Shown in pieces: positions 1 to 64,000 of a stretch of DNA of 64,000 nt (the first letter of the stretch is position 1; each line of letters opens with the position of its first letter). Origin of the DNA: Lachnospiraceae bacterium (GTDB taxonomy: Bacteria > Bacillota > Clostridia > Lachnospirales > Lachnospiraceae); the NCBI GenBank assembly GCA_022483465.1, contig JAKVNF010000001.1, positions 1,178,001-1,242,000 on the forward strand, given 5' to 3'. Both the position numbers and the translations under genes were made by a program. Below the pieces are notes generated by a model that made no database searches, had not been told where the DNA came from, and saw nothing but the letters and a program-made list of their open reading frames with translations.

Positions 1-51
1 AAGGAGGACAAACCAATGAAAATCATGCAGATCAATCGGTTTATCAGTTAG
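1..51 (+). CDS. Possible 3' end of an unknown gene, or an 11-residue ORF
   Basis: The frame starting at base 1 is open to a TAG at 49-51, so this may be the last 16 codons of a gene lying mostly outside the window. Alternatively the purine-rich AAGGAGGA at 1-8 could serve as a ribosome binding site for an ATG at 16, giving an 11-residue peptide. A terminator hairpin begins 2 bases after the stop, which fits the end of a transcription unit. No function can be assigned. Confidence 0.25.
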   Translation, partial: KEDKPMKIMQINRFIS

Positions 52-52
52 C

Positions 53-93
53 AGGACATCGATCAGGGAAGCTGATGGATGTCCTCTTTTTTT
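53..93 (+). terminator. Rho-independent terminator
   Basis: AGGACATC at 53-60 pairs with GATGTCCT at 78-85, with further pairing inside, followed by a T run. It closes the unit ending at base 51. The T-rich tract after it is the insertion site of the ISL3 element. Confidence 0.75.
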
Positions 94-113
94 GCCCTTT
101 TTTATTCTTTTTT

Positions 114-1867
114 GGCCCTTTCACTTTTTTTGTGGGATGAGCCCTTCCTGACCGTCTCCGAGGTCCTCTGCCCCCGGTCCTCCACAGGTGCCCTCTGCTC
201 TCCGTGTATCTGTACTCCCGGGCGGACCGTGGGAGCATCGCCGAGGGGCCCACGGTCTCGGAACAGCGTTCTCCATCAGATCCGCTTGTACGGATTTCTG
301 GATGCATCCATGATCTTTAGGAAAAAGTACTCATCATCTGGAAGGCCATAGGCTTTCCTGCGGATGACCTTGATGTGTGCGTTGATCCCCTCTATCTTCC
401 CGGAGCTGATCGGACAGAGCCCGTATCCCACAATGCCGTCAAAGTGGTTCTCAATGAGCCTGGCAAACCAGAGAAAGTGCTCATTTTTCGTGCCCCTGCA
501 CCAGTCGATGATATCTGTAAACTTCTCGATCATCGTCGCCTGATTGGCTGAGGCATATGCTTCCTGCATGGCCTGCTTGATCAGATCACAGGTGAACAGC
601 AGCTTGTTCGAGTTGATGATGTCGTCGTATCGCCGCTCGAAATCGTCATGGGTATGCCTGTAATCGGTCGTACCGAAGATCGCAGATCCCTTGCGGCACA
701 CCTTGCCCTCACGGGCTTCCTGATCGTGTTTCTGCAGGGACTCCCTGCTGGCACAGAGTATCTTCCTTGACCCCTTCAGGATAGCAGCTTCCTCGACCAG
801 GCCTTCCTTCTTCAGGCGGATCTGTTCCTCCTTCCGAACCTCGGCAATGACCTTCTCGTTGAAGTTCTTGACGATGTGGAAATGATCATAAACGATCTGG
901 ATCCAACCGCATTTTGCCTTGAAAGCCTCCTGGAAGTCGCTGTTCATATCCATGGCAACGGCCTCTACATGATGCATCCAGTCGTCACCCACCAGCTCCA
1001 TGAATTCTTCTACAACGGCCTTTGTTTTGCCTGCTCGGATGAACAGCACCGCACCGGTTATCAGGTCTATGATGTGCGTCGCATATTTGTGTCCGTTATG
1101 CAGCTTGAACTCGTCAATGGCAAGATACCTTGCATAGGCGGCAGGCTTTTTGAGCTTGCCATTCTCATCCGCGTAAAGACTCTTCAGACGCTTAAGATCG
1201 ATCTTCTTGATCGTATTGATGTTGACGCCAGTAATGATTGCCGTGTCCGTAAGGGTAAATTCATCCATAGAAAGATAGCGAATGATCAGCTGCTCAAGCT
1301 CCTTTGTAATCATCGAATCATCTGCCTTGAACGCGACATCCGGTGTGATGGTCTTGCCACAGAGATTGCATCTCCACTGGTACTTGTCGCACTCAATGAT
1401 GGTTTGGCATGCCTGAAAGGGAATGTGTTTGATCTTCGTGTGGTAGGTCTGATTCTTGTACATTCTGCGCCCGCAGCAAGAGCATACAGGATGGTCCAGC
1501 TGGTCCAATTTACCGCGCAGAATATAAGCCCTTTTGAAGGTATTCTCACTCAGTTTGCTCTTCCGCATGGAGTGGAAGGGCCTGACGTCTCGAATAGGAA
1601 CCTCTTCAACGCTCTCCTGATGGAACCCCGTCAGGTGGCTTGGGAACATCAGATAGTCATTTTGAGTCCGGGCAGCAAAAGACATTTGCCCATTCGCCTC
1701 GGTGTATGTATAATTCTGATTCATAAGAGGTTTCCTTTTTATCCCGTATTGCATATCTTGGGCGACGTGCAATCGAGATGATATCAGGAAATCTCTTTTT
1801 GTAAATAGAAGATATTCTCTATAGGCTGCCTTCTTTTAGTGCATCACACAAGAAAAATGAAAGACCC
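114..1867 (-). mobile_element. ISL3-family insertion sequence, apparently complete
   Basis: Imperfect inverted repeats of about 26 bp bound the element: the left end reads GGCCCTTTCACTTTTTTTGT at 114 onward, and the right end, read inward on the minus strand from 1867, starts GGGTCTTTCATTTTTCTTGT. Both are flanked by the same 8 bp, TCTTTTTT (106-113 and 1868-1875). An 8-bp duplication and GG-starting ends are typical of ISL3. One transposase gene fills the element on the minus strand. The insertion lies in the T tract behind a terminator. Confidence 0.88.
276..1724 (-). CDS. ISL3-family DDE transposase
   Basis: The transposase of the surrounding ISL3 element catalyses its cut-and-paste movement. 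An N-terminal zinc ribbon is visible as two CxxC pairs (CSCCGRR and CNLCG), followed by a helix-turn-helix region and a DDE core with Asp in AIDEFKL, Asp in VAMDMNSD and Glu in SGKIEGINAH. The frame is open to 1772, but the ATG at 1724 is preferred because AAAAGGAAA lies just upstream; this gives 482 residues. The protein looks intact, so the element may be active. The family assignment rests on the zinc ribbon, the DDE spacing and the element ends. Confidence 0.88.
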   Translation of the reverse strand: MNQNYTYTEANGQMSFAARTQNDYLMFPSHLTGFHQESVEEVPIRDVRPFHSMRKSKLSENTFKRAYILRGKLDQLDHPVCSCCGRRMYKNQTYHTKIKHIPFQACQTIIECDKYQWRCNLCGKTITPDVAFKADDSMITKELEQLIIRYLSMDEFTLTDTAIITGVNINTIKKIDLKRLKSLYADENGKLKKPAAYARYLAIDEFKLHNGHKYATHIIDLITGAVLFIRAGKTKAVVEEFMELVGDDWMHHVEAVAMDMNSDFQEAFKAKCGWIQIVYDHFHIVKNFNEKVIAEVRKEEQIRLKKEGLVEEAAILKGSRKILCASRESLQKHDQEAREGKVCRKGSAIFGTTDYRHTHDDFERRYDDIINSNKLLFTCDLIKQAMQEAYASANQATMIEKFTDIIDWCRGTKNEHFLWFARLIENHFDGIVGYGLCPISSGKIEGINAHIKVIRRKAYGLPDDEYFFLKIMDASRNPYKRI

Positions 1868-1934
1868 TCTTTTTTTCGAAGTCCTTCCCGCCCCCAGGCC
1901 TTGCGCAGAGGGCTTGCTGCCGCCTAAAATAGTA

Positions 1935-2242
1935 GGCGTTAGTAAAGAACCGGGTTGATGGGTTCCATACCACAACCTCCATGGTGAACTCTCGACGCGA
2001 TAATGTCCGATGAAGATATAGAATCCCCATTTGGAGCTCTTTTCTTCTCCGCATAATGCCTATCTTGTTATTTATAGTCACATACTCGGCAAGTGAGTGT
2101 ATGTGTTTAGGCAATCTAGGTGATGCTTTGTTACATGATGCAACACAGCACGGATAGGAGTGTACCCAGCTCGAGCTCAAAGTGAGGTATTAGTGGTCTC
2201 ATGCTAGGCGATCGCTTATCAACCCGTTTCTTAACTAACGCC
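1935..2242. mobile_element. 308-bp MITE-like element, copy 1
   Basis: This 308-bp element appears identical, by eye, to copies at 12119-12426 and 13062-13369. The outer 25 bp are inverted repeats matching at 23 positions (left end GGCGTTAGTAAAGAACCGGG; right end read inward GGCGTTAGTTAAGAAACGGG). AAATAGTA flanks it on both sides (1927-1934 and 2243-2250), an exact 8-bp target duplication. It has no transposase gene. It sits 33 bp before the end of the spacer leading to the rhodanese-like gene and may affect its promoter. Confidence 0.9.
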
Positions 2243-2282
2243 AAATAGTAAAGACATCACGCATAGGAAGGCAGGAATTTTC

Positions 2283-2600
2283 ATGGGTCTTTTTCACAAA
2301 GCACTGACCGTCAACGAAGCCATCAATGAGAGCCGCACGACGCCAAATGCCGTGCTCGTCGACATCCGGAGCAAGAACGCCTACCGGGAGGGATATGTGG
2401 CAGGAAGCGTCAACATTCCCCTGGACAAGGCAGAGCTCATCACTCACCGCATCCCGGACCGGGAGACCAAAATCTATGTCATCGGGAGCACCGCTTCCGA
2501 GCCCGCCAAGGGTGTCCGGGCGTTCAAAAAGCTCGGATACAAAAATGTCGTGCAGAGCGGTTTCATGGAGGATCACCATGGCCTGCTCCGGCACGGCTGA
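2283..2600 (+). CDS. Rhodanese-like domain protein, catalytic cysteine missing
   Basis: A single-domain rhodanese fold of 105 residues, cytoplasmic, without a signal peptide. The conserved VLVDIRS strand (about 24-30), the GSVNIP motif (41-46) and the C-terminal LGYKNV motif are recognisable. The active-site loop, which normally starts with the persulfide-forming cysteine, reads VIGSTASEPA (66-75) and has no cysteine, so sulfurtransferase activity is not expected; a binding or regulatory role is possible. The start follows a GGAAGGCAGGA ribosome binding region. MITE copy 1 ends 40 bp upstream. The gene converges on the J-domain gene. Confidence 0.8.
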   Translation: MGLFHKALTVNEAINESRTTPNAVLVDIRSKNAYREGYVAGSVNIPLDKAELITHRIPDRETKIYVIGSTASEPAKGVRAFKKLGYKNVVQSGFMEDHHGLLRHG

Positions 2601-2624
2601 ACATAAGTCTCTGTATTAGCAATC

Positions 2625-3542
2625 TCACATCCGGGTGACCAGAAGGAAGGTGATGAGGATCCCCGCCGCCACAATCACGGTGCAGAGCACAGCGGTGATG
2701 ATCCGGCTGCGCCTCTTTGCCCGGCAGGCTTCGAGCTCCTCCCGCCCCTCCCGGATCGCGGTGCGCACCTCGTCCACCACCGACTCCGCGGCGGAGAGGC
2801 TGTCTGCCAGTTCCCGGCAGGACGCCTCATTCTCGAGAAAGTCCTCCGCATCCTCCAGAACGCCCCGGAATTTCGGATTCTTTCCGTCCATCAGCTTGTA
2901 CATGGCCATCCGCAGTTCCTCCACCTGCAGCTCCAGGGACTGGATGTCCTTTTTTGCTGCGGACGGTGCCTGCTGCTGCACCCGCTGCTCCACGGACATG
3001 GCAATGCTCCCCGGGCGGATGAAGGCCGCCGCTGCGGCAGAGACCGCCGCCTGCCTTCGCTCCACCTCCCCAGAGAGGGTGGTGAAGGCCTCCAGGGCCG
3101 AGACCACCTCCTGCGGCGCGGCGCCGCTGTGGGCCGCCACCATCTTCCGGAGGACCTTTGCGTGCTTTTGCAGCGCGTCAAAATCCGATGGCTTCTCCGC
3201 CATCTCCCCCTCCATGTCCTCCGCCAGGCGGATCATGTCCTCTTTGGTAAAGAACACTTCCTTCTTCGGCTTCTCAGACTCCCTGCGGCGAAGCTCCGCC
3301 AGTGTCGGCTCCGCATCCTGCTCACTCCGCTCTCCCGGCAGCACAAAACTCCCGTCCCGGATCCCCGCAAGGATCAGGTCGTGGGCCTCATTGATCCGGC
3401 TTGCCATCTGTGCCGCCTCCGGCCTGCCCTCATTTGCATCCGGATGGTACTCTCGCATCAGCCTCTTGTACTTGATGTCGATCGCCTTTTCGCTGTCCCC
3501 GTCGGTGATGCCCAGCAGGGCGCAGGCTTCCTCTTGTGTCAT
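2625..3542 (-). CDS. J-domain protein with coiled coil and C-terminal membrane anchor
   Basis: A J-domain at residues about 1-60 carries the HPD motif (33-35) that stimulates Hsp70 (DnaK) ATPase. It is followed by a long, charged, mostly helical region with a likely coiled coil around 180-260, and a hydrophobic segment in the last about 25 residues (about 281-302). This is the layout of a tail-anchored J-protein facing the cytoplasm; it lacks the Gly/Phe and zinc-finger regions of DnaJ. The frame extends to a TTG at 3563, but the ATG at 3542 has GGGGGA nine bases upstream, giving 305 residues. Its client is unknown. Confidence 0.75.
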   Translation of the reverse strand: MTQEEACALLGITDGDSEKAIDIKYKRLMREYHPDANEGRPEAAQMASRINEAHDLILAGIRDGSFVLPGERSEQDAEPTLAELRRRESEKPKKEVFFTKEDMIRLAEDMEGEMAEKPSDFDALQKHAKVLRKMVAAHSGAAPQEVVSALEAFTTLSGEVERRQAAVSAAAAAFIRPGSIAMSVEQRVQQQAPSAAKKDIQSLELQVEELRMAMYKLMDGKNPKFRGVLEDAEDFLENEASCRELADSLSAAESVVDEVRTAIREGREELEACRAKRRSRIITAVLCTVIVAAGILITFLLVTRM

Positions 3543-3611
3543 ACAGTCCAATCCCCCACACAATTCAAGACAGGAGTTATCTTAACACAGGACCGTCCCC
3601 GTTCAAAAGAC

Positions 3612-3651
3612 AAAACAAAGCAGCGCCAGGAGAGGACTCTCCTGCCGCTGC
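3612..3651 (-). terminator. Terminator of the GH3 gene
   Basis: On the minus strand GCAGCGGCAGGAGAG pairs with CTCTCCTGGCGCTGC, followed by a T-rich tail. It lies just past the stop of the GH3 gene. Confidence 0.65.
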
Positions 3652-3695
3652 GTGCATTCTTATTTTCCGGGCCAGGTGTCTGACTATTCCCAGGC

Positions 3696-5975
3696 TCAGT
3701 CCTCCACGACCTTGTTCAGAGTTGCGATCAGGCCCTCCAGCTGCTCACCGTTCATGACGCCGAAGGAGATCAGGGACTTCAGCGGCATGTAGAGCATCAT
3801 GGCCTTGTTCATCTCCTCCTCGCCGGCGCCGAGGCGTGCATCCGGATCGTCCTTCTTGGCGTCTTGGCCGCCGAGAGGATTCATCTGGGAGAACAGCTTC
3901 TGGACCACGGCTGCCGTCTTCTGATTGGAGAGAAGCTGGCCGATCGTGGTATCTCCTGCCACGTGGAGCGGAAGCTCCACCTCGGTGGTGAAGTGAATCT
4001 CCGCCGTTGCCGTGATGTGGTCGGAGGAATCGCCGGCCTGCAGCTCATAGGTGCCGGAAGCGGCATACCAGTCGCCAAGGCGCTCCTCAAAGTAGCTCAG
4101 CGCTCTGCGGTCGATGGCAAAAGTCACCGTCTTGGTCTCGCCGGGTGCCAGATCCACCTTGGCAAAGCCCTTGAGCTCCTTTTCCGGCCGTCCAGTGGTG
4201 CCGGTGCGGTCGCTGATATAGAGCTGGACCACTTCCTTGCCCTGCCGGGATCCGGTGTTGGTGACATCCACGGAGGCTGTCAGGACGTCTCCATCCGTCA
4301 TCTCGCTCTTGTCCACCCGCAGGTTCTTCACCTCGAAGGTCGTGTAGGAGAGGCCGTGGCCGAAGGCCCAGCGCACCGGCATCTTCTTGGTGTCATAGTA
4401 GCGGTAGCCGACAAAGACGCCCTCCTGATAGTGCACCTTGTAGGAGTCTCCAGGGAAATTCAGGTAGGACGGATTGTCCTCGAGCTTCATCGGGAAGGTC
4501 TCTGCGAGATGTCCCGAGGGATTGGCAATGCCGTAGAGGAGATGATCCTCTGCCGTGCCGACAGCCTGTCCGCCAAGGTACATCTCGAGGATCGCCGCAA
4601 CGTCTCCTGCCCAGGGCGCCTCGATGGGGCTGCCGTTGTGGAGCACCACCACGACGTTCTTCTGGACCTTGGCGATCTCCTCGATGAGCTTCACCTGGCA
4701 GGCCGGCATCTTCATGTTCTTGCGGTCATATCCCTCGGACTCGATGACATCCGGAAGACCTGCAAAGATGACCGCGACATCGGCGGCCTTCGCAGCCTCC
4801 ACGGCCTTGTTCAGCTCCTTGGCATTCTCCTCGTCCTTGTCTGCGGGGAAGCCCTTTACATAGGTGACGGCCCTTCCTGCTGCCTTAGCCGCATCCAGGG
4901 CGCTGACCACCTTCGAGGAGTTGATGTGGGAGGAGCCGCCGCCCTGGTAGCGGGGCTTTTCCGCATACTCGCCGATGTAGGCGATCTTCTGTCCCTCCTT
5001 CAGGGGCAGGATGCCGTTGTTCTGCAGGAGAACCGCGCAGTTCTCCTCCACCTTCTCTGCAGCCTCATGATCCCGGTCGCGGTCAAAGGTGCCGCCCACC
5101 CGGTTGTCATAGTGGTCATACATCACGGTCAGAAGCCGCTCCACGGCCCGGTCGACGAGTTTCTCGTCAAGGGCGCCGCTCTTTACCGCATCCACGATCT
5201 TTTTGTCGTTTGCCTTGGTGTTGCCGGGCATCTCGAGCTCGAGGCCTGCCTTGACGCCCTGCACTCTGTCGTCGACGGCGCCCCAGTCGGTCATGACCGC
5301 GCCCTGAAAGCCCCAGTCCTCCCGGAGGACCTTGTTCAGCAGCCACTCGTTGTCAGAGGAGTAGGTGCCGTTGATCTTGTTGTAGGAGCACATGACGGTC
5401 TTGGGCTGGGACTCCTTCACCGCGATCTCAAAGGCCGGGAAGTAGATCTCACGAATCGTGCGCTCCGAGGCCTCCGCGGAGATGTTCATGCGGTTGGTCT
5501 CCTGGTCATTCAGCGCAAAGTGCTTGATGGAGGTGCCGACATGCTTCGACTGCACGCCGCTGATGTAGGCCGCTGCCATCTTTCCTGCCAGGTACGGATC
5601 CTCGGAGAAGTACTCAAAGTTTCTTCCGCAGAGCGGACTTCTCTTGATGTTGACGGCGGGTCCTAAGACCACGGCAAGATCCTCTGCCTGGCACTCGTCT
5701 CCGATCGTCTCTCCCATCTTTTCGATCATGTCCGTGTCAAAGCTCGATGCCGTGGCGCAGGCTGCCGGGAAGCAGACTGCCTTGATCGAGTCGTTGATGC
5801 CCAGGTGGTCTCCCTCCTGGTCCTGCTTGCGCAGGCCGTGAGGGCCGTCGGACATCATAAATCTGGGGATGCCCAGCCGCTCCACCGCCTTGGTGTGCCA
5901 GAAATCGTCGCCGCCGAGGAGACTTGCCTTCTCCTCCAGCGTCATCTGCGCGATCAGTTTTTTCACGTCTGTCAT
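3696..5975 (-). CDS. Glycoside hydrolase family 3 beta-glucosidase
   Basis: A 759-residue GH3 enzyme that probably releases terminal beta-linked glucose (or a related sugar) from oligosaccharides. It shows the N-terminal TIM-barrel domain, the nucleophile aspartate in VMTDWGAVDD (about residue 229), the alpha/beta-sandwich domain and a fibronectin-III-like domain. A tail of about 90 residues follows the last domain. No signal peptide is seen, so it is probably cytoplasmic. The frame is open to 6092, but GGAGGAGGTT before the ATG at 5975 fixes the start. The exact substrate cannot be read from sequence. Confidence 0.9.
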   Translation of the reverse strand: MTDVKKLIAQMTLEEKASLLGGDDFWHTKAVERLGIPRFMMSDGPHGLRKQDQEGDHLGINDSIKAVCFPAACATASSFDTDMIEKMGETIGDECQAEDLAVVLGPAVNIKRSPLCGRNFEYFSEDPYLAGKMAAAYISGVQSKHVGTSIKHFALNDQETNRMNISAEASERTIREIYFPAFEIAVKESQPKTVMCSYNKINGTYSSDNEWLLNKVLREDWGFQGAVMTDWGAVDDRVQGVKAGLELEMPGNTKANDKKIVDAVKSGALDEKLVDRAVERLLTVMYDHYDNRVGGTFDRDRDHEAAEKVEENCAVLLQNNGILPLKEGQKIAYIGEYAEKPRYQGGGSSHINSSKVVSALDAAKAAGRAVTYVKGFPADKDEENAKELNKAVEAAKAADVAVIFAGLPDVIESEGYDRKNMKMPACQVKLIEEIAKVQKNVVVVLHNGSPIEAPWAGDVAAILEMYLGGQAVGTAEDHLLYGIANPSGHLAETFPMKLEDNPSYLNFPGDSYKVHYQEGVFVGYRYYDTKKMPVRWAFGHGLSYTTFEVKNLRVDKSEMTDGDVLTASVDVTNTGSRQGKEVVQLYISDRTGTTGRPEKELKGFAKVDLAPGETKTVTFAIDRRALSYFEERLGDWYAASGTYELQAGDSSDHITATAEIHFTTEVELPLHVAGDTTIGQLLSNQKTAAVVQKLFSQMNPLGGQDAKKDDPDARLGAGEEEMNKAMMLYMPLKSLISFGVMNGEQLEGLIATLNKVVED

Positions 5976-6104
5976 TTTGATAACCTCCTCCGGTTTCGAA
6001 TCTGAACCGGTGATCTTCTGATCTACTGTTCCCAGTGTAACATCTGCCGGTCCTGCCGATAGATGATATCGCATTTTTATAAATGATTTCAATGTTTGCG
6101 GGCA

Positions 6105-6142
6105 TAAAAAATCCCTCCCGGGGCGCAGGCCCCGGAAGGGTT
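6105..6142 (-). terminator. Terminator of hsp20
   Basis: On the minus strand a stem of CCGGGGC and GCCCCGG with flanking pairs is followed by TTTTTT. It sits between hsp20 and the GH3 start. Confidence 0.8.
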
Positions 6143-6209
6143 ACAGGAGAAAATATTAGCATGGCAGTCAGTAGCCTAACTGCATTGTGTTACCAAAAAT
6201 CATACTGCA

Positions 6210-6671
6210 TCAGTGGATCTCGATGCGGGCGGTATCCGCCTTTGCCTCGACTTCCTTCTTCGGAAGGGTCAGGGACAGAACGCCGTTCTCATACTTTGCC
6301 TGAATGTCCTCAGGCTTGATCTCCTCGTCCACACGGAAGGATCTCTCATAGTTGGCGCTGGAGCGCTCCCTGCGGAGTACTCTACCGCTCTTCTCGTCCT
6401 TCTCCTGGGTATCCGCCTTGTGGGAGGCGCGGATCGTCAGCACATGATCCTTCAGGTCCACATGGATGTCGTCCTTCTCAAATCCCGGAAGATCGGTCTT
6501 GAGCTCATAGGCGTTGTCCTTTTCCACGATATCGGTCTTCATGCCGGCCGATGCGCGGTTCCCGTCTCCGGTGAACGCATTCCACATCTGTCTCCAGGTC
6601 TTCTCCGGATCAAACAGATCCAGCATCTCATTGTCATCATCCTGATTCCAAAGCATCGGTACAAACATCAT
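6210..6671 (-). CDS. Small heat-shock protein Hsp20 (alpha-crystallin domain)
   Basis: A 153-residue cytoplasmic holdase chaperone that keeps unfolding proteins soluble for refolding by ATP-dependent chaperones. The alpha-crystallin domain spans about residues 40-140, with the DLPGFEKDDI motif near its start, the A-x-x-x-NGVLxLxLPK signature near its end, and a short C-terminal extension. AAAGGAGG precedes the ATG. A near-consensus sigma-A promoter lies upstream (6783-6811). No CIRCE element was found here, in contrast to lon. Confidence 0.92.
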   Translation of the reverse strand: MMFVPMLWNQDDDNEMLDLFDPEKTWRQMWNAFTGDGNRASAGMKTDIVEKDNAYELKTDLPGFEKDDIHVDLKDHVLTIRASHKADTQEKDEKSGRVLRRERSSANYERSFRVDEEIKPEDIQAKYENGVLSLTLPKKEVEAKADTARIEIH

Positions 6672-6782
6672 CGCACTGCCTCCTTTTCGGTTTCCGGTTC
6701 CGCCCCTCCGGCGGCCGGTACGGTTTTGATTTTCTTGGATTCTTATTGATGTCCCTTGGGATCTCTCCCTCCGGACAAGTAT

Positions 6783-6811
6783 GTTATAGCTCAGCTAGCA
6801 CATATAGTCAA
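6783..6811 (-). promoter_or_regulatory. Sigma-A type promoter of hsp20
   Basis: On the minus strand, TTGACT (6806-6811) and TATAAC (6783-6788) are separated by exactly 17 bp, about 110 bp upstream of the hsp20 start. Confidence 0.65.
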
Positions 6812-7106
6812 GCCGATATAAGAGTTTTTATACTTTGTTTAGATTTGCCTTTACCGCTGTCAAGAGCCGATTTGGAAGGTGCATCCGTTTTCACTCTTTT
6901 CAGATTTTGAAGCCCGGATACCTGCCTTTTTATGGGCGTTTGCGAAAGCTCCGCCCAGAAATCAAAACTAAATCCCACCTTTAAAAATAAAAATGACTAA
7001 ATGATAGGTCCAAATGTCGGCGATCTGCCACGTTACAATAGACGTTCAACATTGTTACAATAAATTGTGGGACGTTATCAATTTGAGAAAATCTGAATAA
7101 TAATAA
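6812..7106. other. AT-rich spacer without a recognisable gene
   Basis: About 300 bp between the hsp20 promoter and the IS4-family element. No ORF with a ribosome binding site and no structured RNA was recognised. It ends in a run of AAT repeats that forms the IS target site. Confidence 0.5.
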
Positions 7107-7198
7107 CTCAAACTTCCCACTTGGTCCGACCCTCGAAAAACGTTGAAAATACGCCCAAAACCGAGCTTTTTACTATGAGTTTTTCGGCTTCTTGACAA

Positions 7199-7227
7199 TT
7201 GAAAAAGCACTCTGTGCCTTCTATAAT
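7199..7227 (+). promoter_or_regulatory. Promoter of the IS4 transposase
   Basis: TTGAAA (7199-7204) and TATAAT (7222-7227) with a 17-bp spacer. It lies inside the longest reading frame, so the real start codon must be further downstream. Confidence 0.6.
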
Positions 7228-7266
7228 ATGATCATCCACAATCAAAAGAAAGTACAGGTGCTCACA

Positions 7267-8676
7267 GTGAGTATACATCAAAACAAGCCAATTGCAACTG
7301 CTAATTTCGAGGACGAATGTGCGTTTGGAAACGCCATGAAAGAGCTTGGCGTAAGCGCTCTCCTGAAGGCCTCCAATATCACCAAGGCGAAGGGTGCCTC
7401 TGCATATGAGCTCTTTCAGTTTCTTGTAATCCTCGTGTTCCAGAAGTGCAACCTGTATCACTTCCTCAACTCCAAGAAGAAGGATACTGCCTATGACGAT
7501 AACACCTACTACCGCTTCCTGAATGAAGGACGCTACAACTGGAGAAAGTTCATCCTGATCCTCTCCGCCAGGATTGCCGCCTATTTCACTACTCTTACCC
7601 GCGAGAACAGGGCACGATGCTTCGTGCTCGATGACTCTGTCATCGCCCGTAACCGTTCCAAAAAGGTGGAGCTGCTCTCCAATGTCTACAATCACGTGAT
7701 CCACAGAACCGAGAGGGGATTTAATCTCCTTCTTCTTGGGTGGACCGATGGATACAGCTTCCTTCCGGTCCAGTACATCATGCTTGCTTCGGCCAAGGCT
7801 AAGAGCCGCATCTGCGACGTATACGACAAGCACCTGCGTCATAACACCAACGCGTACAAGAGACGGGTGGATGCAATTACGCAAAAGCCCGTGATTGCAC
7901 TTCAGTTGCTTCGCTTCGCCATTGACGCTGATATCAAAGCCGAATACGTGCTCATGGATACCTGGTTCACGACAGAACCGTTCATCTGCAACATCAAGAA
8001 CCTCGGCCTTGAGGTGATCGGCATGCTCAAAGATACCAAGCAGCAGTATTGGTACAAAGGCAGGCTGTATAACCTGAAAGGCCTTGCGAAGACTGCCATC
8101 CGTCATTGCCCGCAGGGGAACCTGTTCGGGTCCATTGTTGTCAAAACGAAGTATCAGCAGCTTCCTGTCAAGCTGGTCTTTGTCCGCAATCGCAACAAGA
8201 AGGATGAGTACATCATCCTTCTGACCACTGCGGTGACTCTGCCCGACAGTGAGGTAGTCAGAATCTATGGCTACAGGTGGGGCATCGAGGTATGCTTCAG
8301 GGCATGTAAGTCCCTTCTCAAGCTTGGCAAGGAGTTTCAAGGACTCAGCTACGACGTAACCGACAGCACAACTGCACTCGTGCTCACACGATTTCTCATT
8401 CTCGAGTATATCCGTCGCAAGAAGAATGATCCCAAGACCATCTGTGAGCTGTTCTTCGTCTGCTGTGATGACATTCAGGATATTTCCCTGAAGCAGTCGA
8501 TTGACCGTCTTGCTGCAATGCTGATCGAGGGGGTCAGAACAGGTGATGTCTCCATTCAGATCTCCGAAAAGATGCGTAGCGACCTGACGAACTGGTTTTC
8601 GACACAGCCTGAGTTTATACAGAACCTGTTCCGCGACTTCCTAAATTTGTTTCTAACAAGCGATAAAGTTGCATAA
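7267..8676 (+). CDS. IS4-family DDE transposase
   Basis: The transposase of the IS4-type element. The catalytic triad is seen as Asp in FVLDDSV, Asp in VLMDTWF and Glu within the IS4 signature Y-x2-R-x3-E-x6-K, read here as YGYRWGIEVCFRACK. The frame opens at 7192, but a promoter at 7199-7227 overlaps that part. The GTG at 7267, with AGGTG upstream, is therefore the likely start (469 residues); an ATG at 7228 is the alternative. No frameshift or stop is seen, so it may be functional. Confidence 0.87.
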   Translation: MSIHQNKPIATANFEDECAFGNAMKELGVSALLKASNITKAKGASAYELFQFLVILVFQKCNLYHFLNSKKKDTAYDDNTYYRFLNEGRYNWRKFILILSARIAAYFTTLTRENRARCFVLDDSVIARNRSKKVELLSNVYNHVIHRTERGFNLLLLGWTDGYSFLPVQYIMLASAKAKSRICDVYDKHLRHNTNAYKRRVDAITQKPVIALQLLRFAIDADIKAEYVLMDTWFTTEPFICNIKNLGLEVIGMLKDTKQQYWYKGRLYNLKGLAKTAIRHCPQGNLFGSIVVKTKYQQLPVKLVFVRNRNKKDEYIILLTTAVTLPDSEVVRIYGYRWGIEVCFRACKSLLKLGKEFQGLSYDVTDSTTALVLTRFLILEYIRRKKNDPKTICELFFVCCDDIQDISLKQSIDRLAAMLIEGVRTGDVSIQISEKMRSDLTNWFSTQPEFIQNLFRDFLNLFLTSDKVA

Positions 8677-8786
8677 TGCTGTCAAGTTTCAAAAAATCAC
8701 CTGTTGAGCAAGAAACCATCGGCTGTTACAGCATTTTTCAAGTGGGAAGTTTGAGTAATAAGTGTAAGAACGAGGGGGAACCGTGA

Positions 8787-10019
8787 TTGGAAACTCTTCT
8801 TTATTGTGAGCTTCATATATTGTCGATCAGCGTTCTGATGGTTCTTTTGTATCTCTATCGCAGGCAGGAGGACCACACCCTCTCCGGGCACTGGTTCAAC
8901 AGAGTCCTGATCGCCTTCATCCTGCTCTTTGGCGTGGACCTTGTTTTGGAACTGCTCGTGGGAAACATGCACTCGGATCTGAGCTACTGGCGGGGCTGGA
9001 TGGTCTACCTGATCGCCTACAACCTGGCGGCGGCCATCTGGTGCAGCTACTCGGAGACCCAGGTGTACGAGGCCATCTTTCCGGACCGGCGCTTTTTCTC
9101 GTTTCTTCGGACGATCATCATCGTCAACTGCGCCATCAGCACGGTCTGCCTGATCTTCGGACGGGACTTCTTCACCAGCGCCCACTACCTGCACTCTGCC
9201 ACTGGGTACTTTGTCACCGAGGCCACGCTCCTCTTCGCACTCCTTGTTGCCACTTCGATCCGGCTGTACGTCGCCACGTCGGACATTGCGGATGCCAACC
9301 AGCGGCATGTGAAATACCTGTGTGCCTCGGTCCCCTTCTTTCTGATCGGGGGCCTGGTCCTCGCCCTGGCAAGTCAGAACGCCACCCTGGCGGACTTGCC
9401 GATCACCGTGATCCTGATCGTCTGCTTTCTGGACACCACCTCGCGGCAGATCTCCACGGACAAGCTCACCGGCATCAACAACCGCCAGTATCTGATGAGT
9501 TTTGTCGTGCAGGAGATTCAGAACCAGGAGGAGAAAAAGGAGAAGGCGCCGGGCCTGTTCCTGCTCATGATCGACGTGGACTTCTTCAAGGAGGTCAACG
9601 ACCGCTACGGCCACCAGGAGGGCGACGAGGCATTGATCCGGGTTGCAGATGTGCTCAAGACCTCCTGCGCCTGCTACGCCGGCAGGGCTTTTCTGGCCCG
9701 CTTCGGCGGGGATGAGTTCATCATCGTCTGCGAGGCGGAGAATCCGGATCAGGTATCCGAGTTCCGGGAAAAGATTCTCATGACCATGCAGCAGTTCAAT
9801 GTCTGGACCTACGAGAAGGACGCCAAGCCCTTCGATCCCCAGGATCCGCTGCACAACCTGCAGCTGTCGGTGGGCATTGGCTCCTACAAGCCCGGCATGA
9901 CCCCGGTGGAGCTCTTAAAGTCCGCGGACAAGGACCTCTATCGCATCAAGGCGGAGCACCACTCCATCCGCAACAAGAGACACGATCTCGCCTGCGATCT
10001 CTCCGAGGCACCCCTCTAA
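8787..10019 (+). CDS. Membrane diguanylate cyclase (GGDEF domain)
   Basis: A 410-residue protein that probably makes cyclic di-GMP from two GTP. The N-terminal half has about seven hydrophobic segments, likely a membrane sensor. The GGDEF domain carries DVDFFKEVND and an intact FGGDEF motif (about 305-310). The position of the inhibitory I-site reads RAFL instead of RxxD, so product feedback may be absent. The likely start is TTG at 8787 with GAGGGGG upstream. The IS4 element ends about 30 bp upstream, so the native promoter has probably been displaced. Two terminators follow. Confidence 0.87.
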   Translation: METLLYCELHILSISVLMVLLYLYRRQEDHTLSGHWFNRVLIAFILLFGVDLVLELLVGNMHSDLSYWRGWMVYLIAYNLAAAIWCSYSETQVYEAIFPDRRFFSFLRTIIIVNCAISTVCLIFGRDFFTSAHYLHSATGYFVTEATLLFALLVATSIRLYVATSDIADANQRHVKYLCASVPFFLIGGLVLALASQNATLADLPITVILIVCFLDTTSRQISTDKLTGINNRQYLMSFVVQEIQNQEEKKEKAPGLFLLMIDVDFFKEVNDRYGHQEGDEALIRVADVLKTSCACYAGRAFLARFGGDEFIIVCEAENPDQVSEFREKILMTMQQFNVWTYEKDAKPFDPQDPLHNLQLSVGIGSYKPGMTPVELLKSADKDLYRIKAEHHSIRNKRHDLACDLSEAPL

Positions 10020-10058
10020 TGGGGTTCTCCCGTTCCACCATATGATCCAACTGTTTAA

Positions 10059-10089
10059 CCGCCGCTGCCCACCGGGCGCGGCGTTTTTT
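10059..10089 (+). terminator. Terminator of the diguanylate cyclase gene
   Basis: CGCCGCTGCCC pairs with GGGCGCGGCG, followed by TTTTTT. Confidence 0.8.
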
Positions 10090-10128
10090 GCGCGGAGGAT
10101 GCGCTGCAGCAGGAAGAAACGAAAGGAA

Positions 10129-10161
10129 AGAGGGCTGTCTCGAGGGACAGTCCTCTTTTCT
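10129..10161 (+). terminator. Second terminator hairpin
   Basis: AAAGAGGGCTGTC pairs with GGACAGTCCTCTTT around a short loop, followed by further T residues. It may work in both directions. Confidence 0.6.
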
Positions 10162-10188
10162 TTACAGCCGGTGCGGGTACCCTTGATA

Positions 10189-10349
10189 TGTACCCAGAAT
10201 TCTGGACACATTGACTATCATGAGGCACCACAACTGGATGCGATCCTGTATTGTACAGGAGGCATCCAGTTTGTTTTCTTCTGGATTCTCCTGTTGTTAT
10301 GGTAATCGATATCATCATCGACTGCAGTAACGAATTTCTCAAAGGACTT
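10189..10349 (-). pseudogene. Remnant of an IS3-family element (orfB 3' end)
   Basis: The minus strand encodes only the last about 43 residues of an IS3/IS150-type OrfB integrase, recognisable by DIDYHNNRRIQ followed by MPPVQYR, ending at 10218. Beyond the stop lies TGTACCCAGAATTCTGGACA (10189-10208), which looks like the terminal repeat with the expected TG at its outer end. The rest of the element is gone. Its inner edge runs into the 3' end of the small membrane-protein gene. Confidence 0.75.
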
Positions 10350-10575
10350 GACTCTCCTGGAACAGGTTGTAGCGAGGGTCCCCGAAGAACTGGTAGTAGA
10401 GGGCAGTGATTCCCTGCATCGCCAAATACCACACAAGAATCTCTCCCACCATGCGCGGGATGCTGCGGCTCTTTTTCCCAAGAAAGATCACAATCAGCGC
10501 GATGTACACCAGAGAGAGCGACAGGCGCAGCTTGCTGGCCTTCACATCGATGATGATTTCGTTCCAATATCTCAT
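10339..10575 (-). CDS. Small membrane protein, 3' end altered by IS3 remnant
   Basis: A 78-residue protein with two hydrophobic segments (about 18-32 and 43-60), function unknown. The ATG at 10575 is chosen over earlier in-frame codons because GGGGAGGAA lies seven bases upstream. The last few residues and the stop come from the IS3-remnant DNA, read in a different frame from the transposase, so the original C-terminus is probably lost. Whether the product is still functional cannot be judged. Confidence 0.55.
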   Translation of the reverse strand: MRYWNEIIIDVKASKLRLSLSLVYIALIVIFLGKKSRSIPRMVGEILVWYLAMQGITALYYQFFGDPRYNLFQESQVL

Positions 10576-10657
10576 GCCGCAGTTCCTCCCCGCCCGCCCC
10601 GAAGGGGACAGTATCCTCTGCCGACAGCATAACACAACCGATGCCGATTTTGAGACC

Positions 10658-10698
10658 GGAAAAGGCGCAGCCCCCGATGTTGGGACTGCGCCTTTCCG
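10658..10698 (-). terminator. Hairpin terminator after metY
   Basis: GGAAAGGCGCAG pairs with CTGCGCCTTTTCC just past the metY stop; the T tract after it is short. Confidence 0.6.
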
Positions 10699-10732
10699 AA
10701 ATCTATTTCTATGTGCTTTTGAGCGAAACACC

Positions 10733-12037
10733 TTACTTGTTCTGCAGGGCCCTCACCGCTGCGAAGCCGTTCTCCAGATCCCAGATGATGTCGTTGACAT
10801 CCTCGGTACCGATGGAGAGGCGGATCGTGTTCTGGCCGATCTGCTGTTCCGCAAGCTCCTCCGGGGAGAGCTCTGCGTGTGTGGTGGTAGCGGGATGTAC
10901 CATCAGGCTCTTCACATCCGCCACGTTGGCGAGCAGAGAGAAGATCTGCAGGGCATCGATGAAGGCGAAGGCCTCCTTCTGGCCGCCCTTGATGTTGAAG
11001 GTGAAGATGGAACCCGCACCGTTCGGGAAGTACTTCTCATACAGGGCGTGATCCGGATGATCCGGGAGAGAGGGATGGTTGACCTTCTCCACCAGCGGAT
11101 TGCTCTGCAGGTACTCGATGACCTTCTTCGTGTTCTCGATGTGCTTGTTCAGGCGAAGAGACAGCGTCTCCAGGCCCTGCAGCAGGATCCAGGCGTTGAA
11201 CGGGGAGATGGTAGCGCCCTCGTCGCGCAGCAGGATCGCACGGATGTAGGTGATGAATGCGGCCTTGCCCGCTGCCTGCACGAAGGAGATGCCGTGGTAG
11301 GACGGGTTGGGCTCGGTGAACTGCGGATACTTGTCGGACTTGGACCAGTCAAAGGTGCCGCCGTCGACGATGATGCCGCCGAGGGAGGAGCCGTGGCCGC
11401 CGATGAACTTCGTTGCGGAGTGGACCACCACATCTGCGCCGTGCTCGATCGGGCGGATCAGGTAAGGGGTGCCGAAGGTGTTGTCCACGATGACCGGAAG
11501 TCCGTGCCGATGGGCGATCTCGGCGATCGCATCGATGTCCGGAATGTCGGAGTTCGGGTTGGTCAGGGTCTCAATGAAGACGGCCTTGGTGTTGGGCTGA
11601 ATGGCTGCCTCGACCTCCTTCAGATCCCGGGCATTGACGAACGTGGTGGAGATGCCGAATCCCGGAAGGGTGTGCTTTAACAGGTTGTAGGAGCCGCCGT
11701 AGATGGTCTTCTGTGCCACGATGTGATCTCCTGCTCCTGCAAGAGCCGTGACCGCGTAGGTGACGGCTGCGGCGCCGGAGGCAACCGCAAGACCTGCCAC
11801 TCCGCCCTCCAGGGCTGCCAGCCGATCCTCGAGGACGGCCTGGGTGGAGTTGGTCAGTCTTCCGTAGATGTTGCCGGCATCGCGCAGGCCGAACCGGTCC
11901 GCTGCGTGCTGTGCGTTGTGGAAGACGTAGGACGTGGTCTGATAGATCGGGACCGCTCTGGAATCCGTTGCGGGATCGGCCTTCTCCTGGCCTACGTGTA
12001 ACTGCAGTGTCTCAAAACCAAACTTGTGCTCGCTCAT
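10733..12037 (-). CDS. metY: O-acetylhomoserine sulfhydrylase (MetY)
   Basis: A PLP-dependent Cys/Met-metabolism enzyme of 434 residues that makes homocysteine from O-acetylhomoserine and sulfide. Diagnostic regions are YGRLTNST near the phosphate site, the VDNTFGTPY strand with the cofactor-binding Asp, and the Schiff-base lysine in HSATKFIGG (about residue 210). Length and motifs match MetY rather than the shorter MetB/MetC. TAGGAGA precedes the ATG. Upstream are MITE copy 2, then a leader ORF and a palindrome over a promoter, suggesting sulfur-responsive control now separated from the gene by 308 bp of inserted DNA. Confidence 0.92.
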   Translation of the reverse strand: MSEHKFGFETLQLHVGQEKADPATDSRAVPIYQTTSYVFHNAQHAADRFGLRDAGNIYGRLTNSTQAVLEDRLAALEGGVAGLAVASGAAAVTYAVTALAGAGDHIVAQKTIYGGSYNLLKHTLPGFGISTTFVNARDLKEVEAAIQPNTKAVFIETLTNPNSDIPDIDAIAEIAHRHGLPVIVDNTFGTPYLIRPIEHGADVVVHSATKFIGGHGSSLGGIIVDGGTFDWSKSDKYPQFTEPNPSYHGISFVQAAGKAAFITYIRAILLRDEGATISPFNAWILLQGLETLSLRLNKHIENTKKVIEYLQSNPLVEKVNHPSLPDHPDHALYEKYFPNGAGSIFTFNIKGGQKEAFAFIDALQIFSLLANVADVKSLMVHPATTTHAELSPEELAEQQIGQNTIRLSIGTEDVNDIIWDLENGFAAVRALQNK

Positions 12038-12118
12038 GATTTTCTCCTAATTCTGAACCGGTCCGCCTCCTGCAGAGAAATGGTTCTGCCGTGGCGCCGG
12101 TGTTCTCACTTTTTATTT

Positions 12119-12426
12119 GGCGTTAGTAAAGAACCGGGTTGATGGGTTCCATACCACAACCTCCATGGTGAACTCTCGACGCGATAATGTCCGATGAAGA
12201 TATAGAATCCCCATTTGGAGCTCTTTTCTTCTCCGCATAATGCCTATCTTGTTATTTATAGTCACATACTCGGCAAGTGAGTGTATGTGTTTAGGCAATC
12301 TAGGTGATGCTTTGTTACATGATGCAACACAGCACGGATAGGAGTGTACCCAGCTCGAGCTCAAAGTGAGGTATTAGTGGTCTCATGCTAGGCGATCGCT
12401 TATCAACCCGTTTCTTAACTAACGCC
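12119..12426. mobile_element. 308-bp MITE-like element, copy 2
   Basis: It appears identical to copy 1 and has the same terminal inverted repeats. TTTTATTT at 12111-12118 and 12427-12434 is an exact 8-bp target duplication. It lies in the untranslated leader of metY, about 80 bp upstream of the start codon and downstream of the putative promoter and leader ORF. Confidence 0.92.
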
Positions 12427-12493
12427 TTTTATTTTTTCTTATTTTGTATTCGGGTTGTATGGCCTTTGCGGGAGCCTGTTTTCTGCGCCCGGA

Positions 12494-12547
12494 TCACATT
12501 CGGGCGGTGGCGCCTCCCACCAGGCAGCGGCGGTTTGTGGTCTGCAT
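12494..12547 (-). CDS. Putative metY leader peptide (17 residues)
   Basis: MQTTNRRCLVGGATARM, with AAGGAG eight bases before its ATG and a GC-rich inverted repeat over its second half. An Arg-Arg-Cys stretch at residues 6-8 would suit translation-dependent sensing of charged Cys-tRNA. It lies about 20 bases downstream of the predicted metY transcription start. Evidence is the ribosome binding site, position and codon content; no experimental family is claimed. Confidence 0.4.
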   Translation of the reverse strand: MQTTNRRCLVGGATARM

Positions 12548-12571
12548 TCCGTTCGCTCCTTTCTTGGTATT

Positions 12572-12601
12572 CCTATTACTTTAATAGGTTTTGTTTGTCG
12601 A
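12572..12601 (-). promoter_or_regulatory. Putative metY promoter with palindromic operator
   Basis: CCTATTACTTTAATAGG (12572-12588) is a perfect 7-3-7 palindrome. It overlaps a possible -10 (TAATAG on the minus strand, 12573-12578), which is 17 bp from a possible -35 (TCGACA, 12596-12601). The palindrome resembles sites bound by Rrf2-type regulators such as CymR; that link is inference. Confidence 0.45.
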
Positions 12602-12649
12602 TGACCATACGATATCCTTAACTTCCAGCGGGGTGATGACTTTACAAAG

Positions 12650-12690
12650 CGGCCCAGAGGCAATTCCAACGTTTTGCCTCTGGGCCGTAC
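12650..12690. terminator. Strong hairpin after the IS1634-type unit
   Basis: CGGCCCAGAGGCAA pairs perfectly with TTGCCTCTGGGCCG. It separates the metY leader region from the IS small ORF and may terminate in either direction, though T runs are short. Confidence 0.55.
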
Positions 12691-12708
12691 TTTTTCATTT
12701 TTGGAGCT

Positions 12709-12921
12709 TCAACCCTGGATGAATGCAAGGACCTCTTCGTAAGTTTTCGTACTTTTCTTCATCGCCGTGGAGATCGCTTTCAGTGCTTTCTGCTCTTTCT
12801 TCCTCTGGAGCTCCTTCAGCCTTTTCTGCTCATCATCGTATTTCGCCTTTACTTTATCAACCGCGTCTTGCTGCTTTCTGATTGCTTCATCGATCTGGGC
12901 AAATGAACTCTGTTCTTCCAT
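12709..12921 (-). CDS. Small coiled-coil protein encoded with the IS1634-type transposase
   Basis: A 70-residue, highly charged helical protein with heptad-like spacing, likely a coiled coil. AGGAGG precedes its ATG. It begins 18 bp after the original stop of the interrupted transposase (12939), so the two were probably one unit. I do not recognise its family; an accessory role in transposition is an inference from position only. Confidence 0.6.
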   Translation of the reverse strand: MEEQSSFAQIDEAIRKQQDAVDKVKAKYDDEQKRLKELQRKKEQKALKAISTAMKKSTKTYEEVLAFIQG

Positions 12922-12938
12922 TGCGTAAACCTCCTCTT

Positions 12939-14967
12939 CTATTCCTCACTGCTCTCTGCAGCGGTCTGATCGTATTTCTCAAACTGATCGGCAAGCTTCT
13001 CTGCTTCCCGCTTCACAGTTCCGCTATTCATGCCAAACGCGGAAAGGATCATTTTCTGATTGGCGTTAGTAAAGAACCGGGTTGATGGGTTCCATACCAC
13101 AACCTCCATGGTGAACTCTCGACGCGATAATGTCCGATGAAGATATAGAATCCCCATTTGGAGCTCTTTTCTTCTCCGCATAATGCCTATCTTGTTATTT
13201 ATAGTCACATACTCGGCAAGTGAGTGTATGTGTTTAGGCAATCTAGGTGATGCTTTGTTACATGATGCAACACAGCACGGATAGGAGTGTACCCAGCTCG
13301 AGCTCAAAGTGAGGTATTAGTGGTCTCATGCTAGGCGATCGCTTATCAACCCGTTTCTTAACTAACGCCTTCTGATTTTTCGTAACTGCGTAATCCATGT
13401 GATATCGGCCATCTGTGAGTTTCGTCATCTGAATCATTTCCAGCTCGGCAAGCGCACCAGGCACTGTCATGAAATTCGGGTCATCCCCATTCTTATCCTT
13501 TTGGTCTTTCAGAAGACTGTAGATTTCACTGCGGACCGTCAGTGCGAGGAATTCAATAAAAATCTTGGATGATGCGGATCCTGTCGATGCCACCCGTATC
13601 GTCGCATCCCCAAGAAAGCTCTTGTCACTTCCAAAGAGTTTTTCCGATGCATCACGGCTTTTGTAAATCCTGTAAGCAGTCACTGCATCCATTTCCTCTG
13701 ACGTGATGATTGCGAAGTATCCACACGTTTTCAGCTCTGCTTCAATGACATCTGTTTTCTCCACTGCAGTCACAAAGACCTCCGGGTCTTTTGGATCCAT
13801 TATGATGTCGAAGTAATTCTCATAATCCTTCGGAATCGTCACTTTCTTTCCTGTGAGCTTTTTCAGCTTTTCCCCGATTTCGGAAATTTTGTCCTCCAGA
13901 GTCTTGCGCTCTACGTGCTCCTTGAACGTGGAGTGATACAGATGGAAATACCTCTCACGGTCCGCAAGATCAGCCTTTTCCGTCATGCCATAGACTCCAC
14001 TGTTGTTGATCTTGCAATCCCGCTTTTCTTCAAACAGCCCGCGGTGCTCCAGAATCATTTTGCTGATCAGATCCTTTTGACCCTTGCACATGATTATGAA
14101 GCTCAAACCGTTTTTATCCAGATACCGCAGATTGTCTTCTGAGAAATATCCCCGATCTATGATGAACGTCGCTTTGCTATACCCATAGCCTTTTGCCTTA
14201 CCAACGATGTACGCAAGCTGAGAAACATCCGGTATACTGCCGGGATACCATTCATAGAACAATGGCATCCTGTTATCCAGATCGTATCCAATCGCATAAT
14301 TGAAGATCTTTCCTTTTACGCCATCCTTGGAATGCCCCGGTTCCGCCGTTTCGATATCTCCGGACTGACAGTGCTTGTTCGTCGAATCATAGGATATATT
14401 CACCTTCTGATTGTGATCTCTGTCTGCATTCCAGTCATTTAAGAATCCTTGGATCTGTTCATCCGTGATGGAACCGAGCAGATTCGAAATCGACGAATCA
14501 CTGTACCGATGCATGCTGTCCGTAAACAGCGGATGGTTGAATGTGTAGATGGGATAATACAGTGCCTTGTTATCCTCTGTGACGATGGAGTATGCCATCA
14601 GATCCATGATCTTTCCGGCATCTTTTGCTTCGAAATGCTGGAGCAGTTTTTTCTTCATTTTGAGTTTTTCCATCACCTTCTGGATGATCAGAAACGCCCC
14701 AAAGTTGATTGTTACCGACCTCGTCGGATCCACCTCTTCCGGCGGATATGCCAGATCCGGGAAATAGATCATGAAGTTCTCGTTGGGGTACATCTTGTCC
14801 AACTGATCCTTGACCCGTTTTCCGATAATCTTGTGCTTCGACAGTGTATACTTTTTGTCTTTATCGTATTTTCGTTCCTCGGCGTATCGAACGTACTCAG
14901 TCCCGTTTTTAGAAAGATACGTAATGCCCTTAACGTCCGGAATGCCCACCGGCGTCGTGAGATACAT
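12939..14967 (-). pseudogene. IS1634-type transposase interrupted by MITE copy 3
   Basis: A DDE transposase with Asp in NISYDSTNKH, Asp in FIIDRGYFS and a late YRIYKSRDASEKLF motif bearing the likely Glu. MITE copy 3 (13062-13369) sits in the codons for Asn-Gln in AVTKNQK. Removing it and one 8-bp repeat restores a frame ending ...KYDQTAAESSEE at 12939. As it stands, the reading frame runs into the MITE and stops at 13258, giving 569 residues with about 37 foreign ones at the end. GGGAGG precedes the ATG at 14967. The catalytic core is complete, so residual activity is conceivable. Confidence 0.82.
13062..13369. mobile_element. 308-bp MITE-like element, copy 3
   Basis: It appears identical to copies 1 and 2. 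TTCTGATT at 13054-13061 and 13370-13377 is an exact 8-bp target duplication. It is inserted in the 3' part of an IS1634-type transposase gene, so this insertion is younger than that IS. Confidence 0.93.
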
Positions 14968-15380
14968 GAATCGTCCTCCCTTCCGAAATACGAGTTATAC
15001 TTTCTCACTCGTATTGTCTCACTTTTTCGTCCTAAAAGCAAGCATAGAAAAAGCCGCAAACCGTTATTTTTCAACGTTTTGCGGCTCTCGCTATTTGACT
15101 CTCACTGGATTCGAGTGAGAAGATTATTGGAAGTTCAGGGATATCATAGGAACCCGATATGGGCAAATATCGATTTCCGATTGCTTGCTATCGGTTTCAC
15201 TTATAACAGTATTCCCGAATCGTGTTGCTTTCTCCCGGCACCGGGACCGCCGCCGGTTCACCGAATTTTTACCGATTTTCAGGGCAAATCCGGGGATTTC
15301 CCGTGCTATACTGACAGGAGAGGACCTGTGTGCCGGGCACACAGTGGGGAACATTTCGAAAGGATTGGAGGACCAGAAGT
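14968..15380. other. Non-coding region with a terminator-like hairpin
   Basis: It contains the IS1634-type promoter side and a hairpin at 15048-15087 (GCCGCAAA pairing with TTTTGCGGC). Nearby copies of CTCACT and AGTGAG may belong to the element end, but I could not define inverted repeats. The rest, 15120-15380, is upstream DNA of the coiled-coil membrane-protein gene without a recognised gene. Confidence 0.45.
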
Positions 15381-16424
15381 ATGAGCGAACCGTATGATCA
15401 CGACGATACCGGAAAACCGACCCCCCAGGTGCCAGAGGAGACCGCACAAGCGGCAAAAGAAGAGGAAACCGCTTCCGCGGCGCCGGAGGAATCCGTGACA
15501 CCGAAGGAGGAAGCGCCAAACGCATCCGAGGCAAAACAGACCGAAGCGGAGCAGACACCGCCGGAACCGGAGCCCGCTCCCGCCGCTACTACCGGGGAGA
15601 CCGCAGAGGGCGGGGCGGCATCCCCGACCCGGACCGAGCTTCTCGACGAGGCGGAGCGGCTCGGGCGGATGGTGAAAAAGAACAAGAAGACGATCCGGAG
15701 CCTTCGGGTGTGGCTGGTGATCGTTCTGATCCTGGCAGCGGCCGGGATCGGCGGTCTCTGCTACGATTCCAGCACCAAACTGAAGACGGCCGATGCGAAC
15801 ATCGCCGCCCTGACAGACGAGGTCAACTCCACCCAGAAGGAGCTCGAGGAGACGAGCGCCGACCTGGACTCCGTGACGCAGCAGCTCACGGATACCCAGA
15901 ATCAGCTCGACACGGCAAACGCCAACCTAAAGGATGCCCAGGACGCCCTGGCCACCGCCGAGGAGACCAACAAGAGCCTGCAGGATACCGTGGACCAGAT
16001 GACGGACAGCATGGAGGAGCTCCAGTCCACCATCGAGAGCGTCGAGTCCGCAATCCAGGAGCAGGAGGGCAGCACCTCCTCTGACAGCGGCACCACGAAC
16101 TACGCCGACTACTGGGCGAGCAAGAAGAAGGAGGCTGAGGCCGCGCAGGAGAAGTTCCAGAGCCTGCTGAAGAGCATCACCGGCTCCTCCTTCGGAAGCG
16201 GCGCAGCGAGCACCGAGGATGCCACCACAGAGAGCTCTTCTGAGAGCTCGTCCGAGAGCGCTTCCACAGATTCCACAGAGAAGTCCACGACAAAGTCCGC
16301 CGAATCCTCCACGGAATCTGCCACCGAGTCCGCCACCGAAAGCGCTGACACGGCCTCCTCGAAGACCAAGTCATCCAGCTCCGCCAGGGACCTCGGCCTG
16401 AACATCTCCAGCATCGCCTTCTGA
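15381..16424 (+). CDS. Single-pass membrane protein with extracytoplasmic coiled coil and Ser-rich tail
   Basis: A 347-residue protein of unknown function. Residues 1-100 are Pro/Glu/Ala-rich and probably disordered in the cytoplasm. One transmembrane helix (about 109-127) is followed by a heptad-rich coiled coil (about 135-225) and then a Ser/Thr/Glu low-complexity region. The frame opens at 15330, but GGAGG before the ATG at 15381 sets the start. The layout resembles envelope spacer or scaffold proteins; no enzymatic motif is visible. A terminator follows. Confidence 0.75.
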   Translation: MSEPYDHDDTGKPTPQVPEETAQAAKEEETASAAPEESVTPKEEAPNASEAKQTEAEQTPPEPEPAPAATTGETAEGGAASPTRTELLDEAERLGRMVKKNKKTIRSLRVWLVIVLILAAAGIGGLCYDSSTKLKTADANIAALTDEVNSTQKELEETSADLDSVTQQLTDTQNQLDTANANLKDAQDALATAEETNKSLQDTVDQMTDSMEELQSTIESVESAIQEQEGSTSSDSGTTNYADYWASKKKEAEAAQEKFQSLLKSITGSSFGSGAASTEDATTESSSESSSESASTDSTEKSTTKSAESSTESATESATESADTASSKTKSSSSARDLGLNISSIAF

Positions 16425-16445
16425 ATGCTGAAATCATGAAAGGAA

Positions 16446-16478
16446 AGAAAAGAGCACCTGCCGGTGCTCTTCTTTCTT
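16446..16478 (+). terminator. Terminator of the coiled-coil membrane-protein gene
   Basis: AAGAGCAC and GTGCTCTT around a six-base loop, followed by a T-rich tail. Confidence 0.8.
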
Positions 16479-16527
16479 CTGCCGATTCGTTTTTTCCGTT
16501 TGGAACTTTTCCGATCCGGCAGGTTTG

Positions 16528-16556
16528 TTGACATTTTGATACACAGCACCTAAGAT
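16528..16556 (+). promoter_or_regulatory. Near-consensus sigma-A promoter
   Basis: TTGACA (16528-16533) and TAAGAT (16551-16556) with a 17-bp spacer. A terminator hairpin starts about 10 bp after the -10, so the main product may be a very short RNA. Confidence 0.6.
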
Positions 16557-16567
16557 GGCTGCAAGAC

Positions 16568-16606
16568 ACGCAAGGAAGTGGTTTTCCCGCTTCCCTGCGT
16601 TTTTTT
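16568..16606 (+). terminator. Terminator directly behind the promoter at 16528
   Basis: ACGCAAGGAAG pairs with CTTCCCTGCGT, followed by a run of seven T. It precedes the AraC-type relic. Confidence 0.75.
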
Positions 16607-16626
16607 GTATGCGGGAGGCATGTCCT

Positions 16627-16996
16627 ATGTTTCATCCGATTCAGCCCTATTTCGCATTCAGCACCGACCGCTATTACAAGCGGCGACATCGCTCACCTGT
16701 ATGCGTACACCTGCCACAACGGCGCAGACCAGGCGGCCATTGTCATTCCCGACGGCTGCATCGACGTGATGTTTGACATCACTTCGGATGACGCCGCTGC
16801 CATGGCGGCCGGGACGGTGCTCGCCGGCACCAGGTCACCCATGGTGCAGAATCACACCTACTTCGGCATCCGGTTTGCGCCGGGCGTCATGCCGGTATTT
16901 CTGGACGGAACGTTTCGGGAACTCATTGAGGCAACAAGGATCGGATGCTCAGAAATCCTGGATTCCATCACGCTGACCTCCTTTTTCCGGTTCTGA
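16627..16996 (+). pseudogene. AraC-type regulator relic, frameshifted and truncated
   Basis: An ATG at 16627 begins an AraC-family N-terminal sensor domain (FHPIQPYFAF). Near 16680-16685 the homology moves to another frame, where DIAHLYAYTC, VIPDGCIDVMFDI and GIRFAPGVMPVF continue the domain. It breaks off after about 120 residues; the DNA-binding domain is absent and the frame ends at 16996. Both a frameshift and a 3' deletion are therefore needed to explain it. Confidence 0.65.
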
Positions 16997-17020
16997 TTTC
17001 GGAATGTCCCGGTACCAAAA

Positions 17021-17063
17021 GGAGCCCCAGGCCGGGACGATCTCCCTGGCCTGGGGCTCCTTT
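17021..17063. terminator. Strong palindromic hairpin
   Basis: GGAGCCCCAGGCC pairs perfectly with GGCCTGGGGCTCC; short A and T runs flank it on either side, so it could terminate in both directions. Confidence 0.6.
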
Positions 17064-17156
17064 GCCTTACCGTTATCCGCATTGCAGACGGCAGGAAGGA
17101 CAAATACTTGTAAAAATCGGAACTGGCATCGCGCAGCGGATTTCTCCCTGCGGCAT

Positions 17157-17202
17157 AAAAAAGGAGACAGGAGGGAAGAAGTTCTTCCCTTCTGTCTCCT
17201 GC
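17157..17202 (-). terminator. Terminator of lon
   Basis: On the minus strand GGAGACAG and AAGGGAAGAA pair with their complements, ending in TTTTTTT. Confidence 0.85.
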
Positions 17203-17235
17203 AGACATCGCAGCTGCGAAATCTCTCTTATAAAA

Positions 17236-19536
17236 TCAGATCACCTGCTCCAGCACGGGGCGATACGGAATGCCGACGGCGGTCAGCACGTCTGCCGCCT
17301 CCCGAACTGGGACGATGGTCAGCTTGTCCAGAACCTCCTGCTGTACGTCCTTCAGATCCTCCTGGTTGTCCGCCGGGATGAAGACCTTGGTGACGCCGGC
17401 CCGCTGGGCTGCCATCAGCTTCTCCGGCAGACCGCCGATGGCGGTCACCGCGCCGCGCAGGGACATCTCGCCCGTCATTGCGATGTGGCTGTCCACCGCA
17501 TGGCCGGTCACCAGCGAGGCGATGGCCGTGGTCAGGGTGATGCCGGCAGAGGGACCATCCTTCGGGACTGCCCCCTCCGGGACATGGATGTGCAGGTCGT
17601 TCTCCTCAAAGAGCTGCGCCTTCTCCGGGAACATGCTCTTCACCACGCTCACCGCGATCTGGGCTGACTCCTTCATCACATCGCCGAGCTTGCCGGTCAG
17701 GATCAGCTTGCCGGAGCCCTTGGTAAAGAGCGTCTCGATGTAGAGAATCTCGCCGCCCACCTGGGTCCAGGCAAGGCCGGTCACCACACCGGGCTTGGGG
17801 CTCTCGAGCACGCTGTCGTGGTGGACGGGATGCATGTCCAGCGCCTCCCGGAGCGAATCCTCGGTCACCGTGATCTGTGCCTTGGGGTCAGCGGAGATCT
17901 TCACCGCCGCCGTCCTGCAGAGGGTGTCGATCCGCTTGCGAAGGCCCCGGACACCGGCCTCCATCGTGAAGTCGGAGATGATCCTGCGGAGCACATCATC
18001 GTCCACTGCAAGCTGTCCCTTCGGGATGCCCATGGCCTCCATGGACTTCGGAAGCAGGTGCTTTTTCGCGATCTGGAGCTTCTCATCCGGCGTGTAGCCG
18101 CTGAACTGGATGACCTCCATCCGGTTCAGGAGCGGCTCCGGGATCGTGTCCGTCGTGTTTGCCGTGCAGATAAAAAACACGTTGGAGAGATCATAGGGCA
18201 CGTTCATGTAGTGATCCGTGAAGGTGTTGTTCTGCTCCGGATCCAGGACCTCCAAGAGGGCGCTGGCGGGATCGCCGTTGTAGGACTCTCCCAGCTTGTC
18301 CACCTCATCCAGCACCATCACCGGGTTGGAGACGCCACTCTTGGCAATGCCGTCCATGATGCGGCCGGGCATTGCGCCGATGTAGGTTCTGCGGTGGCCG
18401 CGGATATCTGCCTCATCCCGCACGCCGCCGAGGCTGACCCGGACGTACTTTCTTCCCAGGGCCCGGGCAATGCTCTTGCCGATGCTGGTCTTGCCGGTGC
18501 CGGGGGCACCCACAAACAACAGGATCGAGCCCTGTTGCTCCTTGCGCAGGTTCATGACGGCGATCTGCTGGATGATGCGCTGCTTGACCTTCTTGAGGCC
18601 GTAGTGGTCCTCATCCAGGATCTCCTGCGCCTTGCCCAGGTCGATGAAGGACTGCTCCTCCTTCTTCCAGGACAGGCCGGTCACGAAGTCCAGCCAGTCG
18701 TAGAGCATGCCGGCCTCCTGGCCGTCCTGCCCCTCCTGCTGCAGCCGGGAGAGAACCTTCCTGGCTTCCTTCCTGGCATCCTCGTTCATGCCGGACGCAT
18801 CGATCTTCTTTGCGAACTTCTGCACGTCGGAGACGTTCTCCGGGTGCAGCTCGTCCAGCTCCTTCTGCAGGTACTCCATCTGCCTGCGGATCGCCGCCTC
18901 ACGGTAGCGGTCCTGATACTCCTTCTGCTGGGAGGCGTTGGCCTCCCCGGTCACCTTGGCGACCTCCAGGTACTCATAGAGGATCTGCTCGAGCTTCTCG
19001 GTGCGCTTTGCCTCGGAGTCCTCCTCCAGGATCTGGTAGCGCTCCTCATTGGAGAGAGACAGCCAGGGCGAGACGCCAGCAGCGAGTGTCCCGATGGAGT
19101 TGATGTGCTCCGCATAGGCCTTGACCCAGGCGCCCCACTGATACCCCTCCGAGAGGGAGATGATCTCCTTCTTCAGGGCCTGGAGTTTCTGGTAGCTCGC
19201 GGTCTCATCCAGATCCTGGATGTCGCTGCGCCGCGAGAGCGTCAGGTCAATCGTGTGATCGCTGTTGACATAGGCGCTGTCCACGTTGACGCGGTTCATC
19301 GTCTTGATGCCGATGTATCCCTCCTGGTTGATCTCACTGACCACGCCCGACACGCCGATGGGATAGAAGCTCTCGTCGGTCCAGTCCTCCCGCTCCTTGG
19401 GCTCTTTCAGCACCAGGAGGGTGACCTTCTCGTTGAGGGCCACGCCCCGTCCGGCCAGCTTCTCGAAGTCCGGCGTCTGGAAATAGATGTCCGCATAGGG
19501 GACAATCAGCTTGTTATATACCGGTACCACCAACAT
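17236..19536 (-). CDS. lon: ATP-dependent protease Lon
   Basis: A 766-residue cytoplasmic AAA+ serine protease that degrades misfolded and regulatory proteins. The N-terminal substrate domain (about 1-190) is followed by a helical region, the AAA+ module with Walker A GAPGTGKTS (about 343) and Walker B VMVLDEVDK, and the C-terminal protease domain with the catalytic Ser in KDGPSAG (about 664) and Lys in GLPEKLMAA (about 706). AAGGAGG precedes the ATG. A sigma-A promoter (19658-19686) and a CIRCE element in the leader indicate HrcA control. It is divergent from a TetR gene. Confidence 0.95.
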   Translation of the reverse strand: MLVVPVYNKLIVPYADIYFQTPDFEKLAGRGVALNEKVTLLVLKEPKEREDWTDESFYPIGVSGVVSEINQEGYIGIKTMNRVNVDSAYVNSDHTIDLTLSRRSDIQDLDETASYQKLQALKKEIISLSEGYQWGAWVKAYAEHINSIGTLAAGVSPWLSLSNEERYQILEEDSEAKRTEKLEQILYEYLEVAKVTGEANASQQKEYQDRYREAAIRRQMEYLQKELDELHPENVSDVQKFAKKIDASGMNEDARKEARKVLSRLQQEGQDGQEAGMLYDWLDFVTGLSWKKEEQSFIDLGKAQEILDEDHYGLKKVKQRIIQQIAVMNLRKEQQGSILLFVGAPGTGKTSIGKSIARALGRKYVRVSLGGVRDEADIRGHRRTYIGAMPGRIMDGIAKSGVSNPVMVLDEVDKLGESYNGDPASALLEVLDPEQNNTFTDHYMNVPYDLSNVFFICTANTTDTIPEPLLNRMEVIQFSGYTPDEKLQIAKKHLLPKSMEAMGIPKGQLAVDDDVLRRIISDFTMEAGVRGLRKRIDTLCRTAAVKISADPKAQITVTEDSLREALDMHPVHHDSVLESPKPGVVTGLAWTQVGGEILYIETLFTKGSGKLILTGKLGDVMKESAQIAVSVVKSMFPEKAQLFEENDLHIHVPEGAVPKDGPSAGITLTTAIASLVTGHAVDSHIAMTGEMSLRGAVTAIGGLPEKLMAAQRAGVTKVFIPADNQEDLKDVQQEVLDKLTIVPVREAADVLTAVGIPYRPVLEQVI

Positions 19537-19561
19537 GGTTTGTTTCCTCCTTCAAATTTTG

Positions 19562-19588
19562 TCAGCACTCATCTTTGATGAGTGCCAA
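19562..19588 (-). promoter_or_regulatory. CIRCE element (HrcA operator) in the lon leader
   Basis: GCACTC (19565-19570), nine bases, then GAGTGC (19580-19585), matching the CIRCE core and spacing. It lies between the promoter and the lon ribosome binding site, a usual position for CIRCE. HrcA repression of lon is an inference. Confidence 0.8.
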
Positions 19589-19657
19589 TCCCAGAGTTAA
19601 AAGGAAAGCCCGCTTCGGGGCTTGCCAAAACCTTTACATTTGTCTAAGATTGTTGTG

Positions 19658-19686
19658 ATCATACTCCCAGCCTGGACAGTTGTCAA
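19658..19686 (-). promoter_or_regulatory. Sigma-A promoter of lon
   Basis: On the minus strand TTGACA (19681-19686) and TATGAT (19658-19663) with a 17-bp spacer. Confidence 0.7.
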
Positions 19687-19747
19687 GGTTCCGGTTCGGA
19701 GTTTATTTTTCTTTTAGAAATTTGATTGGAGGTGCAGATTTCAGCCC

Positions 19748-20290
19748 ATGTACAGAGGAAACAATCCCATCGCGCGCACATCCCAGCAGAACATCGCGGA
19801 CGCCCTGGTGCGCCTTCTCAAGCAGGAGCCCTACTCCTCCATCACGATCAGCGGGATATGCCGGGAGGCGGACGTCTCCCGGCAGACCTTCTACAGCCTC
19901 TTCTCCTCCCGGGAGAACATCGTCCTGTATCTGCTCGACACCTGTCACACCTTTGAGCCGGGGAAGGAGTGCAGCAACACCCTCTCCCTCTCCATCCTGA
20001 GCCGGGAGTACGCCGCCTACCTCATCGACAAGCGGGAGCTCCTGACCCTGCTGGAGCAGAACGACCTCATCTACCTGCTCCACGGGAGTCTCTACGACTC
20101 CTTCATCCAGTGCCCCTGCTTTCTGCGGGGCGAGACGCCGGCGCGGCGCGCCTTCTGCTCCGAGTTCATCGCCGGCGGGCTCTCGGGCATCGCCCGGATC
20201 TACGTGGAGCAGGGGACCGGCCTCTCCCAGGATGCCCTGACCGAGACCATCCGTGCCCTGTTCTCCGGGGAGATGTTCCCGGAAAAGTAG
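19748..20290 (+). CDS. TetR-family transcriptional regulator
   Basis: A 180-residue DNA-binding protein. The N-terminal TetR helix-turn-helix is seen at about 10-57, with ITISGICREADVSRQTFYSLF as its recognition region (quoted in part: SGICREADVSRQTFY). The C-terminal ligand or dimer domain is divergent and gives no clue to the effector. GGAGG lies upstream of the ATG. It is divergent from lon, so the two share a roughly 200-bp control region, but direct regulation of lon is not shown. Confidence 0.85.
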   Translation: MYRGNNPIARTSQQNIADALVRLLKQEPYSSITISGICREADVSRQTFYSLFSSRENIVLYLLDTCHTFEPGKECSNTLSLSILSREYAAYLIDKRELLTLLEQNDLIYLLHGSLYDSFIQCPCFLRGETPARRAFCSEFIAGGLSGIARIYVEQGTGLSQDALTETIRALFSGEMFPEK

Positions 20291-20438
20291 TCTGTGCCCC
20301 CGGAAAGCGTAAATTTTGTGTGAAATTGCGTGAAATTGCGCGACGGTTCTTTTGGAACCTGCCGCCGCGTGGTAGGATAGTTCCGAAGCGGATTTCGACA
20401 AAAATACATCCAGATGAAGAGAACGATACAGGGAAAAC

Positions 20439-20930
20439 ATGTTGGTGCAGAGAATTGAAAAGACTGCAGAGGGGGAACATGGGGGCGTCCGCATCACGTA
20501 TGCGGCGACCTGGCGCTATGACAGCGGCTTTGTCCTTTCCGCGGCGCAGGCGATCCTGGACAGCGACATGAAGGACCCCCGGGACGTGAAGCACCTGATC
20601 TGCGACGGAGAGGAGGTCACGTTCCTTGCGCGGGAGGCAGGGCTTATGCTCTCCAATCTTCCCCAAATCCAGAACTGCCAGACGCTCACCCTCTCCGGCA
20701 TCAGTAGGATCATGGAGGTACCAGTGACGTTCACCTTCCGGGCAGGGAGTGAGACGGTGCTCCTGGAGAGCCCCGCTGCGCGCTACTTTGCCAAGTACGG
20801 GGGCCACGTCTTTGACCGGTACCTGGACGGCATTGAGATCACCGCCTGGTGCGCGGTGGCCCTGAAGCGGGCGGCAGCGCAGAATGCCCCTGCGGATTCC
20901 AGCTCCGCAGAGGGGGAGACAACAGCATAA
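20439..20930 (+). CDS. Hypothetical protein, 163 residues
   Basis: Not recognised. The protein is soluble, mixed alpha/beta, without signal peptide or membrane segment, and ends in an Ala/Ser/Glu-rich tail. The ribosome binding site (AGGGAAA) is weak. Upstream, the 10-bp unit GTGAAATTGC is repeated in tandem around 20320-20340 and could be a regulatory site. Codon use agrees with the host genes, supporting a real gene. Confidence 0.6.
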   Translation: MLVQRIEKTAEGEHGGVRITYAATWRYDSGFVLSAAQAILDSDMKDPRDVKHLICDGEEVTFLAREAGLMLSNLPQIQNCQTLTLSGISRIMEVPVTFTFRAGSETVLLESPAARYFAKYGGHVFDRYLDGIEITAWCAVALKRAAAQNAPADSSSAEGETTA

Positions 20931-21063
20931 TACAAGCGGGCAGCTGCTTCCGGACCACCGGGGCACCTGCCCGCTTTTTGCAGGATTCCGATTGCCTTTC
21001 CGATTTTCCCGGGAGTATCATTCGGATGTTCCATTTGGCATTTTTGAGGAGGACAATGAGGTG

Positions 21064-21888
21064 ATGAGACATTTCAGGCAGCTGATGGCAGCGGCGGCAG
21101 CCGCGATTCTGACCGCGTCCCTGGCAGGCACACCGGTTCTGGCCGCAGGCAGCAGCACCCAGGCGTACATCGACGCAAACAACCGGGCGCTGGTCTCCTG
21201 CTACGGACACCCGCAGCTCTACAATGAGGACATCAACATCTATTACGGCCAGCACCGGCCCACATCCCTGGAGCGGGGCGGCACCGTCTACGCCGACAAG
21301 GGCCGCACCCAGGTGGACCCCCACCTCGGCTTCTACACGGAGGACTACATCTGGACCTATGATGCGGCCGGAAACCTGGCCCACACCGACGGATCCCTGG
21401 GAGATGCGGGCAGCTTCGCCTATGACGCGTCCGGCTATGTCCTCGCCGCGGCCAATGCGGACACCGACGGCACCCTCACCCAGACATCCCTGACCTACAC
21501 CTACAACGAGGCGGGCCAGATCACCGGCATGACATCGACCAGCAGCGAGTGGGTCAACACCTTCACCTATGACCAGTACGGGCGGATCTCCGACATGAAC
21601 GGCACCACCCAGGACGGGCACACCAGCAACAACCACTACACCTACAAGAACAACCGGCTGGTGAAGGCGGTGTACACCAATGACGGCGCGATCACGCTCC
21701 AGAGAAACTACACCTACAACAGCGCAAAGCAGCTCACCAAGGTCACGGGGAGCGACGGGACCGAGTTTACCTACACCTACAACGCCGACGGCTCCCTGGC
21801 ATCCTGCCACGAGTACTACGCGATCGCACCCCAGGAGGAGGGCGATGCGGTGACCTACGCCGACGAGTACTACAACTACAGCTACTGA
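21064..21888 (+). CDS. Secreted YD-repeat protein
   Basis: A 274-residue protein with a clear Sec signal peptide (MRHFRQLM, an Ala-rich core and likely cleavage after VLAA near residue 28). The mature part holds several YD/Rhs-type repeats of the form YTYNxxGQITG or FTYDQYGRISD. Unlike large Rhs toxins it is short and has no toxin tip or membrane anchor, so an extracellular binding role is more likely. GAGGAGG precedes the start; a GTG at 21061 is equally possible. A terminator follows. Confidence 0.75.
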   Translation: MRHFRQLMAAAAAAILTASLAGTPVLAAGSSTQAYIDANNRALVSCYGHPQLYNEDINIYYGQHRPTSLERGGTVYADKGRTQVDPHLGFYTEDYIWTYDAAGNLAHTDGSLGDAGSFAYDASGYVLAAANADTDGTLTQTSLTYTYNEAGQITGMTSTSSEWVNTFTYDQYGRISDMNGTTQDGHTSNNHYTYKNNRLVKAVYTNDGAITLQRNYTYNSAKQLTKVTGSDGTEFTYTYNADGSLASCHEYYAIAPQEEGDAVTYADEYYNYSY

Positions 21889-21910
21889 GCGAAGCAGAGG
21901 CTCCCATCAG

Positions 21911-21948
21911 ACAGGCCCTTCCGGAAAACCCGGAGGGCCTGTTTTTTT
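21911..21948 (+). terminator. Terminator of the YD-repeat gene
   Basis: ACAGGCCCTTCCGG pairs with CCGGAGGGCCTGT, followed by a T run. Confidence 0.85.
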
Positions 21949-21957
21949 CGGGAATGC

Positions 21958-22008
21958 GAAAAAGGGCTGTCCCCCGGCACGCGGTGTGCCATGGGGACAG
22001 CCCTTTCT
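21958..22008 (-). terminator. Terminator of the phosphoketolase gene
   Basis: On the minus strand AAAGGGCTGTCCCC pairs with GGGGACAGCCCTTT, ending in T residues. Confidence 0.8.
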
Positions 22009-22035
22009 TACTTACTGCTTTGTGATGTCAGCGGC

Positions 22036-24423
22036 TCAGTTGCGCTCCCATCTCCAGTCGCGGATCTCCGGAAGATCCTGGCCGTACTCGTGGATGTACT
22101 GCTTGTGCTCCACCAGGCGGTCACTCATCTTCTGATACAGGTAGGCGCCGCGGTTTCCAAGGCCGGGCAGGAGCTTTAACGCATCCTGGACCAGGTGGAA
22201 GCGGTCGATGTCGTTCTGCACACGGACATCGAAAGGCGTCGTGATGGTGCCCTCCTCCTTGTAGCCGCGCACGTGCATCAGGCGGTTGTTGTGGCGGCGG
22301 TAGGTGAGCTCATGGATCAGCGTCGGATAGCCATGGAAGTTGAAGATCACCGGCTTGTCCTTCGTGAACAGCATGTCGTACTCCGCATCGGTCAGGCCGT
22401 GCGGGTGCTCGGTGGAGGGCTGCAGCTTGAACAGGTCGACCACGTTGATGAAGCGGATCTTCACCTCCGGGAGCTCCCGGTTGAGGATGTCAACTGCTGC
22501 CAGGGCCTCGAGGGTCGGAGTCTCACCGGCGCAGGCGAAGACGATATCCGGCTCCTGACCCTGGTCGTTGGATGCCCACTCCCAGATGCCGATGCCCTGG
22601 GTGCAGTGGCGGACCGCCTCGTCCATGGACAACCACTGGGGCCGCTCGTGCTTGGAGGCGATGATCACGTTCACGTAGTTGCGGCTGCGGATGCAGTGAT
22701 CAAAGGTGGACAGCAGGGTGTTGGTGTCCGGAGGCAGATACAGGCGCACCACGTCTGCCTTCTTGTTGGCGATGTGGTCCATGAAGCCCGGATCCTGGTG
22801 GGTGAAGCCGTTGTGGTCCTGCTGCCAAACCGTGGAGCACATGATCAGGTTCAGGGAAGCGATCTTCTCTCTCCAAGGCAGCTGGTTGCAGACCTTGAGC
22901 CACTTGGCGTGCTGCGCAGCCATGGAGTCGATGATGCGGGAGAAGGCCTCATAGGTGTCAAAGAAGCCGTGGCGGCCGGTCAGCAGGTAGCCCTCCAGCC
23001 AGCCCTCGCACATGTGCTCGGAGAGCATGGAGTCCATGACTCTGCCGTCGGGATCCAGGTGGTCATCCTCGGGGGTGCGCATCGCGTTCCAGTCGCGGTT
23101 CGTCTCCTGGAAGACCGCGTTGAAGCGGTTGGAGTTGTTCTCATCCGGGGAGAAGATGCGGAAGTTGCGGCTCTTCTCGTTGAGCTTGAAGATATCCCGC
23201 ACGAACTTGCCCAGCTCGGTGGTGTCCTGTCCGTCCTTCTCGCCGTGCTTCTTGACCTCCACCGCATAGTCGCGGAAGTCCGGCAGCACCAGATCGTGCA
23301 GGAGCTTGCCGCCGTTGGCGTGGGGGTTGGCACCGATCCGGCGGTCCCCCTTCGGGGCCAGATCCCGGATCTCCTTGCGGAGCGTGCCGTTCTCGTCGAA
23401 GAGTTCCTCCGGATGGTAGCTGTGCAGCCAGTCGGAGAGGATCTGCAGGTGCTCCGGCTTGTCCATCATCACGGGCACCTGGTGTGCCAGGAAGTTGCCC
23501 TCGATGCGGTTGCCGTCGACGACCTTCGGGCCGGTCCATCCCTTGGGGGTGCGCAGGACGATCATCGGCCACACGGGTCTTGTGGTGTCACCGGTGGTTC
23601 TCGCATGCTCCTGGATGCCCTTGATTCGCTCGATCACCGTGTCCATGGTCTCTGCCATCTTGCGGTGCATCGTCATCGGGTCATCGCCCTCGACGAAGTA
23701 GGGCTCCCAGCCGCAGCCGTGGAAGAAGTTCACCAGCTCCTCATGGGAGAGCCGGCCGAAGACGGTGGGGTTGGCGATCTTGTAGCCGTTCAGGTTCAGG
23801 ATCGGCAGGACAGCGCCGTCGTGGACGGGGTTCAGGAACTTGTTGCTCTGCCAGCTGGTGGCCAGAGGGCCGGTCTCCGCCTCGCCGTCGCCGACGATCA
23901 CAGTGGCGATCAGGTCCGGGTTGTCAAACACCGCGCCGAAGCCGTGGGCGATGGAGTAGCCCAGCTCGCCGCCCTCGTGGATGGAACCGGGGGTCTCCGG
24001 AGCGCAGTGTGAGGGCACGCCGCCGGGGAAGGAGAACTGCTTGAACAGCTTCTGCAGGCCCGCCTCATCCTGGGTGATGTTCGGATAGACATCGGTGTAG
24101 GAGCCGTCCAGATAGTCGTTGGCGATGAAGAAGTTTCCGCCATGTCCGGGACCGGAGAGCAGGATCATGTCCAGATCATAGCGCTTGATCACACGGTTGC
24201 AGTGGACGAAGACGAAGTTCTGTCCGGGCACCGTCCCCCAGTGGCCGACGATCTTCTTCTTGACCATGTCCATCGTCAGTGGCTCCCGCAGCAGCGGGTT
24301 CTTCAGCAGGTACAGCTGGCAGGCGGACAGGTAGTTCGCCGCTCTCCAGTACTGGTTCATCCTGGTCAGCAGCTCGTCGGTGATGGGCCCCTTTTCCGGG
24401 ATGGTTGCGGTGGTATCGCTCAT
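22036..24423 (-). CDS. xfp: Phosphoketolase (xylulose-5-P / fructose-6-P)
   Basis: A thiamine-diphosphate enzyme of 795 residues that cleaves xylulose 5-phosphate (and often fructose 6-phosphate) with phosphate to acetyl-phosphate plus a shorter sugar phosphate. Signatures are GPGHGGNFF, the substrate-loop [20 protein letters not shown] (start of the motif) and the cofactor-binding GDGEAETGP. Length is full for the family. AGGAGGGAAA precedes the ATG. It is monocistronic with its own terminator and supplies acetyl-phosphate for ATP formation in a sugar-fermenting anaerobe. Substrate preference cannot be read from sequence. Confidence 0.95.
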
Positions 24424-24560
24424 GTTTCCCTCCTATAATGAAATGACTTTTATAAAATATCCTTACAGAATCATTAAATCCCAAATCGGCGCGCTGCGCA
24501 AGGTTACAAAGGACGAAATTCCAGCCAAGATTTGACAAAGTTTTATCAATCTTTGCGCGC

Positions 24561-24609
24561 AAAAAAAGGAGCACGGTGCGCGCCGCCATCCGGCCGCTGC
24601 CGTGCTCCC
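24561..24609 (-). terminator. Terminator of the class A PBP gene
   Basis: On the minus strand GGAGCACGG pairs with CCGTGCTCC across a long loop, followed by TTTTTTT. Confidence 0.75.
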
Positions 24610-24613
24610 CTCC

Positions 24614-27328
24614 TCAGGGTCCTGTGTTGTCCTGCACCGTGACGCCGGTGCCGGTGTCCGAATCCGTCCCGGCCGTGGAGGTGGAGGCTGCCGCATTCGC
24701 GGCGTCCAGCGCCGCCTGGGCCTGCTGTACCTGGGCCACTGCCGTGTTGTAGTTGTTGGTTGCCGTGTCCACCACGGACTGGGCATTGGCGATCTGCGCC
24801 GCGTCACCGCTGGCATTGGCGGCGTCCAGCGCCGCCTGCGCATCACTCAAGATCTGCGCCGCCGTCTGCTCGTTCTGGTTGGCCTCATCCAGGGCCTGCT
24901 GCTCCAAGGAGGTGGTGGTGTCCTGGGTGGTCTCCTCCTGCGGCTCCTCCTGCACGCTGCTCTGGTGGTAGGCCGCGCTGCAGGACTCCGTGGGGATCGT
25001 GTCCGTCGCGAAGTACTCGGTGATAGACGTGCTGTCGCACAGCCCCGCCACCGCCAGCTTCCCGGAGACCGTGCAGATCGTCGCCTGCTCCACGTCGGAG
25101 GGCTGGGTGAAGTCGGAGTAGTCCAGGTTTTCGTGGACCCGCTCCATCACCGCCTGCCAGATGATCTTGGCGATGCTGGCCTCCGAGCCGGAGAGGTTCG
25201 TGTTCTCGTCGTACCCCGCCCAGGTGGTGCAGGTGTAGTAGTTGGAAAAGCCCGCAAACCAGACGTCGTTCTCATCGGAGGTCGTTCCGGTCTTGCCGGC
25301 GACCGGGGTCTCAGAGATCTGGCACATGGTGCCGGTGCCGCTGGTCACCACGTCCTCCATAGCCGAGGTCAGAAGATAGGCCGTGGAGTCCCTGAGGACC
25401 GTGCGCGTCTTCTGGTTCGTGTTGTCCAGAATCACATTTCCATCGTGGTCCGTGATCTTCGTGTAGAACTTCGGCTCCATGTACACGCCGCCGTTGGCGA
25501 TCGTCGCATAGGCCGCGTTGAGCTCGATGTTTTTCACGCCGTTGGTGACGCCGCCCAGTGCCAGGGTCTGCCGCACGTCGGAGTAGATGCTCCCGTTGAT
25601 CTCCTCGTTGTCCACCAGGGTGGTGAAGCCGAAGTTCAGAAGGTACGCATAGCCCAGCTCCGGCGTGATGTCCGTCAGGCACTTGACCGCAATGATGTTC
25701 ATGGAATCCCGGATGGCGGTCCGGATCGTCGTGGTGCCCCGGTAGGCCTCCCCATACCAGTTGCGGACCGGGGTGCCGTCGGAGTAGGTGTAGGGCTCAT
25801 CCACGTAGGTGGTGGCCAGGGTCTTGCCCGCGGCGTCCAGAGCCGGGGCATAGGTGGAGACGATCTTGAAGGTGGACCCGGGCTGGCGCAGGGACTGCGT
25901 CGCCCGGTTCAGGGTGCGGGAAGCGGTCTTCTCGCCCCTGCCGCCTGCGATGGCAACCACATATCCCGTCCGCTGATCCTCCAGCGTCATGGAGATCTGG
26001 GGCTGGGGCATGACGTCGATGGTCTCCCCGAGGACCGTCTGGCCGTCGGACGTCATCGCCGCTTTGTAGTTGGCCGCCGCGGTATTGGCCGAGTCGGTGT
26101 CATAGAACAGCATACTGGTGCCCAGCCCCTGTTCCTGCCGCCAGGAGGCCATGTCCGAGGAGTCGTAGTTGTGCACGGTCCCGTCCGCATCCTCCACCGA
26201 GAGCCGGTAGTCCAGGTACCAGGTGGTGCCGCCGGGGTAGTTGTCCTCGTCGTTGACCTCCTCGTCCACGATGTTCTGGATCGCGGTGTTCTGGGTGGAA
26301 TAGATCTGGAGGCCGCCGGAGTAGAGCATCTGGTAGGCCTGGGTCTCGGTGTAGCCCACGTTCTGGAGGTCGGTGAGAACCTGGTCCGTCAGGGCATCCA
26401 CGAAGTAGGAGTTCACCTCGGTGTCGTCGGAGCTCTCGCTCTGGGTCAGCTGGATGCGCTCATAGGGGTTGTCCGCGATCGCCTCGTCGTACTGATCCTG
26501 GGTGATGTAGTCCTGCTCCAGCATCTTCTTGAGCACTTCCTGCTGGCGCTCCCGGTTGTTATCCGGGTTCGTGATCGGGTCATACCGCGTCGGATTCTGG
26601 GTGATGGCGGCCAGGACAGCGTCCTCCGAGAGGGTCAGCTGGGAACAGCTCTTCCCGAAGTAGCGGAGGGAGGCCGACTGCACGCCCAGGCAGTTGTTGC
26701 CCAGGTTGATGATGTTCAGGTAGTCGGTCAGGATCTCGTCCTTGGTCAGCTCCTTCTCGAGCTGCAACGCCAGGTACTGCTCCTGGATCTTGCGGCGCAC
26801 GCTCTGGGCGAAGGTCTCACTGGTCCAGTTCTCGAAGGCGCTGTTCTTGATCAGCTGCTGGGTGATCGTCGAGGCGCCCTCGTCAAATCTGCCGGTGGTG
26901 ATGCCCTTGACGATGGCGCGCAGGATGCCCTGGATGTCCACGCCGTTGTGCTTGTAGAAGCGCTCGTCCTCGATCGCCACAAAGGCGTGTTTGAGATCCG
27001 TCGGGATCATGTCCGAGGTGACCAGGATCCGGTTCGAGTCCGAGGAGACGAGCCGCGCGATCTGCTCTCCGTTGTCGTCGTAGACAAAGGTCGCATACCC
27101 CTTGCCGGTCATGGAGATGCTGGAGATGTCCGGGGCGTCGTCGATGATGCTCCGGTAGGCGCCGATCCCCGCCGAGATCAGCACCGACAGGATGCCGAGG
27201 ATGATCACCAGGATGGTGATCCGCGCCGTCTGCGACAGCCGGGAGCGCTTTCTCTTCTTTTTTACCCTGCCCGGCCGGCGGTTCTGCTCCCGGCCGTAGA
27301 CAGACTCTCTGGAATAATTGCCCTGCAC
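24614..27328 (-). CDS. Class A penicillin-binding protein (PBP1A-type)
   Basis: A bifunctional peptidoglycan glycosyltransferase/transpeptidase of 904 residues. A basic cytoplasmic tail and one transmembrane helix (about 36-58) precede the GT51 domain with the catalytic Glu in AIEDERFYKHNG and the STITQQL motif. The transpeptidase shows SxxK in GSTFK (about 485), SMN, and KTGT (about 677). The C-terminal about 150 residues are Gln/Ala/Asp-rich with imperfect repeats of AQxALDAANA, probably extended in the wall. The start is GTG at 27328, with AAAGGAAG upstream, not the longer frame to 27478. Confidence 0.93.
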   Translation of the reverse strand: MQGNYSRESVYGREQNRRPGRVKKKRKRSRLSQTARITILVIILGILSVLISAGIGAYRSIIDDAPDISSISMTGKGYATFVYDDNGEQIARLVSSDSNRILVTSDMIPTDLKHAFVAIEDERFYKHNGVDIQGILRAIVKGITTGRFDEGASTITQQLIKNSAFENWTSETFAQSVRRKIQEQYLALQLEKELTKDEILTDYLNIINLGNNCLGVQSASLRYFGKSCSQLTLSEDAVLAAITQNPTRYDPITNPDNNRERQQEVLKKMLEQDYITQDQYDEAIADNPYERIQLTQSESSDDTEVNSYFVDALTDQVLTDLQNVGYTETQAYQMLYSGGLQIYSTQNTAIQNIVDEEVNDEDNYPGGTTWYLDYRLSVEDADGTVHNYDSSDMASWRQEQGLGTSMLFYDTDSANTAAANYKAAMTSDGQTVLGETIDVMPQPQISMTLEDQRTGYVVAIAGGRGEKTASRTLNRATQSLRQPGSTFKIVSTYAPALDAAGKTLATTYVDEPYTYSDGTPVRNWYGEAYRGTTTIRTAIRDSMNIIAVKCLTDITPELGYAYLLNFGFTTLVDNEEINGSIYSDVRQTLALGGVTNGVKNIELNAAYATIANGGVYMEPKFYTKITDHDGNVILDNTNQKTRTVLRDSTAYLLTSAMEDVVTSGTGTMCQISETPVAGKTGTTSDENDVWFAGFSNYYTCTTWAGYDENTNLSGSEASIAKIIWQAVMERVHENLDYSDFTQPSDVEQATICTVSGKLAVAGLCDSTSITEYFATDTIPTESCSAAYHQSSVQEEPQEETTQDTTTSLEQQALDEANQNEQTAAQILSDAQAALDAANASGDAAQIANAQSVVDTATNNYNTAVAQVQQAQAALDAANAAASTSTAGTDSDTGTGVTVQDNTGP

Positions 27329-27601
27329 GTTTCTTCCTTTCTCTGCGGGTCTTCGGGATGATGACACTCCCCCGGCCCGACTCGCAAGGTATGGCACAGT
27401 GTACCACATCTGGGACAGAAGGGGCGTTCCTGTCCTGTGAAAGTTCTCTGAAATTTTCGGACCTGAAGTGTAATTCAAAACTCCACTGAAGTGGATATTA
27501 ATCTTTCACTTAGTTCTACATTGATATAAGTCTTACACTATCTCTACCAAAAGCTGCCCTACTTTTCCCTGACTGTACTATACTGTTTCCCGTTGCGAAT
27601 T

Positions 27602-27652
27602 AAAAAAAGAGACAGAAGGCCAACCTCCCTGCAAGAAAGTACCTTCCGTCTC
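27602..27652 (-). terminator. Terminator facing out of the left end of the IS30-type element
   Basis: On the minus strand GAGACGGAAGG pairs with CCTTCTGTCTC, followed by TTTTTTT. It would block transcription from the element toward the PBP gene. Confidence 0.65.
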
Positions 27653-27660
27653 ATCACTAT

Positions 27661-27691
27661 AGGCAGGCGAGTATTGCTACCCGTCTGCCTG
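27661..27691 (+). other. Hairpin directly upstream of the first passenger ORF
   Basis: AGGCAGGCGAGTA pairs imperfectly with TACCCGTCTGCCT. It ends two bases before the ATG at 27694 and would lie over the region where a ribosome binding site is expected. Confidence 0.45.
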
Positions 27692-27693
27692 TA

Positions 27694-28116
27694 ATGATAG
27701 CCATGAAGAGTACATCAGACAAGAGTCAATTGAACTTTATCCAGAGAGCTACGGAAGAAGCACAAGAGCGTTACGATGCCGAGGTCAGTCAGTTCCAGCA
27801 CAGCTACAATGAGAAGCACCCCTTGCAGCACATCTGGCGTCACATCATCGCCAAACGAAGGATCACCGTCCTGTACGAGTCAGAGGATGTCTCCGTTGTG
27901 ATCCAGGTGGTCCGTTTTGTCTACGCGCACACTTCCCAAACCTTCACCTTCTACGGGACGCTCCTTCTGCGCCGCACGCATTACGCCTTCCACCTCCTCA
28001 GGAAGTGGATCGGCAGCCGGCCTGCCAACCTCTCCCGGGACGTGGAAAAGCGCTGGGCCTCCTTCGTCAGCGTCCCCGAAAAGGTCCGTGTTTCAGCCGA
28101 TTTCCTGGGAGCATAG
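27694..28116 (+). CDS. Passenger ORF 1 of the IS30-type element, unknown function
   Basis: A 140-residue protein not recognised. It is basic and helical at both ends, with a central hydrophobic beta-rich stretch (ITVLYESEDVSVVIQ), and no signal peptide. No good ribosome binding site precedes the ATG at 27694, and a hairpin lies directly upstream; an ATG at 27703 is the alternative start. It is transcribed toward the transposase and separated from it by about 75 bp, which suggests it belongs to the element. Confidence 0.5.
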   Translation: MIAMKSTSDKSQLNFIQRATEEAQERYDAEVSQFQHSYNEKHPLQHIWRHIIAKRRITVLYESEDVSVVIQVVRFVYAHTSQTFTFYGTLLLRRTHYAFHLLRKWIGSRPANLSRDVEKRWASFVSVPEKVRVSADFLGA

Positions 28117-28192
28117 ATGAACGCTACCTCCTCCCCCTCCGGACGATTCATACTGGCCCCATAAGGGCAAAAATGCCCAAGGAGGCGTGATC

Positions 28193-29503
28193 ATGGCAGG
28201 TTTGAACAAGAATAAGGCACTCTCACTGGACGAGCGGAGGTTCATTGAGCAGGGGATCGGCAGCGGATCCTCCAAGGCAGCGATTGCTTCCGTTCTGGGC
28301 AGGGACAAGTCTACCATCGGCAAAGAGATCAAGCTGCACAGAACCCTGAAGTACAAGTGCCGGCTGAGGCGAGAGTGTGGGGCCTATAAGAGCTGCAACT
28401 GGGGGCGTGAATGCCCGGATGACTGTCCGGACTTTGTCCAGTTCACCTGCGGCAGGAGGGATCGCTCCCCGGGTGCCTGCAATGGCTGTGAGAATTACGC
28501 AAGGTGCCGTTTTTCAAAGTACTACTACTCCGCTGCAAAGGCAGATATGGAATACCGGGAGCTCCTTGTTAATTCCAGGACCGGGGCCAACCTCACGGAG
28601 GAGGAAGCAAAACGGATGGCTGCCATCATTAAGCCTGCACTTCAGAAAGGGCACTCTCCCTATCGGATTCTGCAGGATCATCCGGAGCTGAACATCTCAG
28701 AGAAGACCCTCTACAACTACATCGACGAAAAGGTCTTCAGTGTCGTCGGCATTGCCAACATCGACCTTCGCCGCAAGGTCTCCAGAAAGATTCCCAGGAA
28801 GCTAGCGCACAACTACCGGAAGCGGCAGGAACGATCATATCTGCGTGGCCGCAGTTATGCGGACTACAAAGCGTACATAGAGAACTTCCCAAACGCTTCC
28901 GTTGTTGAAATGGACACCGTCTACAACGACGTGTCACACGGGCCTTTCATGCAGACCTTCAAGTTTCTCAACTATTACCTGATGGTCGCTGTTTATCACG
29001 ATACCAAGACCGCCCAGGACATGCTGGACGGTGTCAGCCTGCTGAATCAGGTCCTTGGTGATGCTCTCTTCAAAGAGCTCTTTGAAGTACTGCTGACAGA
29101 CCGCGGCGATGAATTCACCCTCGCCAGGGCGATGGAAACCGGCGCAGACGGCAGTCAGCGGTGTCACGTTTTTTACTGCGATCCCATGCAGTCAGGACAA
29201 AAAGGTTCGCTGGAAGTCAATCACGAAGAGCTTCGCTACATCTGCCCGCACAGGGACAACTTAAGAGACCTCGGCCTTGTGAACCAGACCGCATTGAACT
29301 TTGCGATCTCCAATATCGCAAGCTCCGCTCATCCGGCGATAGGCGGGAAGTCTCCCATCGAGTACACCCGATTCATGAAACCGGAACTGTGGGAAAAGCT
29401 TCAGGCTTTCGGAATCCAGGAGATTCCCAGAGATGACATCGATCTCACGAAGCACTGCCTGGAAAGGTTTAAAAAGAATCCAGGAGAAGGGAGTCAGGCA
29501 TGA
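28193..29503 (+). CDS. IS30-family transposase
   Basis: A 436-residue DDE transposase. An N-terminal helix-turn-helix (SSKAAIASVLGRDKSTIGKE) is followed by a Cys-rich region (several CxxC-like pairs, about 60-110) and a catalytic core with Asp in VVEMDTVY, Asp in LLTDRGDEF and a Glu in KGSLEVNHEE. The longer frame starts with GTG at 28187, but GGAGG is correctly spaced only for the ATG at 28193. Its 3' end overlaps the next ORF by ATGA, indicating translational coupling. Confidence 0.88.
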   Translation: MAGLNKNKALSLDERRFIEQGIGSGSSKAAIASVLGRDKSTIGKEIKLHRTLKYKCRLRRECGAYKSCNWGRECPDDCPDFVQFTCGRRDRSPGACNGCENYARCRFSKYYYSAAKADMEYRELLVNSRTGANLTEEEAKRMAAIIKPALQKGHSPYRILQDHPELNISEKTLYNYIDEKVFSVVGIANIDLRRKVSRKIPRKLAHNYRKRQERSYLRGRSYADYKAYIENFPNASVVEMDTVYNDVSHGPFMQTFKFLNYYLMVAVYHDTKTAQDMLDGVSLLNQVLGDALFKELFEVLLTDRGDEFTLARAMETGADGSQRCHVFYCDPMQSGQKGSLEVNHEELRYICPHRDNLRDLGLVNQTALNFAISNIASSAHPAIGGKSPIEYTRFMKPELWEKLQAFGIQEIPRDDIDLTKHCLERFKKNPGEGSQA

Positions 29504-29883
29504 ACGAAAAAGCCTTTTTTAATCTTGACAGCTCCGAACCGGAAGCAGATCTAGAGGACCGAATCCGGTTTCTGAACAAGATTCTCAATCGGCATGGCGT
29601 CTGGTTTAATCTCCTGCACGACAAGGAAGGATATCGAAAGCTCCTGGTCATGGCGAATCCCGGAACGCTGAAGCGGCATGCAGGCAAGCGCAGGCAGGAT
29701 ATCTACCTGCCGGATACCTCCTCCAGGATCGGAAAACGCATCTGTACCGTCGATGATGTCCGGAAGATGGAGAGCACCGGTATGACCACTTCCGTCATCA
29801 CGGATCTGATCCGGATCAGCCGATCCACCTATTTCAGAAGGAAGAAAGCAGCCGCTGACAAGCAGGGGTGGGAAGCCTTCTGA
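29500..29883 (+). CDS. Passenger ORF 2: small protein with helix-turn-helix-like end
   Basis: A 127-residue protein whose start overlaps the transposase stop (ATGA). The C-terminal region (MTTSVITDLIRISRSTYFRR) resembles a helix-turn-helix of the resolvase/Hin or transposase type; the N-terminal part is charged and unrecognised. Tight coupling suggests a role with the transposase, perhaps end binding or regulation. The function is not known. Confidence 0.6.
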   Translation: MNEKAFFNLDSSEPEADLEDRIRFLNKILNRHGVWFNLLHDKEGYRKLLVMANPGTLKRHAGKRRQDIYLPDTSSRIGKRICTVDDVRKMESTGMTTSVITDLIRISRSTYFRRKKAAADKQGWEAF

Positions 29884-29946
29884 GATCAACGATTACCGTG
29901 TGTAGAGTATACACACACGGAGAAAGGAGGTCAGACGAGATGCTCC

Positions 29947-30093
29947 ATGAAGAAACGGGTTAACATCTACATCTCCGAGGATACATCCAAACGCCTGAAG
30001 GCTTACGCGGAGGAAAAACACTCCAGCGTGAGCCAGATCATTACCGACTGGATCTGGCATGCAAGAGTCGGAAAACGGAAACCACAGAATTAA
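29947..30093 (+). CDS. Passenger ORF 3: ribbon-helix-helix protein, 48 residues
   Basis: MKKRVNIYISEDTSKRLKAY begins a typical ribbon-helix-helix fold, followed by SVSQIITDWIW as the second helix. Such proteins bind DNA as dimers and often autoregulate antitoxin or transposase genes. AAAGGAGG lies about 17 bases upstream and is better placed for a 7-codon ORF at 29940 that overlaps this start, so translation may be re-initiated. It is probably a regulator of the element. Confidence 0.6.
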   Translation: MKKRVNIYISEDTSKRLKAYAEEKHSSVSQIITDWIWHARVGKRKPQN

Positions 30094-30158
30094 AACGGCA
30101 CCGCAAAGCTGAGAAATCTGAACTACAGAAAACGCCTGCAGGGCCTTCACTACAAAGA

Positions 30159-30224
30159 AAAAATCCAGAGGCAGAAATCAATCTTCAGGAAACATCCTGT
30201 TCGTTGAATTCACCTCTGGTTTTT
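30159..30224 (+). terminator. Terminator inside the right end of the IS30-type element
   Basis: CCAGAGG (30165-30171) pairs with CCTCTGG (30213-30219), with an inner hairpin, A residues before and TTTTT after. It may work in both directions. Confidence 0.55.
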
Positions 30225-30399
30225 ATACTCCGAAGTGAATATCTTCCATGAATTCAGGGCCTTTGTAAGACTCCGGTCCACGAAATCAGCCTCAATCCAC
30301 CCCTTTACTGCCTTCATCGCAGGAGTAATTTCCACTGTCGCCGGAGAGTGCTTAAAAGTGGAAATCAACTTTTCACTTCAGCTGAAATTTTCGGATAGC

Positions 30400-30427
30400 A
30401 AAAAGGCAGGGGCTTGCTGTCCCTGCC
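30400..30427 (-). terminator. Terminator of the hydrolase gene
   Basis: On the minus strand GGCAGGG pairs with CCCTGCC, followed by TTTTT. Confidence 0.7.
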
Positions 30428-30433
30428 GCGCCG

Positions 30434-31606
30434 TCAGACCTGCGCAAAGATGCGGATGATGAAGCCCTCGGGGTGATACTCCAGAGCGGCATAGCACTTT
30501 GCACTCTCGAGAGGGGCCAGTGCACTGCTGTCGGTGGTCAGGTGCGCCGGGAGCTTTCCCAGGTCGTTGGAGGAGATGTCCACCCCGACGGTGGCACTCT
30601 TTCCCTCGCTGTCGATGCCGTCTGCCCGGAAGCGGAAGCCCCGGTGCAGAAGCTGCAGGATGTTCCAGTCCTGGCGCTCCTCGCCGCCGTCCAGGATGCC
30701 GCGGAAGTTCGGCCCCACCGCATCTCCCTCCAGGGGATAGCGCAGGCACCGGTAGGCGAGCCCGTCCGGCACCATCTCCTGGGAGAGGCGCCTCGTGCGG
30801 AACGTCAGAACGCAGCGCCTGCCGTGGAGAAAGTTGCGGCAGATCTCCATCGCCGCCGCCCGCTGCTCGCGGCCGTAGAAGCCGTGGCCGGCGCCGCTTA
30901 ACATGCAGAGCTGCGCGTGCTCCTTGTGCCCGCGGTTGTACTCAAAGACCGCCCGCCGCGCGTAGGCGGGACTCACCACCTTGTCGCTGTCCCCGTGGAG
31001 GATCAGCACCGGCCCCGCATAGGGGGTGATCTCCTTCCAGGGATCGAGCTGCATGGCGGTCACCGCGTAGACCGCGCCCAGCTTCATCCTGCCGCAGGAG
31101 AACTCCTCCGGCACCTGTTTCGGGTCAAAGGATGCCTTCTGCATCCTGCCCTTTCTCGCATCGTCCGGGATGCAGAAGGCGGGATAGAACAGGATGAGCC
31201 TTGTCACCTGCTCCTTCAGCTGCGCCGCGCACATGGCCGCCACCAGGCCGCCCTGGCTGTGGCCGGCCAGGGTGATGTCATCCTGCCGCACGTACTCCTG
31301 TTCCTTGACGTAGGCAAAGACCGCCTTCAAATCCTCCACCTCGGAGAGCACCGACATGTCCCTGGTGTCCCCGTCGCTTATGGTGTGCAGGCCGCCCCCG
31401 CAGAAGTCGAAGGTGAAGGCCGCAAAGCCCCAGATCGCGTACTGCATGGCCTCGTAGTCCAGCGAGGTCTGGTCCGCCAGAAAGCCGTGGCAGAGGATAA
31501 CGGCCGGCTGGTTCACCCGGTCGGTGTTCCGGTACTTCTTTCCCTGGATCACCAGGCCGTCCCGCTCACAGGTAAATTCGGTCACCGAGATGTCCTTTTT
31601 TGTCAT
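30434..31606 (-). CDS. Alpha/beta hydrolase with an extra C-terminal domain
   Basis: A 390-residue enzyme. The first about 260 residues form an alpha/beta hydrolase with oxyanion-loop HGF, nucleophile Ser in GHSQGG (about 116), Asp in HGDSDK (about 202) and His in GAGHGF (about 240), like serine aminopeptidase or esterase families. The last about 130 residues form a separate beta-rich domain with FRGILDGGEE, reminiscent of DUF3237; that is inference. GAGGAGG precedes the ATG. It lies 17 bp downstream of the coiled-coil gene and is probably cotranscribed with it. The substrate is unknown. Confidence 0.78.
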   Translation of the reverse strand: MTKKDISVTEFTCERDGLVIQGKKYRNTDRVNQPAVILCHGFLADQTSLDYEAMQYAIWGFAAFTFDFCGGGLHTISDGDTRDMSVLSEVEDLKAVFAYVKEQEYVRQDDITLAGHSQGGLVAAMCAAQLKEQVTRLILFYPAFCIPDDARKGRMQKASFDPKQVPEEFSCGRMKLGAVYAVTAMQLDPWKEITPYAGPVLILHGDSDKVVSPAYARRAVFEYNRGHKEHAQLCMLSGAGHGFYGREQRAAAMEICRNFLHGRRCVLTFRTRRLSQEMVPDGLAYRCLRYPLEGDAVGPNFRGILDGGEERQDWNILQLLHRGFRFRADGIDSEGKSATVGVDISSNDLGKLPAHLTTDSSALAPLESAKCYAALEYHPEGFIIRIFAQV

Positions 31607-31623
31607 GTCTGCCTCCTCTCCCC

Positions 31624-33573
31624 TTACTCCGGCTGCCGGTCATACTTGCCGAGGAGATAGTTCTCATGGACGTGCCGGAACTCCTCCTCTCCCTGTTCCA
31701 CCGACTTGCGGGTGTCTGCGATCTCATCCCGAAGCGCCTGGGCCTCCTGCCGAAGCGATGCGGCTGCCCCGGCAAGGCCCTGCCTGCCCTCCTCGAGCTG
31801 TGCCTTCTGGCGCTCGAGCTCTGCCTGTTCGGTCTCCTCCGCGGTGCCAAGCTGCGCCCGCTGCTCCTTGAGCTCTGCGATTCTGCCGCGCTCCTCCTCC
31901 AGGTCGTTCCGGAGGTTGGTGAGCTTGGTCTGGAGCTCCCGCTTGCGGCCCATGTTGATGGAGAGGGTCTTGTCCAGGTGCTCCTGCAGGCGCGCCTCCT
32001 CGCCCTCCTTGCCGGCAAGCTCCTCCTGCAGACCCGCGAGCTTCTCCTGGTAGCCGGCGAGCTTCTGCGCCTTCTGCTCCTCCAGGGCCTGCATTCTGTC
32101 CTCAACAGAGCGCAGGGAGGCATCGTACTCCGCCTCCCGCTCGGGGATGCTCTGCTCGAAGGCGTCTGCCTCCTGCTCCTTTTCGGCGAGCTTCTCCTCC
32201 AGTGCGGGGATCGCATCCCGGGCCGCGGCGATCCGCTTCTGGATGGCCTCCTTCTCCCGCTCCTCGATCTCGCCCTGGGATGCCTCCAGGAAGGAGGGCA
32301 GGGTGTAGCGGACGGCGCTCCACTTCCGGAAGATCGCCTCAATCTCCTCCGGCCGGCGGTAGGTGATCTCATCCAAGACGCTCCCGCCGCCCATGCGGAC
32401 GGCAAAGGCCTCGTACTTCTTGTCGAGCCGTTCCATCAGCCGCACAAGCCGCTCCACGTAGGGCTCCCGCACGCCCGCGTCCCGGGCCCTTGTCGCGTTC
32501 TCGTCCGCGCTGACGGCGACCTGGTCCATCTGGCTGCCCAGGGAGTCCGCCGCCTCCTGCATGTCCGAGAGCATCGCCTGGTAGTTGGGATCGTCGGTCC
32601 CGGTGAAGCTGGTGCTGGCGGCGTACTTCTGGACGGAGGCGAGGTAGTCGGTAAACTCCTGCACCACCTGGTCCGCCGTGCGCTCGCAGCGGGCGATGTA
32701 GTTGTCGATCTGGGACTCCACCGCCGGGTTCCCGGTGTACTTGGCCCGCAGCTGGGCGAGCTTTTTCTGGCGCTGCTGCTCGAGGGTGCGGATCCGCAGC
32801 TCCTCAGGCGTCAGGGGCGTCTCGCTGTGCTCCTTGCCAGCGGGCGCCTCCTCTTTTTCTTCTTTCTTCTCTTCCTCTGCGGCAGGGGCCGGGACGGGCT
32901 GTTCCTCCGGCGCCTGCGGCTTCTCTTCTTTTTCTTCTTCCGGTTTGCCGGGTTCCTGTTTCTCCTCCGGGGCAGGGGCCGCGGCGGTGCCCGCGGCCTC
33001 TTCCTTCTTCGGCGCGGCGGCGGGCGCAGTCTCCTTCTTTGCGCTCTCCTCCTGCCGACGCTGCTTTGCCAGGGCGATCGCCCTTGCCTGCTCGTCCGGT
33101 GCCGCCGTGTACTCCCCGATGGTGGCAAAGAGATTCTTCACCGCATCGAGCCGGTCCTTCTCCTTGATCTTGCCCTTGGGCAGCGTCAGGGTTCCGTGGT
33201 AGAGCCCCTGATCTCCGGCGAGGTAGAAGTGCACCGCGCCGGTCGCATCCGACTTGTCCGCCGAGATGACGAGGAGCCGGGGCTCCTCCACCAGGACCAC
33301 CTGGGCCACCTCCCTGCCGTAGATCTGACGGATCCTTCCGGCCACATGGTTTCGCAGAACGCCCCGGGTCACCGGGTCCTTATAGGAGGCAGGCAGCCCC
33401 GTCGGCACCGGCGCATCCAGGGAGAACATCGTGCTCCCGTCGGTAAATTCGAGCACCTTTCCCGGCCCGATCTCCTCCGGGTCCGTCGAATAGGACATGC
33501 CCCCGGGCACCACCAGGGTAAAGTCGAGGCGGATCACCACTCTGCTGTCTTCTGCTGCCGTTCTGCTGAACAT
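31624..33573 (-). CDS. Large coiled-coil protein of unknown function
   Basis: A 649-residue cytoplasmic protein. Residues 1-165 form a compact, beta-rich domain not recognised. A Pro/Glu/Ala/Lys linker (about 185-285) follows, then helices and a very long coiled coil (about 440-640) rich in Glu, Ala, Arg and Gln heptads. The frame opens at 33690, but AAAGGA before the ATG at 33573 and a terminator lying inside the extension support the shorter protein. It heads a two-gene unit with the hydrolase. Filament or scaffold function is possible from the shape only. Confidence 0.7.
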   Translation of the reverse strand: MFSRTAAEDSRVVIRLDFTLVVPGGMSYSTDPEEIGPGKVLEFTDGSTMFSLDAPVPTGLPASYKDPVTRGVLRNHVAGRIRQIYGREVAQVVLVEEPRLLVISADKSDATGAVHFYLAGDQGLYHGTLTLPKGKIKEKDRLDAVKNLFATIGEYTAAPDEQARAIALAKQRRQEESAKKETAPAAAPKKEEAAGTAAAPAPEEKQEPGKPEEEKEEKPQAPEEQPVPAPAAEEEKKEEKEEAPAGKEHSETPLTPEELRIRTLEQQRQKKLAQLRAKYTGNPAVESQIDNYIARCERTADQVVQEFTDYLASVQKYAASTSFTGTDDPNYQAMLSDMQEAADSLGSQMDQVAVSADENATRARDAGVREPYVERLVRLMERLDKKYEAFAVRMGGGSVLDEITYRRPEEIEAIFRKWSAVRYTLPSFLEASQGEIEEREKEAIQKRIAAARDAIPALEEKLAEKEQEADAFEQSIPEREAEYDASLRSVEDRMQALEEQKAQKLAGYQEKLAGLQEELAGKEGEEARLQEHLDKTLSINMGRKRELQTKLTNLRNDLEEERGRIAELKEQRAQLGTAEETEQAELERQKAQLEEGRQGLAGAAASLRQEAQALRDEIADTRKSVEQGEEEFRHVHENYLLGKYDRQPE

Positions 33574-33592
33574 ATCTGATCCTTTCCCAAAC

Positions 33593-33630
33593 AAAAAAAT
33601 ACGAACAGGAACCCAATCCTGTTCGTATTC
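33593..33630 (-). terminator. Terminator of the oxoprolinase/D-glutamate operon
   Basis: On the minus strand AATACGAACAGGA pairs perfectly with TCCTGTTCGTATT, followed by a T run. Confidence 0.88.
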
Positions 33631-33695
33631 TACCATCACATATGTCCAAAAAAAAGCCTGATTTGGCCTTTTCCGCCGTTCATTGACCAAAAGGG

Positions 33696-34541
33696 TTAAT
33701 TTTCTGCCACCGCCTCTTGGAGGGCCTCGACGATCTCCCGCTCCACATCCTGGGAGAAGCCGTCCACGTGGGGAACCCGTTCGTGGGTGACGCCGTCCAC
33801 CGATCCGATCCCGACCGTCTTTTCGATAAAGTCGTTCACCGCTTCGTAGGCGGGAAACACCGGAGTCCCGGTCAGGCGTGCCAGCCAGGCGGTGATCCCG
33901 TAGGCGCCCCAGTTGGACACGGAGGCGATGACCAGGTGGTCGCAGGGCACCGCGCAGGGAACCAGGGAGAGCTTGTCCCGGATGATCTCCTGGAGATTGC
34001 CCATGCCGATCTCGTTGCCGCCGTCCCCGACGCCGATCGTCGGGATGTGCCGCTCCGGGGCCTTGAGAAACAGAAGGTCCGTCCGCGCGGTGTGCTCTTT
34101 GATGGAGATGCCGCGCATGTTCTCGAAGTCCTGCCTTGTGTTGATGCCGCAGCGCTCCACCGAGATCATGCCGACGGGCTTTTTCCCGTCCAGGATCTCG
34201 TCCGCCTGCTGCTCCTGCTTCTTTGCATCATCGGTGATCTCCATGTACACGACGGGGATCCCCTCCGGCTCGAAAAAGCCCCGGCAGTAGGCATCCGTCG
34301 CGATGACGGGGGCAAAGCCCAGCGCGTCCAGGGCCTTTGCCAGCACCAGGGTCCCGACGGGGCCGTCGGTCTCCGCATAGCCCGCGACGTAAAAGCCCGT
34401 CGTCAGAAGGACCGTGCCCCGCTTCCAGGACAGGATCTCCTGTGCCGCCTGCTTTGCATAGTCCGGTGCCAGGTACCCGCGCAGGGTGTCCATGCCCCTG
34501 CCGCTGTGCCGCAGAATGATGTCCTCAATCTTCCCACTCAT
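33696..34541 (-). CDS. D-glutamate cyclase-like protein (DUF4392 domain)
   Basis: A 281-residue protein matching the C-terminal half of vertebrate D-glutamate cyclase (DGLUCY), with TTGFYVAG near residue 45 and the glycine-rich IGVGDGGNEIGMGN motif. The known family reaction is D-glutamate to 5-oxo-D-proline. GAGAGGAGA precedes the ATG at 34541; longer in-frame starts lack a site. It is the last gene of the unit pxpB-pxpC-DUF1445-pxpA-DUF4392. The DUF1445 protein in the same operon matches the N-terminal half of DGLUCY, so the two may act together. That is inference. Confidence 0.8.
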   Translation of the reverse strand: MSGKIEDIILRHSGRGMDTLRGYLAPDYAKQAAQEILSWKRGTVLLTTGFYVAGYAETDGPVGTLVLAKALDALGFAPVIATDAYCRGFFEPEGIPVVYMEITDDAKKQEQQADEILDGKKPVGMISVERCGINTRQDFENMRGISIKEHTARTDLLFLKAPERHIPTIGVGDGGNEIGMGNLQEIIRDKLSLVPCAVPCDHLVIASVSNWGAYGITAWLARLTGTPVFPAYEAVNDFIEKTVGIGSVDGVTHERVPHVDGFSQDVEREIVEALQEAVAEN

Positions 34542-34554
34542 ACGTTCTCTCCTC

Positions 34555-35322
34555 TCACGCCTCGCCCATCGGCCGGATCCGGATCCCCGCATCCTGCAGG
34601 GCGCCGTGGATCTTCTGTGCAAAGAGCACCGCCTTCTTGCTGTCCCCGTGCAGGCAGATGGAATCCGCCTCCACCGGGATCTCCGCGCCGGTAACCGCGA
34701 CCACGGTCCCCTTGGTCACCATCTGCACGACCCGGGCCGCGGCCTCGTCCTCATCGGTGATCATCGCGCCCTCCTGGGTTCTGGGGACCAGGGAGCCGTC
34801 CTCCTGATAGCCCCGGTCCGCAAAGACCTCGCTCCGGCAGGGAAGCCCGATCTCGCGGGCCGCCTCCAGGAGCTTGGATCCGGAGAGGCCAAGCAGGATG
34901 AGCTTCCCATCCACCGCCTGGATGCCCTCGCAGATCGCCCTGGCCAGGGTGATGTCCTTCGCAGCCATGTTGTACATGGCGCCGTGGGGCTTGACGTGCT
35001 GCAGGGGAACGCCCGCCGCCTTGCAGAAGGCGGAGAGGGCGCCGATCTGGTAGATCACCATGGCCTTCAGCTCCGCCGGGGAGACGGCCATCTTGCGCCT
35101 GCCAAAGCCCACAAGGTCCGGATAGCCGGGATGGGCACCGATGGCGGTGCCGTTCTTCTGGCAGAGTGCAACGGTGCGCTCCATCACGAGAGGGTCCGAG
35201 GCGTGAAAGCCGCAGGCCACATTTGCCGAGGAGATAAAGGGCAGAACCTCCTCATCCATTCCGATCCGATACGCGCCGAAGCTCTCTCCGAGGTCGGCGT
35301 TGAGATCCACTTCCTGTGCCAT
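34555..35322 (-). CDS. pxpA: 5-oxoprolinase subunit A (LamB/YcsF family)
   Basis: A 255-residue protein, the hydrolase subunit of ATP-dependent 5-oxoprolinase PxpABC, which turns 5-oxoproline into glutamate. LNADLGESFG at the start, IGAHPGYPD and VKPHGAMYN are family hallmarks. AGGAGG before the ATG at 35322 sets the start (the frame opens at 35361). It sits between the DUF1445 and DUF4392 genes with 10-15 bp gaps, consistent with one operon. Confidence 0.92.
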   Translation of the reverse strand: MAQEVDLNADLGESFGAYRIGMDEEVLPFISSANVACGFHASDPLVMERTVALCQKNGTAIGAHPGYPDLVGFGRRKMAVSPAELKAMVIYQIGALSAFCKAAGVPLQHVKPHGAMYNMAAKDITLARAICEGIQAVDGKLILLGLSGSKLLEAAREIGLPCRSEVFADRGYQEDGSLVPRTQEGAMITDEDEAAARVVQMVTKGTVVAVTGAEIPVEADSICLHGDSKKAVLFAQKIHGALQDAGIRIRPMGEA

Positions 35323-35332
35323 GAATAGCCTC

Positions 35333-36142
35333 CTAATACTTGAGATTGACGTTTTTGACATCCGTGATCAGCATGTGCCCCGGTGCGTGGGTGATGCAGA
35401 ATGACGGTTTTGAATTCATGATGACATTCTGGGGCGTCACACCGCAGGGCCAGAACACCGGCACCTCTCCATCGCGGATCGTGACCATCTCGCCGTAGTC
35501 CGGATGCGACAGGTCCTGAATCCCGATGTGTGCCGGATCCCCGATGTGGATCGGTGCCCCATGCACCCGGGGCATCTGCCCGGTGATGAGCACGGCCTTG
35601 GGCACGAGCTCATAGGGAATCGGCCGCATGGAGACGACCATATTTCCATGGAAGACGCCCGCCGGTGCACAGGGGATGTTCGTGTTGTACATCGGCACGT
35701 TCTTCCCCTCCTCGATCTGCCGCACCGGGACATCGGCTGCGAGGAGATCTCCCTCGAAGGAGAAGCTGCAGCCGATGAGAAAGCTCACAAAGTCATCCCG
35801 CCAGAAGCGCGAGACATCCGTGTACTCTCCCGTCATCACGCCGTTCTCATAGATGCGGTACTTCGGGATATCCCGCGCGATGTCCGCACCCTCTGCGATC
35901 TGGTGGAGCATCCGGGAACCGGTGTCCGAGACCTCCAGAAGCGGGCAGGGGCGGGGATTGCGCTGGGCAAACAAGAGGAAGTCATAGGCAAGCTCTTTCG
36001 GGAGCACCACCAGGTTTGCCTGGGCATAGCCCTCGCACATGCCGGAAGTCTGGGAGGTGATCTTTCCCTCCCGGATCAGCGCCCGCACCTTTTTGGGCTC
36101 TGCGTCTGCATAGGGATTTTCACTGCCTGCACCTGTCACCAT
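35333..36142 (-). CDS. DUF1445 protein (putative hydro-lyase, YcsI type)
   Basis: A 269-residue protein of the DUF1445/UPF0317 family, related to Bacillus YcsI and to the N-terminal half of D-glutamate cyclase. Family features visible are GYAQANLVVLP, SFLIGCSFSFE and the WPCGVTPQ motif near the end. Its ATG overlaps the pxpC stop, and AAAGGAG lies just upstream. The biochemical role is not established for the bacterial protein; the operon suggests D-glutamate or 5-oxoproline handling. Confidence 0.85.
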   Translation of the reverse strand: MVTGAGSENPYADAEPKKVRALIREGKITSQTSGMCEGYAQANLVVLPKELAYDFLLFAQRNPRPCPLLEVSDTGSRMLHQIAEGADIARDIPKYRIYENGVMTGEYTDVSRFWRDDFVSFLIGCSFSFEGDLLAADVPVRQIEEGKNVPMYNTNIPCAPAGVFHGNMVVSMRPIPYELVPKAVLITGQMPRVHGAPIHIGDPAHIGIQDLSHPDYGEMVTIRDGEVPVFWPCGVTPQNVIMNSKPSFCITHAPGHMLITDVKNVNLKY

Positions 36143-37161
36143 TTTTTTCTCCTTTCCCGAAACGTCCGAAACCGCTGCCAGCCCCGAAGCTCATGGAGCG
36201 GGCGCGGCAAAGCTTCCGGTTTCTTTGCTCTGCGGTCCTGTTTTTCTGCCGCTTTTTGGGCCTTTGGGGTCTCCTGCATCTCCTCTATACTGACCCTTTC
36301 AAAGGTCAGCTTCGTCCCCGGCACCGCCTGGGCAAGGAGGGGCAGATCCCTTGAGATCACCGTCGCGATCTTGGCATAGCCGCCCGCCGTCTGGTGATCC
36401 GCCAGAAGCAGGATCGGCAGGCCCGACTTCGGGACCTGCACCGAGCCAAAGACGATGCCGTCCGAGATGATGTCGGAGCCGTGCCGGGTCTCGATCACCG
36501 GCCCCGCGAGCCGCATGCCCATGCGGTCGCTCTCCGACGTCATCGTGTAGGTGCTGCCGTAGAAGGTCTCGATCCCCGCCTCGGTGAAGGCCTCCTCCTG
36601 GGGGCCGGGGATGCAGTGGATCACCAGGTGGTCGGAGAAGACCGGGTGATAGGGCCGGACAAAGCCCTGGGGCGTTTCCTTCGCCGCCCCCACGGGGAGC
36701 ACATCCCCCGCAAGGAGGGCACGGCCCGAAAAGCCGCCCATCCTGCACTTTAGGTTGGTGGAGCGGCTCCCCAGAACCTTCGGCACCGCAATGCCGCCCG
36801 CGACGGCAAGGTACGTGCGAAGGCCCTTTCCCGCCATGTGCAGCTCCAGCACCTGGCCGCTCTCCACCCAAAAGGCTTCTCCGGTCTTCACCGGTCTTCC
36901 GTCGAGCCGCGCATCCATGTCCGCGCCGGCAAGGGCCGCCGTGGCAGAGCCCAAAAAGCGAAGGGCCGGGCCCTTCATCGTGCACTCCAGCTCCGCCTCC
37001 CCGTCCCGGTTTCCCACCAGTTCATTGGCAAAGCGGTAGGCCTCCTGGTCCATGGCCCCGGACTCCGTGATCCCGTCCGCCAGATACCCAAAGCGCCCGG
37101 CGTCCTGCACCGTGGTCAGAACCTCCGGGGAGAGCACTTCGATCTCAATGGCCTTGTTCAT
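36136..37161 (-). CDS. pxpC: 5-oxoprolinase subunit C (KipA / biotin-dependent carboxyltransferase-like)
   Basis: A 341-residue protein of the AHS2/KipA family, one half of the ATP-using part of 5-oxoprolinase. Recognisable regions are TVQDAGRFGY near the N-terminus, the GSRSTNLKCRMGGFSGR stretch and the LLADHQTAGGY motif. The start overlaps the pxpB stop (ATGA), and the stop overlaps the next gene, showing tight coupling. The C-terminal about 40 residues are Lys/Arg-rich and less conserved. Confidence 0.9.
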   Translation of the reverse strand: MNKAIEIEVLSPEVLTTVQDAGRFGYLADGITESGAMDQEAYRFANELVGNRDGEAELECTMKGPALRFLGSATAALAGADMDARLDGRPVKTGEAFWVESGQVLELHMAGKGLRTYLAVAGGIAVPKVLGSRSTNLKCRMGGFSGRALLAGDVLPVGAAKETPQGFVRPYHPVFSDHLVIHCIPGPQEEAFTEAGIETFYGSTYTMTSESDRMGMRLAGPVIETRHGSDIISDGIVFGSVQVPKSGLPILLLADHQTAGGYAKIATVISRDLPLLAQAVPGTKLTFERVSIEEMQETPKAQKAAEKQDRRAKKPEALPRPLHELRGWQRFRTFRERRKKW

Positions 37162-37895
37162 TCTCCGGTCACCTCCTCCCGGTATGTGCCCTGCTCCACA
37201 TCTTTTTCAATCGCGCGGTATTCTTCTTCCGTCACCGGCTCAAAGCGCAGGTACTCCCCCGCCCGGCACAGGATCGGCTCTTTCCGGTCCGGGTCGTACA
37301 GGCGCACCGGCGTCCTGCCGATGAGCCGCCAGCCCCCGGGGGAGGCGATGGGATAGACGCCGGTCTGGGCGCCGCCGATGCCCACCGAACCCGCGGGGAT
37401 CTTGGTCCTCGGCGTTGCAAGGCGCGGCGCCTGGATCCGGGAATCCAGCCCGCCCAGGTACACAAAGCCGGGCAGAAAGCCCAGCATATAGATCCGATAG
37501 GCCTCCTTGGCGTGGATGCGGATGATCTCCTCGGCGGTAAGGCCCGTGAGCTCCTCCATCGACGGAAGATCCTCCCCGAGCGCGCCGCCGTAGCAGCAGG
37601 GGATGTGGTGGATCCGGCGGGTCTTCTCTCCCTCTTTTGCATCCTGCGAGAGCTTCGGAAGAAGTGCCTCCACCTCCTCTTTCAGCACCCGGTAGGTGGT
37701 CAAAGCCGGGTCGTAGAGGACAAGGAGCGAGGAGAAGGCGGGCATCAGCTCCCGGACGCCGGAAAGTGTCCGTTCTCTCAAAAGTCCCGCAAGGCGCGCC
37801 ACCTTCCGGTTGGTCTTTTCCTCAATGACGTTTCCAAAATCCACAAGCAGTGCCCGGTCTCCTTCCGGACAGATCCGCACGGTTTCTTCCGCCAT
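37158..37895 (-). CDS. pxpB: 5-oxoprolinase subunit B (KipI / AHS1 family)
   Basis: A 245-residue protein that pairs with PxpC in 5-oxoprolinase. Family motifs are PEGDRALLVDFG, IPCCYGGALGEDL, GFLPGFVYLGG and the PAGSVGIGG plus SPGGWRLIGRTP region. The frame opens at 37967, but AGGAGG before the ATG at 37895 fixes the start. It is the first gene of the operon; a promoter (37976-38003) and a terminator-like leader hairpin lie upstream. Confidence 0.9.
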   Translation of the reverse strand: MAEETVRICPEGDRALLVDFGNVIEEKTNRKVARLAGLLRERTLSGVRELMPAFSSLLVLYDPALTTYRVLKEEVEALLPKLSQDAKEGEKTRRIHHIPCCYGGALGEDLPSMEELTGLTAEEIIRIHAKEAYRIYMLGFLPGFVYLGGLDSRIQAPRLATPRTKIPAGSVGIGGAQTGVYPIASPGGWRLIGRTPVRLYDPDRKEPILCRAGEYLRFEPVTEEEYRAIEKDVEQGTYREEVTGE

Positions 37896-37921
37896 GGCTT
37901 CCTCCTGCATCTGGGTAATCA

Positions 37922-37956
37922 AAAAGGGCACAGCACAGTATTCCCTGTGCTGCACC
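37922..37956 (-). terminator. Terminator-like hairpin between the pxp promoter and pxpB
   Basis: On the minus strand GCAGCACAG pairs with CTGTGCTG with a GGG/CCC extension, followed by TTTTT. It can end glgP transcripts, but it also lies downstream of the predicted pxp promoter and could attenuate that operon. Confidence 0.6.
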
Positions 37957-37975
37957 CCATTGTGCACTTGGCCTG

Positions 37976-38003
37976 ATTATACTCCGCCCCGGGCCGATTT
38001 CAA
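37976..38003 (-). promoter_or_regulatory. Putative promoter of the pxp operon
   Basis: On the minus strand TTGAAA (37998-38003) and TATAAT (37976-37981) with a 16-bp spacer, between glgP and pxpB. Confidence 0.55.
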
Positions 38004-38057
38004 ACAGATCTTCTCAAGTGTGCAAAAAGCCTCATCGTGTCTTTCGGGATCCGGCCA

Positions 38058-40313
38058 TCAGTTCAGATGCCAGATCTCCTTGTTGTACTGCGCGATGGTG
38101 CGGTCGGAGGAGAAGTAGCCGGCCTTTGCGATGTTGACCAGAGCCTTCTTCGTCCAGGGATCCTGATCCTCGTAGTCTGCAAGGACCTGTGCCTTCGTCT
38201 TGCGGTAGTCCTCGAAATCCGGGAAGGTCATGAACCAGTCCTTGGAGAGCAGCTCGTGGGAGAGGCGCTCCAGGTTCTCGGCATTGCCGGCGGCCCGCAT
38301 CTCGGGTCCGGTCAGGAAGTCCACGGCGCGGCGCAGGATGGGATCCCTGTCGTACCAGTCCTTCGAGACATAGTCCGCTCTCTTGTAGCGGGCGATGACG
38401 GTGTCAGAGCTCTCGCCGAAGGTGTAGATGTTGTCCGCACCGACCAGATCCGCGATCTCCACGTTGGCGCCGTCCATGGTGCCGAGGGTGATGGCACCGT
38501 TGAGCATGAACTTCATGTTGGAGGTGCCGGAGGCCTCCTTGGAGGCCAGGGAGATCTGCTCGGAGATGTTCGCGGCAGGGATCAGCTTCTCTGCGACGGT
38601 GACGTTGTAGTTCTCGAGCATCACCACCTTCAGGTAAGGGCTGACCTGCGGATCCGCATCCACCACCTTGGAGAAGGCGAGGATCGCGGAGATGATGTCC
38701 TTGGCGATGATGTAGGCGGGAGCAGCCTTGGCGCCGAAGAAGAGCGTGATCGGCCTTGCGGGCTTCTTGCCCTCCTTGATCTGCAGGTACTCATCGATCG
38801 CCCACAGCAGGTTCATCTGCTGTCTCTTGTACTCATGAAGTCTCTTGGACTGAACGTCGAAGATGGAGTCCGGATTGACCTCCACGCCCTGGTAGTCCTT
38901 GAGCCAGGAGGCGAACTGCTTCTTCTTGGTCTCCTTGACCTCGCGGACCTTTGCGAGCACCTCGGCATCATCCTTGTAGGCAAGGAACTTCTCGAGCTCG
39001 TCGGCGTCCTTAATCCAACCCTCGCCGATCTTGCTGCTGATGAGGGCGGAGAGCTCCGGATTGCACATCCGGACCCAGCGGCGGAAGGTGATGCCGTTGG
39101 TCTTGTTGTTGAACTTCTCCGGGTAGATCTTGTAGAACGGTGCCAGCTCGGTGTTCTTCAAGATCTCGGTGTGGAGCTTCGCCACGCCGTTGACGCTGTG
39201 GCTGAAGTGGATGTCGATGTTCGCCATGTGGACCCGGCCGTCCTTGTCGATGATCTGGACGAACGGCTCGTCGTACTTCGCGGCGATGTACTTGTTCAGG
39301 TCCTCGATGACCGGGACCAGCTGGGGAACGGCCTTCTCCAAAAAGCTCCTGGGCCAGGTCTCCAGTGCCTCGGCGAGGATGGTGTGGTTGGTGTAGCCGC
39401 AGACATCCGTGACGATCTGATAGGCCTCTTCCTTCTCGACGCCCTCTGCGGTCAGCCGGCGAATCAGCTCGGGGATGACCATGGTCGGATGCGTGTCATT
39501 GATCTGGATGGCGGCGTAGTCGGCCAGATCGTGGAGGTTGGAGCCCTTGGCCTTTGCCTCCTCGAGGATCAGCTGGGCGGCGTTGCTGACCATGAAGTAC
39601 TCCTGGTACACGCGCAGGATCCGGCCCGCGTCGTCGCTGTCATCGGGATACAGGAACAGGGTCAGATTCTTTGCGATCTGGGTCTTGTCGAAGCTGATGC
39701 GGTCCTTGATCAGGCGCTCATCGACGGTGTCCACGTCGAAGAGGCGGAGTCTTCCGGACTTGGAGCCGTAGCCGGTGACGTCGATCTCATACATGGTGGA
39801 AGTCAGGGTGAGCCCGCCGAACTCGACCGTGTAGTGCTTTCCGGTCTTTTTCATCCAGCTCTCCTTGCCCCACTTGAGCCAGTAGTCCGGGGTCTCGTAC
39901 TGGCGGCAGGCGTCAAAGGACTGCTTGAACAGGCCGCAGTGGTAGGCAATGCCCACGCCGTCTGCCGGCAGGCCAAGCGTTGCCAGGGAGTCGATGAAAC
40001 ATGCAGCAAGTCTTCCAAGGCCGCCGTTTCCCAGAGAGGGCTCGTTCTCGAACTCCTCCAGGGTGGTGATGTCCTTGCCGGCCTCTGCCAGCTCCTGCTT
40101 CACCTGCTCGTACAGTCCCAGGTTGATCAGGTTGTTGGAGAGGAGCTTGCCGATCAGAAACTCTGCCGAGATGTAGTAGAGCTTCTTCTTTCCCTCGTTA
40201 TAGCCGTTCTCTTTGGCTGCGTCCGCGGTCAGGTTGAGGACTGCGTTGAACAGCTCCAGATCCGTGCACGCCGCAAGCGGCTTGTCGGTGTAATCTGCGA
40301 TCTTCTTTGCCAT
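38058..40313 (-). CDS. glgP: Glycogen/maltodextrin phosphorylase
   Basis: A GT35 phosphorylase of 751 residues that releases glucose 1-phosphate from alpha-1,4-glucans. N-terminal YYISAEFLIG and NGGLGRLAACF, and the PLP-lysine motif EASGTSNMKF (about residue 600), are diagnostic; the protein is slightly shorter than the about 800-residue average. GGAGG precedes the ATG. It is divergent from an AraC-type regulator and near a pullulanase, indicating coordinated glycogen or starch breakdown. Confidence 0.95.
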   Translation of the reverse strand: MAKKIADYTDKPLAACTDLELFNAVLNLTADAAKENGYNEGKKKLYYISAEFLIGKLLSNNLINLGLYEQVKQELAEAGKDITTLEEFENEPSLGNGGLGRLAACFIDSLATLGLPADGVGIAYHCGLFKQSFDACRQYETPDYWLKWGKESWMKKTGKHYTVEFGGLTLTSTMYEIDVTGYGSKSGRLRLFDVDTVDERLIKDRISFDKTQIAKNLTLFLYPDDSDDAGRILRVYQEYFMVSNAAQLILEEAKAKGSNLHDLADYAAIQINDTHPTMVIPELIRRLTAEGVEKEEAYQIVTDVCGYTNHTILAEALETWPRSFLEKAVPQLVPVIEDLNKYIAAKYDEPFVQIIDKDGRVHMANIDIHFSHSVNGVAKLHTEILKNTELAPFYKIYPEKFNNKTNGITFRRWVRMCNPELSALISSKIGEGWIKDADELEKFLAYKDDAEVLAKVREVKETKKKQFASWLKDYQGVEVNPDSIFDVQSKRLHEYKRQQMNLLWAIDEYLQIKEGKKPARPITLFFGAKAAPAYIIAKDIISAILAFSKVVDADPQVSPYLKVVMLENYNVTVAEKLIPAANISEQISLASKEASGTSNMKFMLNGAITLGTMDGANVEIADLVGADNIYTFGESSDTVIARYKRADYVSKDWYDRDPILRRAVDFLTGPEMRAAGNAENLERLSHELLSKDWFMTFPDFEDYRKTKAQVLADYEDQDPWTKKALVNIAKAGYFSSDRTIAQYNKEIWHLN

Positions 40314-40559
40314 AAAGCATTACCTCCGTTCGATTGCCTGTTACCGGTTACCGTCCGCGGACCTCCCCGGATCCGCGCTGCTCTTTTCAATGTTTCTGAA
40401 TCGTATTATACTAGCATTGCCGTGCGGTTTTCTTGCAATAAATCCGCATGTAATTGCACTATCCTAGCATATCCCGGCGGGTTCCTGTCGTACTTGCACA
40501 AACAGGCACTCCCGCCTTCGTCATCTTGCCCAAACACTGCTTGCAAAGAAAGGATGCTC

Positions 40560-41444
40560 ATGGAGCTCGAATCCTATACCCAGTACCACGAGACCAAGCT
40601 GCACGACCAGCCCGGTTTTTCCTACAACACCTACCTGTGCACCATCCCCCAGGACTTCCTGCGGGTGGACCTGCACTGGCACGAGCAGATGGAGATCATC
40701 TACGTCAAGAAGGGCTCCGGCACGGTCACCGTCAACATGACCGCCCTCCCCGTCAGTGCGGGGTGCCTGGTCCCGATCCTCCCCGGGGAGCTCCACGCCA
40801 TCGAGGGGACCCCCGGGGTTCGGATGGAGTACGAGAACATCATCTTCTCCCTCTCGATCCTCGAGAGCACCGACGAGAATGACTGGTGCCGCACCCACGT
40901 GATCCGGGCGCTGGAAAATGGCACCCTCACCTTCCCGCGGCCCATCCTGCCGGGGACCGACTTTCACCGTCAGGCGGCCCAGGCGCTGGATCTGGCGGAC
41001 CACGCCTGCATGGAGCGGACCTCCGGGTATGCGCTTCTCGTCAAGAGCAGCCTGTTCCAGTTTCTGTACGCCCTCTACTCCAACCGCTACCCCGAGACCG
41101 GCCGCCCCGCCTCCCAGCACGAGGACTCCCTCAAGAAGGTCATCCTCTTTGTGAAGGAGCACTTCGCGGAGCCCATCACCGTGGAGGACGCGGCGGCGGT
41201 CACCGAGTACAGCCCCGCCCACTTCATGCGCTTTTTCCGCCAGGAGACCGGCCAGACCTTCATCCGCTTTCTCTCGGACTACCGGCTCTCCTACGCATCC
41301 TACCTGCTGAAGGAGTCCGGGGACCCGGTGTCGGCAGTGGCGGAAAAGAGCGGCTTCTTCAACCTCTCCTACTTCATCCGGATCTTCCGCTCCCACTTCG
41401 GCCTCTCCCCGGGGCAGTACCGGCGGCAGTTTCAAAAAAGGTAG
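40560..41444 (+). CDS. AraC-family regulator with cupin sensor domain
   Basis: A 294-residue regulator. The N-terminal cupin-like domain (about 15-130) has HWHEQMEIIYV and GELHAI typical of sugar-sensing AraC proteins; the two C-terminal helix-turn-helix units follow, with YSPAHFMRFFRQETGQTF and the final FFNLSYFIRIFRSHFG signature. AAAGGA lies upstream of the ATG at 40560; an ATG six bases earlier is too close. It lies between glgP (divergent) and pulA (convergent), so these are plausible targets. Confidence 0.87.
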   Translation: MELESYTQYHETKLHDQPGFSYNTYLCTIPQDFLRVDLHWHEQMEIIYVKKGSGTVTVNMTALPVSAGCLVPILPGELHAIEGTPGVRMEYENIIFSLSILESTDENDWCRTHVIRALENGTLTFPRPILPGTDFHRQAAQALDLADHACMERTSGYALLVKSSLFQFLYALYSNRYPETGRPASQHEDSLKKVILFVKEHFAEPITVEDAAAVTEYSPAHFMRFFRQETGQTFIRFLSDYRLSYASYLLKESGDPVSAVAEKSGFFNLSYFIRIFRSHFGLSPGQYRRQFQKR

Positions 41445-41445
41445 C

Positions 41446-41499
41446 AAAGAGCGACCAGACCCAGCAGGTTACCTGCTACGGGTTTGGCCGCTCTTTTTT
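41446..41499. terminator. Bidirectional terminator between araC-type gene and pulA
   Basis: AAAGAGCG pairs with CGCTCTTT, with further pairs inside, A-rich before and TTTTTT after. Confidence 0.8.
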
Positions 41500-41500
41500 G

Positions 41501-43468
41501 TCACGCTGTTCCCACTTCGCCGAGAATCAGCACCGAGACGGGCGGGATGCGCACGTACCGGAACTCCCCGCCGGTTAAAATCTCCGACTCCGCGTTCTCA
41601 AAGAGGAAGGAGTCCTCTCCGTCCAGGAGCACCCGCCACTCCCCCTGGGGGAGCGGTACCTCGGAGCACTCGTCGGTGGAGTTGTAGAGGATGTAGACCA
41701 GCCTCCAGCGGCAGGGGCGCACCCCCGGCCGCGCAGGGCTCGTGACGAAAAAGCCTACGATCCCGTCCTCGTGCCAGGGGGTCTTGATGGCCCGCCAGGC
41801 ATCCTCGGACTTGTCGCACAACCCCGGGATCTGCTTTCGCAGGGCGATGAGGCCCTGGTAGTAGCGGACAAGCCCCCGGTACTGAAACGCCCGGTTCCAA
41901 TCCAGGCGGTTGACACGGATCGGCGCGTTGTAGCTGTTGCTGTTGCCGTCCTTGGTCCTTGCAAACTCCTCCCCGGAGAGCATGAACGGAATGCCCTGGC
42001 AGGTCATGTACACGGCGGCTGCCATGTGGTTCTGCCGAAGGCGCAGCTCCTCGTCCCTTGTGGTGACCGCCAGCTTGTCCCAGAGCGTCTGGTTGTCGTG
42101 GGCGGACACGTAGGTGATGATCTGGGAGGGGGCCTTCACCGGCATGCCGGAGCTGTAGCGCCAGGCCTTGATCGCCCGCATCATCTTCTCATCAGAGGAG
42201 CACATCCCGTTGATAAAGCCCGGCTCGTGCTCGTTGAAGACCGAGCCCTTGATCGCATCCCGGGTGTCGTCGGAGAACATCGCGATGGCAACGTCCAGCT
42301 TCCCGAAGTTCTCCTTCACCGCCAGGGGCTCCGGGCGGGAGAGGGCGGTGGGCCCTGCGGACCAGGGCTCGCCGTACACCATCTTCTCGCCCCGGCCGAA
42401 GGCATCGTCCAGGCGCTTTTGGATCTCGTTCATCAGGCTCACCGGAAGAAGCCCCATGAGGTCAAACCGGAAGCCGTCGATGTGGTACTCCCTGGCCCAG
42501 TACAGCACCGCGTCCACGATGAGCTTTCTTGCCATCGGGCGCTCCGCCGCGATATCGTTCCCGCAGCCGGAGCCGTTGGAGAGCGTTCCATCGGGGTTCA
42601 GCCGGTAGAAGTACCAGGGCACCGTGCGCTGCAGGCTGGTGTCCAGCTGATAGGTGTGGTTGAAGACCACGTCCATGTTGACGCGAAGGCCTGCTCGGTG
42701 CAGTGCCTGCACCATCTGCTTCACCTCGCGCACCCGGACCTCGCCGTGGACCGGATCGGTGGCGTAGGACCCCTCCGGGATGAAATAGTTCACCGGATCA
42801 TACCCCCAGTTGAACTCCTTGTCCGGGTCCTTCGCCAGCTCGTCCACCGAGCCGAAGTCATAGATCGGCATCAGTTGCACATGGGTGATGCCCAGCTGCC
42901 GCAGGTAGTCGACCCCGGTGGGGAACTCCCCGGCATCGTTCAAAGTGGTGCCCCTCTCCGTAAAGGCGAGGTACTTGCCCCGGACCGCCTCCGGAAAACC
43001 CCCGGACCGATCCCAGGAGAACTCCTTCACGTGGGCCTCCCAGATGAAGGTCTCCGGCCCCTTTTCAGGGGCCCGATCCTCCGCCCAGCCCTCGGGGTCG
43101 GTGCGCGCAAGGTCCAGCACCATGTCCCGGGTGCCGTTGGCGCTGCAGCTTCTTGCATACGGGTCCGTGGTCCGCACAGTCTCCCCCTGAATCGTCACGT
43201 CGTAGTCGTAGTACCACCCGTCCAGATTTTTCCTGGTCTCCAGGGCCCAGACCCCCCGGCCCCGGTTCTTCATCGGCCACTGCACGGGATCCCCGGTCAT
43301 GCCGTCCCGGTACAGGTTCAGGGTCACTTGCCCGGCCGCGGGGCACCAGAGCGCGAAGGAAGTACCCGCCTCGGTGCACGAAGCCCCCAGTCTCCCCCGA
43401 TAGGTATACTCCGCCTCAAATGCGGGATCTTCGTACCATTCCTTCCACGCAAGCGGCGTTTTTGCCAT
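41501..43468 (-). CDS. pulA: Type I pullulanase (GH13)
   Basis: A 655-residue debranching enzyme hydrolysing alpha-1,6 bonds in pullulan, starch or glycogen dextrins. A CBM48-type N-terminal domain precedes the catalytic barrel with the type I signature FNWGYDPVNYF, VVFNHTY, the nucleophile Asp in GFRFDLMG (about 335), acid/base Glu in VYGEPW (about 363) and SAHDNQT. No signal peptide, so it acts inside the cell beside glycogen phosphorylase. GAGGATT precedes the ATG. Confidence 0.94.
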   Translation of the reverse strand: MAKTPLAWKEWYEDPAFEAEYTYRGRLGASCTEAGTSFALWCPAAGQVTLNLYRDGMTGDPVQWPMKNRGRGVWALETRKNLDGWYYDYDVTIQGETVRTTDPYARSCSANGTRDMVLDLARTDPEGWAEDRAPEKGPETFIWEAHVKEFSWDRSGGFPEAVRGKYLAFTERGTTLNDAGEFPTGVDYLRQLGITHVQLMPIYDFGSVDELAKDPDKEFNWGYDPVNYFIPEGSYATDPVHGEVRVREVKQMVQALHRAGLRVNMDVVFNHTYQLDTSLQRTVPWYFYRLNPDGTLSNGSGCGNDIAAERPMARKLIVDAVLYWAREYHIDGFRFDLMGLLPVSLMNEIQKRLDDAFGRGEKMVYGEPWSAGPTALSRPEPLAVKENFGKLDVAIAMFSDDTRDAIKGSVFNEHEPGFINGMCSSDEKMMRAIKAWRYSSGMPVKAPSQIITYVSAHDNQTLWDKLAVTTRDEELRLRQNHMAAAVYMTCQGIPFMLSGEEFARTKDGNSNSYNAPIRVNRLDWNRAFQYRGLVRYYQGLIALRKQIPGLCDKSEDAWRAIKTPWHEDGIVGFFVTSPARPGVRPCRWRLVYILYNSTDECSEVPLPQGEWRVLLDGEDSFLFENAESEILTGGEFRYVRIPPVSVLILGEVGTA

Positions 43469-43557
43469 GCAATAATCCTCTTTTCCGCTGCCTTCGCAGC
43501 AATCATCTTTTTATTGTACCCTGTTGCAATGCAAACGAAAAGGGGCCGCCGCGCATC

Positions 43558-44694
43558 TCAATCCGGTTCTTTGTCCTCCTCCGGATTCCGGATGGAAAAG
43601 CCGTCCTTTCCCTCCTGCTTGACGCGGTACAGGAGCCGGTCCGCCGCGGCATACAGCGCATCATAGCTGGCAAAGCTTCCCCGGTTGATGATGCAGCCCA
43701 TGCTGACGCTGACCACATCCCCATCCCGGTCGGAGAGGACGATCTCATGCACCTCCTGCTGGATCTCCTCGAGTTTCCTGCGGATGGCGCTCTCATTCTC
43801 CAGCCCCACGGCGTAGACAATGAACTCGTCGCCTCCCATGCGCATCACGACATCCGTGGTGCGGAACGCGCCGCCCAGGACCGCCGCCACGCTCTGCAGC
43901 GCCTGGTCCCCGATGCCGTGTCCGTACGTGTCATTGATGTGCTTGAAGCGGTCCACGTCCAGGAGGATGAACGTCCCACTCTCTCCCCGGGCAAGGCACC
44001 GATTGATCCTCTCCTCGCCCCCTCTGCGGTTTAAGATTCTCGTCAGGCTGTCGTGCGCGGCGCTGTCCGAAGCCGCATCGCTCCTGCGGAGCATGGCAAA
44101 ATACACCGACGTGATGTGGATGCTGCTATTCAGCGTCAGGACATTGACGAGGATCAGGCGGACGAGGTCAGACCGGAAGGCCCCCTGCGCGATCCGGAAC
44201 AGGGAAAGCAGCACGTACAGCACCGAGGAGAGGAGGGCGAGCATGGCGACCCGGATCGGGGCATCGTGAATGCTGGCTGTGAGGGCAAGGAGGAGGACCA
44301 TGAAGATCATTCCCGTCTCATTCGGCTCCACCATCGTCTCAAACACCGCGTCGGCTGTCAGGAAGAAGGCCGTCCACAGGTAGAGGAAGGCGGTCCCGTG
44401 CTCCCGCACGAAGGGCCGGATGGCAAGATGCAGTGCCAGGGTCGCGGCATCCAGGGCCAGGAGAAAAAACGTCTCGGCAAAGAGCCCCGTACCGGAGACA
44501 ACAAGCTGCACCGCGCCGGCGATTCCCAGGGCGAGGAGACAGGAGAACTGATTTCTCCAGAGTGTCTCCCCGTTTCCCGCATGGATCCTGTCCTGAAACT
44601 GGGCAAGGTCCCCCGGATACAGTCTCTCCCAGAGCGCGGCAGCAAGGCCGCAGCGCTTTTCTTCCTCTTCTCTTTCCGCTCTCTTGTCTCCCAT
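43558..44694 (-). CDS. Membrane diguanylate cyclase (GGDEF domain)
   Basis: A protein of about 378 residues. Six hydrophobic segments (about 40-205) are followed by a GGDEF domain with DVDRFKHINDTYGH and an intact MGGDEF (about 285). RTTD lies five residues before GGDEF, the canonical inhibitory I-site, so feedback by cyclic di-GMP is likely. The frame reaches a GTG at 44766 whose ribosome site is too close; the ATG at 44694 is preferred, though its own site is weak. It is the second GGDEF protein in the window. Confidence 0.85.
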   Translation of the reverse strand: MGDKRAEREEEEKRCGLAAALWERLYPGDLAQFQDRIHAGNGETLWRNQFSCLLALGIAGAVQLVVSGTGLFAETFFLLALDAATLALHLAIRPFVREHGTAFLYLWTAFFLTADAVFETMVEPNETGMIFMVLLLALTASIHDAPIRVAMLALLSSVLYVLLSLFRIAQGAFRSDLVRLILVNVLTLNSSIHITSVYFAMLRRSDAASDSAAHDSLTRILNRRGGEERINRCLARGESGTFILLDVDRFKHINDTYGHGIGDQALQSVAAVLGGAFRTTDVVMRMGGDEFIVYAVGLENESAIRRKLEEIQQEVHEIVLSDRDGDVVSVSMGCIINRGSFASYDALYAAADRLLYRVKQEGKDGFSIRNPEEDKEPD

Positions 44695-44827
44695 CTGCTC
44701 ACGGTCCCCACAGAATCTGCCCCTTGCGGCCTTTTCTCCTATTCTCTTTGTCCGGTGAGTTTGCACTCCTCCCGGCAGTGAGGTTCATTATACCATGCCC
44801 GGAGGCGATTTCCCTGGAACACGCAGA

Positions 44828-44864
44828 AAGCTCTCCGTCCCGGGGTGCCCGGGCCGGAGAGCCG
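44828..44864 (-). terminator. Terminator of the glycerophosphodiesterase gene
   Basis: GCTCTCCG pairs with CGGAGAGC around a GC-rich inner stem; a short T-rich tail follows on the minus strand. Confidence 0.65.
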
Positions 44865-44882
44865 TATCAGTCTGTTCTTCGG

Positions 44883-45635
44883 TTATGCCTTGTCCGCGCG
44901 GTATCCCGCCTCTTTCAGGACCTCCAGTGCCATCGCCGGGTAGTTCGTGATGACCGCATGCACGCCCTTTGCCGCACACCAGAGGATGTCCTCCTTCGTG
45001 TTGACGGTCCAGACATTGACATCCAGGCCTTCCCTGTCGGCCTGCTCCATGAAGTCCGGATACTGGAGGTTGTGGAAATCCGGGTGCAGGGCATTCACGC
45101 CGTACTTCTTCCCGTAGGCGGGCAGGTCAATCCAGCCGTCGCAGGTCAGAAATGCGGTCTTTGCCGCAGGGTTCAGGGTCTGGATCTTCCGGATACTGTA
45201 ATGGTTGAAGGAGGAGTAGAGGACACGGTCCTCCATCTTCTTCTCCCGCACCAGCTTCAGGACCTTCTCCTCGATGCCCTCGTAGAAGAAAAGGCCCGTC
45301 TTGAGCTCGATGTTGATCATAAGTCCCGTGGGCTGGATGAGATCCAGCACCTCTGCCATCGTCGGGATCTGCGCATGGGGATAGTCCGGGAAGGTCTTGT
45401 GGAACTCAAACCCGCGCAGCTCCTCCAGCGTGTAGTCCTTCACAAAGCCGGTGCCATTGCTGGTCCTGTCGATCCGCTCGTCGTGGCAGACGACGATCTG
45501 CCCGTCCTTGGTCAGCTGGATGTCCAGCTCAATGCCGTCCGCGCCGACCTTTGCCGCCTCGGCATATGCCGGCAGCGTGTTCTCCGGGAGCGTGCCGCTC
45601 GCTCCCCGGTGTGCCCAAACTTGTACTGTATTCAC
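44883..45635 (-). CDS. Glycerophosphodiester phosphodiesterase
   Basis: A 250-residue GDPD-family enzyme that splits glycerophosphodiesters into glycerol 3-phosphate and an alcohol. AHRGASG with the catalytic His, ENTLPAY, the metal-binding ELDIQLTKDG and CHDE motifs are all present. No signal peptide, so probably cytoplasmic (UgpQ-like). The start is GTG at 45635 with AAGGAGG well placed upstream. Downstream of a disrupted sugar ABC-transporter locus. Confidence 0.93.
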   Translation of the reverse strand: MNTVQVWAHRGASGTLPENTLPAYAEAAKVGADGIELDIQLTKDGQIVVCHDERIDRTSNGTGFVKDYTLEELRGFEFHKTFPDYPHAQIPTMAEVLDLIQPTGLMINIELKTGLFFYEGIEEKVLKLVREKKMEDRVLYSSFNHYSIRKIQTLNPAAKTAFLTCDGWIDLPAYGKKYGVNALHPDFHNLQYPDFMEQADREGLDVNVWTVNTKEDILWCAAKGVHAVITNYPAMALEVLKEAGYRADKA

Positions 45636-45759
45636 GGTGTTTCCTCCTTACGTTCTGCTGTGTTTTCAGTGTAGCACGTCTTTTGCCTGATGTTGAAAAA
45701 ACCTGAAGCGGCTGCCCACTCCGGGTCTTTTGGTCTTATGCAAGGCCGCACGTTGGATC

Positions 45760-46103
45760 TTACGAGTTGACGATGTTGTAATCCGAGATCGCCTTGTTGA
45801 TCTCCGATGCGATGGTGTCGACCGCATCCTGGGGATCCTCATTGTTGTTGCGCATGTCCTCGATGCCGCTCTCCACATCCTGTCTAGCCTCAGAGAGTTC
45901 ATCAGCCTGTCGTCGATCCAGAGTTCTCCGCCCGTGATCTCCTCCAGGCCGGCGATCATGCGCAGGAGCGTAGACTTGCCGCAGCCCGAGGGGCCAACCA
46001 GCACCACAAACTCGTGTTCTCCGATCTCCAGGGAGAAGTCCTCGACCGTGCGGATGCCCCTCTTGTATTCTTTGCTGATATGCGACAGCGAAATGGTGGA
46101 CAT
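45760..46103 (-). pseudogene. Deletion scar joining an MsmK-type ATPase to a sugar-binding protein
   Basis: The minus strand starts as a normal sugar ABC-transporter ATPase ([14 protein letters not shown], Walker [10 protein letters not shown]) for about 69 residues. At about 45898 homology stops. In another frame the DNA then encodes the C-terminal end of an extracellular solute-binding protein ([24 protein letters not shown]) with its stop at 45760. The ATPase frame reads through to 45666 as nonsense. This looks like an internal deletion that fused the first and another gene of a transporter cluster. AGAGGAG precedes the ATG. Confidence 0.75.
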
Positions 46104-46432
46104 AGATCTCCTCTGCCGTTGCGGTTCTGAAATCGATTGCGGTGGGTATTCCAGGAAACCGGGGTAAAATGGAAATGAATCCGAAGTTAGATTTTCATGA
46201 GATTTGGTGAAATGTGGGGAAAATCAGGTTAGGCAGAGGAAAAACCCCGGTAAAGTCCCGGGCTGTCAAGGGCCGAAACCGGCGAAACGGCGCGGAAATG
46301 CGGATTCTCCCACTAACGCTAAATTTTACAACTGTCATTTCTCCATGAAACAACAGCAAGTGCATTTCAACGGATTGCCGTTGCAAAGCTTTCCCGGCGC
46401 GCCGGATTTTTCCGAATTCGGCCAAAGGGCGC
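46104..46432. other. Spacer between the transporter scar and galT
   Basis: About 330 bp, no gene recognised. It holds the upstream region of the scarred ATPase gene and AT-rich stretches that may carry its former promoter. Confidence 0.45.
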
Positions 46433-46476
46433 AAAAAATGCCTCCCGGACAGGACCGCTCCTGTCCGGAAGGCATT
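46433..46476 (-). terminator. Terminator of galT
   Basis: On the minus strand ATGCCTTCCGGACAGGA pairs with TCCTGTCCGGGAGGCAT, followed by TTTTTT. Confidence 0.88.
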
Positions 46477-46503
46477 GCTTTGATTCCGAATCTTTTTGTG
46501 TTC

Positions 46504-48051
46504 TCAGCGCACGGAGGCCGCAAACCTGCGGAAGGCTTCCCGCCCCTCCTCCGTGTCCTTGTAGACCCCGGCATCCTCGAGGACGCCCGCAAAGACGAGA
46601 CCGATCTCCTCCTGCAGGATCGAGATAAGCGCCTCCTTCGAGGCGGGCTGGTTCTTCACGTTCTCCGGTGCGTAGGCCGGGTGCTTTTTCAGGATCTCCT
46701 GCATCCAGGCCGCATGGGAGGCGATCTCCGGCACGTCCGCCGGGTTCTTCCCCGCAAGGACCGTGTCCGCAAGAAGGTCCATCTCTTTCAGGAGCCGCGC
46801 CGGCAGCACTGCAAGGCCCATGACCTCGATGAGGCCGATATTCTCCTTCTTGATGTGGTGCTTCTCCTGGTGGGGATGGAAGATGCCAAGCGGATACTCC
46901 TCTGTGGTCCGATTGTTCCGAAGGACCAGGTCGAGCTCATACTTCCCGTCCCGCATCCTGGCGATCGGCGTGATCGTGTTGTGGGGCGTATCCCCGGTAA
47001 AGGCAAGGATGTCCGCGACGGAGTCGCTGTATCCCCGCCATGCGGTGAGGATCCGATCCGCAAGCTCCACGAGGCGGTCGGGATTTTCCGCATCCAGGCG
47101 GATCACCGACATCGGCCAGTGCACGATGCCGGCCTCCACGTCGGCAAAGCCGGGGAAGGAGAGCTTCTCCCGAATGCCCGCCTTTGCCATCGCAAAGGTG
47201 TACCGGCCGCCCTGGAAGTGCTCGTGGGTCAGGATCGAGCCCCCGACGATCGGCAGATCTGCATTGGAGCCCACGGTGTAGTGGGGGAAGAGCTGCAGAA
47301 AGGCCAGGAGCCGTGCAAAGGTCGCCCGCTCGATCTTCATCGGCGTGTGGGAGGCGGAGAGCACGATGCAGTGCTCATTGTAGTAGACATAGGGGGAGTA
47401 CTGCAGGTACCACCGGGTGCCCGCCAGCTCCAGCGGAATCAGGCGGATCGTCTGCCTTGCCGGGTGATCCAGACGTCCCGCATACCCCTCATTCTGGGGG
47501 CAGAGCAGGCACTTGGGATAGCTGTCCTGCTTCTTTTTGAGCGCCGCGGCGATGGCCTTCGGGTCCTTCTCCGGCTTGGAGAGGTTGATCGTGATGTCCA
47601 TGTCCCCGTAGGCTGTCTTCGTGACCCACTTCCGGTCCTTGGCCACCCGGTAGGTCCGGATGTAGTCGCTGTCCCGAGAGAGCTGATAGAAGTAGTCCGT
47701 CGCCTTCTCCGGGCTCTCCTGGTAGCGGCGCCAGAACTCCCGGATCACCTCCGAGGGGCGCGGGGTGAGGCACCCCATGAGCTTCGTGTCAAACAGATCC
47801 CGGGAGGCGATGCCCTCCTCGATGACGCCCCGGGCCGCTGCATCGTCCAGAAGATCCCGGAGAATCGGCTCCAGGGGCTGGTCCTTCGCCTCGATGGTAT
47901 CCGCGTCAAAGTCCGAACCCGGGTCCTGCTGCAGACAGGCAAAGAGGAGGTTTGCCGCATACCGCCGGTCCTCCTCCCCGATCAGTCCCTTTGCCAGGGC
48001 ATAGGCCACCAGGGACCGAACTCCATCTTCCACTCTTGTCTCGTCACGCAT
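46504..48051 (-). CDS. galT: Galactose-1-phosphate uridylyltransferase, class II
   Basis: A 515-residue Leloir-pathway enzyme exchanging UMP between UDP-glucose and galactose 1-phosphate. It is the Firmicutes-type GalT, recognised by SYPKCLLCPQNEGY, GGSILTHEHFQGG and the HPHQEKHHIKKENIGLIEV region (quoted in part: FHPHQEKHHIKKEN). The frame opens at 48135, but GGGAGGGAA before the ATG at 48051 sets the start. It is divergent from an AraC-type regulator, its probable controller. galK and galE are not in the window. Confidence 0.93.
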   Translation of the reverse strand: MRDETRVEDGVRSLVAYALAKGLIGEEDRRYAANLLFACLQQDPGSDFDADTIEAKDQPLEPILRDLLDDAAARGVIEEGIASRDLFDTKLMGCLTPRPSEVIREFWRRYQESPEKATDYFYQLSRDSDYIRTYRVAKDRKWVTKTAYGDMDITINLSKPEKDPKAIAAALKKKQDSYPKCLLCPQNEGYAGRLDHPARQTIRLIPLELAGTRWYLQYSPYVYYNEHCIVLSASHTPMKIERATFARLLAFLQLFPHYTVGSNADLPIVGGSILTHEHFQGGRYTFAMAKAGIREKLSFPGFADVEAGIVHWPMSVIRLDAENPDRLVELADRILTAWRGYSDSVADILAFTGDTPHNTITPIARMRDGKYELDLVLRNNRTTEEYPLGIFHPHQEKHHIKKENIGLIEVMGLAVLPARLLKEMDLLADTVLAGKNPADVPEIASHAAWMQEILKKHPAYAPENVKNQPASKEALISILQEEIGLVFAGVLEDAGVYKDTEEGREAFRRFAASVR

Positions 48052-48212
48052 GTGCTGTTCCCTCCCGCTTTCTGCGCGGCTTTCGCCATTTCTCACTACT
48101 ATATTTATCATCGCCGCCATCGGTCTTTCCTGCAAGGAACATTGGTTTCAGGATTTTGTCATTTTGTTGCAGGGATGGTAGACTGAAGTCCGGAATGAAA
48201 AGGAGGCAGACA

Positions 48213-49049
48213 TTGGATTACAAAAAGAGCAACAAGGTGGAGCGAAAGTCCCTGGTCTCCCTCTCGGTCTACAACTGCGGCTCCCAGAAGTGTCCCCCCT
48301 CCTACGTGTGGGGACCCGGCGTGCGGGATCACTATCTGATCCACTACATCGTATCCGGAAAGGGGACCTTCTGTGCAGAGGAACAGCAGTATCCGCTGGA
48401 GGCGGGGGACTGCTTTCTCGCGCGGCCCGGACAGAAAATCTGGTACCGGGCGGACATCCGCGACCCCTGGGAGTACGTCTGGGTCGGCTTTGCCGGGGCA
48501 GATGCTGCGGCCATCGTGACCGCCACGGACTTCTCCCCCGAGGCGCCGGTTCTTCGCGCCCTTCCCTACGGAGAGCTTTTGCGGGAAAAGCTCCTCGCCG
48601 TCAGCGCCGCCTACGGCAACACCTATGCCCACTCCATCGCGATGACCGGTGCCCTCTACAGCGCCCTCTCGGTGCTGGTTGCCCACTCCCACAAGGAGGA
48701 CCTGCCGATGGGAAGGGACGTGGTCCTCACCCGCCGGGCGATCTCCTTCATCGACGGCCACTACGCCCTGAACATCTCCGTGGATGACATCGCGGGGTTT
48801 GTGGGTCTCTCCCGGAGCCAGCTCTTCCGCCTGTTCCGCGACAACCTGCACACCTCCCCAAAACAGTACCTGGAGAACTACCGGGCGCGGCGCGCCTGCC
48901 TCCTGCTGCAGGAGACCGATCTACCGATCCGGGTGATCTCCGCCTCCGTGGGGATCGAGGACGCCACCTACTTCTCCAAGCTCTTCAAGAAGGCCGTCGG
49001 CCTCTCCCCGGTCCGGTACCGGGAGGAGCACACCCAGTCCGGCACCTGA
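48213..49049 (+). CDS. AraC-family regulator (MsmR type)
   Basis: A 278-residue regulator with a cupin-like N-terminal domain (DHYLIHYIVSGKGTF, GDCFLARPGQ) and two C-terminal helix-turn-helix motifs (VGLSRSQLFRLFRDNL and FSKLFKKAVGLSP). The start is taken as TTG at 48213 because AAAAGGAGG is correctly spaced for it, whereas an upstream ATG at 48195 has no site. It is divergent from galT and near an MsmK-type relic, so alpha-galactoside or multiple-sugar control is plausible. Confidence 0.87.
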   Translation: MDYKKSNKVERKSLVSLSVYNCGSQKCPPSYVWGPGVRDHYLIHYIVSGKGTFCAEEQQYPLEAGDCFLARPGQKIWYRADIRDPWEYVWVGFAGADAAAIVTATDFSPEAPVLRALPYGELLREKLLAVSAAYGNTYAHSIAMTGALYSALSVLVAHSHKEDLPMGRDVVLTRRAISFIDGHYALNISVDDIAGFVGLSRSQLFRLFRDNLHTSPKQYLENYRARRACLLLQETDLPIRVISASVGIEDATYFSKLFKKAVGLSPVRYREEHTQSGT

Positions 49050-49100
49050 GCGCAGGCCAAGCTTCTGGCAAATCCCGAAACTTTTTTCTGAAATAGCGTA

Positions 49101-49138
49101 AGACGCCTGTCTGCCGATGCGGCAGACAGGCGTCTTTT
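49101..49138 (+). terminator. Terminator of the AraC-type gene
   Basis: AGACGCCTGTCTGCC pairs perfectly with GGCAGACAGGCGTCT, followed by TTTT. Confidence 0.9.
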
Positions 49139-49139
49139 C

Positions 49140-49365
49140 GGTTGCATGGATTCGATGAAAGCGAAGCGCGGAAGATGTCCGCAACATCCTTCTGGTCTTC
49201 AATGTCTCAAGATCATTTGAAATGTGGTCTCCAAGAAGGTCGATGTCCGTTGTAGCTCTCGTAAAGTCATCTGTATACAAACCATAGAGGAGGATGCCGC
49301 CTTTCAGCGTAAAATCATCTGCGTATCTGGAAACAGAAATCCGATAAAGTCCGTATAATGGTGCA
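49140..49365 (-). pseudogene. AbiEii-type nucleotidyltransferase relic
   Basis: The minus strand encodes part of an AbiEii/AbiGii toxin-like nucleotidyltransferase: DDFTLKGGILLYG followed by RATTDIDLLGDHISND. After this the homology shifts frame (EDQKDVADIFRASL in the next frame) and soon ends at the terminator. No start codon lies upstream; the gene is cut at the left edge of the IS200-type region. The antitoxin partner AbiEi is not present. It is dead by truncation at both ends and a frameshift. Confidence 0.6.
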
Positions 49366-49418
49366 AATTCAATAATTCAAAAGAGCCAATGGCTCAACTC
49401 AATATTACATTGAATCAC

Positions 49419-49526
49419 AACCCCCGCTTCAAGCGGGGGTTGCATGTGCCCTATAAGGGCAGACTGCTAGCAGCCCCTAAAAGGGGCAGTTGACAAGCAC
49501 TATTGCTTGCAACCCCTGAAAGGGGT
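49419..49526. repeat. Array of short GC-rich hairpins downstream of tnpA
   Basis: Six inverted repeats in about 110 bp: AACCCCCGCTT with its complement (49419-49441), GCCCTATAAGGGC (49448-49460), CTGCTAGCAG (49464-49473), GCCCCTAAAAGGGGC (49473-49487), CAAGCA/TGCTTG (49494-49509) and ACCCCTGAAAGGGGT (49512-49526). They lie right behind the stop of the TnpA gene, read on the minus strand. Confidence 0.75.
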
Positions 49527-49529
49527 CAC

Positions 49530-49943
49530 TCAATCGTTGTCTCTCATTGATTCCTTGTACTGATCCTCAATGTATTTCTTCACCGTGGCTTCATCGATAT
49601 TGCCAATTGTTTCCACATAGTATCCTCTTGCCCAGAATTCTTTGTCTCCTCTCTGCTTGAATTCCGGATGCTTGTCGAAGATCATCAGTGCACTCTTCCC
49701 CTTCAGGTATCCCATGAAGCTCGATACACTGTACTTCAGCGGCAACTCTACGCAAAGATGTACATGATCTGGCATCACCGCTCCAGCAGTAATTCTGACA
49801 TGCTTGTAATCGCACAATGTCTTGATGATTCCGACCACATCGGTTCGCACCACTCCCCACATTTTCTTCCTGCGATACTTTGGTATGAAAACAATATGGT
49901 ATTGGCACCTCCATTTGGTGTGTGTTAAACTTTCGTTGTCCAT
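49530..49943 (-). CDS. tnpA: IS200-family transposase TnpA (Y1 HUH)
   Basis: A 137-residue single-strand transposase. The HUH metal motif is seen as HVHLCVELP and the nucleophile Tyr in the YVETIGNIDEATVKKYI helix. Length matches IS200 TnpA; no tnpB is adjacent. AAAGGAGG precedes the ATG. The upstream promoter region is cut by the IS1111-type element, so expression may be impaired. Confidence 0.9.
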   Translation of the reverse strand: MDNESLTHTKWRCQYHIVFIPKYRRKKMWGVVRTDVVGIIKTLCDYKHVRITAGAVMPDHVHLCVELPLKYSVSSFMGYLKGKSALMIFDKHPEFKQRGDKEFWARGYYVETIGNIDEATVKKYIEDQYKESMRDND

Positions 49944-50080
49944 TTGGACACGCCTCCTTTGGCTATTTAGACAATATGTAATGGCCCCCGAGTTTTGTAG
50001 TCATCGAGGATTAGCCGTATACTCTATAACGTATTCAAAGAGTTACAGCATACCATCATACAAAATCGGAGGCCATTGAC

Positions 50081-51220
50081 ATGGAGTATAGCACAGTGTT
50101 TGTTGGAATGGATGTCCATAAAGACACTTTCTCGGTTTGTTGTTACACATACGAGGATGACAAGTGCAGATTCAAGCGCACCTTTAGTTCTGATTACAAA
50201 AATGTGCTCCAATATATCGCCAGCATGCACAAACAGTATGGTGAAAAAGCAAATTTCGTCACCGCATATGAAGCTGGCTGCCTTGGGTATTCACTGTACA
50301 ATCAGCTTACCGCTCATAATGTAGAGTGTATTATCATGGCTCCGACAACCATGGCCAAGACTGCAAACGCCGGAAAGCACAAAACAGACCGTCTGGATTC
50401 TGAAATGATTGCCAAGTGTCTTGCCGACAGAAACTATCATGCAGTCCATATTCCTACTGAGGAGGATGACCAGGTCAAAGAATACATTCGCATGCGCGAT
50501 GATCATAAATTGGCATTGAAGAAAATCAAACAGCAGATTCTTGCATTCTGCCTCCGCCGAGGACTGCATTATTCAGATCCAGATTCAAAGTCCAAACCTC
50601 ATAACTGGACACAGAAACATCTCAAATGGCTCAGAGACCAGGCTTCTGCTCTGAATGGAGAATACAAAGATGCCCTTGAGGAATATCTGGGGACCTTCGA
50701 TTATCTGACCGATAAGATCACACGTCTTGACCAGAAGATCGAGGAGATCTCTCAGAAAGATACCTATCGCGAGAAGGTCAAACATCTCTCATGTTTCATC
50801 GGAGTCAAAACGGTCACCGCAATGGGAGTTCTTTCCGAGGTGGGTGACTTTAGCCGGTTTAAATCGGCTGAGCAGTTTGCCTCCTATCTTGGTCTTGTAC
50901 CAGGGGAGAATTCAAGTGGCGGATCCAGAAATATGCTGTCACTGACCAAAGCAGGAAATTGTCATGTGCGCAGACTGTTGATTGAATCTGCACAAAGCTA
51001 CGCAAGAGGCAGAATCGGAGCTAAATCCAAAGAACTTCTAAAACGCCAGGAGGGAGTAGAGCCCAAGTATGTGGCATATGCAGATAAAGCCAATGAACGG
51101 CTGCGCAGGAAGTTTTACAGGCTTACGGAAGACGGGAAGATCAGAAATGTGGCTGTTGCAGCTGTTGCGCACGAGCTTTCCTGCTTCATCTGGGGAATGA
51201 TGACAGATCATGTGGCGTAA
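50081..51220 (+). CDS. IS110-family DEDD transposase
   Basis: A 379-residue RNA-guided-type recombinase. The N-terminal RuvC-like DEDD domain begins FVGMDVHKDTF and continues with TDRLDSEMIAKCL; the C-terminal Tnp_20 domain contains GVLSEVGDFSRF and the serine region GNCHVRRLLIESAQSYARG. Full length and without frameshift. GGAGG precedes the ATG. The long non-coding tail behind it is the likely guide RNA source. Confidence 0.92.
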   Translation: MEYSTVFVGMDVHKDTFSVCCYTYEDDKCRFKRTFSSDYKNVLQYIASMHKQYGEKANFVTAYEAGCLGYSLYNQLTAHNVECIIMAPTTMAKTANAGKHKTDRLDSEMIAKCLADRNYHAVHIPTEEDDQVKEYIRMRDDHKLALKKIKQQILAFCLRRGLHYSDPDSKSKPHNWTQKHLKWLRDQASALNGEYKDALEEYLGTFDYLTDKITRLDQKIEEISQKDTYREKVKHLSCFIGVKTVTAMGVLSEVGDFSRFKSAEQFASYLGLVPGENSSGGSRNMLSLTKAGNCHVRRLLIESAQSYARGRIGAKSKELLKRQEGVEPKYVAYADKANERLRRKFYRLTEDGKIRNVAVAAVAHELSCFIWGMMTDHVA

Positions 51221-51229
51221 TGAAACAAG

Positions 51230-51657
51230 TGGGGTACATCTGCTGGAACGCTGTTGTCAAGACTGCTACGCACCGCCGTAGGCGGCAAGGTCTTGACATC
51301 ATCGTTCAGCAGATGTCAGCGATCATTAGGCAGTAAGCGGGATAAGCCGCTTACTGCGGCTGAGCAAAATCGAAGGCACCTTGAGGTGGTATTGAAGTCC
51401 TTCAAGGTTTGGGCTATCTGCGACAAATCTATGTTGACACAGACAGTAATATTTCTGTGATTCACGTTTTTAGACGGCAGAGCCCGCGGCGGACCATTGG
51501 CCTGTTGGTAAGGAGCAATCCGAATCCACGTATATCAGAGTGGTCAAATGCCGGTGAACTGAGATTCGATGCCACCTCAAGATGCCTTCGGTCAGGGAGT
51601 ACATGGCCAGCCAGGACTACAAAAGTTTGCGGGTGACACCCGGAAGGTCTTGACAAG
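51230..51657 (+). ncRNA. Candidate guide RNA (bridge/seek RNA) of the IS1111-type element
   Basis: An 80-base hairpin at 51237-51316 (ATCTGCTG with CAGCAGAT, inner TGTCAAGAC with GTCTTGACA) is followed by GCAGTAAGCGG/CCGCTTACTGC near 51331-51356. GAAGGCACCTTGAGGTGG (51372-51389) can pair with CCACCTCAAGATGCCTTC (51572-51589) at 17 of 18 positions, closing a large domain. AAGGTCTTGACA occurs at 51288 and again at 51644 near the right end. The position matches known guide RNAs of IS1111 elements; the RNA itself is inferred. Confidence 0.55.
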
Positions 51658-51670
51658 GGCCATTACATAT

Positions 51671-51791
51671 CAGATTTGTGCTTGCCAGCCAAATCTATTT
51701 TACGCCAAAGGAGGCTTTTTCAAGCCGATTCTACGCTACTGCTTATTCCATTCTCCCCAGCATAGCTGGGGGTTTAGGCCAATTCAATAAT
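51671..51791 (+). other. Orphan IS200-type end sequence
   Basis: AGATTTG/CAAATCT hairpin, then GCCAAAGGAGGC, the same sequence that forms the tnpA ribosome binding region (complement at 49951-49962), then a CCCCAGCATAGCTGGGG hairpin and AATTCAATAAT (51781-51791). The same 11 bp stand at 49366-49376. It appears to be the other side of the IS200-type unit, separated by the IS1111-type insertion and by some loss of sequence. Confidence 0.45.
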
Positions 51792-51889
51792 GTGGGACAA
51801 CTTGTCTCATATTTTTAGCGTGGTTCACCCGAGCGTTGGTATAGGAAGAACAGATGACAGAAGCTGCTTCACCATTATTTCAAACCATA

Positions 51890-52873
51890 TCACTTCAAAT
51901 ATTCTCTCGGTGTAGTGTGGTAATATTCCCTGAAAGCCTTATAAAAATTGCTGCTGTTGCTGTACCCAAGCATGGCAGCAATCTCTTCGATTGAGAGAGT
52001 TGTGTTTTTCAGAAGAAGCACCGCTCTCTCCATTCTCTTTTCCAGAAGGATTTCTGTAAATTTCCGCCCCGTCTCCTTATGCAAAAGCGCAGAGATATAG
52101 TTTGGATGGTAGGAAAAGTGCGATGCGATATCTTTTAACGTAACTACGTCGGAATGGTCTGCCATGTACTGCATGATCTTCTCTGAAAGCGAGAGTTGGG
52201 AGCTTCTGGTATTCTCCACACGGTAGCGTCTTGCAATCTGCAGAAACAGCGTCTGCAGCATGGATTTCAGCATTCTCTGGGTGTCGTCCCGTCGATCTGC
52301 ATACTCGATGACCATAGCCTCAAGCAGAGAACGGATCTCATGTTCTTTGCCGGAAGTAAGATGGATAAATTCATCGGAAAACTTGTTGGTCTGTGGCTCG
52401 ATGAAAAAGCGGAATAAGTCAGAATCTGTATACATGATCGGCAGATACTCTCTAAAGAATGTATCTTTTCTTATCAATACACCGATAATGACCAGCTCTG
52501 TTTCACTATCTCCCCGAAGCGCGTAGCCACTGTATGGCTGGCCTATATAACACTCATCCTCGCGGATGGTGATCAGGTTGTCATATTTATAAGAGAGCGC
52601 CTGATAGTCCTGCTGATAGGCGTAATTGATAAAGAAAAAGTCCTGCCTGTGGAAGGGCTCGTTGATAGAAGTCCCCTTGAACACGCAGATCAGGATATCC
52701 TCCTCTTCACTTCCGGGCCAGAAAGACGTAACATCTCCCTGCCTGCCTTCCTTCATCTGGTGAAAGGTGAGATCAAGAGAGCTGAATTCCTTCCCTAGTT
52801 TTTCTATTGCCAGTGCCAACATCTTAGGGCAATCTATAGATGCGTACCTCCCATTTCTGGATAAGTTAATCAT
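51890..52873 (-). CDS. AraC-family regulator
   Basis: A protein of about 327 residues. The N-terminal about 200 residues contain a cupin-like sensor; the last 100 form the AraC DNA-binding domain with FSYHPNYISALLHKETGRKF and the second unit YSNSSNFYKAFREYYHTTP. The ATG at 52873 is chosen over a TTG at 52885; neither has a strong ribosome site. It is divergent from the flavin-reductase-like gene, its likely target. Codon use is more AT-rich than in the flanks. Confidence 0.82.
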   Translation of the reverse strand: MINLSRNGRYASIDCPKMLALAIEKLGKEFSSLDLTFHQMKEGRQGDVTSFWPGSEEEDILICVFKGTSINEPFHRQDFFFINYAYQQDYQALSYKYDNLITIREDECYIGQPYSGYALRGDSETELVIIGVLIRKDTFFREYLPIMYTDSDLFRFFIEPQTNKFSDEFIHLTSGKEHEIRSLLEAMVIEYADRRDDTQRMLKSMLQTLFLQIARRYRVENTRSSQLSLSEKIMQYMADHSDVVTLKDIASHFSYHPNYISALLHKETGRKFTEILLEKRMERAVLLLKNTTLSIEEIAAMLGYSNSSNFYKAFREYYHTTPREYLK

Positions 52874-53001
52874 AGTCCAGGACAATAGAAATCACCACTA
52901 TTATTCTTAACATTCGGCGCTGTTTTCCAGGCCTCCATAGGTTATACTAGCATCAATAACTGCAAGACAAAGTGCCTGAAATATAGAAAGAGTGTTAAGA
53001 A

Positions 53002-53493
53002 ATGAAGAAATTAGCGACGAATACAGTATTATGCCTGCAGCCGGTTCCTCAGACGATCGTTTCCTGCAGGGGCAAAGACGGAAGAAACAACGCCCTGGTA
53101 GTCGGCTTTACGGCAAATGTGAGCCTTGATCCCGTGATGGTCATGACAGGCATTATGCCGTCCAGGTTTTCACATCATCTGGTGAAAGAGAGCGGATGTT
53201 TCGTCATCAATTTTCCGAAGAAAAGCTTCAAAAAAGAATATGACTATCTCGGATCAAAGTCCGGAAGAGACGGAGATAAGTTTGCTGCACTTGACCTGAA
53301 ATGGGAAGATGCAAAATATGTGGATGCTCCGATTTTGACGGACTGCCCGGTAAGCATTGAATGCAGCGTAGTGGAAAGCACGAAGCCTGGCACCCACGAA
53401 CTGTTCATCGGAAAAGTCGAGGCGGTTCACGTGGATGAGGAATATCTTGATACCAAAGGAAATATTCTCTGGGACAAGATTGACCTGATGTAA
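53002..53493 (+). CDS. Flavin reductase-like (FMN-binding split barrel) protein
   Basis: A 163-residue flavoprotein-type fold that may bind FMN and reduce flavin or serve as an electron donor. NALVVGFTANVSLDPVMV with a following SRFSHHLV and FVINFPKKS are typical for the family. Cytoplasmic. It is followed by the acetyltransferase gene after 11 bp, so the two form an operon divergent from the AraC-type regulator. Substrate unknown. Confidence 0.82.
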   Translation: MKKLATNTVLCLQPVPQTIVSCRGKDGRNNALVVGFTANVSLDPVMVMTGIMPSRFSHHLVKESGCFVINFPKKSFKKEYDYLGSKSGRDGDKFAALDLKWEDAKYVDAPILTDCPVSIECSVVESTKPGTHELFIGKVEAVHVDEEYLDTKGNILWDKIDLM

Positions 53494-53504
53494 GGAGTAC
53501 GGTT

Positions 53505-54080
53505 ATGACAGAACTTGAAAAGCTGGATGCAGGCCTGGAGTATGATTTCTGGGACAACGGAGTCAACAGCCGCAAGCTGCGGGCGATTGAGCTGTGCGGC
53601 AGGCTGAATGCCATGTCAATGACGGATGAAGCAGCCAGAGAGTCTTTGATTCGGGAGCTGTTTGCTGAGGCAGGAGATAATCCTTCAATCGGCCCCGAGT
53701 TCAACTGCGATTACGGTCTCCATATCCGTGTTGGGAAAAACTTCCTCACCAACTACAATGTCACTATTCTGGATATCATGCCGGTGACCATCGGTGATTA
53801 TGTCATGATTGGGCCAAATACGATGATCTCCACCGTGAATCATCCGATCAGCCCGATGGGCAGAAGAAAGCATCTGGGGATCGGAAAGCCTGTTACCATC
53901 GGAAATGATGTTTGGATCGGTGGAAATGTGGCGATTATGCCCGGTGTCACGATTGGAAATAATGTTATTATTGCCGGCGGTGCTGTGGTAACCAAAGATG
54001 TGCCAGATAACTGTATTGTAGGTGGAGTGCCAGCGAAAAAGATCCGGGACATTGAGAATGATGTACCGGATGTAGAATAA
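53505..54080 (+). CDS. Sugar O-acetyltransferase (maltose/galactoside type)
   Basis: A 191-residue left-handed beta-helix acetyltransferase using acetyl-CoA. The N-terminal helical region is followed by hexapeptide repeats (VTIGDYVMIGPN, VTIGNDVWIGGN, VTIGNNVIIAGG) and the catalytic His in STVNHPISP. The ending VGGVPAKKIR is typical of LacA/Maa enzymes. AAGGAG precedes the ATG. Probably detoxifies or modifies non-metabolised sugars. Confidence 0.92.
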   Translation: MTELEKLDAGLEYDFWDNGVNSRKLRAIELCGRLNAMSMTDEAARESLIRELFAEAGDNPSIGPEFNCDYGLHIRVGKNFLTNYNVTILDIMPVTIGDYVMIGPNTMISTVNHPISPMGRRKHLGIGKPVTIGNDVWIGGNVAIMPGVTIGNNVIIAGGAVVTKDVPDNCIVGGVPAKKIRDIENDVPDVE

Positions 54081-54155
54081 ACGTCTCTCATGTATCAATA
54101 TTCAATTGTCATCGGCATCCGGCTGCAAACTGCTTCGCCAAGATCGGATGCACGA

Positions 54156-55022
54156 TCACCTGCCCATAATCCTTTTAGACCCGCGGCTGTCAGATGCCAT
54201 AAGAAGTTTCTTATAGATTCTCAGATCACTGTCTTTAAATACATTGAAGATTACTTTCTTCAGGCAGCTGCCCGGATGCGCATCCAGCCATTCCTTCACA
54301 GTCTTGACAGCGATCTCCGCTGCCTTGTCCTGCGGGAACATGAATACCCCGGTAGAGATGCAGCAGAAGGCAATGTTCTCACAGCCATACTCCGCCGCAA
54401 GGTCCAGGCAGTTCCGGTAGCAGGCTGCGAGCTGCTCCCTGTGTTCCTGCTTCAGGTACGGGGAGACAATCGGTCCCACGACATGCACCACATACTTTGC
54501 CGGCAGGTTATAGGCAGGGGTGATCATCGGCACCGCCGTCGGCTGCTGATCATCCCCGCCGTGAACCTGCTGCTGCCGTTTCATGATCTGATAACACTTT
54601 TCGCGAAGCTCTGTTCCCGCCATCGTGTGAATGATGTTGTCAATGCAGCCGTGGAGCGGTGAGAAGCACCCGAGCATCTGTGCGTTGGCGGCATTGACAA
54701 TCGCATCCGCCCGCAGCGTCGTGATGTCCCCCTGCCAGAGGACAACCCGCGGATCGGTTTCGGACGGCGCAAGATCTGCTGCCCCGGTGATGCCCTTCTC
54801 CTTCGTGATGTTCTGCAGGACCTCCCTCTGTACGGCATAGAATTCCTCCGGCAGCGTGTGCCCGGTCTCCCCGGACGGTATCCGCACATTGCAGAGCGCC
54901 CGGTAGAGGTCAAAGGACTGCGCATACGATCCCGGCAGGGCGTACTCCGCATACTCCGGCATCTCCTCCTGCAGGCATTGGATCAGAAAGTGCAGTTTCT
55001 TCGTCAGTTCCAGCTCGTTCAT
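54156..55022 (-). CDS. Zinc-type macrodomain ADP-ribose hydrolase
   Basis: A 288-residue protein. An N-terminal helical extension (about 1-85) precedes a macrodomain with DITTLRADAIVNAAN, GCFSPLHGCIDNIIH (Cys/His residues that bind zinc in this subgroup) and the phosphate loop STGVFMFP. Such enzymes remove ADP-ribose from proteins. The start at 55022 has GGAAAGGA upstream (the frame opens at 55088). The usual partners of the family (sirtuin SirTM, lipoate ligase) are not adjacent. Confidence 0.88.
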   Translation of the reverse strand: MNELELTKKLHFLIQCLQEEMPEYAEYALPGSYAQSFDLYRALCNVRIPSGETGHTLPEEFYAVQREVLQNITKEKGITGAADLAPSETDPRVVLWQGDITTLRADAIVNAANAQMLGCFSPLHGCIDNIIHTMAGTELREKCYQIMKRQQQVHGGDDQQPTAVPMITPAYNLPAKYVVHVVGPIVSPYLKQEHREQLAACYRNCLDLAAEYGCENIAFCCISTGVFMFPQDKAAEIAVKTVKEWLDAHPGSCLKKVIFNVFKDSDLRIYKKLLMASDSRGSKRIMGR

Positions 55023-55170
55023 CCTGGTCCTTTCCGGGCTCTGGCAGCCCGCGAAGCAGCAAATGTAACTCGTTCCATTACATCTCACATCCGCATCCTA
55101 CTCCTGCAGCGCCTAGTTGTCAACATATTTATTACATATTCATATCTCGTCGAGGTCGCCTGCTGCCATG

Positions 55171-55206
55171 AAAAGAGGCGGGGGCACCTGCGTGCTCCCG
55201 CCTCTT
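55171..55206 (-). terminator. Terminator of the nagA-nagB operon
   Basis: On the minus strand AAGAGGCGGGAGCA pairs with TGCCCCCGCCTCTT, followed by TTTT. Confidence 0.82.
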
Positions 55207-55222
55207 GCTCCTGATGATGTGT

Positions 55223-55969
55223 TTAGTCCGTCTCAATCCGGTCCCGGATTCCGGCTGCTGCCGCCTCGTCCAGCACCACGGTACAGTCCGGATGGAGCTG
55301 CAGGATGGAAGCCGGCATGGAGGGCACCACCGGTCCGAAGAAGGATGCCTCCACCGGTGCCTTCTTGGCGGCGCCGCTGGCGATCAGGACGATCTTTCTC
55401 GCCCGCAGGATGGAGCCGATGCCCATCGTGTAGGCGTGGCGCGGCACCTCCTGGCCGTCGGTGAAGAACCGCTGGTTTGCCTGAATCGTGGAGGGATCCA
55501 GGGCAACGCAGTGGGTTCCCACGGAGAAGGCGTCAGCGGGCTCGTTGAAGCCGATGTGGCCGTCGGGTCCGATGCCAAGAAGCTGCAGGTCGATGCCGCC
55601 CGCCTCCTGGATGATCTTATCATAGGCCTTGCAGGCCCGCTCCGCATCGGGGTCTGCGCCATCGGGGACATGGGTGTTCTCCGGGCGGATGTTGACCCTG
55701 CTGTAGAAGTGCTCATTCATGAAGTAGTGGTAGCTCTGGGGGTTGTCCGGGGTCAGGCCCTGGTACTCGTCCAAGTTGATGGAGGTCACATGGGAGAAGT
55801 CGAGCCGTCCCTCCTGATACCACTTGGCCAGACAGTCATAGGTCCCGATCGGGGAGCTCCCCGTGGCAAGCCCCAGCACACAGTCGGGCTTCAGAATCAC
55901 CTGTGCCGCAATCAGATCCGCTGCCCGCTGGGACAGCTCTTCGTCGTTCTTTGCAACGATAAATCTCAT
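55223..55969 (-). CDS. nagB: Glucosamine-6-phosphate deaminase
   Basis: A 248-residue enzyme converting glucosamine 6-phosphate to fructose 6-phosphate and ammonia. LGLATGSSPIGTY, NLDEYQG and GIGPDGHIGFNEP carry the known substrate and catalytic residues. GGGAGG before the ATG at 55969 sets the start, well inside the open frame from 56110. It follows nagA by 22 bp in one operon for amino-sugar use. Confidence 0.95.
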   Translation of the reverse strand: MRFIVAKNDEELSQRAADLIAAQVILKPDCVLGLATGSSPIGTYDCLAKWYQEGRLDFSHVTSINLDEYQGLTPDNPQSYHYFMNEHFYSRVNIRPENTHVPDGADPDAERACKAYDKIIQEAGGIDLQLLGIGPDGHIGFNEPADAFSVGTHCVALDPSTIQANQRFFTDGQEVPRHAYTMGIGSILRARKIVLIASGAAKKAPVEASFFGPVVPSMPASILQLHPDCTVVLDEAAAAGIRDRIETD

Positions 55970-55991
55970 CTTAACCTCCCTAGGAATTGTC

Positions 55992-57137
55992 TCAGCGGAT
56001 GACTCTGCCGTTCTGGATGACCCCGCGGGTCGTAAGTGTCTCGTCCGCTGCAAGAAGCACCACATTTCCCTTTTTGCCCGGTGTGATGGACCCGTACTGG
56101 TCCGCCACACCGATCGCCTCTGCAGGCTGGATCGTCGCGCAGGCGATGGCCGTCTCCAAGGGGATCTCCATCTTCTGGACTGCGGTCTTCATGCACTCCA
56201 TCAGGTTGGAGACGGATCCCGCGATGTTTCCCTCCTTCTTGAGTCGGCAGTAGGGGCCGTTCTTGACGATCGGCTGACCGCCGAGCATGTACTCTCCGTC
56301 CGGCATGCCGGTGCAGCGCAGGCTGTCGCTGATCATGACGATCCGCTCCTTCCCCACCAGCCGGAAGGCGCAGCGCACTGCAGCCGGGTGGACATGGATG
56401 CCGTCGCAGATCAGCTCCGCGCACACCGCGGGGCTGTCCGAGATCGCGCCGATCGCACCGGGCGCCCGATGGCCGAAGTCCGTCATCGCGTTGAACATGT
56501 GCACCGCGTGGCAGGCCCCCGCCGAGAAGGCGCGCATGGCGGTCTCATAGTCCGCCGCCGAGTGGGCGAGGGACACCCGCACCAGGCCCTTCACCTTTTG
56601 GATGTAGCCCTCAAAGCCCGGATTCTCCTCCGGCGCAAGGCCGATGATCTTCACCAGACCCTCGGAGGCCTCGACAAAGCGCTTGACGATCTCCGGGTCC
56701 GCCTTCAGGATGTAGCGCTCGTTCTGGGCGCCCTTCTTGGCCCGGCTGATGAAGGGGCCCTCCATGTTGAAACCGACCAGGTCCGCTCCCTCGTGGGGGG
56801 TGTGGGCAAACTCCGCGCCCACCGACAGGATGTGGCAGAGGTCGTCCACCGGAAGGGTCAGGGTGGCAGGGCAGATTGCTGTGATGCCCTGCTCCGCCTC
56901 GTACTTCGCGATGACCTCATAGGCGTGGCGGGTCCCGTCGCTGACGTCCTCGCCCAGGGCACCGTGGAAGTGCAGATCCAAGAGCCCAGGGATCGCAAGG
57001 CAGCCGCCCGCATCCAGTACCTCTTCTCCCTGCCGGTTTTCCGGCGTATCTTCGACAAAACGGCCATCCCGGATCACTACGTCCCGTCTGACAAAGGTCC
57101 GCTCCGGGGTATAGACCGACGCATTTTTGAGTATCAT
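55992..57137 (-). CDS. nagA: N-acetylglucosamine-6-phosphate deacetylase
   Basis: A 381-residue amidohydrolase removing acetate from N-acetylglucosamine 6-phosphate. PGLLDLHFHG with the metal His pair, the catalytic NMEGPFIS, SLAHS, and the VMISDSLR strand with the base Asp are present. The ATG at 57137 has GGGAAGGAG upstream; the earlier ATG at 57158 has none. It precedes nagB; together they feed chitin- or mucin-derived GlcNAc into glycolysis. An AT-rich upstream region holds the promoter. Confidence 0.94.
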   Translation of the reverse strand: MILKNASVYTPERTFVRRDVVIRDGRFVEDTPENRQGEEVLDAGGCLAIPGLLDLHFHGALGEDVSDGTRHAYEVIAKYEAEQGITAICPATLTLPVDDLCHILSVGAEFAHTPHEGADLVGFNMEGPFISRAKKGAQNERYILKADPEIVKRFVEASEGLVKIIGLAPEENPGFEGYIQKVKGLVRVSLAHSAADYETAMRAFSAGACHAVHMFNAMTDFGHRAPGAIGAISDSPAVCAELICDGIHVHPAAVRCAFRLVGKERIVMISDSLRCTGMPDGEYMLGGQPIVKNGPYCRLKKEGNIAGSVSNLMECMKTAVQKMEIPLETAIACATIQPAEAIGVADQYGSITPGKKGNVVLLAADETLTTRGVIQNGRVIR

Positions 57138-57281
57138 TCCGGTCTCCTTCCCGCTCATTGCAGCTTTGTGTCTGACCTTACCCTATCATAAGAGAAAATT
57201 ATTTTCAAGTTTTTGCACAAGAAAAAATAATTCATTTTTCTTCAGCCAGACCCACAGCGCACCCCGAAAATGCCCGACTGT

Positions 57282-57326
57282 CAAAAAGACCCCCGGCGGG
57301 GGAACCACTCCCCACGCCGGGTGTCT
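57282..57326 (-). terminator. Terminator of the GH2-like gene
   Basis: On the minus strand AGACACCCGGCG pairs with CGCCGGGGGTCT, followed by TTTTT. Confidence 0.8.
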
Positions 57327-57342
57327 GTACTGTTGATGGCAC

Positions 57343-59715
57343 TTATTGTACGAGCTTTGCCAGTTCCGCCGGGTCTATCCTGGCAGCCGGCACCGCGTCC
57401 GGGGACTGCAGGAAGCTGCACATCCCGTGGAGCAGAGCCCGCACCTCGGGCCGGTCCTTCTTCTGAAGAAGTCCCAGGCTGGAAAGGAGGAGCTTTCCTC
57501 CGCTGACCTCCAAAAACAGCAGGGCCGAGAGCCGCCGCATGCCGAAGGGGCCGTCGATGGCAGAGATGAGGGATGCCGCGTCCGGAATGCTGCGGGGCAC
57601 CACCATGGCCTTTGCCCCGGCCAGGATGTCTCGCCACTGCCAGTCCGCATAGCCCGCCGTGACAAAGTCCTGAAAGAGGGGGTGCGTCCGGTCCACCCGG
57701 ATTCCCATCGTCTCCTCCGGGATCTTCTCCCGCACGAAGGGGCCATACCAAGGCGCGGCGGCAAGCGGCGCCGCAGCCGGGAAGTGGAGGGGCACGGCGG
57801 GCGGAGACAGAAGTACCGCGGCGCCCCGCTCCAGGGCGGCCAGGGCCTCCTTCGGATCCTCCGTCAGAACCACCTCCCCGCCCTCTTCGTCAAAGCGGGG
57901 ATAGATCCAGATCCGCTCCCGCGCCGTGGCACCTGCCGCGGACAGCTCCAGGGTCAGCATCCGTGCCGTATGTTTTGTTTCGATCGGGATCAGCTCATCC
58001 CCGAGGAGGGTGAGGCCCCCCGCCGGGCAGTCCGCGTCCTCCATGCCGGGGAAGGCGGCGAGCACGCTGCCCTTCTCCCCAAGAAGGCGGATCTCCCAGG
58101 GTCCCGTGATCCGCTCCTTCCCAAAGTTTGCCATCCCGCACCGAAGGCTCAGGGTCTCCCCCTCGAGGATGCAGCGCCGATCCGCAAGGATCAGGAGCCT
58201 TGTCGGGGCAAGGGCCCTTGCGATCTCCTCCGGGGCGGGCGACCCCTGCTTTCTCTGGAGGCGCCCGGTGTAGAGGCCGGTGGTGGGCATCACCTCCCCC
58301 GGCTCATCGAAAAGACCGCGAAAGACGATGCCGGCCAGACTTTTCGTGCGCAGGGCCCGCTCCGCCTCCTCCCTTCGAAACAGGAGAGAGGAAAAGAGCC
58401 CGGCGCTTCGGTTCTTCTCCCAGGTCTCCGTAAGGCCCGCCGTCTCCACCATCCTGGCAAAGAGATCCGCCTCCCTGCTCTCCCGCCGCTCCTTCTCCTG
58501 GGGAAGCGGGGGAAGGAGCGCAAAGCGCCCGGCATCCATGGAGAGCACCGGGCCGCCAAAGTGCGCCCGGATCCGCTCCAGCACCCCGTCATAGGTGGGT
58601 TCCTCCTCCCGCCCGGTGTCCCGCAGGGGAAGGTCCTGGTACCCGGTGGAGCAGAAGAAATCGTCCCCGGCAAGGGGGCCGCCCCGGCCCGCCTCCGGGT
58701 CGGTGGACGCCGCAAAGAGGATCTGGTGGTTCTGTCTCCTGGCGTCTTCCAAAAGGTCCCGCGCCTCTTTCACGGACGTTTCGTGGAGGGAGAGGCCGGT
58801 CCCGAGGCTCACAAAGAAGAGGCTCGGGTGGACGCCGGCAGAGCGAAGGAGGGCAGAAAGCTGCGATTTTGCCATCTCCCGGTCAAAGCGGCCCTGCGCC
58901 CCCGGGAGCTCTGCGAGGATTGCAAACCCCGCCCGGTCGGCGGCAAAGAGCGCCTCCTCCCCCGGGACGCGTCCCGCAAAGCGAAGGAGATTGATGCCGC
59001 AGCGGCCGAGGAAGGCGAAGATCTCGTCCCAGCTCTTTCCGGAGGAGGCGGGGGAGAGACCCGCGTTGGTCTCCCCGACCAGGAAGACGCGCCTTCCGTT
59101 GACCAGAAGGTGGCCGGTCCCGTCAGAGGAAAGCTCCCGGATGCCGAAGGTGGAGGAGCAGGGCTCGAGATGCTCGCCCTCCAGGGTCAGCGTGTGGAGC
59201 CTTCCCTGCCCCAGATCCCAGCGCTCGGTCCCGGGGACCAGGTTCTCCCAGGGGAGGAAGAACTGCAGCCTATGATCTCCCGCCCCGCAGGCGATCCCCG
59301 CGGTCAGGGGCTTCTGGAAGATCTCCGAGCGGATCCGGATCTGCCCCCGGTAGGTGTCCTTCGCATGGACGAAGAAGCGGACCGTCAGGCCCTCCTTCCC
59401 GCCAAGGACCGCGGGACCATCCAGGAAGGTCTGTCGGGTAAAGTACAGGTACGGTTTCTCCGCCCCCTCGGGGATCCCGGTCAGCGTCAGCACCGCCCGG
59501 GTCCCCGCCTCCAGGAGGGCATCCGTCAGCTCATAGACCGCGGGCGAGAAAGGGGTGCCCGCCGCAAAGACCGGCAGCGCATCCTTTCCCAGGACGGCCT
59601 GCTGCCCCGCCTGCCAGGGCGTTCTCAGGAACACGCGCCCCGCGCGCCAGCCCTGCGGAAACGTCTTCAGCTCCAGAATCCGGCTCCCCGCCCCCTCCAG
59701 TGTGATCTTCTCCAT
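57343..59715 (-). CDS. GH2-like protein lacking the usual catalytic acid
   Basis: A 790-residue protein with GH2 (beta-galactosidase/glucuronidase) architecture: sugar-binding jelly roll, immunoglobulin-like domain and a TIM barrel starting LLVNGRRVFLVGETN, followed by additional beta domains. At the position of the usual NE acid/base pair the sequence reads SLGTGLS, and the expected nucleophile Glu is not found, so hydrolysis by the standard mechanism is unlikely. No signal peptide. GGAGGG before the ATG at 59715 sets the start. The role may be binding or a divergent activity. Confidence 0.65.
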   Translation of the reverse strand: MEKITLEGAGSRILELKTFPQGWRAGRVFLRTPWQAGQQAVLGKDALPVFAAGTPFSPAVYELTDALLEAGTRAVLTLTGIPEGAEKPYLYFTRQTFLDGPAVLGGKEGLTVRFFVHAKDTYRGQIRIRSEIFQKPLTAGIACGAGDHRLQFFLPWENLVPGTERWDLGQGRLHTLTLEGEHLEPCSSTFGIRELSSDGTGHLLVNGRRVFLVGETNAGLSPASSGKSWDEIFAFLGRCGINLLRFAGRVPGEEALFAADRAGFAILAELPGAQGRFDREMAKSQLSALLRSAGVHPSLFFVSLGTGLSLHETSVKEARDLLEDARRQNHQILFAASTDPEAGRGGPLAGDDFFCSTGYQDLPLRDTGREEEPTYDGVLERIRAHFGGPVLSMDAGRFALLPPLPQEKERRESREADLFARMVETAGLTETWEKNRSAGLFSSLLFRREEAERALRTKSLAGIVFRGLFDEPGEVMPTTGLYTGRLQRKQGSPAPEEIARALAPTRLLILADRRCILEGETLSLRCGMANFGKERITGPWEIRLLGEKGSVLAAFPGMEDADCPAGGLTLLGDELIPIETKHTARMLTLELSAAGATARERIWIYPRFDEEGGEVVLTEDPKEALAALERGAAVLLSPPAVPLHFPAAAPLAAAPWYGPFVREKIPEETMGIRVDRTHPLFQDFVTAGYADWQWRDILAGAKAMVVPRSIPDAASLISAIDGPFGMRRLSALLFLEVSGGKLLLSSLGLLQKKDRPEVRALLHGMCSFLQSPDAVPAARIDPAELAKLVQ

Positions 59716-59730
59716 GGTACCCTCCAATTC

Positions 59731-59776
59731 AAAAAAGGCGCCGCCCGCAGGAAGGGATTCCCGCCAGGCAGCGCCC
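59731..59776 (-). terminator. Terminator of fhs
   Basis: On the minus strand GGCGCTGCC pairs with GGGCGGCGCC with inner pairs, followed by TTTTTT; it lies just upstream of the GH2-like gene's ribosome site. Confidence 0.75.
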
Positions 59777-59800
59777 CGACTTGACTCGTTTGCTGCTTCT

Positions 59801-61471
59801 TCAGAAGAGTCCGGTGATCTCCCCATCCTCTCCCACGTCGATGCGCTCCGCCGCGGGAACCCGGGGAAGACCCGGCATCTGGATGATGTCACCGGTCAGC
59901 GCCACCACAAAGCCGGCGCCGGCGGACACGTACACGTCCCGCACCGTGATCGTAAATCCAGTGGGCCGCCCCAGCTTGTGCTGGTCATCCGTCAGGGAGT
60001 ACTGGGTCTTGGCAATGCAGACCGGCAGGTTCCCGAAGCCCTGCTCCTCCAAAGTCTTCACGGCCTTCTTCGCCGCCGTGGTGAGCTCGATGCCGTCCGC
60101 GCCGTAGATCTTGGTCGCGATGGTCCGGATCTTCTCGGTGATCGGCTGATCCAGCTCGTAGAGCGGGTGGTAGGCAGTGGGGGTGGTCTCCATCATGGCA
60201 AGGACCTTCTTGGCCAGATCCTCTCCGCCGCGGCCGCCGTCCGCCCAGACCGTGGCCTTCGAGAACGCGCAGCCGCGCTCTTTGCAGAAGTTCTCGACAA
60301 AGGCGTTCTCCGCCTCGGTGTCCGAGACAAAGGAGTTCAGCGCGACGACGATCGGAACGCCGAACTGCTGCAGGTTTTCGATGTGCTTTTCCAGGTTGCC
60401 GATGCCCTTCTTCAGTGCCTCCAGGTTCTCCTTGTGCAGGTCCGCCTTGGGGACGCCGCCGTTGTACTTGAGGGCCTGGATCGTGGCGACCAGGACTGCG
60501 CAGTCCGGGGCAAGGCCCGCCATCCGACACTTGATATCCATGAACTTCTCAGCGCCGAGGTCTGCGCCGAAGCCCGCCTCGGTGACCACGTAGTCGCCGA
60601 TCTTCAGGGCCGCTCTCGTGGCGCGCACGGAGTTGCAGCCGTGGGCGATGTTGGCAAAGGGGCCGCCGTGGATGAGCGCCAGGGTGCCGCCCAGGGTCTG
60701 CATGATGTTTGGCTGCATCGCGTCTTTTAAAAGGGCCATCATGGCGCCCACCACGTTGAGCTGTCCTGCGGTGACGGGCTCACCCTGGTAGTTGTAGGCG
60801 ACGACGATCCGGGACAGGCGCGCGCGAAGATCCTCCATGTCCGTGGCAAGGCAGAAGATCGCCATGATCTCAGAGGCCGCCGTGATGACGAAGTGGTCCT
60901 CCCGGACCGGCCCGTTGGCGTGGCCGCCAAGGCCCACGGTGATGTTGCGAAGGGCCCGGTCATTCATGTCCATGCAGCGCTTCCAGACGATCCGCGTGGG
61001 ATCGATGCCGAGCTTGTTGCCGAAGTGCAGGTGGTTGTCGATCGCCGCGGCCAGCAGGTTGTTGGCAGAGGTGATCGCATGGAAGTCGCCGGTGAAGTGG
61101 AGGTTTAAGTCCTCCATCGGGACGACCTGGGAGTAGCCGCCGCCGGCGGCACCGCCCTTGACGCCAAAGCAGGGTCCCAGAGAGGGCTCCCGGAGGGCCA
61201 GCACGGCCTTCTTCCCCAGCAGAGTCAGGGCATCCGCCAGGCCGATGGAGATCGTGGTCTTGCCCTCTCCCGCTGCGGTGGGATTGATGGCGGTGACCAG
61301 GATCAGCTTTCCGTCCGGCCGGTCCTTCAGCGACTTCAGATAGCTCTCGCCGATCTTTGCCTTGTACTTTCCGTAGTACTCCAGTGCCTCCTCCGGGATG
61401 CCGGCCCGCGCCGCAATCTCACCGATGGGCTTTTTTTCCGCTTCCTGCGCAATTTCGATATCTGACTTCAT
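59801..61471 (-). CDS. fhs: Formate-tetrahydrofolate ligase
   Basis: A 556-residue enzyme joining formate to tetrahydrofolate with ATP, giving 10-formyl-THF for purine synthesis and one-carbon metabolism. The ATP loop [14 protein letters not shown], the folate-binding [20 protein letters not shown] (part) and the [12 protein letters not shown] region identify it, and the length is exact for the family. GAGAGGAG before the ATG at 61471 sets the start (open frame to 61555). Monocistronic. Confidence 0.96.
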
Positions 61472-61585
61472 GTGAGCTCCTCTCTTTGCCGAAAGACCGT
61501 GAAGTGATCTCCAACGGAACGCCTTCATCATACCATGCACCCGGCCGGGGCGCACCCCGGCGGGGCGGGTGAAAAAGCAAATTCC

Positions 61586-62647
61586 TCAGCTGCTCCTTTT
61601 TCCATACCGAAGGTGCCGGTAGCACCAGAGCAGCCGGTAGTACAGGTAAAACGCCCGGGGGGAGCGCTGCTGCATCGCAATCAGCTTCTTCTCCTCCGCA
61701 TCCGTCCGCTCCAGGTAGTACGGATTCTCCTGAAACTTCGGGAAGGTCCGCCGCATCTTCAGAGCCAGCGCGGTCACAAAGGCATAGGTTCCCTTTTCCC
61801 GCCTGCCCTGAAGGCAGGAGAACAGCGTGTTTTTGTAGTAGAGCACCGTGTAGGCGTACTCGATCTCCTCCCGAAACGTGAAGAAGTACTCGTACTTCAC
61901 CGCCTCGGAGAGCATGATCTCGGCGGCGATCTTCCGGTCCTCCAGGCGCTGCCTTGTCACGGTGTGGACCGTGGAGTCCGCGTGCTGGTAGTAGAAGTAC
62001 AAGGGTTCCGGGATGTACTCGAAGTGGTGCATCCGGAACACCCAGGTCTTGGCCAGGGCGTTGTCCTCGTAGAAGATGTCCTCTGGGAACCGGGAGGGGC
62101 AGTCCAGGATGATCTCCCGGCGGTAGAGCTTGACGCAGAGGGACCCGAAGTCCAGCATCAGGGACCGCTTCTTCTCCAGAGTCAGCTCCCCCGTCTGCTC
62201 CGGATGGTTGTTTGCCACCTGCTTTCCCGGGGTCATCGTGTGCGTGCTCACCAGGCTGTAGTCCGTGCCGACGCAGTCCGCCCCGGTCTCCGCAGCTTTA
62301 CCACGCAGCCGCTCGAAGTAGTCCGGCACGACCCAGTCGTCCGCGTCGATGAAGGCGATCCAGTCCCCCGTGGCGTGGGCAAGGCCCACATTCTTGGCAC
62401 CGCCCTGGTGGTGGTTTTGTTCCGTCTTCAGGGCCGTCACCCTGCCGGGATAGCGCGCGGCATAGTCCCGCAGAATCTCCCCGGACTCGTCCGTCGAGCA
62501 GTCGTCGACAGCCAGGATCTCCAGGTTTTCATAGGTCTGATGGACCAAGGAGTCCAGGCAGGTGGAAAGGCGCTGGTCCGAGGCCATGTTGAAGACGGGG
62601 ACGATGACCGTGATCTTGTCCTGTTGTACACTGCGGCCTTCCGGCAT
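61586..62647 (-). CDS. Family 2 glycosyltransferase
   Basis: A 353-residue GT-A fold enzyme. ITVIVPVFN, VDDCSTDESGEIL and the metal-binding FIDADDWV are intact; the C-terminal third is helical and probably associates with the membrane or acceptor. GGGGAGG precedes the ATG. It lies behind pseC and its terminator, in the surface-sugar region, so transfer of a sugar onto a surface polymer or flagellin is plausible. Donor and acceptor are unknown. Confidence 0.88.
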   Translation of the reverse strand: MPEGRSVQQDKITVIVPVFNMASDQRLSTCLDSLVHQTYENLEILAVDDCSTDESGEILRDYAARYPGRVTALKTEQNHHQGGAKNVGLAHATGDWIAFIDADDWVVPDYFERLRGKAAETGADCVGTDYSLVSTHTMTPGKQVANNHPEQTGELTLEKKRSLMLDFGSLCVKLYRREIILDCPSRFPEDIFYEDNALAKTWVFRMHHFEYIPEPLYFYYQHADSTVHTVTRQRLEDRKIAAEIMLSEAVKYEYFFTFREEIEYAYTVLYYKNTLFSCLQGRREKGTYAFVTALALKMRRTFPKFQENPYYLERTDAEEKKLIAMQQRSPRAFYLYYRLLWCYRHLRYGKRSS

Positions 62648-62683
62648 GGCAGTCTCCTCCCCTTGTTGTGGTTTGTACTGATG

Positions 62684-62718
62684 AAAAAACAGACACGCGG
62701 CTTGGTCCGCATGCCTGT
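62684..62718 (-). terminator. Terminator of pseC
   Basis: On the minus strand GACAGGCATGCGG pairs imperfectly with CCGCGTGTCTGT, followed by TTTTTT. Confidence 0.72.
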
Positions 62719-62723
62719 CAGAC

Positions 62724-63920
62724 TCATGTTTCGTAGTAGGTCAGGATCTTCGTCACCGCGTGGATGACATCCTCCACGTCCTGGTCCGTCATCGCATAGA
62801 ACAGCGGGATCGTGAGCATCTCCTCGTAGAGCTGTTCCGCCTTCGGGCACAGGCCCTTCTGGTATCCCAGCTTCTCGTAGTAGGGGAAGTAGTAGATCGG
62901 GATGTAGTGGACGTTGCAGACGATGTTCTCCGCCTCCATGGCGTCGAAGAACTGGCGCCGGTTGATGGAGAGGTGCGCCGGGTTGATCCGCAGCACATAC
63001 AGGTGCCGGACCGTGTCGGACCCTGCCGTCTCCTGCTGCACGATGCAGCCGGGGAGTTTGGAGAAGGCCTCATTGTAGCGGGCGACGATCTTCTTTTTTC
63101 TCTCCGCAAAGGCGGGGAGCTTGTCCAGCTGGCTGGAGATCAGCGCCGCCTGCATGTCCGTGATCCGGTAGTTGGGCGCCAGGGCGACCTGCTCGTAGTA
63201 CCAGGGGCCGTCGGGCTGGTGGACCATCTGGGCCGGGTTTCTCGTGATGCCGTGGGTGCGCAGCAACAGAAGCTTCTCGTACAGCTCCTCGCTGTCGGTG
63301 AGCACCGCGCCGCCCTCGCCGCCGGTGATCGTCTTCACCGCGTGGAAGCTCAACGTCGTCATGTCGGCAAAGGAGCCGACGGGCTTTCCCTTGTAGGAGG
63401 TGCCGATAGAGTGGGCCGCGTCCTCGATGTAGACGAAGCCGTACTTTTTCTTCAGCGCCAGGATGGCGTCCTGGTTCACGCTCTGTCCACCGTAGTCGAC
63501 CGCGACCACCGCCTTCGTGCGGGGCGTGATGCACGCCTCGATGCAGGCGGGATCGATGTTCCAGGTCGCCTCGTCGATATCCGCAAACACCGGCCTTGCC
63601 CCCATGTACAGGGCGCAGTTGGCCGAGGCCGCAAAGGTGATCGGCGTGGTGATGAGCTCGTCCCCGGGTCCGAGGCCGATCGCCATCACCGCCATGTGGA
63701 GGGCTGCCGTGTCGTTAGAGCACAGAACCGCATGCTTTGCGCCGGTCACCCGGCAGAGCTTCTCCTCGCACTCCGTGATGTGGGGGCCGGTGGTCAGGTA
63801 GTCGCTCCGGAGCACTTCCTCCACGGCGCGGATGTCCGCCTCATCGATGTACTGGTGGGAGTAGTAGAGTTTTTTGTTCCGCACCGGCGTGCCGCCGGCA
63901 AAGGCAGGAAGTTCCTTCAT
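62724..63920 (-). CDS. pseC: Pseudaminic-acid pathway aminotransferase (PseC, DegT family)
   Basis: A 398-residue PLP enzyme that would aminate UDP-4-keto-6-deoxy-AltNAc in pseudaminic acid synthesis. SDYLTTGPHITECE, the IEDAAHSIG strand and the Schiff-base Lys in FHAVKTITGGEGG are typical of PseC. GAGGACTGA precedes the ATG. The upstream gene ends 3 bp before it and matches PseB, the preceding pathway enzyme, so the two form an operon running off the window. Confidence 0.87.
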   Translation of the reverse strand: MKELPAFAGGTPVRNKKLYYSHQYIDEADIRAVEEVLRSDYLTTGPHITECEEKLCRVTGAKHAVLCSNDTAALHMAVMAIGLGPGDELITTPITFAASANCALYMGARPVFADIDEATWNIDPACIEACITPRTKAVVAVDYGGQSVNQDAILALKKKYGFVYIEDAAHSIGTSYKGKPVGSFADMTTLSFHAVKTITGGEGGAVLTDSEELYEKLLLLRTHGITRNPAQMVHQPDGPWYYEQVALAPNYRITDMQAALISSQLDKLPAFAERKKKIVARYNEAFSKLPGCIVQQETAGSDTVRHLYVLRINPAHLSINRRQFFDAMEAENIVCNVHYIPIYYFPYYEKLGYQKGLCPKAEQLYEEMLTIPLFYAMTDQDVEDVIHAVTKILTYYET

Positions 63921-63923
63921 GTC

Positions 63924-64000
63924 TCAGTCCTCCTCGACGCCTGAGAGGAGCTCCCGGATCTGGTCCACCGAGAGCCACTCCCGGTTGGTGCCGGAGGAGT
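63924..64000 (-). CDS. pseB: UDP-N-acetylglucosamine 4,6-dehydratase (PseB), 3' end only
   Basis: Only the last 25 codons lie in the window. The minus strand reads ...TNREWLSVDQIRELL before its TGA, which matches the C-terminal tail of PseB/FlmA dehydratases (consensus TEWLxVEELRELL). The stop lies 3 bp before the pseC start. The family call rests on this short tail plus the neighbouring pseC. Confidence 0.6.
   Translation of the reverse strand, partial: SSGTNREWLSVDQIRELLSGVEED

Follow-up and report, generated by a model that had tools for sequence, protein, structure and literature searches.

An IS1595-associated MITE with ISHwa6 as its partner is tabulated for Haloquadratum walsbyi (Kamoun et al. 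2013, PMC3852290, Table 4), and the description of MITEAba12 notes several further ISs with similar ends that could serve the MITE (PMC6382973). The eukaryotic Merlin transposons, which have GG ends and duplications of 8 or 9 bp, have been described as related to the IS1595 family (PMC8101967). For one member of this family, ISApl4 (IS1016 group), inverse PCR yielded a product interpreted as circular, with the 8-bp duplication at the joint (PMC12561309). The name IS1595 has no occurrence in the main text of a review that covers Correia and ERIC repeats (PMC10969869).

Our analysis started from a window of 64,000 nucleotides in a Lachnospiraceae genome, where three identical copies of a 308-bp repeat had been predicted. 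It is very probable (about 0.88) that these repeats belong to a MITE family that encodes no transposase and is mobilised in trans by enzymes of the IS1595 family, produced from other loci of the genome. Both trans-mobilisation and the choice between two candidate transposases, IS-A and IS-B, are matters that we infer from sequence.

Structure, copy number and insertion sites

The three predicted copies are present, identical and on the forward strand, and all belong to the most numerous sequence group (alpha). Copy 1 (1935-2242) has its left terminal inverted repeat at 1935-1959 (plus strand) and its right at 2218-2242 (minus strand), between an 8-bp duplication, AAATAGTA, at 1927-1934 and its twin at 2243-2250. 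Copy 2 (12119-12426) lies upstream of a Cys/Met-metabolism enzyme gene (10733-12037, minus strand) and is flanked by TTTTATTT at 12111-12118 and 12427-12434. Copy 3 (13062-13369), flanked by TTCTGATT at 13054-13061 and 13370-13377, sits within an IS1634-family element, towards the 3' end of the transposase gene; it cuts the transposase open frame (13258-14967, minus strand), whose last codons are MITE sequence. The ends, GGCGTTAGTAAAGAACCGGGTTGAT and GGCGTTAGTTAAGAAACGGGTTGAT, match as inverted repeats at 23 of 25 positions, and all three duplications are perfect, both as predicted. The predicted internal hairpin is also there, near CACATACTC at element positions 145-173, and is poorly kept in variant copies. 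The accompanying palindrome GAGCTCGAGCTC was a misreading: this 12-mer has no match in the window, where the MITE instead reads CAGCTCGAGCTC, with a 10-bp palindrome, AGCTCGAGCT. At 308 bp the element is too short to encode a transposase, and frames of at least 80 aa that start within the copies all continue past the left end into flanking sequence.

Allowing up to three mismatches, the MITE end pattern has six matches in the window and none in 100 shuffles, which excludes chance. All six are MITE ends; since no other end in the window falls within three mismatches, the source lies outside it, in agreement with the original prediction. The ISL3, IS4 and IS1634 elements of the window, whose ends are unlike those of the MITE, were rejected as sources, and an IS66-like element carries MITE copies inside it.

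Three copies is the correct count for the window but not for the genome, which holds more than 100. A MITE-specific 21-mer occurs 115 times in 4.3 Mb, and the end pattern 170 + 167 times (0 when read backwards). Our copy analyses rest on 106 copies retrieved from the 115 matches, 103 of them uninterrupted. Of these 103, all but five variants fall into groups without internal differences, alpha with 63 copies, beta with 20 and gamma with 15; 62 alpha copies were exactly identical among the 106 as retrieved, and a 63rd proved so after completion. The groups are separated by 8-10 fixed differences, and alignment revealed no wide divergence among copies. Perfect duplications flank 101 of the 103; the exceptions are C2:244186, where the duplication is imperfect, and a hybrid element (see below) with none at its MITE boundary. 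The predicted duplication length of 8 bp therefore holds for the window copies, while family-wide it is sometimes 9 bp.

Insertion follows a sharp target rule. The pattern WWNNNNWW (A/T at the two outer positions on each side) is found at 78 of 80 eight-bp MITE sites, with two violations, versus 525 of 7176 nearby 8-mers (7.3%). Empty sites prove insertion: all six other near-identical IS1634 copies are uninterrupted and carry a single TTCTGATT, so the flanking repeats arose by duplication of the target and are not part of a longer ancestral repeat. In the IS66-like element, three copies without the MITE have a single TAAACGAT, and six copies have the MITE at that site.

Age and distribution of the family

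The MITE is strikingly young, as the predicted combination of identity and perfect duplications implied, and is of a kind already known from the H. walsbyi table (PMC3852290). A search of 99 genomes found it in its own genome and in none of the 98 relatives; likewise, among 392 genomes sampled from the order, the exact end pattern occurred in its own genome only. Phage records gave no match to the MITE. The end pattern was present in one viral contig record, which holds an IS-B end close to the contig end. The IS-A transposase matched 64 plasmid records, each below 60% identity, and a search of genome contigs with the same protein matched three relatives, two of which have two copies of the end pattern each (the ends of one IS) and the third none.

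Copy identity could instead reflect gene conversion, for which many near-identical copies offer ample substrate. One alpha MITE, C3:546685, carries at its right end precisely those three bases that turn it into an IS-B end, as if through a conversion-like exchange, and at position 254 a single beta-like copy shows the base typical of alpha. However, only these two copies look mixed while alpha, beta and gamma remain distinct, the duplications are nearly all perfect, and six near-identical IS1634 copies lack the insertion, leaving conversion an improbable substitute for youth. It is more improbable still that the MITE is kept and spread through usefulness, whether as a regulatory repeat or as a functional RNA. 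Compared with shuffled sequences, the two strands do form more stable folds (z -3.8 and -4.7; 0 of 100 shuffles as stable), but the paired ends make up part of that fold and the internal hairpin is the poorly kept feature noted above. Moreover, nothing in the window reaches the Rfam gathering score, neither a sigma-70-like promoter nor a terminator was found in 1900-2300, and the absence from 98 relatives also argues against this role. We rejected the RNA explanation on the Rfam, promoter/terminator and hairpin results.

Recent amplification, the reading that we prefer, would have involved three master sequences spreading in waves, probably gamma/beta-like first and alpha last. Almost no mutations have accumulated since amplification, which makes the latest wave very young.

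IS1595 partners, a hybrid element and tandem arrays

Two IS1595-family elements with very similar ends lie in the same genome, outside the window. IS-A has two intact, identical copies with full-length frames, whereas IS-B has 44 full-length frames. Both proteins score above the cut-offs for the NCBIfam IS1595 transposase (110.6 and 113.6 bits for IS-A and IS-B, respectively; cut-off 75), Pfam DDE_Tnp_IS1595 (46.4 and 44.9; cut-off 27) and the N-terminal zinc-binding domain NF050000 of NCBIfam (38 and 42.5; cut-off 28), with Pfam Zn_ribbon_InsA below its cut-off of 26.1 (19.7 and 21). With either MITE end, the IS-A left end agrees at 24 of 25 positions, and its match to the right MITE end extends over 28-30 bp; the IS-A right end agrees with the two at 22 and 20, and IS-B ends at 22 of 25. 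The outer 9 bp are identical among the compared ends of all three elements. At 28 scored IS-B loci, 26 exact full-length copies have duplications (24 of 8 bp, two of 9 bp), and all 24 eight-bp sites have A/T at the four rule positions. Duplication lengths of 8 or 9 bp and the WWNNNNWW target are thus common to MITE and IS-B. One IS-A copy is flanked by TTCTCGAA; the other adjoins a further IS-B copy, and neither of these two neighbours has a matching duplication. From the families suggested in the original prediction (ISL3, IS6, IS66 and IS1595), the ends, duplication length and target preference of these full-size elements of the same genome pick out IS1595.

Because its left end resembles both MITE ends so closely, an IS-A-like IS1595 element is the most likely origin of the MITE. 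Simple deletion of IS-A or IS-B was rejected as the route: convincing similarity is confined to the terminal 25-30 bp or so, and the best interior match is a 20-bp stretch at 80% to IS-B (E 2.1; the corresponding place in IS-A, E 7.5). At present, mobilisation may depend on IS-A, on the far more numerous IS-B, or on both, with the transposase presumably binding the 25-bp ends and the element inserting at A/T-rich WWNNNNWW sites, with duplication of 8, or sometimes 9, bp of the target.

The locus C3:522849 bears on this choice. It is a 340-bp element arranged as TTTTTATA, 32 bp of an IS-B end, the MITE and TTTTTATA again, with one duplication outside the hybrid ends, as direct transposition predicts, which suggests that IS-B transposase can use MITE ends and is indirect evidence of trans-mobilisation. 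The right end of C3:546685, described above, we likewise count in favour of the preferred account. Alternatively, C3:522849 could have formed when recombination between end bases held in common removed the IS-B body from an IS-B::MITE copy. The IS-B::MITE locus in its present state is not its direct source, since the leading MITE of that locus has an additional base at position 63 that C3:522849 lacks. More broadly, IS-A alone may move the MITE, with IS-B hybrids arising by recombination between similar ends and not by IS-B transposase acting on MITE ends. The closer match of the IS-A left end, the two intact IS-A copies and the shared outer 9 bp, which make short recombination possible, speak for this account. 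We nevertheless hold it to be somewhat improbable, given the 44 to 2 excess of IS-B frames, the target rule common to IS-B and MITE sites, and the single duplication at the outer limits of the hybrid.

The least ordinary feature of the family is the tandem array of MITE plus 8 bp, found at C1:1014618-1015913 and C2:928403-929042. Repeats misassemble easily, and just two such loci were seen, one of them roughly 2 kb from the end of a contig. However, the base at position 63 alternates in the four-copy array, copies 1 and 3 differing from 2 and 4, and this array interrupts an IS-B copy whose own duplication is intact; we consider an assembly artefact unlikely, if well short of negligible. Tentatively, one MITE family may be served by two IS1595 transposases, with IS-B pairing its own end with a MITE end to make new chimeric miniature elements, and IS1595-type transposition may proceed by way of an intermediate in which the element is joined to one 8-bp duplication, either as a circle or as a direct dimer, leaving tandem arrays of 316-bp period; we offer this fuller scheme as a possibility that is more doubtful than not. 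Within the literature on IS1595 and bacterial MITEs drawn on here, we found no hybrid-ended or tandem IS1595 MITE.

Comparison with known systems

The family amounts to a clean natural experiment, combining more than 100 near-identical insertions with a sharply defined target, empty sites that serve as controls, and two candidate transposases in the same genome whose ends can be told apart. These features make end specificity, cross-mobilisation and the IS1595 transposition intermediate directly testable.

As described in PMC3852290, the H. walsbyi MITE is likewise non-autonomous, with an IS1595-family partner, 25-bp inverted repeats and 8-bp direct repeats; it is 165 bp long with seven copies in an archaeon, versus 308 bp and more than 100 copies here, the comparison being one of description. 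MITEAba12 of Acinetobacter, according to PMC6382973, similarly has a co-resident full-size IS with matching ends and more than one IS that could serve it. However, it is mostly 113 bp with 9-bp duplications, and its 90 copies are spread over many genomes (22 in one strain), whereas more than 100 occupy a single genome here. ISApl4 shares A/T-rich 8-bp duplications and a high copy number in one genome (39), and the junction of its reported circle has the form of our tandem units; unlike the MITE, it is autonomous, 712 bp long and ends in GGGGCTGTACTAGA, and the account of it used here mentions no MITE (PMC12561309). Finally, Correia and ERIC repeats are also short, high-copy, non-autonomous and bacterial (with copy numbers above 120 and as high as 711; PMC10969869). 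Size and sequence variation is what that review stresses in other MITE families, whereas the copies of this one form three groups, each internally identical, and its IS1595 partner has been identified.

Insertion of the MITE in the window and elsewhere

The three MITEs (308-bp transposase-less repeats) lie exactly where they had been placed, at 1935-2242, 12119-12426 and 13062-13369; all are 308 bp long and mutually identical, and the original finding of an inverted-complementary match between their ends at 23 of 25 positions holds. Their proposed perfect duplications were also borne out (copy 1, AAATAGTA; copy 2, TTTTATTT; copy 3, TTCTGATT), while the palindrome GAGCTCGAGCTC claimed for their interior is absent. 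At up to three mismatches, the MITE end pattern occurs six times in the window, always at the ends of these copies, and 0 times in 100 shuffles. The window's first 15 kb include transposase genes of the ISL3 (276-1772), IS4 (7192-8676) and IS1634 (13258-14967) families.

The insertions are genuine. Copy 3 sits inside an IS1634-family element with seven near-identical copies in the genome, and all six others are unfilled and carry a single TTCTGATT, identifying the flanking repeats as target duplications, as proposed. The flank of an IS66-like element, both halves of which match the NCBIfam IS66 transposase below cut-off, gave ten matches: six copies carry a MITE of the window's sequence group, alpha, at TAAACGAT (C1:770237, 810760, 1270588 and 1445168; C2:767518; C3:700230), three are empty, with TAAACGAT present once, and the remaining match is too short for a verdict. 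Since one alpha insertion is carried by six copies, MITEs also hitch-hike inside other elements. Perfect 8- or 9-bp duplications flank 100 of 102 copies, plus that at C4:478396. Two copies depart from this: C2:244186, with one mismatch, and a hybrid element at C3:522849. Removal of 10 entries that have flanks in common or are tandem neighbours left 92 copies, 46 on each strand, and duplications are perfect in 90 (80 of 8 bp, 10 of 9 bp), two of which are the inner copy of a nested pair and count as one event.

Copy number, sequence groups and age

The window corresponds to C1:1178001-1242000 of the host genome, which comprises 4,300,133 bp in four contigs (C1-C4). Within this genome, the 308-bp query gave at least 42 matches, at least 40 of them full-length at 100% identity (40 of 219 first-look candidates scored). 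A MITE-internal 21-mer, at up to three mismatches, occurs 115 times (58 + 57; control 0), and the end pattern 170 + 167 times (control 0), a count that takes in the ends of related insertion sequences too. Retrieval covered 106 of the 115 core matches. Three of these copies are interrupted, two being outer copies with a nested MITE and one having an ISAzo13-family element inside; at C1:1119223-1121051, such an element splits a beta-like MITE and TAACTGTT is repeated at the outer flanks. The uninterrupted copies number 103, comprising 102 and C4:478396, completed from a truncated retrieval.

Alignment, as originally proposed, places 98 of the 103 in three internally identical groups: alpha (63), beta (20; one sequence, 8 differences from alpha) and gamma (15; one sequence, 10 differences). 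Outside these groups stand five copies: two gamma bearing one further change, one beta-like (7 differences), one alpha with three right-end changes and one older-looking (18 differences). Beta and gamma share seven changes relative to alpha; the older-looking copy agrees with them at five of these positions (74, 116, 162, 171 and 254), with alpha at 170 and with neither at 150. Because the older-looking copy is mostly in the beta/gamma state, alpha looks derived, an order suggested by sequence comparison. No copy of alpha with one or two changes occurs among those retrieved. Zero changes across 62 alpha copies (19,096 bp) correspond to at most ~1.6e-4 changes per site since amplification (rule of three), a bound that treats copies as independent, which hitch-hiking MITEs are not. 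The left flanks of the oldest-looking MITE (C3:417228) and an alpha copy (C4:53061) have 57 of 60 bases in common and the right flanks just 16 of 60, with duplications intact in both.

IS1595 partners and composite elements

The predicted location of the source outside the window was upheld: a whole-genome search for the ends flanking a transposase gene found two full-size IS1595-family elements elsewhere, IS-A (1187 bp, 335-aa transposase, 2 intact copies) and IS-B (1214 bp, 44 full-length open frames), with proteins 72-73% identical. The two proteins score above cut-off against IS1595 transposase models and also match the NCBIfam IS1/IS1595 zinc-binding domain; matches to the Pfam InsA zinc ribbon fell below cut-off. 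Both MITE ends agree with the IS-A left end at 24 of 25 positions; for the IS-A right end the figures are 22 and 20, and for the IS-B end 22 of 25. Internally, the closest similarity is an unconvincing 80% over 20 bp (E 2.1 with IS-B, 7.5 with IS-A). At C1:634516-636923, IS-B and IS-A copies lie 7 bp apart; their outer duplications do not match, so the pair probably arose by rearrangement.

MITE and IS-B share a target rule. WWNNNNWW (W = A/T) fits 78 of 80 eight-bp MITE sites (exceptions ACCGGGAA and TCTGACAA) versus 525 of 7176 8-mers 15-60 bp away (7.3%), and the same four positions are A/T in 24/24 eight-bp IS-B sites, with 26 of 28 IS-B loci scored (L078 and L079 left out: array; changed end base). 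Across 87 events, sequence up to 20 bp from an insertion, together with the duplication, has a GC content of 0.35; at 200-400 bp the value is 0.53.

The 340-bp hybrid at C3:522849 reads TTTTTATA, 32 bp of IS-B end, a gamma MITE and TTTTTATA. At up to two mismatches, its IS-B/MITE junction has a single further occurrence, at C1:1014618, within an IS-B copy whose end lies 32 bp from gamma MITEs. The simplest reading is one transposition event pairing an IS-B end with a MITE end; alternatively, recombination across end bases in common could have made the hybrid by deletion. The first MITE of the C1:1014618 array has an extra base at position 63 that is missing from the hybrid, which speaks against direct derivation from that locus in its present state; the hybrid would have left earlier. 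At C3:546685, an alpha MITE with a perfect 9-bp duplication has three right-end bases exactly those converting its end to that of IS-B. A 624-bp MITE-in-MITE occurs at two sites with different outer duplications and therefore probably transposed as a unit.

Tandem arrays and relation to known elements

Tandem arrays are the least explained part of the family. Four gamma MITEs at C1:1014650 and two alpha MITEs at C2:928411 are separated from one another by the 8-bp duplication and nothing else, giving a period of 316. In the four-copy array, a base common to copies 1 and 3 is missing in 2 and 4, as if a dimer had been doubled; alternatively, the arrays may be assembly errors. For ISApl4, also of the IS1595 family, an inverse-PCR product was taken to be a circle closed by the 8-bp duplication (PMC12561309). 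A tandem array would be expected to yield such a product too, and a circle could give rise to an array, or an array to a circle.

The MITE was found in its own genome only, both among 99 genomes searched and, by exact end pattern, among 392 sampled from the order. IS-A transposase matches occur in 3 of 61 other genus members (27-47% identity), and the MITE right end is 96.7% identical over 30 bp to the left end of an IS-A relative in Fusobacterium naviforme. An element in a Eubacterium sp. metagenome-assembled genome (L088:2357-3570) shares 99.9% identity with IS-B across 1214 bp, suggesting recent horizontal transfer, although that assembly may include a misplaced contig. An IS-B end also lies near the end of a 47,832-base IMG/VR viral contig (L095:8815-8839).

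A published table already lists an IS1595-associated MITE in H. walsbyi (PMC3852290), with ends of 25 bp and duplications of 8 bp. Since it resembles the present MITE in all three respects, the latter belongs to a known kind; what sets the present family apart is its copy number, the near absence of divergence, the presence of two candidate helpers and copies with hybrid ends.
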